32,155 nt of DNA from Acidobacteriaceae bacterium (lineage in GTDB: Bacteria > Acidobacteriota > Terriglobia > Terriglobales > Acidobacteriaceae). Position numbers and translations under genes: made by a program. The stretch is from positions 1-32,155 of the forward strand of contig PMYE01000041.1 of the NCBI GenBank assembly GCA_003171315.1. Reading direction: 5' to 3'. Position 1 is the stretch's first letter. Every line of letters begins with the position of its first letter. The notes below the pieces were generated by a model that saw only the letters and a list, made by a program, of their open reading frames with translations, was not told the origin of the DNA and did no database searches. Positions 1-32,155 of this stretch are shown here, one piece after another.

Positions 1-230
1 GCGGAGAGAAAGACGTCGAAAGGCGCGCCGTTTTCGATCTGCGTGGTGAGCATGGCCGAGGCCTGGTATGTGGCTTCGGCGTGAATTCCGCTGGCGCGCT
101 GAAATTGCGCGAGGATCGGCGGAAGAACGGGCTCGAGATCGGCCGCGGCGGCCACGCGCAGAGGGGTTTGCGCGCCGAGAGGCGCGACGAGCAAGAAACC
201 GAACAGGGCGGGGAAGAATCGCGTCAACAC
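1..230 (-). CDS. modA: Molybdate ABC transporter substrate-binding protein ModA, N-terminal part (runs off the window)
   Basis: The reverse strand encodes 76 residues open at the window edge. A hydrophobic signal peptide (residues about 4-20) is followed by LRVAAAADLEPVLPPILAQF and, further on, by ASAMLTTQIENGAPFDVFLSA. This is the ModA pattern: a mature N-terminus of the type AAASL, an oxyanion-binding Ser/Ala stretch and the GAP-DVFLSA block. ModA captures molybdate or tungstate in the periplasm and hands it to the ModBC permease, which would lie outside the window. A GTG start at 230 is chosen because a GGAGGG ribosome site lies just upstream. The next upstream gene on this strand ends only 25 nt away, so the two may be co-transcribed. 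The family is confident; the substrate rests on the N-terminus alone. Confidence 0.8.
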   Translation of the reverse strand, partial: MLTRFFPALFGFLLVAPLGAQTPLRVAAAADLEPVLPPILAQFQRASGIHAEATYQASAMLTTQIENGAPFDVFLS

Positions 231-255
231 GTGCAGCCGTCCCTCCGGTAGTGGG

Positions 256-699
256 CTACTTTGGATTTCTTCCCGTCTTTGACAGGCAAAAATTATCCTC
301 GAACTCCGACAGGGCCTCGGCGACTCTATCAAGCCGCCAATATCTATCGTCTGGTTTTCTCGTTTTGCGCACTGGTGTACGAGCGTCTGCAACGGTTCTA
401 GGGACGACGAAGAATCGACGCTTTGATTGATCTGCGCCCGGGAGCAGAACAATTGCAAGCCAGTCAAATTCATCTTTCCCCCAGTAATCTACAAACGAGT
501 CTCCCCCACGCTTAAAGGTTCGAGCCTTCACGGAGATTCTCTGTGGAGGCCCACCATCCTTCGGCTGAGCGATTACGTCGTAGCATGGCCAATTGTCGGG
601 CATCTTCATTGCGGGTACACCGGCCAGTGTCATTTCGGCTGCGATTAGCATTTCGCAAGCGTCGCCCATCTGCTTACGTGTGTAAGCTTGCAAACTCAT
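256..699 (-). CDS. Hypothetical protein, PD-(D/E)XK nuclease-like fold
   Basis: A 147-residue protein of unknown function. Three features match the layout of small PD-(D/E)XK-fold proteins: an N-terminal helix with GDACEMLIAAEMTLAG (residues 12-27), an aspartate in the strand YDVIAQ (about 40-45), and the strand ISVKART (about 55-61) whose lysine would be the catalytic K. The usual D/E two positions before that lysine is Ser here, so activity is uncertain. ATG 699 has no clear ribosome site. Base composition is more AT-rich than modA and thrC on either side, suggesting acquired DNA. It lies 25 nt upstream of modA on the same strand but has no obvious functional link to it. It could equally be a non-catalytic DNA-binding relative. 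Confidence 0.6.
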   Translation of the reverse strand: MSLQAYTRKQMGDACEMLIAAEMTLAGVPAMKMPDNWPCYDVIAQPKDGGPPQRISVKARTFKRGGDSFVDYWGKDEFDWLAIVLLPGADQSKRRFFVVPRTVADARTPVRKTRKPDDRYWRLDRVAEALSEFEDNFCLSKTGRNPK

Positions 700-916
700 T
701 TTGATAGCCTAGCACTGCTACGCCACTCCTTCCGCCCTCCGCTCGTAGGATTCGCACAACGATCCCTCCCATCCACAGCGAAAATCGCCGCACACCTGCT
801 AGGCTAACATTAGCAACGAAACCGCGTGATTCGATCGTCGAAGCGGACAGCCGTGCGGCGTCACGTGTGGTCATGCGCTCGTTTTTGATTTAAGGCGCGC
901 GGTTTCGGGGACAGGT

Positions 917-2272
917 ATGAACGAAAATCTGCACCAGTTACGCTGTTTTGGATGCGGAAGCCGGATCGCGGGCGCAGAGGCGCAGCCGGACTTTCGTTGC
1001 GCCCAATGCGGAGATCTGTTCGAGGTGGAATATCCCGGCTGGAGCCTGCGCGGAGGCCCCGACCGGCCGAATCCGGGCGCGTTGAAATGGCTGTGGCGGG
1101 AGCGGCGCTGCTCAGGAGAGGCGCTGGATCAATCGGGGGTTTGGCGATTCCGCGAGCTGCTGCCGATTCTGGATAACTTTGGCAACGCGGTGTCGCTGCG
1201 CGAGGGGAACACGCCGTTCTATCATCTGCCGCGCGCGGCGAAGGCGCTGGGAATCGATCAGCTTTTTGCCAAGCACCAGGGGATGAACCCCACGGGATCG
1301 TTCAAGGACACGGGGATGACCGCGGCGCTGAGCATGGCGCGGGAACGGGGATTCGCGTGGGTGGCTTGCGCGTCGACGGGCAACACGTCGGCCTCGATGG
1401 CGGCCTACGCAGCGCGCGCCGGCCTGCGCAGCCTGGTGCTGATTCCCGAGGGGAAGATTGCGTGGGGCAAGCTGTCGCAGGCGATGGACTACGGAGCGCT
1501 GACGTGCCAGGTGAAGGCGGACTTCGATGGGTGCCTGCGCGTGCTCACCGAGATTGTGAAGCAGGCGCCAATTTACCTCTTGAACTCGGTGAACCCGTAT
1601 CGGCTGGAAGGGCAAAAGACGCCGGCGTTCGAGATTGCGGAAGCTCTGGATTGGAATGTGCCCGACCACCTGATTGTTCCGGGCGGGAACCTGGGCAACA
1701 GTTCGGCGCTGGGCAAAGGATTCCGCGAGTTGCGTGAGTTGGGACTGGTGGCGCGGCTGCCGCGGATCAGCGTGATTCAGGCAGCAGGAGCGAACCCGCT
1801 GGTGCGAAGCCTGAGGGACAGCCACGGCGCGACGCTGGAGCCGATGGAGGCGCATACGCGCGCGACAGCCATCCGGATCGGGAATCCGGCTTCGTGGCGG
1901 AAAGCGGCGCGGGTGATCGAGGAGAGCGGCGGGCAGTGCCTGGATGTAACTGAGGCGGAGATCGCGATGGCCAAGGCGGAAATCGGCGCGGAGGGACTGG
2001 GTTGCGAACCGGCTTCGGCGGTCACGTTGGCGGGCCTGAAGAAGCTGCGCGCGCAGGGCGTGGTCCGCTCCGGCGAGACGGTGGTTTTGGTGCTGACCGG
2101 GCATACGCTGAAGGACGCGGACTACACGATCGATTTCCATCGCGGCACGCTGCTGACCGACGAAGAGAAGAAGGGGTCGGAGGCGGCGATCGACGCATTG
2201 CGGAAGGATGCGATCGCCGTGGATGCAACGCCGGCGGCGGTGCTGGCGGCGCTGAAGGGCGAACTGGGATGA
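917..2272 (+). CDS. thrC: Threonine synthase
   Basis: Converts O-phospho-L-homoserine to L-threonine and phosphate with pyridoxal phosphate, the last step of threonine synthesis, in the cytoplasm. The 451-residue protein has an N-terminal zinc-ribbon-like segment (C10-x2-C13 and C28-x2-C31), then a fold-type II PLP core. The motif NPTGSFKDTGM (124-134) places the PLP lysine at K130. A glycine-rich phosphate-binding loop, VPGGNLGNSSALGKG, follows at roughly residues 254-268. The ATG at 917 has a GGGGACAGG ribosome site. The stop overlaps the start of thrB in an ATGA, indicating translational coupling. No aspartokinase or homoserine dehydrogenase gene is nearby. Confidence 0.95.
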   Translation: MNENLHQLRCFGCGSRIAGAEAQPDFRCAQCGDLFEVEYPGWSLRGGPDRPNPGALKWLWRERRCSGEALDQSGVWRFRELLPILDNFGNAVSLREGNTPFYHLPRAAKALGIDQLFAKHQGMNPTGSFKDTGMTAALSMARERGFAWVACASTGNTSASMAAYAARAGLRSLVLIPEGKIAWGKLSQAMDYGALTCQVKADFDGCLRVLTEIVKQAPIYLLNSVNPYRLEGQKTPAFEIAEALDWNVPDHLIVPGGNLGNSSALGKGFRELRELGLVARLPRISVIQAAGANPLVRSLRDSHGATLEPMEAHTRATAIRIGNPASWRKAARVIEESGGQCLDVTEAEIAMAKAEIGAEGLGCEPASAVTLAGLKKLRAQGVVRSGETVVLVLTGHTLKDADYTIDFHRGTLLTDEEKKGSEAAIDALRKDAIAVDATPAAVLAALKGELG

Positions 2273-3210
2273 GCGGCCAAGTGAGCGATCAGGAAAGGCC
2301 CCGCGCGCTTCGGCTGCGCCTGCCTGCGACTTCGGCGAATCTTGGTCCAGGTTTTGACGCGGTTGCCGTGGCTTTGGACTTTTTTCTTGAAATCGAGGCG
2401 GAGGCGGCGCGGGAGTTTTCAGTCGCCGCGACCGGCCGCGATGCGGATCGCTGCGCGCGGCTCGACGACAACCTGATTCTGGAGACGTACCGGCAGCTTT
2501 TGCTGGAGCACGAGCGGCCGATCGTGCCGCTGGCGATCCGGATGGCGAATGCGATTCCGCTGGGCATGGGATGCGGCTCCTCGGCGGCCGCGCGCCTTGC
2601 CGCCATCGCATTGGCGGTGCACTTCGGGCAGCTTGGATGGGACACGGAGCGGATTCTGGAAGAGGCCTACGCGCTGGAGGGGCATCCGGACAACGTGGCG
2701 GCGTGCTGGCTGGGCGGATTCGTGACTGCCGTGTGCGAGGGGCCAAAGGTGCGCGTGGCGCGAATCGATCCCCCGCAGGCATGGCGCGCGATTGTCGCGC
2801 TGCCAGCGGAGCCGCTCGCCACCAGCAAAGCGCGCGCGATGCTGCCACCGAGCTATTCGCTTGCGGACGTGGTCGAGAACCTGCAATCGGTCGCGGTGCT
2901 GGGGCTTGCGTTTGCGCAGGCGAGGGGCGATCTGCTGCGCCTGGCGATGAGAGATCGCATTCATCAACCCTATCGCGCGGCGGTCTGTTCTTTGCTGCCG
3001 CTGCTGCTGCCATTGGTGGGTGAGCACGGGATTCTGGGCGCGGCGCTGAGCGGGGCGGGGCCGGCCGTGCTGGTGGTTGTGGACGGCGAGGAGAGCCTGG
3101 AGCGTGTATCGAAGGTAATTCGAGGAGCCGCTGCAGGTCACGTGGCTGCGGAGTTGGCGATTTGCCGGTTTTCGCGGGCCGGCGCAAGTCAAGTGATTGA
3201 AAATAAATGA
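2269..3210 (+). CDS. thrB: Homoserine kinase
   Basis: Phosphorylates L-homoserine with ATP, supplying the substrate of ThrC. The 313-residue protein is a GHMP-family kinase. It has the N-terminal motif PATSANLGPGFDAVAVALD (19-37), the ATP loop PLGMGCGSSAAARLAA (97-112) and the C-terminal glycine-rich motif ALSGAGPAVLVVV. The ATG at 2269 is chosen over longer upstream extensions because it overlaps the thrC stop as ATGA and gives the normal family length. It is cytoplasmic and the second gene of a thrC-thrB operon. Confidence 0.95.
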   Translation: MSGQVSDQERPRALRLRLPATSANLGPGFDAVAVALDFFLEIEAEAAREFSVAATGRDADRCARLDDNLILETYRQLLLEHERPIVPLAIRMANAIPLGMGCGSSAAARLAAIALAVHFGQLGWDTERILEEAYALEGHPDNVAACWLGGFVTAVCEGPKVRVARIDPPQAWRAIVALPAEPLATSKARAMLPPSYSLADVVENLQSVAVLGLAFAQARGDLLRLAMRDRIHQPYRAAVCSLLPLLLPLVGEHGILGAALSGAGPAVLVVVDGEESLERVSKVIRGAAAGHVAAELAICRFSRAGASQVIENK

Positions 3211-3391
3211 CGTGGATGGCGAGACAGGGCCGGGAGATGCAAGCCTATCCGTTATCAGTAAGTTACGAATGTTGCTTAGGTGTGTAGTCACCAATTCGAT
3301 GATTACTTCTGCAATTACCTAAGATTGCTTGCTATTTATCGATTGAATACCTACATTTGCACCGTGAGCAGTTCTGGGGGAGGGCTGCTCT

Positions 3392-3423
3392 AGCGCCCGA
3401 GATCCTATTCGGATCCGGGCGCT
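3392..3423 (+). terminator. Hairpin, candidate terminator of thrC-thrB
   Basis: GCGCCCG plus GATCC pairs with GGATC plus CGGGCGC around the loop TATTC, with a single bulged A at 3400. An outer A-T pair extends the stem. The short pyrimidine run TCTCTTT follows. It lies about 180 nt beyond the thrB stop, farther than usual, so a role as an RNA structure or protein site cannot be excluded. Confidence 0.45.
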
Positions 3424-3575
3424 TCTCTTTGCGCGAAAATGCGTTTGAGCACTCTAAAAATTTGCAAAAGCAATGCGGGCGGCACGCGTTCCCTGATGCC
3501 ACTTGTTTGAGAAAGGCCGTGGCGCGTTGCGACCCCTCTCTTGTGTGATGCATCGAATGAACATACGGTTTCCTG

Positions 3576-3581
3576 TACAAT
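3576..3581 (+). promoter_or_regulatory. Candidate -10 element for trxA
   Basis: TACAAT, one base from the consensus, lies 28 nt before the trxA start codon. No good -35 hexamer is visible at 16-18 bp, so this is weak support. Confidence 0.3.
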
Positions 3582-3609
3582 GATCGGGTGCGGGTCCGCA
3601 AGGAGGATC

Positions 3610-3942
3610 ATGTCTGGTTTGGGTGTTTTGGAAGTGAACGATGCAAATTTTGACCAGGAAGTGCTGCGCAGCGAGCAGCCGGTCCTGGTGGATTTTTGGG
3701 CGGCTTGGTGCGGGCCGTGCAAGGCGATTGGACCCCATGTTGAGGGCCTGGCCGCGGCCTATTCTGGCAAGCTGAAGGTGGCCAAGGTAAACGTGGACCA
3801 GAATGGCGCGACGCCTTCCCGCTACGGCATTCGCGGCATTCCGGCGCTCTTGTTTTTCAAAGGCGGCAAGGTGGCGGATCAGATTGTGGGCTATGTGCCG
3901 CAGGAAGTGATTGAGGAGAAGGTCAAGAAGCTGATCGCGTAA
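3610..3942 (+). CDS. trxA: Thioredoxin
   Basis: A cytoplasmic disulfide reductase that reduces target proteins and is recharged by thioredoxin reductase. The 110-residue protein is standard length with one domain. The active site is WCGPC (residues 33-37, cysteines C34 and C37), and the cis-proline loop is RGIPALLFF (P78). The ATG at 3610 is chosen because AAGGAGG lies just upstream and the product then starts at the usual thioredoxin N-terminus. A longer reading from about 3541 adds a non-conserved leader. It is a single-gene unit closed by a strong terminator. Confidence 0.95.
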   Translation: MSGLGVLEVNDANFDQEVLRSEQPVLVDFWAAWCGPCKAIGPHVEGLAAAYSGKLKVAKVNVDQNGATPSRYGIRGIPALLFFKGGKVADQIVGYVPQEVIEEKVKKLIA

Positions 3943-3977
3943 CTGGCGCCGCACCGGAAAAACGAAAGCATGGAATG

Positions 3978-4006
3978 AAAGGCCTGGACCTAGCTCCGGG
4001 CCTTTT
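3978..4006 (+). terminator. Rho-independent terminator after trxA
   Basis: AAGGCCTGGA pairs with TCCGGGCCTT (one G-T wobble) around a 6-nt loop and is followed by TT and a T-rich stretch. It lies between the convergent trxA and the S4-domain gene and starts 35 nt after the trxA stop. Confidence 0.8.
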
Positions 4007-4025
4007 GATTTCTGCGAGAGGAATG

Positions 4026-4406
4026 CTACATTCCACGGCGGAACTGAACGATGCGGCGGCGGTCGCGCTTGGAGGGTCTGCGCACGGGAAGCTGGGCGTA
4101 CTGCTGCATGGCCTTACGCTCCTCGGCAAGGTGCAGGCGGGCCAAACGGCTTTCTTCGGTCTCGCGATAGAGGGTTTGCGCGACCGAAGCGGGGCCACGC
4201 ATGGCGCTGACCCCAAGGACTTCGACGTCGAAAGCTCCGCGCTCGTTTTCGATGCGCAGCTTGTCTCCGGCGCGGACCTCGCGAGCGGGTTTGGCGCGCG
4301 CGCCATTCCACTGAATGCGGCCCATATCGCAGGCGCGCGAGGCCATGGCGCGCGTCTTAAAGAAGCGTGCCGCCCAGAGCCACTTGTCGATGCGCAGGGC
4401 GTCCAT
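4026..4406 (-). CDS. S4-domain RNA-binding protein, Hsp15 (HslR)-like
   Basis: A 126-residue protein whose N-terminal S4 domain reads MDALRIDKWLWAARFFKTR and continues with the typical Gly-x-(I/V)-x-hydrophobic-Asn-Gly turn (GRIQWNG, 29-35) and VRAGDKLRI. This matches Hsp15, which binds stalled 50S subunits that carry nascent chains and helps recycle them. The C-terminal 45 residues are basic and rich in Arg and Glu, as in that family. ATG 4406 has a GGGAG ribosome site. The glycosidase-like gene ends 35 nt upstream on the same strand, so the two are probably co-transcribed despite unrelated roles. Confidence 0.85.
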   Translation of the reverse strand: MDALRIDKWLWAARFFKTRAMASRACDMGRIQWNGARAKPAREVRAGDKLRIENERGAFDVEVLGVSAMRGPASVAQTLYRETEESRLARLHLAEERKAMQQYAQLPVRRPSKRDRRRIVQFRRGM

Positions 4407-4441
4407 GCCTGTGCTCCCTTCGACGGAGTTCGCCGCAGGCC

Positions 4442-6868
4442 TTAATGTTTCTCATCGTCCGATCCGTGCATCATCGCCTGATAGCGCCGCGCGTACTCGG
4501 CCTTGTAGTCGGAGACGGCACGATCGTAGCTCAAGTGCGGCGTGTTGGGCTTCACGGTCCAGTGGAGCTCGATGGTGTGCGAGGCGGCTGGAACAGAAAG
4601 CGCATCATTTGCGGGACGGATGGATTTGCCGTCGGCCGTGGCGGACCTGAGATCGACGAACCAGGGCAGGTGAACGACGATCGACTGGGGTGGAGCGGTG
4701 AACCCGGGATTCAGATGCAGGACGGCGACCCCATCCTGCGGTTGATCGAGGGTGAAGTCAAGGCGGCCGAAGCTGGTGGGCGCCTGGCGAACGGCGATGG
4801 TTTTGCCTTTGCCGACCCATGCCGGCGAGACAACGGAGAGCAGGTGAAGCTGATTGCCCTGTTCGCGGACGAGCATGGTGCGCAGCAGTGTGCGGTAGTC
4901 GGCCGCGAACCAGCCATGCGGCGCAAGGTCGTCGCCGAAGTCGCGGTCGCCCCAGGGGCGAATCTTGAATTCGAACCCGGCGTTGGTTGAGCTGGTGTGG
5001 ACGAGGATCGCGTAGAGCTCCCGAATCGCCTGCTCCTGATCGCCGCGAATCGTCTCCGTGAGCGTGTTCTTGATGATGAGATAGTGGTGCAGGAACTTGC
5101 CGTCGGCGTAGGTCGTGATGCCCTCGGCATATTTGGCTTGCGTGGCCTTGAGCGTCGCCGTCACGCGCGGGTCGTGCGGATCGAGCACGGGCTCAGGTAC
5201 GACGGAGAGAAGATTGCCCCAGTCGAAACCGCCGGTCTGCCCGTCGAGCGCGGGAGGGATGTAGCCGTTGTGCGCGGCAGCCTGCGCATCGAGCACCTTG
5301 AAGAACGCCTGGTGAAAGCCGTCGTACTCGGCCTGCAATTTTTGCGCGAGATCGGCGTGGCCGGTTTCAGCGGCCATCGCGATCGCGAGCTTGAGGCCGT
5401 CAAGGGCGAGAAAGTTGTAGCCGGTGATGTGGCCGGGGACGTACTCGTTGTCGAGCACGTCGCTGGCGGGGACGATGTGGAGCGGGTCGCCGGCTCGCGC
5501 CCGGTGCAGCCAATCGACCGCGTGGTCGATCTGCGGAAGAGCCCATTCGGCAAAGCCCTTATCGTGCGTGATGCGGTAGTGCTGGCCGTAGGCCCACACC
5601 GCCTCGCCCCATCCGTCGTACTCCTGCGGCTGCGACAGGAAGTTGCCGTCGGGCTGCTGTCTCTTTGTAAAGAAATCGAGGCATTCGCGCGCAATTTTTG
5701 GGTAGCCGGTGATGTCGTAACTATGAACGATGTCTGCGCCGTCACGTAAATAAAACTCATGGTAGTTGAGCTTGTTGACGGTCTGGATGGTGTCGGAGCC
5801 GGTGTGGTCGATGGCCATGAGGTCGTAGATGAGGTTTGTATAGAAGGTATCGACGGGCTTGGATTCGGGCAGCGCGATCTGCATGCCGGATGCAAGCAGG
5901 CTATTCCAGTATGCGATGACCTGCTCTTTGGCGGCGTCGAAGCCGGCGTCGTCGATGGCTGAGACGACGACAGGATCGGCGTTGGGAATCAGCGGCATTT
6001 TGAAGTCGAGCGTCCACGTTTCGCCCGGCTTGAGCAGGCGCGAGTAGGTGACGATGCCGATAGGGGTGGTCGGGGCCGCGTTCAAATTCGCCGGATGGAG
6101 AACATCGGCCGGCTCGATTTCGTTATCGTGCGCGCGCAGGGTGAAGGTGCGGTCGGCGTAGCCGGCGGGGAAGATGTAGAGATCGCGGTTGTTGCGGTAG
6201 AAACTCGTGTCGTCGAAGGAATTCGTCCAGTTGGGATCGAAGTCTTCGCCGATCTGGTGGTAGTTGCCGGGTAAGGCGCCGTTCGCGGGGCGCGTAAAGC
6301 GATTGTCGCCGTGTGGCTCGCCGGTGGTGTCAGGGCCATCGTAGCGGACGCCGGAGGCAAAGACGGCGCGATTGGGCGCCTGGGTCTGGTTTACCAACTC
6401 GACGCGAATGAAGTTGACCAGCGGCTCGACGATGCCGGTCTCAGGGTTGGCGCCAGGGGGAAACGGAACCTTGGCGTGCTGCCGGGCGCGGAGGATGGCG
6501 CTCTGGTCGATTTTGCCCTCGAACATTGTGAAGCGGTAGGTGATGCCGTCGCGAGTGAATTCATAGTGGACGATGGGCAGATGGCCCTGTTCGAGGGTGC
6601 GTATGCGCACGTTGGTCGGTTCGTAATCCGGGCCGGCGAAGAACATCAGTTCCTCGAAGCCGGTGCGCAGGTAACCCTCCGGCGTGATTTCCGTGGCGCC
6701 ATCCGCGCCCATGAGGCCTATCTCATCGGTGGGCTTGGAAAAATAGGAGAATGGCTGGCCGGGCTGGTCGATGGATGGAGAGACCATCTGCGCGTGCCAG
6801 CCGGGGGCAAACATGGCAATGAAAAAGAGGATGGCTGGAGGAATCACCGATTTGAGCGGAATTCTCAT
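4442..6868 (-). CDS. Secreted six-hairpin glycosidase-like protein
   Basis: An 808-residue exported protein. The start at 6868 is chosen because it begins directly with a signal peptide (MRIPLKSVIPPAILFFIAMF, cleavage near residue 27); an upstream GTG at 6934 would add 22 residues. A beta-rich N-terminal half, with repeated Tyr/Phe/Asp-rich strands, leads into an (alpha/alpha)6-barrel from about residue 305. Within the barrel, FYLRDGAD (372-379) and QEYDGWGEAVWA (415-426) resemble the Arg-Asp and general-acid segments of glucoamylase- and GH63-like enzymes. A C-terminal beta domain follows (about 700-808). It probably cleaves a plant or microbial glycan in the periplasm or outside the cell. 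The exact GH family and substrate are not determined here. Confidence 0.7.
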   Translation of the reverse strand: MRIPLKSVIPPAILFFIAMFAPGWHAQMVSPSIDQPGQPFSYFSKPTDEIGLMGADGATEITPEGYLRTGFEELMFFAGPDYEPTNVRIRTLEQGHLPIVHYEFTRDGITYRFTMFEGKIDQSAILRARQHAKVPFPPGANPETGIVEPLVNFIRVELVNQTQAPNRAVFASGVRYDGPDTTGEPHGDNRFTRPANGALPGNYHQIGEDFDPNWTNSFDDTSFYRNNRDLYIFPAGYADRTFTLRAHDNEIEPADVLHPANLNAAPTTPIGIVTYSRLLKPGETWTLDFKMPLIPNADPVVVSAIDDAGFDAAKEQVIAYWNSLLASGMQIALPESKPVDTFYTNLIYDLMAIDHTGSDTIQTVNKLNYHEFYLRDGADIVHSYDITGYPKIARECLDFFTKRQQPDGNFLSQPQEYDGWGEAVWAYGQHYRITHDKGFAEWALPQIDHAVDWLHRARAGDPLHIVPASDVLDNEYVPGHITGYNFLALDGLKLAIAMAAETGHADLAQKLQAEYDGFHQAFFKVLDAQAAAHNGYIPPALDGQTGGFDWGNLLSVVPEPVLDPHDPRVTATLKATQAKYAEGITTYADGKFLHHYLIIKNTLTETIRGDQEQAIRELYAILVHTSSTNAGFEFKIRPWGDRDFGDDLAPHGWFAADYRTLLRTMLVREQGNQLHLLSVVSPAWVGKGKTIAVRQAPTSFGRLDFTLDQPQDGVAVLHLNPGFTAPPQSIVVHLPWFVDLRSATADGKSIRPANDALSVPAASHTIELHWTVKPNTPHLSYDRAVSDYKAEYARRYQAMMHGSDDEKH

Positions 6869-7214
6869 GGCATCAACAAGGATAGAACATAAGGGGCCGG
6901 AGACGAGAAGGAAGAACGGTGCTGAAACACACACAAGGGAAAGGGCTTGTGGACGCTTGAATTGTGCGGTTGGCGGCTTGGGAAGGCCTTGGGGGCGGCT
7001 ATCAAAGTGACGTGAATCACGGGAATTGCTGTTTCGGCGAGCCTACACTGCATCATCGCAGACGGACCAGGGTACGGCAGTTGGATGGTTTGCGACGGCT
7101 GGCGGTCTGCCGCGGCAAGAAGTGGGAGGCCGCTGCAAACGCCCGGGCGCAGAGCTGTCTCACGCAGGCTGAGTCCTGGGCCGAATGTCCATGACTGTGA
7201 GGGAGCGGTCGCCT
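6869..7214. other. Divergent intergenic region (346 bp)
   Basis: This region separates the minus-strand glycosidase-like gene from the plus-strand zinc-ribbon gene and should hold both promoters. No convincing sigma-70 promoter pair, tRNA or riboswitch was seen. A CRP-type half-site pair at 7007-7020 is listed separately. Confidence 0.4.
7007..7020. promoter_or_regulatory. Possible CRP/FNR-family operator
   Basis: GTGA-N6-TCAC has the spacing of the CRP-family consensus core, but the outermost T and A are not matched. It lies 139 bp upstream of the secreted glycosidase-like gene, where carbon-source control would make sense. A single short match can occur by chance. Confidence 0.25.
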
Positions 7215-7640
7215 ATGAGCGGAACCTGTTCGAAATGCGCAGCGCGCATCGAGGCGGAATGGAAGTTTTGCCCGCATTGCGGAGCCACGAGCGTGAAAGA
7301 GAGTCAGGAGCCAATGCACGAGCACCCGGATCACGAAAAGGCGCCGGTGAAGGGCGCGTTCAGCGGATTGTTGCTGGGATTGCTGGCGGCGCCGGTTCTG
7401 ATCATTTATGGCGGGATGATTTGCCTGACCGGCTTAGGGGTGTTTCTCGGCGTGCCGATGATCGTGGCGGGCGTATGCGCGCCACTGATCGGATCGCTGA
7501 TGGGGTTGAGCTCGCTGAAAGGGAAGTGCCCGTGGTGCGGGGCGGCAGTGGGCAGCGTGGCGATTTTCGACCGCTTCTCCTGCCCCGCGTGCAATAAGCG
7601 GATTGTGGTGAAGAAGCGGGAGCTGATGCGGGCGGAGTAG
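7215..7640 (+). CDS. Membrane protein with two zinc ribbons
   Basis: A 141-residue protein of unknown function. A zinc ribbon at the N-terminus (C5-x2-C8 and C19-x2-C22, with the FCPHCG signature) is followed by a charged His/Glu linker. Two hydrophobic segments rich in Gly and Leu come next (about 49-69 and 73-97). A second ribbon closes the protein (CPWCG at 105-109 and CPAC at 123-126) with a basic tail. With an even number of membrane passes, both ribbons would face the same side, probably the cytoplasm. The ATG at 7215 is chosen because a GAGGGAG ribosome site lies upstream and the first ribbon begins at once. An ATG at 7185 is possible. Confidence 0.7.
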   Translation: MSGTCSKCAARIEAEWKFCPHCGATSVKESQEPMHEHPDHEKAPVKGAFSGLLLGLLAAPVLIIYGGMICLTGLGVFLGVPMIVAGVCAPLIGSLMGLSSLKGKCPWCGAAVGSVAIFDRFSCPACNKRIVVKKRELMRAE

Positions 7641-7664
7641 ACGAGCGGCTGGACTCGCAAAGGT

Positions 7665-7949
7665 TCAGGCGGCGCGAGGCGTGAGCTTGATGCCGAGGGC
7701 CTTCATGACGCCGAGCAGCGTGGAGAGCCTGGGATCGCCTGTGGGCGAAAGCGCTTTGTAGAGGGCCTCGCGCGTGACTCTGGCCTGGCTGGCGAGCTGC
7801 GTCATTCCGATAGCGCGCGCAATGTCGCCGAGGGCGGCCGCGATGAGAGATGGGTCGCCGTCGTCGAAGGCGGCTTCGAGATAGGCGGCGATGGACTCGG
7901 GGCTGTCGAGATATTCCGCAGGGTCCCATCGAGTTGTCTTAAGAGCCAC
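7665..7949 (-). CDS. Addiction-module antidote protein (HI1420-like HTH antitoxin), without its toxin
   Basis: A 94-residue protein. It opens with TTRWDPAEYLDSPESIAAYL, the conserved start of the HigA-like addiction-module antidote family (HI1420 type), and ends in a Cro/C1-type helix-turn-helix: MTQLASQARVTREALYKAL (49-67), then TLLGVMKALGIKL. The GTG at 7949 is chosen because AAGGAGG lies 6 nt upstream; an earlier GTG at 8006 has none. In this family the RelE/HigB-like toxin gene normally lies just upstream, but no such gene fits in the 215 bp before it. It may be a solitary regulator or the surviving half of a decayed module. Confidence 0.8.
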   Translation of the reverse strand: MALKTTRWDPAEYLDSPESIAAYLEAAFDDGDPSLIAAALGDIARAIGMTQLASQARVTREALYKALSPTGDPRLSTLLGVMKALGIKLTPRAA

Positions 7950-8164
7950 TTTGAGCCTCCTTCTTCCATGTTCAACCGGCTCGAAGGACTGTCGGGAAAA
8001 GAACACGGTCCAGAGCGCGGCGCCTACTCTTTAACTGTAGCTCGTTGAGTAGATTTGCTCATTTGAGCAGGCTTCCGAGGCTCGTGACTATCGTCAAAGG
8101 CCTGAAAAAGCTACTATGGATGCTAGTTTCTCAGTGTCCTGCAGGGGCGGATCGTGGGGATTCG

Positions 8165-8446
8165 ATGGACAGCGATAAGTACTCAAGATTGGTGACGCTT
8201 TTGTGCCCCACTTGCGGTAACAGCCTATTTGAGCAGAGCGAGGACGACGAGAATCAGGAGGGGATGATTCATTGTCCGTCATGCGATAGAACAATGAGCA
8301 AGTCAGAGTTGATTCGCGAGAATGGTGAAGTCGTCGACGGAGCCGTCGACGAAATGAATGACGAGCTTCTTGCTGACGCTCAAAAGGAAGTTCTGGAAAT
8401 GCTCAGGAATGCATTCAAAGGGTCAAAGTACATCCGGATAGGCTAA
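8165..8446 (+). CDS. Small zinc-finger protein (resembles the ECs_2282-type family)
   Basis: A 93-residue protein. Cysteine pairs C14-x2-C17 and C37-x2-C40 form a zinc ribbon. An acidic helical middle, ENGEVVDGAVDEMNDELLAD, and a basic C-terminus with NAFKGSKYIRIG follow. The arrangement and the FKGSKYI ending match my recollection of the ECs_2282 family of putative zinc-binding proteins; no function is known to me. The ATG at 8165 is chosen because GTGGGGA precedes it and the conserved part starts there. The stop TAA is followed at once by the ATG of the next gene, so the pair is translationally coupled. Both genes are visibly AT-richer than the surrounding genes, a sign of transfer. Confidence 0.7.
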   Translation: MDSDKYSRLVTLLCPTCGNSLFEQSEDDENQEGMIHCPSCDRTMSKSELIRENGEVVDGAVDEMNDELLADAQKEVLEMLRNAFKGSKYIRIG

Positions 8447-8941
8447 ATGAACCTCACAATCGACGCGACTGGGGTTTTCACGGCTACTTCAACGATCGTT
8501 TCAGTGCTGGCGCTTGCCATGTCCGCGTATTCAGCGAAGAAGACGATCGATTTTAACAAAAGGCAAAATGATTTTATCAATACAAACGATAAGCTAAACA
8601 AAATGCTTCTGGATAAGGAGCAGCAGGAAAGCTTAATCCAAAGGCAGGCCGATATTTCGGCCAACTTTGTTTCCTTTGGAAGAAGTGACCACCGAATGAA
8701 AGTCTTTAATAGGGGACGGAGCTCAGCCAAGAACGTTCGTATAGACTTTCCGAATGGGAACGAAGTTTTGATTGAGAGCGATTTACGAGAGAAGTTTCCT
8801 ATGCCTTCATTAGAGCCGCAACAATCCGTTGAGTTGATAGCTTCGGTTGGCATGGATTCCCCTCGCCGTATGGACGTCAGAATCGTATGGGACGACCAGT
8901 CCGGAAACGACAGGGAGAAGCTACTCCATTTGACGCTTTGA
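8447..8941 (+). CDS. Membrane-anchored protein with coiled coil and beta domain
   Basis: A 164-residue protein of unknown function. A single membrane segment (about residues 8-30) is followed by a charged helical stretch, KKTIDFNKRQNDFINTNDKL and on to about 66, likely a coiled coil. The C-terminal domain (70-164) is beta-rich and contains KVFNRGRSSAKNVRIDF, which resembles an Ig-like or CARDB-type sandwich. The start abuts the stop of the zinc-finger gene with no spacer, so the two products are probably made together and may interact at the membrane. The low-GC codon use sets the pair apart from the genes around it. Confidence 0.65.
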   Translation: MNLTIDATGVFTATSTIVSVLALAMSAYSAKKTIDFNKRQNDFINTNDKLNKMLLDKEQQESLIQRQADISANFVSFGRSDHRMKVFNRGRSSAKNVRIDFPNGNEVLIESDLREKFPMPSLEPQQSVELIASVGMDSPRRMDVRIVWDDQSGNDREKLLHLTL

Positions 8942-8970
8942 CCTTGGGGATCCGCGCGGATTGACACTGC

Positions 8971-9360
8971 TCATGGTCTCGCCACACCGGCGCGAGCGGG
9001 GTTAACGAGAATTCCGAGGGTTTTGGCTACCTTCTGCAATGCGGCGTCCCGTGTCCAGAGTTGCGTTCCCGGTGTCAGGAGACAAGATGCGATCAGGTGT
9101 GCGTCGATGAGGCCGATGCCCTTCGAGTAGAGAGCATTCGCCTCGATCATGTGCCGCACCTCGCTCATCTTGGCGACACGTGCTGCGGGAAGGAGGCCGA
9201 GGTCGAGTAGAGTTTTCGCCCGATCCCGCAGGGATCCGAGAGCGAGTTCTGCGATTACGAACGGATGCATGACAATCTGATTGCGGGAGAGTAGATTCTG
9301 CAGCTCCGGATTCGCAGAGCGGAATTGGTCGATCCAAACGGACGTGTCGGCGAGGATCAC
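8971..9360 (-). CDS. vapC: PIN-domain ribonuclease toxin VapC
   Basis: The toxin of a type II VapBC module; such proteins are Mg-dependent ribonucleases that cut tRNA or rRNA when free of antitoxin. The 129-residue PIN domain shows the acidic active-site residues D5 (ILADTSVWID), E38 (VIAELALG), D86 (GLIDAHLIA) and D105 (WTRDAAL). It starts at GTG 9360, overlapping the vapB stop as GTGA, which couples its translation to the antitoxin. All catalytic positions are intact. Confidence 0.92.
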   Translation of the reverse strand: MILADTSVWIDQFRSANPELQNLLSRNQIVMHPFVIAELALGSLRDRAKTLLDLGLLPAARVAKMSEVRHMIEANALYSKGIGLIDAHLIASCLLTPGTQLWTRDAALQKVAKTLGILVNPARAGVARP

Positions 9361-9554
9361 AGGTTGCCGGCGCGACGCCGCGGAATGTCTTCGAGTTCCG
9401 GCATAGTGCCACCGAGAGCGGCCAGGCGTTGCGCGGCTTCGCGCTCGATCAGCGCTCTGAGGGCTTCGCGCACCAAAGCCGTTTTTTCGGCGATGCCGGT
9501 GTATTCCTGGGCTCGCTCGACCAACTCATCGTCAAGCGCGATTGTGGTTCGCAT
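9357..9554 (-). CDS. vapB: Antitoxin VapB, ribbon-helix-helix type
   Basis: A 65-residue protein. The N-terminal strand MRTTIALDDELVERAQEY and the following helices (TALVREALRALIEREAAQR) form a ribbon-helix-helix DNA-binding domain. The Pro- and Arg-rich tail is the part expected to wrap around VapC. ATG 9554 has GGAGG 5 nt upstream. VapB should neutralise VapC and, with it, repress the vapBC promoter, which lies in the 44 bp between this gene and uvrC. Confidence 0.9.
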   Translation of the reverse strand: MRTTIALDDELVERAQEYTGIAEKTALVREALRALIEREAAQRLAALGGTMPELEDIPRRRAGNL

Positions 9555-9566
9555 ATCGGCCTCCAG

Positions 9567-9601
9567 GCATCAATTATAGCATCAAACGATGACGAAGTCA
9601 G
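9567..9601 (-). promoter_or_regulatory. vapBC promoter with a repeated half-site over the -10
   Basis: Read on the minus strand, CTGACT (9596-9601) and a perfect TATAAT (9573-9578) are 17 bp apart, and TG one base upstream makes an extended -10. The -35 overlaps the last codons of uvrC. The direct repeat TTGATGC (9579-9585 and 9567-9573), 12 bp apart, brackets the -10 and is a plausible VapB operator. Confidence 0.7.
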
Positions 9602-11544
9602 ATGCTTGATTGGTCGACGATCTGGGCCGCGTGAAAGTGCCGCCAGATGGTCTCGGCGGTTTTGCGGGAGACGACGGCGGCAAGGGACTCGGCAGTGGCT
9701 TGCTCGACGTCACGCAGGCTGCCGAAGTGGGTGAGCAGGCGCTGGCGGGTTTGCGGGCCTACGCCGGGAATGTTAAGCAACTCGGAGTCGCGGTCGCGCA
9801 TGGCCCTCCGCTGGCGATGATAGCCGACGGCAAAACGATGGCTCTCGTCGCGGATGAGCTGGACGAGATGAAGCACCGGCGAGCGGCGGTCGAGGACAAT
9901 GGGCTCGTCTTCGTTGCCGTGGAGGTAAATGATCTCTTCTCGTTTGGCGATGGAGGCGAGCGGCTGCGAGGTGAAGCCGAGGGATTCGAGGGCCTCGGCC
10001 GCGGCGTGGAGCTGGCCGAGTCCGCCATCGATGAGGATCAGCGAAGGCATCGGATGGTCTTCGCCCTTTAGGCGGCGGTAGCGGCGCTCGACCACCTCGC
10101 GCATGGAGGCGAAATCGTCGACGCCGGCGATGGTCTTGATCTTGAACTTGCGGTAGGCCGCTTTGTTCATCTTGCCGTCTTCCCACACGACCAGCGAGGC
10201 CACCGTCTCCGCGCCCTGAATATGCGAGATGTCGAAGCATTCGATGCTGCGGGGCAGCTCGGGCAGCATGAGCGCGTCGGCGAGAGCCTCCTGGATGGCT
10301 TTGCGCGAGGGCTCGAGGACGCGGAAGCGCTGCGTGTAGGATTGATGGGCGTTTTGGCCGGCGAGATCGACGAGGGATTTTTTGTCGCCGCGCTGGGGGA
10401 CGGCGATCTCGATCTTGTGGCCGGTTCGCTCGGTGAGAAGCGCGGCAAGAGTCTCGCGGTCATCGAAGCCAGCGGGGACAAGGATCGAGCGCGGGACGTA
10501 GTGCTGGTCGATGTAAAGCTGCTTGAGTAGCGCGCTGAAGACGTGGCCCGCGTTGAAGGTGGGCTCATCCGGCTCTGGAAATGCAACCGCAGATCCTTCG
10601 ACTCGTCGCCCCGGCGACTCGCTCAGGATGACAGACTCACTACCGGAATCGGATTCTTCGTCGATGGCCTCGAGCAGGCTGGGCAGGTCCTCCCAGAAGA
10701 ACTCGCGGCGGTCGACGATTTTGCCGTTGCGCATGTGGAAGAGATTCACCGCCAGGCTGCCGTCTTCGAAGTGGTAGCCGAAGACGTCGGCGTCATCGTC
10801 GAGCTCGGCTGTAGCGATGCGTTGCTTTTCCTGGAGCTGATGGACGGTGGAGAGCTGGTCGCGCAGGCGCGCGGCGGCCTCGAACTGCTCGGCTTCGGCC
10901 GCGGCCATCATGCGGGCGGTGAGGGTGCGCTCCAGTTCCGCGTGGCGGCCCTCGAGAAAAAGCTGCGCGTCGCGGACAGCGTCCTTGTAGGCTTCGGGCG
11001 TGGTGAGGCCCTCGACGCAGGGGCCGAGGCAGCGATGAATGTAGTACTGCAGGCAGGCGCGAGGGTGGTAGCGCGAGAGATCGACCTTGCAACCGGGCAG
11101 GAGAAAACTGCGATGGATGAGTTCGACCACGCGGTAGGCGAGGTTGCCGGGGAAGTAAGGGCCGTAGTAGGCCGAGCCGTCCTTGCGCAGGCGGCGGGTG
11201 ACGAAGACTTTGGGATAGCGGTCGGCGAGAGTCAGCTTGACGTAGGGGTAGGTTTTGTCGTCGCGCAGCAGAATGTTGAAGCGCGGCTTGCGCTGCTTGA
11301 TGAGGTTGTTTTCGAGGGCAAGGGCCTCGTGCTCGTTGGCGACGAGGATGGTTTCAAGATCGACGGCCTCGCGCATGAGCGAACCGGTCTTGGCATTGGC
11401 CTGTGAGGCCTCGAGCAGATACGAGCGCACGCGCGAGCGCAGGTTCTTGGCCTTACCCACGTAGATAACGTCGCCCTCGGCGTTTTTGTAGAGATACACG
11501 CCGGGCTTTGCCGGAAGCTCGCGGATTTTCTGGTAGAGATCCAT
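9598..11544 (-). CDS. uvrC: Excinuclease ABC subunit C
   Basis: The dual-incision nuclease of nucleotide excision repair; it binds UvrB at a lesion and cuts on both sides. The 648-residue protein has a GIY-YIG nuclease domain (residues 13-95; PGVYLYK, then VIYVGKAKNLRSRV), a UVR domain that binds UvrB (about 204-239), an RNase H-like second nuclease (FDISHIQG at 437, LILIDGGLGQ at 502) and C-terminal helix-hairpin-helix motifs (588-630). ATG 11544 gives the usual N-terminus; ATG 11580 is possible, and neither has a clear ribosome site. An extra segment of about 40 residues (around 290-330) interrupts the conserved core and coincides with a palindromic DNA repeat. Confidence 0.95.
   Translation of the reverse strand: MDLYQKIRELPAKPGVYLYKNAEGDVIYVGKAKNLRSRVRSYLLEASQANAKTGSLMREAVDLETILVANEHEALALENNLIKQRKPRFNILLRDDKTYPYVKLTLADRYPKVFVTRRLRKDGSAYYGPYFPGNLAYRVVELIHRSFLLPGCKVDLSRYHPRACLQYYIHRCLGPCVEGLTTPEAYKDAVRDAQLFLEGRHAELERTLTARMMAAAEAEQFEAAARLRDQLSTVHQLQEKQRIATAELDDDADVFGYHFEDGSLAVNLFHMRNGKIVDRREFFWEDLPSLLEAIDEESDSGSESVILSESPGRRVEGSAVAFPEPDEPTFNAGHVFSALLKQLYIDQHYVPRSILVPAGFDDRETLAALLTERTGHKIEIAVPQRGDKKSLVDLAGQNAHQSYTQRFRVLEPSRKAIQEALADALMLPELPRSIECFDISHIQGAETVASLVVWEDGKMNKAAYRKFKIKTIAGVDDFASMREVVERRYRRLKGEDHPMPSLILIDGGLGQLHAAAEALESLGFTSQPLASIAKREEIIYLHGNEDEPIVLDRRSPVLHLVQLIRDESHRFAVGYHRQRRAMRDRDSELLNIPGVGPQTRQRLLTHFGSLRDVEQATAESLAAVVSRKTAETIWRHFHAAQIVDQSSI
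10584..10633. repeat. Palindromic dispersed-type repeat inside uvrC
   Basis: An imperfect hairpin: ATCCTTCGACTCGTCGCC faces GGCGACTCGCTCAGGAT across two bases. The ends (AGGATGACA and AGATCCTTCG) have the form of the widespread GTCATCCTGAGCG...CGAAGGATCT intergenic repeat that I recall from Acidobacteriota and other phyla. It is read in frame within uvrC and codes for the linker ESVILSESPGRRVEGSAV. Confidence 0.65.
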
Positions 11545-11854
11545 GAATGGGCTGGCGCGAGTGGAGTCAGTTCCTAGCATAGCGGGAATCAATCGGAGTC
11601 TGCCTCCGGGGTGTATGTCCGGCGGCGTCGCGGGCGGTGCAGGGTGAAGATTGAGCAAACCTTACCGGGGAGGGTAAAAATTACACAGACAGCGGGCAGG
11701 CGCAGGCAGCGCGGGCATGAATGGAAGAGCTTATATTTCATTAGCTTGCGACAAGGGTAATGAATGGATTGCTGCGTGCTAATTCAAGAGTCAGAGGAAG
11801 GACCCTCTGGGCCGAGCGCGGCAAAAGCGCAGGCAGAGGGCGGAGGCGAGGAAC
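11545..11854. other. Divergent intergenic region uvrC / OmpA-like gene (310 bp)
   Basis: The uvrC promoter (minus strand) and the lipoprotein promoter (plus strand) should lie here. A short AT-rich stretch around 11728-11745 contains TATATT, but no convincing -35 partner was found. No gene or RNA element was recognised. Confidence 0.35.
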
Positions 11855-12634
11855 ATGACCCTATTTCGATTGAGATTTGCGTTGACTGCAGCTGCACTGG
11901 TGGCGTTTGGCGTGACGGGATGCGCCACGAAGAACTATGTACGCACGCAGACGGGGCCGCTGATCGATCACACGGATCAATTGGACCAGAAGACGGCGGA
12001 GAACAACCGGCAGATTCACAATGTGGACGACCGCGCGCAGGCGGGCATTAAGCAGGCGCAGGGCACGGCCGACACGGCGAACCAGAATGCGCAGAATGCC
12101 ACTCAGGCGGCGAATACGGCCGACACAGCCGCTAACGATGTTGCGCACCGCGCCGACACGCTGGACAGCGTGGTGAAGGGGCTGGACAACTACAAGCAGG
12201 TGGCGAAGGTTTCCGTGACCTTCAGGTTTGACAAGGCCGTGCTGACCGGCGACGACAAGACGCAGCTCGACAGTTTCGCTCAGTCGCTCGGTTCGGCGAA
12301 GAGCTACATTCTTGAAGTGACCGGCGGAACGGACTCCACCGGGTCGGCGCAGTACAACTACGACCTGAGCCAGCGGCGCGCCGATGCGGTGGTGCAGTAC
12401 CTGGCGGCGAAGTACAACATAGCGCCGCACCGCTTCTATCTGATCGGGATCGGCAAGGACCAGTATGTGGCTTCGAACGATACGGCGGAAGGACGGAAAG
12501 AGAACCGGCGCGTGCAGGTGCAGTTGCTCTCGAATATGAGCGGCAACGCGGATGCGCAAAGCCAACACACAGCGTCTACCGGCCAAGCCGCGCCGCCTTC
12601 GGACCAGGCCGCGACGCCAGTGGTGGAAGAATAA
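11855..12634 (+). CDS. OmpA-family peptidoglycan-binding lipoprotein
   Basis: A 259-residue lipoprotein. The signal peptide ends in the lipobox VTGC, giving lipidated C23 (mature start CATKNYVRTQ). Residues 35-110 form a long helical region with an Asn/Gln/Ala/Asp-rich periodic pattern, a likely coiled coil of the Lpp or TolC-spacer kind. An OmpA C-terminal domain follows (about 117-227), with VSVTFRFDKAVLTGDDKTQL, TDSTGSAQYNYDLSQRRADAV and ENRRVQVQL, which in relatives binds the diaminopimelate of peptidoglycan. It likely tethers the outer membrane to the cell wall. The ATG at 11855 has GGAGG upstream. The Ser/Gln/Ala-rich tail is probably disordered. It is a single-gene unit with its own terminator. 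Confidence 0.85.
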   Translation: MTLFRLRFALTAAALVAFGVTGCATKNYVRTQTGPLIDHTDQLDQKTAENNRQIHNVDDRAQAGIKQAQGTADTANQNAQNATQAANTADTAANDVAHRADTLDSVVKGLDNYKQVAKVSVTFRFDKAVLTGDDKTQLDSFAQSLGSAKSYILEVTGGTDSTGSAQYNYDLSQRRADAVVQYLAAKYNIAPHRFYLIGIGKDQYVASNDTAEGRKENRRVQVQLLSNMSGNADAQSQHTASTGQAAPPSDQAATPVVEE

Positions 12635-12683
12635 CGCGAGAACTGGACAGCTCGTTTCAGCGGTTGTTGTTTGTGGAAGGACG

Positions 12684-12720
12684 AAGGGCAGATCCAGTGG
12701 GGTCTGCCCTTTTCGTTTTC
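12684..12720 (+). terminator. Rho-independent terminator after the OmpA-like gene
   Basis: AAGGGCAGATCC pairs with GGGTCTGCCCTT over 12 bp (one T-G wobble) around the loop AGTG, followed by TTCGTTTTC. It is 49 nt after the stop codon and 17 nt before the end of the convergent pyrE. Confidence 0.85.
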
Positions 12721-12736
12721 GCCAAGGCGGGTGTGC

Positions 12737-13363
12737 TCAGGCGCCTGCGGAGGGGAACTGCTTCACGTGTTCCGCGCGGACCTGGTTGGCTGTGAACAGA
12801 CTCAGAAACGGCGCACCATCTGCAGCGGCTTCCACGGCAGGACGGCCGTTGGCCTCTTCGCGCTCGACGATGCAGACGACGGCGGCGACGATCATGCCGG
12901 CTTCCTGGGCGGCTTCGATCGCGGCGATGGTGGAGGCGCCGGTGGTGCAGACGTCGTCAACGATCACCACGCGGGCGCCCGCGCGGCAAAAACCTTCGAT
13001 GCGGCGGCCGGTGCCATGAGCTTTTTCCGCTTTGCGGACCAGGAAGCCGTGGAGCAGCGGCGGGCGAGGATCCGAATGGGGATGCGACAGCGCGCGCCAG
13101 GCGCTGGCCGTGGCGACATTGGAGACGATGGGATCGGCGCCCAAGGTGAGGCCGCCCACGGCTTCAGCTTCGATCTTGTTGGATTCAAGTAAATCGAGAA
13201 TTGCGTGGCCCGTAAGGCGGCCGCCTTCGGCGTGGAGCGTGGTGGTGCGGCAGTCGATGTAGTAGTCGCTTGTGCCGCCGGAGGATAGCTTGAACTGGCC
13301 GAGCTTGAAGCTGGTGCGGGCTAGGAGCGAGAGAAGCTGCTGGGCGTGTGTGGGTGTGGGCAT
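12737..13363 (-). CDS. pyrE: Orotate phosphoribosyltransferase
   Basis: Joins orotate to PRPP to make orotidine 5'-phosphate in pyrimidine synthesis, in the cytoplasm. The 208-residue protein has the PRPP-binding motif RVVIVDDVCTTGAS (131-144), an FKLSSGGTSDYYID segment (24-37) typical of OPRTases, and the flexible catalytic loop around HGFLVRKAEKAHGTG (105-119). ATG 13363 is used; a TTG one codon earlier is less likely. There is no ribosome site. A -10-like TACAAT sits 7 nt before the ATG, so the message could be leaderless. The upstream DNA is the end of S23 element A. Confidence 0.92.
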   Translation of the reverse strand: MPTPTHAQQLLSLLARTSFKLGQFKLSSGGTSDYYIDCRTTTLHAEGGRLTGHAILDLLESNKIEAEAVGGLTLGADPIVSNVATASAWRALSHPHSDPRPPLLHGFLVRKAEKAHGTGRRIEGFCRAGARVVIVDDVCTTGASTIAAIEAAQEAGMIVAAVVCIVEREEANGRPAVEAAADGAPFLSLFTANQVRAEHVKQFPSAGA

Positions 13364-13370
13364 CAAGGTG

Positions 13371-13376
13371 ATTGTA
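13371..13376 (-). promoter_or_regulatory. Candidate -10 of a leaderless pyrE promoter
   Basis: On the minus strand TACAAT ends 7 nt before the pyrE ATG, which would place the transcription start on the start codon. The DNA at the -35 position is heptamer repeat and does not resemble TTGACA, so this is tentative. Confidence 0.3.
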
Positions 13377-13378
13377 AA

Positions 13379-13420
13379 GGGAACAGGGAACAGGGAACAG
13401 GGAACAGGGAACAGGGAACA
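13379..13420 (+). repeat. Six tandem copies of GGGAACA
   Basis: A perfect array of six 7-bp units with no variants. Read on the coding strand of the adjacent S23 gene it is TGTTCCC repeated six times and starts 10 nt after that gene's stop codon. Such a uniform array is prone to copy-number slippage. Confidence 0.95.
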
Positions 13421-13430
13421 GAAAGACCCT

Positions 13431-13793
13431 CTATGCTCGCTTTTGTAGTTTGCTCATCATTGCAACCAACATTCGGCTTACTTCCTCTGAAAGCTCTCCC
13501 GCCGTTTTGCGCGCGGACGCACTGCCAAAACCGAGTCCATCTGCAATGACGAGCTGCGTTTGGACCTCGAAATTTGAGCCCCGCGCGTGGCCAAGAAAGA
13601 GAAGATACTCTTCTCGGCTTGATCTGCCGTAACCTTCAGCGATGTTGCTTGCGACAGAGACGGATGCGCGGCGTAGTTGATTGGTCAGGCCAAATCGCTC
13701 GGAGTCCGGGAACGAAGAAGTGAGTTTGTAGATCGCTAAACTCAACTGAATTGCTCTCTGCCATACCACCAAGTCCTTGAATGAATCGCCCAT
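13431..13793 (-). CDS. S23-family four-helix-bundle protein, copy A
   Basis: A 120-residue member of the S23 or four-helix-bundle family (TIGR02436 type), first known as the product of 23S rRNA intervening sequences and related in fold to the Avd accessory protein of diversity-generating retroelements. Diagnostic blocks are FKDLVVWQRAIQLSLAIYKL (5-24), FGLTNQLRRASVSVASNIAEG (34-54) and EEYLLFLGHARGSNFEVQTQL (61-81). Relatives form basic multimers thought to bind nucleic acid; the function is unknown. ATG 13793 is chosen for its AGGAAGGAA ribosome site. It lies 16 nt after the small membrane-protein gene, and the two are likely co-transcribed. About 70% identical to copy B at 20736 (84 of 118 aligned positions by eye). 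Confidence 0.9.
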   Translation of the reverse strand: MGDSFKDLVVWQRAIQLSLAIYKLTSSFPDSERFGLTNQLRRASVSVASNIAEGYGRSSREEYLLFLGHARGSNFEVQTQLVIADGLGFGSASARKTAGELSEEVSRMLVAMMSKLQKRA

Positions 13794-13809
13794 TTTCCTT
13801 CCTCTCTCG

Positions 13810-14133
13810 TTAGTGTTTTCTCTTCCACGAGCGCCATTCAATAGAACCAAACAACACCGTAAGGATGACGTAGAAGAATTGAATTGCCCAAAATCGCGCC
13901 CAGCCCAACCGATCCAGATCTGACGGAGCTAATTTGAAGGTGCAAGTGTCGCCGACACACTTCCCACCAATCAAATGTGCCTCGAAAACGTGGTGGTACC
14001 AGGAGACAACGCCGTGAGGACCCCCGAACATCAGGGTAATGATTGACCCGGAGATTAAGATCGCCTCGTAGGTCAAAAGAAGACATAGCAACCCGCGCCG
14101 AATGAACCGAAGGACAATCTTAAAAGGCTTCAT
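13810..14133 (-). CDS. Small membrane protein carried inside S23 element A
   Basis: A 107-residue protein I do not recognise. One hydrophobic segment lies near the N-terminus (about residues 14-37, after a basic KPFKIVLRFIRRG start) and another near the C-terminus (about 80-98). A loop between them contains a Cys pair, KCVGDTCTF, that could form a disulfide outside the cytoplasm. The tail is short and basic (WRSWKRKH). The start at 14133 has no clear ribosome site. It is the first of two genes within the heptamer-bounded element and has no counterpart in element B, so it looks like cargo. Confidence 0.55.
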   Translation of the reverse strand: MKPFKIVLRFIRRGLLCLLLTYEAILISGSIITLMFGGPHGVVSWYHHVFEAHLIGGKCVGDTCTFKLAPSDLDRLGWARFWAIQFFYVILTVLFGSIEWRSWKRKH

Positions 14134-14171
14134 TGCGTTTGGACCGTGAAGCTAACCTACCACAGAAACCC

Positions 14172-14199
14172 TGATCCCTGTTCCCTGATCCCTGTTCCC
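14172..14199 (+). repeat. Four heptamers alternating TGATCCC and TGTTCCC
   Basis: The units run TGATCCC, TGTTCCC, TGATCCC, TGTTCCC. On the minus strand they become GGGAACA and GGGATCA, complementary to the TGTTCCC array at the other end with one mismatch in every second unit. The array begins 7 nt after the CPBP protease stop codon. Confidence 0.9.
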
Positions 14200-14206
14200 T
14201 GCTTTC

Positions 14207-15249
14207 TCACATTTTGTCGAAGTGGCGGAAGCCGCCGGTTCCGATCAGTGCCAGCGTAAAGATGAGGAAGTTGTAGCACGCGTGCACAAGCGTGCTGCAG
14301 GCCAGGGATCTGGTCTTGAGGCGCACTGTGCAGAGCACCAGGCTGACCATGATGAGAAGGAGGAACGGTCCCAGCGAATGGCCTTGCTGTTCGACATGAA
14401 TTAGGGCGAAGGGGATGCTGGTGAGAACGGATGCGACGATCATGGCCGAAATCGACCACTGCGGGTGAGTGTTGGCGTCGAGCGGCGGTGCGGGTTTGTG
14501 TGCGATCCGCTCGGCCGCCCAGTCCCAGGCGGTGCATAGAGCCGGCAGAAGAAAGCCGCGGAAGAACACCTCCTCAAAGAAGGGCGCGATGGTGACGCCG
14601 AAGCCAAACATCAACCATGCGGCTTCAGAAGAACGCATCATTTTTTCGATGGGGGCGTTGGAGGGGCCGGGCATAAGCACCTCGTCAAGCGCAGCGAGTC
14701 CGGCGCAGCCCAGTGCGGTTGCGGCGAGCGGCCAGAACCTTTTCCGTGCCACCGCACCGCGCCATTGGATGCCTGCAAAGAAGCCTTCATTCCAAAAAAG
14801 CGGGAAAACGACGAGGCTGAAGGCAAAGGCGATGAGATAGAGAAGCGCTTCGCTGGCGAGGACGAGATGGATATCGGTGGCGGATTTTGTTGGGAGTTCC
14901 CACCCGAAGAGATGGAAGCGCATGGCAAGAAAGAGTACTGCCACCGTGCAGGCGAATCCGATGCCTCCCAACATGAGCAGAAGACAGAGATGGCCAAAGT
15001 GCGGGATGCGCGCGGGAGGACGGACGTGGGGCTGAGCCCATGACTGGAAGAGGGTTGGCTCGGCGCTCCGCGGCTCATGAAGCATGAAAACCGGCTCCGC
15101 CTCTGCTGGCGTGGCGGGATTGAGTTCGAGGGGCGAGAACGCGGCGGGCTGCTGCTCCGGTGAAGGCGATGCCTCGGTTACGTCGATGCTCAGGGAGCCG
15201 CCGGCGGGCGGGCCTGCCGGCTCGCTCTGGTCGTCTTCAGGGAAGTTGG

Positions 15250-15253
<4 letters not shown>
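14207..15253 (-). CDS. CPBP-family intramembrane metalloprotease
   Basis: A 348-residue integral membrane protein of the CPBP (Abi/Rce1-like) family. Residues 1-80 are a Pro/Glu/Ser-rich cytoplasmic region with no recognised domain. Several membrane segments follow (about 88-110, 130-155, 174-193, 212-226, 268-286, 295-311 and 318-340). The active-site motifs are EEVFFRG (E227, E228, R232), FALIH (H286) and HACYN (H324, N328), so a functional glutamate/histidine protease is expected. Family members cleave prenylated or membrane substrates, or act in bacteriocin self-immunity; the substrate here is unknown. The ATG overlaps the uvrA stop (ATGA), implying a coupled uvrA-CPBP operon. Confidence 0.85.
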
Positions 15254-18312
<3,059 letters not shown>

Positions 18313-18535
18313 GGTGAGTCAGTCAGGGACGGAGGGCACTTACGAAGGTGGGTTGAGGCAAGTCACCGCGCGCAACTCCCTGAAGGTATTCTATTGGTCA
18401 ACAGAAATCAGGGTCAACGCGGCGCATCTTCTGCGACAATCGCATTGACGATTGCCGGGTGGAACGGGAGACGCTTCCAGCGGCAGGGCGCGCACGTTGC
18501 GGGGTGCGAGCGCAATCCAACCAGAGGCGGCGGGA

Positions 18536-18703
18536 ATGGCGGATTTGTTGAATTTGGCGATGTTGGTTTGCGCGTCGGTGGGCGCTACTGCGTTCAGCAT
18601 ATTGGCCGCTTATTCGATCCTGCGCGTGGGGTTCGCGCTCTTGCGTCCGCGGCCACGGCCGGCGGCAGTGAAGACGCAGGCGCAGGCTGCGCGGATCTCG
18701 TAA
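18536..18703 (+). CDS. Small single-pass membrane protein
   Basis: A 55-residue protein. MADLLNLAMLVCASVGATAF begins a long hydrophobic helix (about residues 4-33), followed by a basic Arg/Pro-rich tail (LLRPRPRP) that should stay in the cytoplasm. The function is unknown. The ATG at 18536 is chosen because the hydrophobic segment starts there and a purine-rich GAGGCGGCGG stretch precedes it; an upstream ATG at 18452 would add low-quality sequence. It stands alone, divergent from uvrA and convergent with the secreted protein at 18768. Confidence 0.6.
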   Translation: MADLLNLAMLVCASVGATAFSILAAYSILRVGFALLRPRPRPAAVKTQAQAARIS

Positions 18704-18767
18704 AAGCCGGCATTCAACTTTCAGCCATTCACTGGCAGACAAAAAGCGCGCGCTGTTGTGGCCCCGA

Positions 18768-19511
18768 TCAGTTCTGGGGGTTTTGCTGGCCGTTCTGCGT
18801 CTCATCCTGTTGCCGAACGAGTTGGCGCGCCTGCATCTCCTGCATGATCTGATCCTGCGACTCCTGATCTCCCGCAGTATCCTCGTTGCTGGGCGGGGAA
18901 GGAGGGGCACTTGCGGTCTGCGGCGCCGCGGCGGCAACGGTAGAGCTGGGGCTGAGAACAATGCGGCGCGGTGCGCCCTGGCCCTGGTCGCCGATCATCA
19001 GGACGTTGTATGCGGAGCCATCCAGGAGCCGGGAGAGTACATCGCGCGCTGGGCCGGGGCCGTATGTGCCGAAAACGCGTTCATCCGCGTCCATCCCCGC
19101 CACCTTGACGCCAGTCTCCTTCGAAACTTGCTTCAAAATCTGCGCCAGGCTGGAGTTGGAGGCGACGATGAGCAGGCCATGGCTGTCCCAAACCACGGAA
19201 GCCTCGGCAGGCAGATCGTTTGCGGGCCAATTCGGAGCTCTGGGCGCGGCCGGCGCCGGAGTCGCTTGCGCCGCAGGATGGGCGGCGGACTTCTTGTCGG
19301 AATGGACCGGCTTATGCGCAGGGGCAGCAGCCGTTGACGGTGCGCTTGATGTTTGCGCGACGAGCAATGCGCCCGCGAAAAGCGAATGCGCCGCAAGCAA
19401 CGCGGCGCACAAGGCGAGAGACTGGGGCAGTCCGCGCGCAGCAAGACAAAATCGCCAGCGGAGGGTGACATGGCGCGAAGATTCCGTTTGCGGCAATTGG
19501 AGAGTACGCAT
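18768..19511 (-). CDS. Secreted protein with an STN (secretin N0)-like domain
   Basis: A 247-residue protein. A basic N-terminus and a hydrophobic segment (about 30-52) act as signal peptide or anchor. An Ala/Pro/His-rich linker follows to about residue 100. The only folded part, about 105-187, contains GLLIVASNSSLAQILKQVSKETGVKVAGM, then ERVFGTYGPGPARDVLSRLLDGSAYNVLMIG, the beta-alpha-beta pattern of STN domains at the start of secretins and TonB-dependent transducers. A Gln/Glu-rich tail ends the protein. No secretin barrel follows, so it may be an accessory in the periplasm. ATG 19511 has GAGGAG upstream. Confidence 0.65.
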   Translation of the reverse strand: MRTLQLPQTESSRHVTLRWRFCLAARGLPQSLALCAALLAAHSLFAGALLVAQTSSAPSTAAAPAHKPVHSDKKSAAHPAAQATPAPAAPRAPNWPANDLPAEASVVWDSHGLLIVASNSSLAQILKQVSKETGVKVAGMDADERVFGTYGPGPARDVLSRLLDGSAYNVLMIGDQGQGAPRRIVLSPSSTVAAAAPQTASAPPSPPSNEDTAGDQESQDQIMQEMQARQLVRQQDETQNGQQNPQN

Positions 19512-19658
19512 CGGAATCGGCTCCTCAACGGCAGCAGAAGCGCGTGGCCAGTCGCCCGGGGGTAGGGCCGCGCTGCGCTGCTGCTTCACTGTACTAGACT
19601 AGCAGTGGTCGATAGACGCTCGAAAGAGGACATTCAGGTGGAGGGGATGTTGCCGGGA

Positions 19659-20642
19659 ATGCGCATGGGATGGAGAGGTTGGACAGTTACAGTGGCCTTG
19701 CTGCTGGCGCCATGGGCAAGCCGTGCGGCAACCTGCACTTCGCAGGCCGAAATGGGGACGCTGGACCGCGAAGCGCTGGCGGCGGCCGCGGGCCGCATGG
19801 CGAACGCAGTGTTGGGACAGAACTTTGCAGCGCTCCAGGCCGATCTGTTGCCCCAGGAAGCGTCGGAGTGGGAGGGCATTCGCGCGGCGGTAGAACAGGC
19901 TGCGCCGCTGGTCAGGGGCGGGCAATTCCAGTTGCGAGACGTGTATCTGCTGGACGCGAGCAACCAGACCGCGCCGGCCGACACGCAGTTCTTCTGCTCG
20001 AACTCGTCGGGGTCGCTCACCGTGACCATCACCATGAGCGCGCTACCCCCTGGGCGTTACGCCGTTGTGCTGGCCGATGCGGTGGGCGCGCCGCTGGCCG
20101 GGCAGATGGGGCTGGTTCTGGCCTGGGATAGCGCCGCGACCGCATGGAAGCTGGCGGGGTTGACGGTGCGGCCTGGAATCTTCGACGGGCACGACGGCGT
20201 CTGGTACTGGGTGCGCGGGCGGGAGCTGGCCAAGGTGGATCCGTGGAGCGCGTGGTTCAGCTACGACGCGGCGCGCTACCTGCTGTTGCCGGTGGACTTT
20301 CTCTCTTCGCCGAATCTGGAAAAGCTGCGCCAGGAACAGTCGCTGATCGCGCCGTCGCCGCAGAGCGCATTACCGTTGTCGCTTCCCGATGGCGACCGCA
20401 CGTGGAAGATCGAGGCGGTGGTTCTCGATCCCTCGCTGCACCAACCCGACCTGGCCGTGGTGTATGAATCGACCGGCGTGACCGATCCTGCAGCTTTGCG
20501 AACGGAGGCGACCGCCGTGATGAGCGCATTTCTGAAGACGCAGCCGGGGATCCGGGCAAACTTCCATGGGCTGTGGGCGTATGCGGAGAAGGATGGCAAG
20601 CGCACGCCGGTGATGGAGCTGCCGATGAAGGAGATTCCGTAA
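19659..20642 (+). CDS. Secreted protein of unknown function
   Basis: About 327 residues. A basic start and a hydrophobic segment (WTVTVALLLAPWASRAATC) form a signal peptide. The mature part has two recognisable stretches but no family that I know: an N-terminal helical region (REALAAAAGRMANAVLGQNF) and a beta-rich middle with SGSLTVTITMSALPPGRYAVVL and the sequence GLVLAWDSAATAWKLAGL. Cysteines in CTSQAEM and FFCSNS could pair in the periplasm. The start is uncertain: ATG 19659 is 12 nt after GGAGGGG, while ATG 19647 touches it and ATG 19665 is also possible. It is divergent from the STN-like gene, and S23 element B begins 5 nt after its stop. Confidence 0.65.
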   Translation: MRMGWRGWTVTVALLLAPWASRAATCTSQAEMGTLDREALAAAAGRMANAVLGQNFAALQADLLPQEASEWEGIRAAVEQAAPLVRGGQFQLRDVYLLDASNQTAPADTQFFCSNSSGSLTVTITMSALPPGRYAVVLADAVGAPLAGQMGLVLAWDSAATAWKLAGLTVRPGIFDGHDGVWYWVRGRELAKVDPWSAWFSYDAARYLLLPVDFLSSPNLEKLRQEQSLIAPSPQSALPLSLPDGDRTWKIEAVVLDPSLHQPDLAVVYESTGVTDPAALRTEATAVMSAFLKTQPGIRANFHGLWAYAEKDGKRTPVMELPMKEIP

Positions 20643-20647
20643 AGGCA

Positions 20648-20675
20648 GGGAGTAGGGAGTAGCCAATAGGGAGTA
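20648..20675 (+). repeat. Heptamer array GGGAGTA (three exact, one degenerate)
   Basis: The units are GGGAGTA, GGGAGTA, GCCAATA and GGGAGTA in register. This is the 5' end of element B. Confidence 0.9.
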
Positions 20676-20735
20676 GGACGCTACGATCCTGCATGAGCTG
20701 TTCGCGCCATGCGGGCAGGAAATGAAAGAGGGAAT

Positions 20736-21092
20736 ATGGCAGGCTCATTTAGGGATCTCATCGTATGGCAGAAGGCGGTCGAACTCAGCCTTGGGATTTA
20801 CAAGCTTACGGCGTCGTTCCCGCAGTCCGAGCAGTTCGGTTTGACCAATCAGTTGCGACGTGCTTTAGTCTCCATCGCAAGCAACATTGCAGAAGGGTAC
20901 GGACGATCCACGAAAGGCGAATATCTTTTGTTTCTTGGTCATGCCAGAGGTTCGAACTGCGAGGTGCAGACGCAGCTCGTTATTGCAGGGGGATTGGGAT
21001 TCGGTTCGGAGCCAAAGCGGCAAGCCGCGGAGGGCCTCTGCGATGAGATCGGCAGGATGCTCGTCGTGATGATGAAGAGGTTGAGGGCGTAG
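20736..21092 (+). CDS. S23-family four-helix-bundle protein, copy B
   Basis: A 118-residue homologue of copy A with the same blocks: FRDLIVWQKAVELSLGIYKL, FGLTNQLRRALVSIASNIAEG and EYLLFLGHARGSNCEVQTQL. Most of the differences fall in the last quarter. The four predicted helices and many Arg/Lys residues fit the basic, nucleic-acid-binding bundle known from Avd and from rRNA intervening-sequence proteins. ATG 20736 is chosen for its AAAGAGGGA ribosome site; ATG 20709 is less likely. It is the only gene in element B. Its expression probably depends on read-through from the upstream gene, since no promoter is seen in the 60 nt between array and start. Confidence 0.9.
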   Translation: MAGSFRDLIVWQKAVELSLGIYKLTASFPQSEQFGLTNQLRRALVSIASNIAEGYGRSTKGEYLLFLGHARGSNCEVQTQLVIAGGLGFGSEPKRQAAEGLCDEIGRMLVVMMKRLRA

Positions 21093-21101
21093 GTCACTTT
21101 C

Positions 21102-21122
21102 TACTCCCTACTCCCTATTCCC
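21102..21122 (+). repeat. Heptamer array TACTCCC, TACTCCC, TATTCCC
   Basis: This is the 3' end of element B. A fourth, broken unit (TATTC) follows to 21127. It is complementary to the GGGAGTA array at 20648; the TATTCCC unit would pair with one mismatch, which becomes a G-U pair in RNA. Confidence 0.9.
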
Positions 21123-21144
21123 TATTCAAGAAAGGCGCAATAGC

Positions 21145-22194
21145 TTGGCGAAAATCATTGATCTGCGTTCGGACACCGTGACCAAGCCGACGCTCGAAAT
21201 GCGCGCGGCGATGGCGGCTGCAGAAGTAGGCGACGACGTTTACGGCGAGGACCCCACGGTCAATCTGCTGGAGCGGCGCGCGGCGGAGGTCTTCGGGCGC
21301 GAGGCGGCGCTATTTGTGCCCACGGGCACCATGGGCAACCAGATCGCGATTCGCACGCTGACGCAGCCCGGCCAGGAGGTGATTGCCGAGTCGCGGGCGC
21401 ATATTCTGGACTTCGAGATGGCGACGACGGCGGTCTTCTCCGGCTGCCTGATCCGCGCCGTACCCGCCAAGGGCGGCATTCTGACCTGGAAGCACATCGA
21501 GCCGGCGATCAGCCCGCATGGGCCGTTCCGCGCGGCGACCGGTCTCATTGAGATTGAGAACACGGCCAACCTGGCGGGCGGACGGGTCTCCGACCTTCAG
21601 GTTTTGGAGGAGATTGTTGCCGGCGCGAGCTCGCACAAGCTGCCACTGCACCTGGACGGCGCGCGCATCTTCAACGCCGCGGTCGTGCTGGGCGTGGATG
21701 TGAAGAAGCTGACGCGAGGGTTCGACACGGTGATGTTTTGCCTGTCGAAGGGACTGGGCGCGCCGGTGGGATCGATGCTGGTGGGATCGGCGGAACGGAT
21801 GGCGCGGGCGCGGGTGTTTCGCAAGGCGCTGGGTGGAGGCATGAGGCAGGCGGGCGTGTTGGCCGCGGCTGGCCTGATCGCCCTCGAAGACGGACCGAAG
21901 CGGCTGCACGTGGACCACGCCAACGCGCGCTTGCTGGCGGAGGCGCTGGCCAACACTGAGGGCGTGTCCATCGATCTTGCGACGGTAGAGACGAATATCG
22001 TGATCTTTCGGTTGGCGGCAGGGAAGGGCGCCGGGGAGCTGGCGGCGCGGCTGAAGGCGCGCGGCGTACTGGCCGGAGCGTTTGGGCCGGATGCGATTCG
22101 GCTGGTGACGCACCGCGACGTCAGCCGGGGCGACTGCATCGACGCAGCCGAGGCGCTGACGGATGAGATAGAGACGAGCCGGACTCCTTGCTAG
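21145..22194 (+). CDS. ltaE: Low-specificity L-threonine aldolase
   Basis: A PLP enzyme of fold type I that splits L-threonine or allo-threonine into glycine and acetaldehyde, in the cytoplasm. The 349-residue protein has the N-terminal signature DLRSDTVTKPTLEMR (6-20), GDDVYGEDPTVN (29-40), the substrate-site segment HLDGARIFNA (169-178) and the PLP lysine K202 in CLSKGLGAPVGS. It starts at TTG 21145, with GAAAGG upstream; a stop two codons earlier leaves no alternative. The DNA just upstream is the end of S23 element B. The last residues (TSRTPC) are replaced relative to a second copy of the 3' end at 22931, and the stop overlaps the higA stop. Confidence 0.92.
   Translation: MAKIIDLRSDTVTKPTLEMRAAMAAAEVGDDVYGEDPTVNLLERRAAEVFGREAALFVPTGTMGNQIAIRTLTQPGQEVIAESRAHILDFEMATTAVFSGCLIRAVPAKGGILTWKHIEPAISPHGPFRAATGLIEIENTANLAGGRVSDLQVLEEIVAGASSHKLPLHLDGARIFNAAVVLGVDVKKLTRGFDTVMFCLSKGLGAPVGSMLVGSAERMARARVFRKALGGGMRQAGVLAAAGLIALEDGPKRLHVDHANARLLAEALANTEGVSIDLATVETNIVIFRLAAGKGAGELAARLKARGVLAGAFGPDAIRLVTHRDVSRGDCIDAAEALTDEIETSRTPC
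22102..22173 (+). repeat. 72-bp repeat, left copy (3' end of the aldolase gene)
   Basis: This stretch encodes LVTHRDVSRGDCIDAAEALT and the next residues of the aldolase. It matches 22931-23002 at 68 of 72 positions, with no gaps. Confidence 0.9.
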
Positions 22195-22571
22195 GCTGCC
22201 TTCTTCTTTCGGCTCCGCACGGGACGGATGAGAACTTCGGCGGGAATGCGGAGTTGTTTGTTCAGTCGCCGGATCATGGCCAGCGATAAGGGCCGATCGC
22301 GACGCATCACTTCATAGACGCGTGTGCGGCCTCCGAGAATCCCGATGAGAGCCTTGTGATCCGAACCCTGCTGCTCCAGCCGGAATTTGATTGCCTCGAT
22401 GGGGTCCGGCAAATCCATGGGAAATCGCGTCTCTTCGTAGGCTTCCACCAGTGTGGTGAGGATTTCCAGGCGATCGCCTTCCGGGGTGCCTTCCGCAGCG
22501 CCCCACAGGCGCTCAATTTCGCGCAAAGCGGCCTCGTGGCCGGCATCATCCTTGATTGGTTTCAGATTCAT
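22191..22571 (-). CDS. higA: Antitoxin HigA-like, helix-turn-helix type
   Basis: A 126-residue antitoxin of the HigA (COG5499) type. The N-terminal part (MNLKPIKDDAGHEAALREIE, then GTPEGDRLEILTTLVEAYE) is the toxin-facing segment of that family. The C-terminal helix-turn-helix runs from DHKALIGILGGRTRVYEVMR to RLNKQLRIPAEVLI, with a Lys/Arg tail. It should neutralise HigB and repress the operon. ATG 22571 lies inside the end of higB (26-nt overlap). Its stop overlaps the stop of the convergent aldolase gene. Confidence 0.88.
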   Translation of the reverse strand: MNLKPIKDDAGHEAALREIERLWGAAEGTPEGDRLEILTTLVEAYEETRFPMDLPDPIEAIKFRLEQQGSDHKALIGILGGRTRVYEVMRRDRPLSLAMIRRLNKQLRIPAEVLIRPVRSRKKKAA

Positions 22572-22884
22572 ATTTCACCGTCTTTACGTCGATTTTGTCG
22601 TATGCGGCGTGGGTACCCAGCCATTTGATGAAAACGATGCCTCTGCGATAATCCACCGCAACCACCAGGCGATAGGCATTGCCTTTGATGTTGAAGACTA
22701 CGCGATCCGCCCCAACGACGCTGGCATGAGCGTAACTCGCCTTCACGTCGGCTGAGCTCTTCCATTGTGCCTTGCGCACTTCTTGAAACCAGGAGTCGAG
22801 CGTCGCTTTGACCGCACGCTGTTCTTTGCGGCCTGCCAATCTCGCGATAAACCGGACCAATGTGCTCCGAGCGATAATGCGCAC
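22546..22884 (-). CDS. higB: mRNA interferase toxin HigB
   Basis: A 112-residue HigB-family toxin, a ribosome-dependent mRNA endonuclease of the RelE fold. Family landmarks are the N-terminal MRIIARSTLVRFIARLAGRK, the central NIKGNAYRLVVAVDYRRGIV (65-84), and FIKWLGTHAAYDKIDV near the end, whose His and Tyr are conserved in the family. It starts at GTG 22884. The toxin-first gene order is typical of higBA. The module sits between the two copies of a duplicated aldolase 3' end, which suggests it arrived as an insertion. Confidence 0.9.
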   Translation of the reverse strand: MRIIARSTLVRFIARLAGRKEQRAVKATLDSWFQEVRKAQWKSSADVKASYAHASVVGADRVVFNIKGNAYRLVVAVDYRRGIVFIKWLGTHAAYDKIDVKTVKYESETNQG

Positions 22885-22899
22885 TACGAAATCCTACCA

Positions 22900-22918
22900 T
22901 GTTCCCAAGATGGGTACA
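22900..22918. promoter_or_regulatory. Candidate HigA operator
   Basis: TGTTCCCA-AGA-TGGGTACA is a 19-bp inverted repeat with one mismatched pair. It is 16-34 nt upstream of the higB start codon, in the position expected for autoregulation by HigA. Confidence 0.5.
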
Positions 22919-22930
22919 AGAATAAGGTGT

Positions 22931-23029
22931 CTGGTGACGCACCGCGACGTGAGCCGGGGCGACTGCATCGACGCAGCCGAGGCGCTGACCGAGGAGATCG
23001 AGGCGGGACAAGCGCACAGGGTGCACTGA
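22931..23029 (+). pseudogene. Duplicated 3' end of the threonine aldolase gene
   Basis: The first 72 bp (22931-23002) repeat 22102-22173 with four substitutions. The reading frame is kept: LVTHRDVSRGDCIDAAEALT continues as EEIEAGQAHRVH to a TGA at 23027-23029. The remainder of the aldolase gene is absent upstream. Either this is the original end of the gene, displaced by the higBA insertion, or it is the end carried in by the incoming DNA. An ATG at 22910 could open a 39-residue frame through it, but nothing shows that it is translated. Confidence 0.75.
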
Positions 23030-23052
23030 GTCGAGGTTAGGCCAGTCATTTG

Positions 23053-24033
23053 CTATCTGATCCGTGTGACGGAGTTGGGCTCGTCGCAGGATGAGTCGTA
23101 GGCTGCGATGACCGTCCACGCGATGCGTTTGGGGTCGCGGGCGTAAAACGTCAGCATAAAGGGCTTGCTCACGACAACCATGTAGGAGTGAGCCTTGCCA
23201 GGCGGATTCCACTCATAAACGACGCGGCCCTGGGCCCTGCGTTTTTCGGTGAGGCGCGGCGGCTGCGAAGCATCAAGCTTGAGTTGGGCGACGAGGAAAT
23301 CGGCGGCGACACGCTCGGGATCGTCGAATGTGTATGAGTGTGGATCCTGTTCGGCCTGCTGCTGCGCCTTGATCTCATCGCCCCAGGGCCAAATGGCGGT
23401 CATGTACTGATAGCCGCAGCCCACTTTGTCCATGTCAGGCTGGTCCGGCGATTCGCCGTAGTCGAGATCGTCGCGGTCCTGAGGAGAGACTGTTTTTACT
23501 TCCTGAATGGCGAGGAGGCTGCAGCAGCCCATGTGGCCGTAGCCGCCCCAGGAGCTGTTTGGACGCAGTACCTGTGTGCCGTCGAGCTGCCGTGTCCCCG
23601 CAAAGAAGCGGCCAACGAGAGTTGCGTGAGCAACGGAGCCGAAGTTGCCGGAACGGAAGGGCGGCTGAATCTCGCGGTTGAATTGCTTGAACAGGTCGTC
23701 GTCAACAAGCGGAGCGGGGATGCCCTCAACCGTCAATTCCTTGGGGCGGGTTGCGCCGGCCGTGGGTCCGCAGCAGTACGTGGTGTCCGATTTCTGCGTG
23801 CCGCCGTACTCGAGCCAGGCGGGAGGCCAGTCGGGGCAGGCCGGATCGAATAATGAAAAATCCTCGAAGCCGTGAGCCACGAATCCTTCAACCTGGACAA
23901 GTTTGTGGTTGTAGGCGGGCGGATCGGCCTTGAGCTGGCAGATGGTGACCTTGAGCGGTTCTTCGGCGCGGGCGGATGCTGCTAAAAACAGGATCAGGCT
24001 TGCGGCATAAACACAAAACAGCGAGCGTCTCAT
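23053..24033 (-). CDS. Secreted protein of unknown function
   Basis: A 326-residue exported protein. The signal peptide is MRRSLFCVYAASLILFLAAS with cleavage after ARA. Its N-terminal part, VTICQLKADPPAYNHKLVQVEGFVAHGFEDFSLFD, resembles small OB-like or nucleotide-binding-like domains found in secreted proteins that begin with a 'how does this affect' strand pattern. Cysteines are frequent (CQLK, DPACPDW, TYCCGP, GHMGCCS, KVGCGY, SSCDEP) and may form disulfides in the periplasm. ATG 24033 has GGGAGGA upstream; an in-frame start at 24066 is less likely. The function is not recognised. Confidence 0.65.
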   Translation of the reverse strand: MRRSLFCVYAASLILFLAASARAEEPLKVTICQLKADPPAYNHKLVQVEGFVAHGFEDFSLFDPACPDWPPAWLEYGGTQKSDTTYCCGPTAGATRPKELTVEGIPAPLVDDDLFKQFNREIQPPFRSGNFGSVAHATLVGRFFAGTRQLDGTQVLRPNSSWGGYGHMGCCSLLAIQEVKTVSPQDRDDLDYGESPDQPDMDKVGCGYQYMTAIWPWGDEIKAQQQAEQDPHSYTFDDPERVAADFLVAQLKLDASQPPRLTEKRRAQGRVVYEWNPPGKAHSYMVVVSKPFMLTFYARDPKRIAWTVIAAYDSSCDEPNSVTRIR

Positions 24034-24123
24034 TGCACTTCCTCCCGAGACCCCCTGGCAACACATTTTTTAAGAGCTTCCCTGCGTTCGATCATACGAC
24101 TGCGATTGCCCTTAGGATATGAG

Positions 24124-24167
24124 CAAAAACTATCAGGGCGGCTCGCCATTTGTGGCTGCCGCCCTGA
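24124..24167 (-). terminator. Rho-independent terminator of glnA
   Basis: TCAGGGCGGC and GCCGCCCTGA form a perfect 10-bp stem, with a short inner CCA/TGG pairing in the loop. On the minus strand it is followed by TAGTTTTTG. It starts 35 nt after the glnA stop. Confidence 0.85.
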
Positions 24168-24201
24168 CTCGTTGCAGATCCGGGGTATACCCGAGCTTGC
24201 C

Positions 24202-25623
24202 TCACAGATCGTAGTAGAGGAAGAACTCGTAGGGCACGGGGCGCAGATTGACCGGAGCCAATTCGCGTTCGCGCTTGTAGCTGATCCAGGTTTCGATCAG
24301 ATCGGGTGTGAAGACGTCTCCCTGCAGCAGGAAGTCGTGGTCCTTTTCGAGAGCGGTGAGAACCTCGCCCAGCGAGCCGGGCGTGCTCTTGATCTTCTTG
24401 GCCTCTGCCGGCTCGAGTTCGTACAAATCCTTCTCGAGCGGTTCGCCGGGATCGATCTTGTTCTTGATGCCGTCGAGTCCGGCCATGAGCAGCGCCGCGA
24501 AGCAAAGATAGGGGTTGGTGGAGGGGTCGGGGCAGCGGAACTCGATGCGCTTGGCTTTCGGGCTCGTGGAGTAGACGGGAATACGCACGGCCGCCGAGCG
24601 ATTGCGCTTGGAGTAGGCCAGATTCACCGGCGCCTCATAGCCAGGCACCAGGCGGCGGTAGGAGTTGGTGGTGGGAGCGGCGATGGCCAGCAGAGCCGGC
24701 GCATGCTTGAGCAGGCCGCCGATGTAGTACTTTGCGGTCTGGCTCAACAGCGCGTAGCCCTTGGCGTCGAAGAAGACGTTCTTCTCGCCCTTCCACAGGC
24801 TCTGGTGGACGTGCATGCCGGAGCCGTTGTCGCCAAAGAGCGGCTTGGGCATGAAGGTAGCCGTCATGCCGTGCTTCTTGGCGATCATGCGGATGATGTA
24901 CTTGTAGTTGAGCAGATTGTCGGCCATCTTCACGAGTGGGCCGAAGCGCATGTCGATCTCGCACTGGCCTGCCGTGCCGACTTCGTGGTGGTGCACTTCG
25001 CACTTGACGCCCATATCCTTGAGCGCCAGGATGATTTCCGAGCGGATGTCCTGCAATTGATCCGACGGCGGCACCGGGAAGTAGCCTTCCTTGTGGCGCA
25101 GCTTGTAGCCGAGATTGGGATTCTCCTCGCGCCCCGTGTTCCAGATGCCTTCATTGGAGTCCACGTAGTAGTAGCCGCTGTGCGCGGTCTGGTCGTAGCG
25201 CACGCTATCGAAGATATAGAACTCCGCTTCCGGGCCCCAGTAGCTCATGTCGGCGACGCCGGTCTTCTTCAGATACGCCTCGGCCTTCTGCGCCACGTAC
25301 CGAGGATCGCGGCTGTAAGGCTTGCGCGTGATGGGGTCGAATACATTGCAGATGATGTTGAGGGTGGGAACGGAGAGAACCGGATCCATCACTGCCGTGT
25401 CGGCATCGGCGATGAGAATCATGTCGCTCTCGTGAATCTGCTGGAACCCGCGGATGCTCGATCCATCGAAGCCGATGCCTTCGCTGAACAGATCGTCCTC
25501 GAGGTCTTCGACTGGAATGGAAAAATGCTGCCACATGCCCGGCAAGTCGATAAATCGAAGATCGACAATTTTTGCACCGGCTTCCTTGGCAAGCTTCTTT
25601 ACGTCAGTGGGGGTGCGCGGCAT
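24202..25623 (-). CDS. glnA: Glutamine synthetase, type I
   Basis: Makes glutamine from glutamate, ammonia and ATP; the central nitrogen-assimilation enzyme, a cytoplasmic dodecamer. The 473-residue protein has normal GSI length. Landmarks are the beta-grasp segment with [10 protein letters not shown] (51-60), the metal and glutamate site [12 protein letters not shown] (128-139), [17 protein letters not shown] (211-227), the ATP-site [19 protein letters not shown] (260-278), RIPV and the [14 protein letters not shown] block (359-372). [10 protein letters not shown] (398-407) contains the adenylylation tyrosine Y401, so activity may be tuned by GlnE. ATG 25623 has AAAGGAGA upstream. It is a single gene with its own terminator. 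Confidence 0.96.
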
Positions 25624-26012
25624 TCTTACTTCTCCTTTCGCTTCTTGCTGTGAAGTTTAAGCACAGGTTTCGTTATGGAGGTAGATGGTATTTCCGGAAA
25701 CGAAGCGCTCCCGGTGGATTGCACCTGGTGACCGCTCCCGAGTTGAGGGCGTTGAGTACAGGGTCGTCTTTCCCTGGACACAGGGCTCCCGAAAATGCTT
25801 GAGCCAAACTGCGGCGTAACAGAAAAAAGTGCGAACTGGATTCAAGCTTAAGGCTCAACCGCGCAAAAACACACGAAACGCGAGGTTTGAGCCGCCACCG
25901 GAGCACAAATTCAATTCAGGTTCGTTAGGCGCCCAGGATGTACAAGAATCCTAGTTCCTCCAGCATAAGGAATCCGTGAAGATTTTGGGATTGAGGGTGT
26001 GGAAAACTCAAG
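25624..26012. other. Intergenic region upstream of glnA (389 bp)
   Basis: This region separates glnA from the end of the kinase gene on the same strand. No gene, glutamine riboswitch or sigma-54 site was recognised. A perfect 10-bp palindrome TTTCCGGAAA (25691-25700) lies about 70 bp before the glnA start and is a possible regulator site. Confidence 0.4.
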
Positions 26013-26987
26013 TCAGCGAAAGCGGGCGATGAGAACCATGATGAGCAGAATGACGACCGGAATGAGGGCCAAGCCGCTGTAATAGAGAATCCTGCGGGAA
26101 AGCTGGGACTTGCGTTTCTGCCAGTTGAGGAGTTCGGGGCGGTCCTCGACACCGACCTGGCCGGGGTGCTCAAGGTCGTGGAGAAACTCCTGGGCGCTGG
26201 CGTACCGATTTCTGGGATCGCGCTCCAATGCGCGGTACAGAATCTCCTGCAACTCGGGCGAGACGGAGGGGTCGGCCACGCGTGGCGGGACGGGATGGTT
26301 CAAGAGGCGGTCGTTCATGGCGGCCAAGGGCGATGGTCCGGAGAAGGGCAGCTTGCCCGTGAGCATCTCGTAAAGGATCACGCCCATGGAGTAGATGTCG
26401 GTACGCCCGTCGCCGCGCTTGCCCTTCACCTGCTCGGGAGCGATGTAGTCCGGGGTGCCAAGCGTCGTTGTGAAGTTGGCGTAGGTGAGACGCCGCGAGG
26501 CGGAATCGCCGGCGATGCCGAAATCGATGAGCTTGATGCGGCCGTTGTCGTCGATCAGGATGTTTTCCGGTTTGAGGTCGCGATGCACCACGCCGTTGGC
26601 GTGGATGTAATCGAGCGCTTTGAGAACTTCGATAGCGATGCGGATGGCTCGGTCCTGGGGAAGTTTGCCCTCCTGCAGGATGGCGCGCAGCAGACGGCCC
26701 GGGCACCACTCCATGACCATGTAGACGCGGGAGCGCTGCTCTCCGCAGTAGACCTGCATCACGTTGGGATGGCGGAGCCTTTCGCCGATGGCCGATTCGC
26801 GCTTAAAGCGGTCAAAGAGGATGGGATCGGCTTCCAGGTCGGGGTGGGGAATCTTGAGAGCGACGGTGCGCCCGTCGCGCGTGTCGGTGGCGCGGAAAAT
26901 GGTGGCCATGCCGCTTTTCGCGACGGGCGCGTCGATGCGGTAGAAATCGAGTTGTGTTCCAGGTTCCAGAACGTCGAAGAAACTCAT
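26013..26987 (-). CDS. Membrane-anchored serine/threonine protein kinase (PknB type)
   Basis: A 324-residue Hanks-type kinase. The catalytic domain (about 17-275) has the ATP lysine K45 (VALKIPHP), HRDLKPEN (135-142) with the catalytic aspartate, DFGIAG (155-160), GTPDYIAPEQ (177-186) and DIYSMGVILYEMLTG. One membrane segment lies at the C-terminus (about 299-321) with only ARFR beyond it, so there is no external sensor domain. The kinase thus faces the cytoplasm and is tethered from behind. ATG 26987 is chosen because the domain begins there with GGAG upstream; an earlier start at 27080 has no conserved sequence. It follows the PP2C phosphatase gene on the same strand. Confidence 0.9.
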   Translation of the reverse strand: MSFFDVLEPGTQLDFYRIDAPVAKSGMATIFRATDTRDGRTVALKIPHPDLEADPILFDRFKRESAIGERLRHPNVMQVYCGEQRSRVYMVMEWCPGRLLRAILQEGKLPQDRAIRIAIEVLKALDYIHANGVVHRDLKPENILIDDNGRIKLIDFGIAGDSASRRLTYANFTTTLGTPDYIAPEQVKGKRGDGRTDIYSMGVILYEMLTGKLPFSGPSPLAAMNDRLLNHPVPPRVADPSVSPELQEILYRALERDPRNRYASAQEFLHDLEHPGQVGVEDRPELLNWQKRKSQLSRRILYYSGLALIPVVILLIMVLIARFR

Positions 26988-27098
26988 GGTGCGGTACGCT
27001 CCAGTATGGCTTTTTTTACTGTATCGGGTAAAGGGACAAGGAACTATAAGGATTCCGTTAAGCGGGGAGCAAGGGAGCAACGGGACCGCGGGAACAGC

Positions 27099-27902
27099 TT
27101 ACACGGGCAGACGGTAGGGGCGGCCGCGGTACATGCCAACCTGCTCGACCGCGCGCACGCGAATCACCTGTGCGGTGGTATTGTCGCCGCCGTCGATTTC
27201 GACGGCGTGAGCGACGAGCTCCCTGGCAAGCAGTGCCGCGTCTTTCTTCTGAGAAACGATGGAAGCGATCTCGGCTTCGCTGGTTTCGTCGTGCAGGCCG
27301 TCGGTGCAAAGGACAAGAACATCGCCCGGCTGAATGGTGAGGACGGTGGTGTCGGGAGAGACGAACATCTCCGGGCCCAGGGAGCGAATGAGCACGTGGC
27401 GGGAGTCGGATGAGGCGATTTCGCCGGCTGAGATCAGGCCCAGCTTACGGTGCTCGTTCACCAGGGTATGGTCCTGGGTGATTTGCCGGGCCTGGCCGTT
27501 GCGGACGAGGTAGCAGCGCGAATCGCCCACGTGCGAGACCACGGCCTGGTCGTAGCGCAGGGCGCAGGCGACCAGAGTGGTGGCCATGCTCTTGCCGTGG
27601 TATTCGGGCTCGAGCCTGCGGTCGTGCACCGCGGCGTTGGCTTGCTGGATAAGCCGCGGAACCAGGCTGATGAGCATGGCGCCGGATTGCGCCTTGGCGA
27701 ACTCTTCGGTGAGCACCAATACGGCGGTTGACGATGCGATCTCGCCCAGATCCATCCCGCCCACTCCGTCGGCAACCACGAAAAGAAAGCCGTGGGACCG
27801 GCCTTGCGAGCGCGTAGCGGGAATAAAGGAGCCCATGGCGTCTTCATTGTTGGTGCGGACTTTGCCGAAGTCGCTTGCCTGGCCGAACTGTACGTCCAAC
27901 AT
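27099..27902 (-). CDS. PP2C-type serine/threonine phosphatase (PrpC/Stp type)
   Basis: A 267-residue metal-dependent phosphatase that removes phosphate from Ser/Thr targets, the usual partner of a Hanks kinase. Motifs are KVRTNNEDAMG (14-24), FVVADGVGGMDLGEIAS (41-57) with the metal ligand D45, SHVGDSRCYL (123-132), LVLCTDGLHD (196-205) with D201, and the DGGDNTTA metal site (237-244) with D240. A short non-conserved tail follows. It lies 111 nt upstream of the kinase gene, and both are likely transcribed together. Confidence 0.92.
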   Translation of the reverse strand: MLDVQFGQASDFGKVRTNNEDAMGSFIPATRSQGRSHGFLFVVADGVGGMDLGEIASSTAVLVLTEEFAKAQSGAMLISLVPRLIQQANAAVHDRRLEPEYHGKSMATTLVACALRYDQAVVSHVGDSRCYLVRNGQARQITQDHTLVNEHRKLGLISAGEIASSDSRHVLIRSLGPEMFVSPDTTVLTIQPGDVLVLCTDGLHDETSEAEIASIVSQKKDAALLARELVAHAVEIDGGDNTTAQVIRVRAVEQVGMYRGRPYRLPV

Positions 27903-27981
27903 ATGCGCCGCCGCATAAGGTCATCTGGCGCGTTTGCGCGGCCGAGATGCCGTGGGTTTTAAAACGCTGAGGCACCACCTC

Positions 27982-28049
27982 GAAAAAGCTACTGGGTGGC
28001 CTCCTCTCCCCAGCCTCTCATAACGAGGCCAAAGAGAGAACCCACCCAG
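27982..28049 (-). terminator. Long-stem terminator of the permease gene
   Basis: CTGGGTGG (27992-27999 on the plus strand) pairs with CCACCCAG (28042-28049); imperfect pairing of CTCTC and GAGAG runs continues inside. On the minus strand five T residues follow the stem (plus strand A at 27983-27987). It lies 26 nt after the permease stop. Confidence 0.7.
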
Positions 28050-28075
28050 AGGCTCTGCGTTGGTTGAACCGTGGT

Positions 28076-29872
28076 TTACGAAATCTGATGTTTCGATTCC
28101 AGCAGCACCGTCTTGCCCTTGGCCTTTGAGGAACGGAGGAAGTAGACCGCACCATAGAGGCCCCAGACGGCGGAGATGCCGAGCGCGGTCAATGGTTCCA
28201 TTTTTGTGCCCAGGTTGAAGAACGGGCCGGCCAAATAGAACGCCATACAGGTCAGGTTGGCGATCAGGCCGAAGCCCGGGATCAGGTAGTGCTTGACGAT
28301 GTGCTTGTCGTGCCGCTCGGAATACGCGATGATGCACAGCAGGCAGCTCAGCCCGTAGAGGATGAAAGTGCCGAAGTTGGAGGTGAGGGTGAGGGCGAGC
28401 AGCGAGTTGGGCAGCTTGGCCAGCGTGTCGTGCGGCAGGTATCCCCAACTGGAAAAGATGCCATGCGGCAGTGCCGCGATGGTGGCGTCGCTGGGCGCGC
28501 CGGCGTCGCCGAACATCAGCGAGATGGCGATGACGCCGATGACCGCGGAGATCCAGGCCAGCGTCCAGATGGACTTACGCGGCGAAAGGGATCCGGCGTG
28601 CAGCAAGCCGAAGTGCTCGGGAACCTCCGCGTCCTTGCCCATGGCGTAAGTGACGCGGGCGCCGGTGTTCATGCAGGCCAGCGTGGTGCCGATGAGGGCA
28701 AAGAACACTGTGACGGCTTCGGCCAGCATGAAGTACCTGCCGTGGCCCTGGCCGAGCAGTTGATCGCCGACGATGATCATCATGTCGCCGATGGGCGCGG
28801 CCGAACTGGCTGCGCTTTGCATGGTATACCCCGAGTTGAGAAAGTAGTTGGCGCAGAAATACTCAAACAGGTAACAGAACAACCCCTGGATGAGCAGCGA
28901 CGCAATGACGGCGATGGGAATATGCTTGGTCGGATTTTTTGCCTCGCCTCCCATCGAGGTGACCGACTCGAAACCGACGAGAATGAGAATTGCGACCGTC
29001 GACTGGATGAAGACCCAGCTCCACTTGTGCACCCCGACGACCGAAGCGGCGTTTGGGTGAGCGAGGAAGTTGCCGCTGGAGTCCGTCGACTGATAGCTGA
29101 TGGTGAAGGGAACTGGCTTGCCGGCCGAATCGAGCAATGGCAAAGGCGTGGCGCTCGAATCGCGCATGATCGAACCGTCCTTGGCCGTGGCAAACTGGTA
29201 GGTGAAAGTCTCCTGCGTCTGAGTATCGTACTGGAAGCTAGGCGTGCCCTCCGGATGGCTGGCGCGATAGCCGAGGGCCAGCACGCTGAAGACAACCAGG
29301 GCGGAGATCTGAATCACGTTCATGGCGATGTTGACCGCCGAGGAGGCGCCCGCGCCCTTGGAGGCGATCCACGCGACGAAGAAGGAGAAAACCACTGCGA
29401 CGATTGCCATGAAGAGCAACCCCGGGTTGGAGCCGCTCATGAAGGTTGGATACAGGAAGCCGACCACGTAGCCGACAAACACGCCGGTGACGGCCACCAT
29501 CACGCCAGGATAGACCCAGTAGTAGAGGTGCGAGCCCCAGCCGACGATGAATTTGGCGACGCGGGCGTATTTGAAGGCCTTGTCCTTGGAGAGCATGGCC
29601 TGCTCGGCGTAGTAGTAGCTGGAGCCGGTGCCGGGATAGAGCTTGGAGATCTCGGCGTAGGACACGGCGGTGGCCAGGCAGAGCAGCAGGGAGATGAAGA
29701 TGCCCAGCCACATGGATGGAGCGGTGGATGGCTGGCCCGCAACGCCCGTGGTGGCCTGGATGTAGAAGGTGAGCCAGAGGAAGGCGCCGGGGGCGATGAG
29801 CGCCATTGCGTTTGCGGTCAACTGGGTAAGGCCCAGAGTGGCCTGCATTTGCGGTGCTTTCTGATCTGCCAT
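28076..29872 (-). CDS. APC-superfamily amino acid permease
   Basis: A 598-residue inner-membrane transporter of the amino acid-polyamine-organocation family, carrying an amino acid or related solute in by proton symport or exchange. The first helices hold LTQLTANAMALIAPGAFLW, the APC signature of an unwound substrate-binding helix 1, and about twelve membrane segments are visible to residue 585. A loop of about 80 residues after helix 6 (around 215-300) is unusually long and hydrophilic (HPEGTPSFQYDTQTQETFTY and onward). ATG 29872 is chosen because AGGAG precedes it by 7 nt; ATG 29878 overlaps the ribosome site. The substrate is not clear from the sequence. It lies 273 nt downstream of the porin gene on the same strand. 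Confidence 0.85.
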   Translation of the reverse strand: MADQKAPQMQATLGLTQLTANAMALIAPGAFLWLTFYIQATTGVAGQPSTAPSMWLGIFISLLLCLATAVSYAEISKLYPGTGSSYYYAEQAMLSKDKAFKYARVAKFIVGWGSHLYYWVYPGVMVAVTGVFVGYVVGFLYPTFMSGSNPGLLFMAIVAVVFSFFVAWIASKGAGASSAVNIAMNVIQISALVVFSVLALGYRASHPEGTPSFQYDTQTQETFTYQFATAKDGSIMRDSSATPLPLLDSAGKPVPFTISYQSTDSSGNFLAHPNAASVVGVHKWSWVFIQSTVAILILVGFESVTSMGGEAKNPTKHIPIAVIASLLIQGLFCYLFEYFCANYFLNSGYTMQSAASSAAPIGDMMIIVGDQLLGQGHGRYFMLAEAVTVFFALIGTTLACMNTGARVTYAMGKDAEVPEHFGLLHAGSLSPRKSIWTLAWISAVIGVIAISLMFGDAGAPSDATIAALPHGIFSSWGYLPHDTLAKLPNSLLALTLTSNFGTFILYGLSCLLCIIAYSERHDKHIVKHYLIPGFGLIANLTCMAFYLAGPFFNLGTKMEPLTALGISAVWGLYGAVYFLRSSKAKGKTVLLESKHQIS

Positions 29873-30145
29873 GAGCATTCTCCTGAGAGTTGAGGTTCGT
29901 TTGGCGGCTCCCGGCGGCTGACCTCCGGGGAATTCTCAAACACTGTTGATAGTGGGCTCATCTTTGCCGGTCATCGTTGTGCGCGCCGGCGCTGCTTGAT
30001 TCGGGACCTGCAGTTCGCCTGGTTTGGCCTGGGCCGGTCCCGGTTTCGTTTGTGGTAGTGCGAGTCTATCGTTCGGTTCGTGAGGACGAAATAAAGAACG
30101 AAGATGGGTGTGCTGGCGCCCCGTGGAGCCAGCGCCTCATCGCGG
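29873..30145. other. Gap between porin and permease (273 bp)
   Basis: No gene seen. A hairpin with stem CGGGACC/GGTCCCG (30002-30008 and 30036-30042) lies in the gap but has no following T run on the minus strand, so it is more likely a processing or attenuation structure than a terminator. Confidence 0.35.
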
Positions 30146-31417
30146 TCATTTCTTGACAATGTTGTCGCCGAAGATGAAGCCGAACTCACCGACGGCGCGG
30201 AACTGAGTGGCGTCGCTGCCAAGCGGGCCAAAGACATCTCCGGGTGTGTAGTTCATTGTGTGCACCACCGCGAAGTCGGTGCGGAAGTAGAAGCCGGCCT
30301 TCTGATATGTGGGCGTGACGGTGAAACTGGTGGCCGAGCTGCCAGGCCCGTAGAGGAGATTGACGTCAGGACCGCCGAGGGAGCCGGAGGTCGCGATGTA
30401 TTCAAAGCGGCCGGGCAGCGCGAAGCCGCTCTTGAAGGCGCGGCTGACGAAGAGCGCGACGCCGGTGGCGCTTGAACCCTTCACGACGCCCACATTGGGA
30501 TTGGTCGGGACCTTGCTGTACTGGAAGTACGGCTGAACGATCCAGGCGCCCTTGGTGTAGGTGTAGATAACGGTGTGCATGTAGCTGTTGTTCTGCACCG
30601 GGGTCGCCAGAGTCTGGAAGGCGGTCTCGTCGGTGTTGCCCATTCCCTCATAGGCCAGGCTGTGAGGCCCCTTGGTGAAGGTCAGCGAACCGCTAAGCCA
30701 AGAGTAGCGGTTGGAGTAATAACCGTCATTCCAGCTAAAAGAAGCGGCGACGTATTTGCCAATCGCTTGATTCACCTGAAGTCCGCGATTGACGGCATTT
30801 TCCTGCGCCCACAGGAGGCCGCGCTCGATGTCGAAGTTCTGATAGGTGAACGTGGACTCAGCGCCCATGAGCGTGGGCAGCGCGCCGATCTGCCATGTGG
30901 TGGTCTTGCCTGTCGCAAGCTTGGCGTAGGCGACCGGAACCGGACCGTAGAAATCCTTGACGGTGTCCTGGGCATCGAGATACGCGCTGCCCAAGGTCGG
31001 CATGGTGTACTCGCCGGCCTGGACGTACCACTGGAACTTTCCGTCGGCCTTCTGGATGAAGATCTCGCCGTTGCTGAGCGTAGCTTCCTTGGTGTCGTCG
31101 CCCGGAACGGGGTTGTTCTGCCCCACGGCGAAGCCCGTAATGATGCCGTTGACGGACAGCTTGCCGAAGGGGCCGGCATCGAAGACGGCTGGAGGCAGCC
31201 ATTGCAGCGGGCCCGTTAGAACGAATGTGGAAAGCGGGGCTGGTGGCGCTGCGGCAGCAGGCGCCGGCGCCTGAGCTGCCGGTGAAGGGGTGGGGGTCTG
31301 CGCAGGCGTCGCGGAAGAGGAAGACGAAGCCGCCGGTGTTTGCGCACCGGCCACGAGCGCGGTTGCCAACGCAGCTCCAGCAATCGATCGAAGGATGACC
31401 TTTGCGTTCAAAAACAT
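30146..31417 (-). CDS. Outer-membrane beta-barrel porin, BBP2 type
   Basis: A 423-residue outer-membrane protein. The signal peptide (1-25, ending in LVAGAQ) is followed by a disordered Ser/Ala/Pro linker to about residue 62. The rest is a series of alternating strands with many Tyr, Phe, Gly and Asn, including VNGIITGFAVGQNN, YVQAGEYTMPTLGSAY and the C-terminal FGFIFGDNIVKK. The layout matches the BBP2 porin family (PF07642-like) of Acidobacteriota and Planctomycetota. It probably lets small solutes cross the outer membrane and may serve the APC permease located downstream on the same strand. ATG 31417 has a strong GGAGG. Confidence 0.75.
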   Translation of the reverse strand: MFLNAKVILRSIAGAALATALVAGAQTPAASSSSSATPAQTPTPSPAAQAPAPAAAAPPAPLSTFVLTGPLQWLPPAVFDAGPFGKLSVNGIITGFAVGQNNPVPGDDTKEATLSNGEIFIQKADGKFQWYVQAGEYTMPTLGSAYLDAQDTVKDFYGPVPVAYAKLATGKTTTWQIGALPTLMGAESTFTYQNFDIERGLLWAQENAVNRGLQVNQAIGKYVAASFSWNDGYYSNRYSWLSGSLTFTKGPHSLAYEGMGNTDETAFQTLATPVQNNSYMHTVIYTYTKGAWIVQPYFQYSKVPTNPNVGVVKGSSATGVALFVSRAFKSGFALPGRFEYIATSGSLGGPDVNLLYGPGSSATSFTVTPTYQKAGFYFRTDFAVVHTMNYTPGDVFGPLGSDATQFRAVGEFGFIFGDNIVKK

Positions 31418-31967
31418 CAGTTACCTCCAAACAGAATTTGTGAATGACACAAGGGTGGTTCATGCTGCCGGTAAACCATGGGGCATGCTCACTGCAGGAT
31501 CGGGGCCCGGCATCTGATACTTGTGCCGCGGCGCGTACACCTAAGGGTCAGATCGCCAGCGATAAGGCCGGCAATTGCGGTTGTGATGGGCGACGAATGT
31601 CGAATCGAGCGAACTACCACCAGTAATGCAAACAAAGCATAAAGAAGAAATGAGGAACACATGAGGAAAGCATGAGGATTGAAGAAAGAGCCCTCTTCGG
31701 TCGAGCGGGAGCAGGCAGGGCCGTCGTTTTTGCCAACTGTTTGGCGCGCTTGGCGCTGCGGCGGTCCCGAGGCGCGCAGCGGGGAAAGAATGGTGAAGAA
31801 CCTGATAAACTTTTCTTTTCCCGGCTCAGACCCTGCAGCTTGTGGGCAATTCCGCGCGGAAGCGGGATCGATCCCTCGAAAGCGAAAGGGTGCGGTACAA
31901 GCGGCTGTGCTTCCCAATTTCATTCCCTGCGCGCGGCAGGTTGCCGCGCCGATTTCGAAAGCGGAAA
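31418..31967. other. Divergent intergenic region (550 bp)
   Basis: This region separates the porin gene from the membrane-protein gene entering at the right edge. Frames across it have no recognisable domain, so I see no gene. It holds an A-rich stretch (31625-31690) and a perfect 12-bp palindrome TTCCGCGCGGAA at 31850-31861. The role of either is unknown. Confidence 0.4.
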
Positions 31968-32155
31968 GTGAGTGTCCGGTTGTCACAGAGCTATCCAGCC
32001 AGGTCGGTTTTCCTGTTGGGGCCTCCGCGCGGCTCCGGCCCGCGGGTGCTCCTGTTCACTCTGGAGTCCGCGCTGGGAGTGGTCGCGGTCATCATGGTGG
32101 CGGCGTTTACGCATTGGTCCAGCTGGCTGCTGCCCATCGCCGCGCTGCTCTATCT
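31968..32155 (+). CDS. Membrane protein, N-terminal part (runs off the window)
   Basis: An open frame of 62 residues starts at GTG 31968, after a purine-rich GAAAGCGGAAA. It has a basic N-terminal stretch (RLSQSYPARSVFLLGPPRGSG), then one hydrophobic segment (LESALGVVAVIMVAAF) and, after HWSSW, the start of another (LLPIAALLYL). The short external turn between two helices resembles the N-terminal membrane region of sensor histidine kinases and similar receptors, but too little is present to say. The frame is open to the end of the window. Confidence 0.55.
   Translation, partial: MSVRLSQSYPARSVFLLGPPRGSGPRVLLFTLESALGVVAVIMVAAFTHWSSWLLPIAALLY

Follow-up and report, generated by a model that had tools for sequence, protein, structure and literature searches.

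An S23 gene together with the two inverted arrays of short-period repeats that enclose it probably constitutes a single mobile DNA element without a known transposase, a reading to which we assign a probability of roughly 0.68. Two such elements were considered in a window of 32,155 nucleotides (i.e., the whole stretch of DNA that was analyzed), corresponding to one contig of the 3.29-Mb, approximately 91% complete genome of an Acidobacteriaceae bacterium (designated G000 in the comparisons below). The S23 family (TIGR02436, PF05635) is widespread and, to our knowledge, has no known function. The first of the two window elements and its surroundings comprise the following features:

20641 to 20646, no strand: AAAGGC, left direct-repeat copy, abutting the left array on its outside
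20647 to 20677, plus strand: left array, unit (T)AGGGAG, AG strand forward, five AG steps
20709 to 21092, plus strand: S23 (four-helix-bundle) ORF, open from the ATG at 20709
21101 to 21127, minus strand: right array, CT strand forward, reverse complement of the left array
21131 to 21136, no strand: AAAGGC, right direct-repeat copy, outside the right array

The left array reads AGGGAGTAGGGAGTAGCCAATAGGGAGTAGG and is imperfect, with one of its units (AGCCAAT) deviating from the others, while the right array reads CTACTCCCTACTCCCTATTCCCTATTC, the sequence TACTCCC beginning at 21102, 9 nt past the S23 stop codon (21090-21092). In profile searches, the S23 ORF scored 117.4 bits with PF05635 and 112.4 bits with TIGR02436, with the start of the family fitting the ATG at 20736, which is preceded by GAGGGA and would yield a protein of 118 residues. 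The left AAAGGC copy overlaps the TAA stop codon of the upstream gene (20640-20642), and the AAAGGC pair is possibly a target duplication, albeit one not beyond chance expectation. The second window element lies on the minus strand and is organized as follows:

14169 to 14201, minus strand: left array, units CAGGGAT and CAGGGAA
13810 to 14133, minus strand: ORF of 107 residues between the left array and the S23 gene, a passenger
13431 to 13793, minus strand: S23 gene, PF05635 118.8 bits
13378 to 13421, plus strand: right array, AGGGAAC repeated 6.3 times on the plus strand

Here, the family start fits the ATG at 13793, with the longest ORF reaching 13850 with a TTG start. The 107-residue ORF is membrane-like, and presented no Pfam or NCBIfam match in profile searches. 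No target duplication was seen flanking this element. As the initial annotation had stated, no transposase is present: family searches detected none among the three ORFs that the window elements contain, with two matching only the S23/Avd families and one matching nothing. The families matched name no catalytic function, which counts against the mobile-element reading.

The enclosure of both genes by complementary arrays, as claimed earlier for the first element and, with a different heptamer, for the second, was confirmed by random placement. Arm-to-arm ungapped complementarity scored 32 in the first element and 56 in the second, as compared to maxima of 22 and 25, respectively, in random placements; none of 3,000 placements of the same geometry in the window reached the score of either element. 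Folding of the RNA corresponding to positions 20640-21130 gave a predicted energy of -194.5 kcal/mol (z -4.77 relative to 100 shuffles), with the right array predicted to pair with the left array as a basal stem. As judged by eye, the arms of elements match as families and not unit for unit. Since the succession of variable letters in one arm is not a unit-wise mirror image of that in the other (also by eye; locus L002 is an example), any stem would be imperfect.

A search with PF05635 revealed five S23 genes in this genome, all five of which are enclosed by complementary short-period arrays upon inspection by eye. The units correspond to GGGAGTA, to GGGAACA/GGGATCA, to a mixture of GGGAGTA and GCCAGTA, to AGCTNCT (at an S23 gene lying between sucC and sucD) and to the 9-nt unit GTTAGCGGN (at an S23 gene lying between accB and accC). 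Given these differences, neither sequence nor period is fixed; what is fixed is the mirrored layout. The S23 gene associated with the composite arrays that mix GGGAGTA and GCCAGTA (L005; G000:C24:3105-3419) contains two in-frame TGA codons. No rRNA match was obtained in the window or in the other S23-containing stretches of this genome (L085, L086 and L087). A match to Acido-Lenti-1 RNA (RF01687) barely over the cut-off was seen at positions 7297-7342 of L087, on the contig of the broken S23 copy.

The same layout recurs well beyond this genome, with PF05635 being present in 32 of 41 searched genomes. From relatives, 93 distinct elements were fetched and 92 were scored for the best ungapped match between the 220 nt upstream of the gene and the reverse complement of the 220 nt downstream. 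The median score was 38.5 (n = 92), as compared to 17 in 600 intervals placed at random within these loci (99th percentile, 25; maximum, 40), and 71 of the 92 elements exceeded the 99th percentile of those intervals. Some low scorers, such as the second window element, fail because an array lies past 220 nt. Shuffled pairs of upstream and downstream regions likewise gave a median of 17, with a 99th percentile of 40 that is high because some elements share a unit family. The earlier statement that heptamers change while their complementarity is kept thus holds among relatives, as it does in the co-variation of arms described below.

In named genomes, where one genome per species was considered and the best 80 loci were taken from a scan for S23, S23 matches were found in Acidobacteriota, Bacillota, Bacteroidota, Fibrobacterota, Myxococcota, Planctomycetota, Pseudomonadota, Thermodesulfobacteriota, Verrucomicrobiota and others. 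At these best 80 loci, complementary arrays accompanied 66 of 81 S23 matches (27 of 29 in Acidobacteriota and 39 of 52 elsewhere) with a threshold set at the 99th percentile (24) of 640 controls, that is, a 1% control rate; a few loci are counted twice and some Acidobacteriota overlap the set of relatives. No rRNA was found at 11 low-scoring named loci. On viral contigs, 39 of 46 S23 loci scored above 24, the sample having comprised 47 loci, some near-duplicates, with one being dropped due to a short flank; a single viral-contig S23 used as query matched no phage record. At 12 loci on cyanobacterial plasmids read by eye, mirrored arrays were seen in most, with some being weak or mixed. In Nostoc edaphicum, an S23 gene enclosed by arrays of the window unit TAGGGAG lies between nrdB and nrdA. 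At L014 and at L327, the latter from Pseudanabaena, long arrays run in the same direction on both sides of S23 and are not inverted.

Across 173 elements, a period of 7 was seen in 94 of 120 upstream arrays and 103 of 130 downstream arrays, followed by periods of 8, 9 and 6. The arrays are polar. Read on the gene strand, AG prevailed over CT in register in 102 upstream arrays versus 7 (11 ties), while in the reverse complement of the downstream array, the corresponding values were 99 versus 12 (19 ties). Outside Acidobacteriota, AG likewise prevailed over CT in 30 versus 3 arrays upstream and in 28 versus 4 downstream. The ends of the element accordingly have the symmetry of terminal inverted repeats, with the AG strand pointing inward at both. 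In arrays of period 7, runs of AG most often have a length of 4 or 5, these lengths being represented by 20 and 20 arrays upstream and by 26 and 31 downstream.

The position of the elements relative to genes was addressed using 53 elements for which two arrays and long flanking sequence were available. In 42 of these, an open frame on the same strand terminates at the left array, and in 46, one could begin past the right array; both apply in 38 of the 53, as opposed to 19 of 265 random placements. Opposite-strand frames touch the element on the left in 18 cases and on the right in 24, which partly reflects the abundance of long spurious frames in this GC-rich DNA.

The two arms of an element change in concert. 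For 35 elements with an orthologue at the same site, the mean similarity between arms within an element was 0.66, as compared to 0.33 between an arm and the same arm of the orthologue, with similarity within exceeding similarity between in 30 of the 35 (Wilcoxon p = 3.7e-5). At the sucC-sucD junction, for example, TAGCT is found in both arms in some species, while in G009, both arms contain CAGCT. The array unit is tied more closely to the S23 protein than to the site. Among 78 pairs from different sites with proteins at least 70% identical, 48.7% share array 5-mers (above 0.3), whereas only 1.0 to 4.1% of different-site pairs below 60% protein identity do so; in same-site pairs at 45 to 50% identity, array 5-mers are shared in one of nine. 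In a Mantel test of unit versus protein (75 elements), 0 of 999 permutations reached the observed value. The S23 tree groups by site, calling for 12 changes for eight sites versus 30.7 when shuffled, and, by eye, also by unit family. Because the unit tracks the protein and the tree groups in this manner, protein and arrays travel as one unit.

Presence at each junction is patchy. Of 17 same-genus sucC-sucD junctions read by eye (G006 being cut and G010 not found), 5 contain S23, 11 are bare, with sucC and sucD nearly or truly overlapping, and one (G016) presents a weak array that scores only 6, below the threshold used. At 18 atpA-atpG junctions, S23 was found in 5, S23-less inverted pairs from several unit families in 7, bare spacers of 8 to 30 nt in 4, a single array in one and a long spacer with a trace of an array in one; G003 was counted as having S23 although its upstream gene lies off the contig, and a second G016 atpG copy (L364) was excluded. 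At the sites of the window elements, a motif search over 1,000 nt detected S23 in one of 18 same-genus loci in each case, the same upstream gene being present in 17 of 18 loci for the threonine aldolase site and in 14 of 18 for the pyrE site. G019 also carries S23 at pyrE, as found in the first search but outside the 1,000-nt motif count. By eye, at the first window site, at least 9 of 17 others contain S23-less arrays immediately past the stop codon of the upstream gene, while S23-less inverted pairs occupy the second in G002, G003 and G016. On a genome tree of six partial proteins, with 9 of 16 inner branches drawn open and absence meaning that no S23 was found in genomes of which some are incomplete, the fewest changes needed are 4 for sucC-sucD (5 of 17 present), 5 for atpA-atpG (5 of 17) and 6 for pheS-pheT (9 of 19).

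Insertion could be read at the level of single bases in related cyanobacterial conjugative plasmids. At site A, in the trb operon, S23 is carried by Trichormus variabilis and Scytonema but not by Aulosira, Nostoc carneum, N. linckia or Microchaete, with the Trichormus plasmid being 96 to 98% identical to the four bare plasmids on both sides. In all, the eight plasmids comprise two filled sites, four bare sites, one truncated copy (a truncated S23 in Nostoc C052 pE) and one S23-less hairpin. The empty site reads AAAAAGTAATTAACAAAT, while at the filled site, the element, which runs from AAATCAG to TTCTTT, is preceded by AAAAAGTAAT and followed by GTAATTAACAAAT; the 5-bp duplication, GTAAT, contains the upstream stop codon. 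The hairpin, found in Brasilonema octagenarum pBOCT2 (L467, at approximately 1190-1290 of the locus), is compact and of the AGGAGTC type.

At a junction in a different operon, termed B1, nine plasmids comprise two filled sites, one interrupted S23, five bare sites and one with another ORF. In Nostoc ATCC 53789 pNsp_a, the filled site reads GGTTCTA, the element and TTCTAGTTATG, as compared to GGTTCTAGGTTATG in the bare pNsp_c and C057 pH plasmids, with the three other bare plasmids differing at few bases. With an identity of approximately 89 to 99%, the pieces share an overlap of exactly 5 bp, TTCTA; C052 pD, the other filled plasmid, has TTCTG as its right copy. Of the plasmids read, pNsp_c alone carries an element at the adjacent junction, B2; this element has a different unit, and its duplication is not perfect (TAATG versus TTATG, 3 bp exact). 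Sites C and D offered no overlap and no readable junction. The three Nostoc sp. ATCC 53789 plasmids with related operons (L331, L473 and L474) have S23 at B1, at B2 or not at all. Clean 5-bp duplications were seen at two sites, both cyanobacterial and with similar arrays. When 123 elements from all sets were considered, shared words of at least 5 bases outside the arrays were in slight excess (40 versus 31, p = 0.037), while those of at least 6 bases beside the arrays numbered 8, as compared to 7.9 expected from shuffled pairs. In our view, the weakness of this test reflects the indistinct borders of the arrays and the age of most insertions, so it is the plasmid pairs that carry the claim of duplication. 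With filled and empty alleles, duplications at the two plasmid sites and no rRNA found, the proposal of the initial annotation that this is a mobile element outside rRNA gained support.

Arrays also occur without S23. In sampled stretches, 46 S23-less arrays were found in 494 kb of G000 (approximately 93 per Mb) and 10 in 400 kb of G002, as compared to 3 and 1, respectively, after block shuffling. Most of these stand alone; near inverted pairs number one in G000 and four in G002. The expectation voiced earlier that arrays would keep company with S23 genes hence failed, given some 93 S23-less arrays per Mb versus five S23 genes, whereas the accompanying expectation that S23 sites would have empty alleles held. 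In 154 S23-less arrays from 21 genomes (G000 supplying 61), a match to S23 arrays of the same genome was seen in 43.5%, versus 15.1% for other genomes (0 of 4,999 permutations), although the own-genome match fails in eight genomes (G001, G002, G007, G010, G016, G017, G018 and G026). G002, a single contig, has one S23 gene of the AGCT type, yet its S23-less arrays are mostly of the CAGTG type. At least 9 of the 10 G002 arrays lie within 20 kb (L286; G002:C1:1600001-1620000), several being compact inverted CAGTG hairpins. By a crude test, 14 of the 46 solo arrays in G000 lie outside open frames of at least 150 residues. Of 46 solo arrays with polarity, 13 present the AG strand and 7 the CT strand behind a stop codon, 10 further arrays having been set aside.

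Such arrays resemble heptamer repeats already described. These are over-represented in bacterial genomes with no accepted cause, and two Xanthomonas genomes contain 70 and 75 inverted pairs (PMC4692102); dispersed heptamer repeats are also reported in Beggiatoaceae (PMC4679880). The Xanthomonas, Nostoc and Beggiatoaceae repeats (GGGAATC, GGGGATT and TAACTGA) share with S23 elements their dispersal and their 7-nt units, but are not connected with S23 in the available portions of their descriptions, where they are reported as mainly intergenic, unlike the G000 arrays. In the open-access papers searched, no account joining S23 genes to heptamer arrays was found.

The S23 protein is predicted to fold with a mean pLDDT of 96, and the domain model matches the Xanthomonas XCC0516 structure (2gsc) with a TM score of 0.95; the next structural matches are a Bacteroides protein (2rld) and the diversity-generating retroelement (DGR) protein Avd (4dwl and 8ub7). 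The 2gsc structure is reported to comprise five four-helix bundles in one assembly (Lin et al., 2006, as cited in PMC10053308 and PMC3936711). Orthologous S23 pairs gave dN/dS values of 0.11 (L022-L027), 0.07 (L003-L069), 0.04 (L078-L081) and 0.10 (L078-L082), with synonymous sites near saturation in the latter three pairs; 0.07 is the value for S23 of the second window element and its same-site orthologue in G019. The median over 193 countable pairs, mostly non-orthologous, was 0.32. These values indicate that S23 is under purifying selection; retention at one site over long divergence at 0.04 to 0.11 is not required of a purely selfish insertion and counts against the mobile-element reading. 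When 41 genomes were searched for reverse transcriptase (PF00078), no match was obtained in the near-complete, S23-bearing G004, G009, G018, G025 and G039, while in G000, two matches exceed the cut-off, both being on contigs that do not carry its S23 genes. Dependence on reverse transcriptase was therefore rejected, and such an enzyme seems unneeded for S23 elements.

In the scheme that we propose, the arrays would serve as the ends of the element, the counterpart of terminal inverted repeats, with fixed polarity. Insertion occurs chiefly at junctions within operons, either at the stop codon that ends the upstream gene or close to it, and was accompanied by a 5-bp target duplication at the two plasmid sites. 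The S23 ring most likely binds AG steps of its own arrays. Such binding would account for the unit following the protein and for the likeness of the arms, and bound S23 would bring the two ends together. S23 could be the mobility factor itself or else a specificity subunit that recruits a host enzyme, moving the element by itself or together with a host nuclease or replication enzyme. Homogenization of the arms would follow were one arm to template the other. S23-less single arrays and compact hairpins would be remnants or non-autonomous copies, as proposed because their units tend to match S23 arrays of the same genome, even if in 8 of 21 genomes they do not.

Several other explanations can be considered. 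A system serving the host at the RNA level, in which the S23 ring would bind AG arrays in junction mRNA and control or protect the transcript, with movement being old and incidental, is an unlikely alternative. TRAP, which binds (G/U)AG repeats, offers an analogy. The strong purifying selection, the same-strand genes adjoining both sides, the AG-run peak at 4 and 5 alongside a relative reported to comprise five four-helix bundles, and the predicted stem would all suit such a system, while it is at odds with the patchy presence at each junction, with plasmid insertion accompanied by a 5-bp duplication and with the fact that sense RNA displays the AG strand only in the left array, as opposed to DNA, which does so at both ends. 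That the dispersed arrays would be targets of S23 in such a system is likewise doubtful. A transcript-level role is, nonetheless, compatible with the predicted fold and with purifying selection, and may coexist with movement. The intervening sequences (IVSs) of rRNA present a related case, in that RNase III would cut the stem from the transcript so that an insertion having entered operons by an RNA route would be tolerated. The same protein family and stem-plus-ORF layout are found in rRNA IVSs (PMC4990558), S23 is also reported in insertions in 16S and 23S rRNA of CPR bacteria (PMC11270868), and a basal stem is predicted here. However, no rRNA was found in the stretches of this genome or at the 11 low-scoring named loci, the five S23-bearing genomes noted above lack PF00078 matches, with the two in G000 lying on other contigs, and 5-bp duplications fit a staggered cut in DNA, making this origin quite improbable.

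It could also be that the arrays move or expand through an unrelated host enzyme, with S23 being cargo that takes no part in movement. Arrays are, after all, far more common than S23, S23-less inverted pairs occupy the same junctions and the own-genome match is absent in 8 of 21 genomes. Yet a single gene family fills the place of cargo in many phyla, and the unit does track S23 sequence across sites, such that we hold this explanation to be improbable as well. Arrays being common, heptamers might finally be thought to arise everywhere by slippage and to pair around S23 by coincidence. This source of the pairing was rejected in view of the control rates, the polarity, the concert of the arms and the recurrence across phyla, and is barely credible.

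Returning to the reading of S23 gene and arrays as one mobile element, known systems can be compared. In REP/REPIN sequences with RAYT, a transposase gene lies between inverted repeats and solo copies are dispersed. S23 elements similarly place a gene between inverted repeats, and in 13 of 21 genomes, S23-less copies resemble the S23 arrays found in that genome, but no transposase domain was matched in the window elements and the ends are heptamer arrays rather than REP palindromes. By analogy, the S23 element would work most like REPIN/RAYT. Classical insertion sequences share the target duplication, of 5 bp at plasmid sites A and B1, but not the absence of a transposase gene among the ORFs of the window elements. 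Compact S23-less inverted pairs at junctions look non-autonomous, as do MITEs, but end in tandem arrays and have no known parent transposase. DGR Avd has the same fold as the S23 model and a weak profile match, but Avd models score below cut-offs on the window ORFs and several S23-bearing genomes present no PF00078 match. In the 23S rRNA IVSs of Leptospira and Coxiella, long suspected of being mobile, an S23 ORF lies inside complementary ends (PMC4990558). S23 elements likewise encode a PF05635 protein between complementary ends able to form a predicted stem, but lie at operon junctions, with ends that are tandem arrays, mostly of 7 nt and of fixed polarity; with no rRNA match in the S23 stretches of this genome, these are not rRNA IVSs. 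Judged by such sequence features, S23 elements are neither rRNA IVSs, insertion sequences or RAYT, nor DGRs or other reverse transcriptase-based elements.

More tentatively, and with clearly less than even odds, S23 elements could be a bacteria-wide class in which a pentameric ring reads approximately five (Y)AG steps at a 7-nt spacing and moves or copies the element by some chemistry that rebuilds one arm from the other, such elements being the source of the Nostoc, Xanthomonas, Beggiatoaceae and Acidobacteria heptamers and of S23 genes in cas operons. If true, one type of element would join the S23 family, the mobility of rRNA IVSs and heptamer repeats, rendering each testable. S23 elements may, as such, explain the scattered 7-base repeats of many bacterial genomes.

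The same proposal, if true, would call for caution in reading cas-operon S23 genes as CRISPR parts. Eighteen S23 genes in cas operons have been reported (PMC3936711), and the family has been named among CRISPR-linked genes (PMC10910872). Going by their arrays, S23 genes in cas operons may be insertions and not CRISPR components. Plasmid S23 genes are flanked by cas6 and cas4, or else by cas10 and a cmr3-like gene, in Anabaena sp. 90 (L332), Picosynechococcus sp. PCC 7003 (L329) and Pseudanabaena galeata (L327). As seen by eye, the arrays are inverted in the first two and direct in Pseudanabaena galeata.
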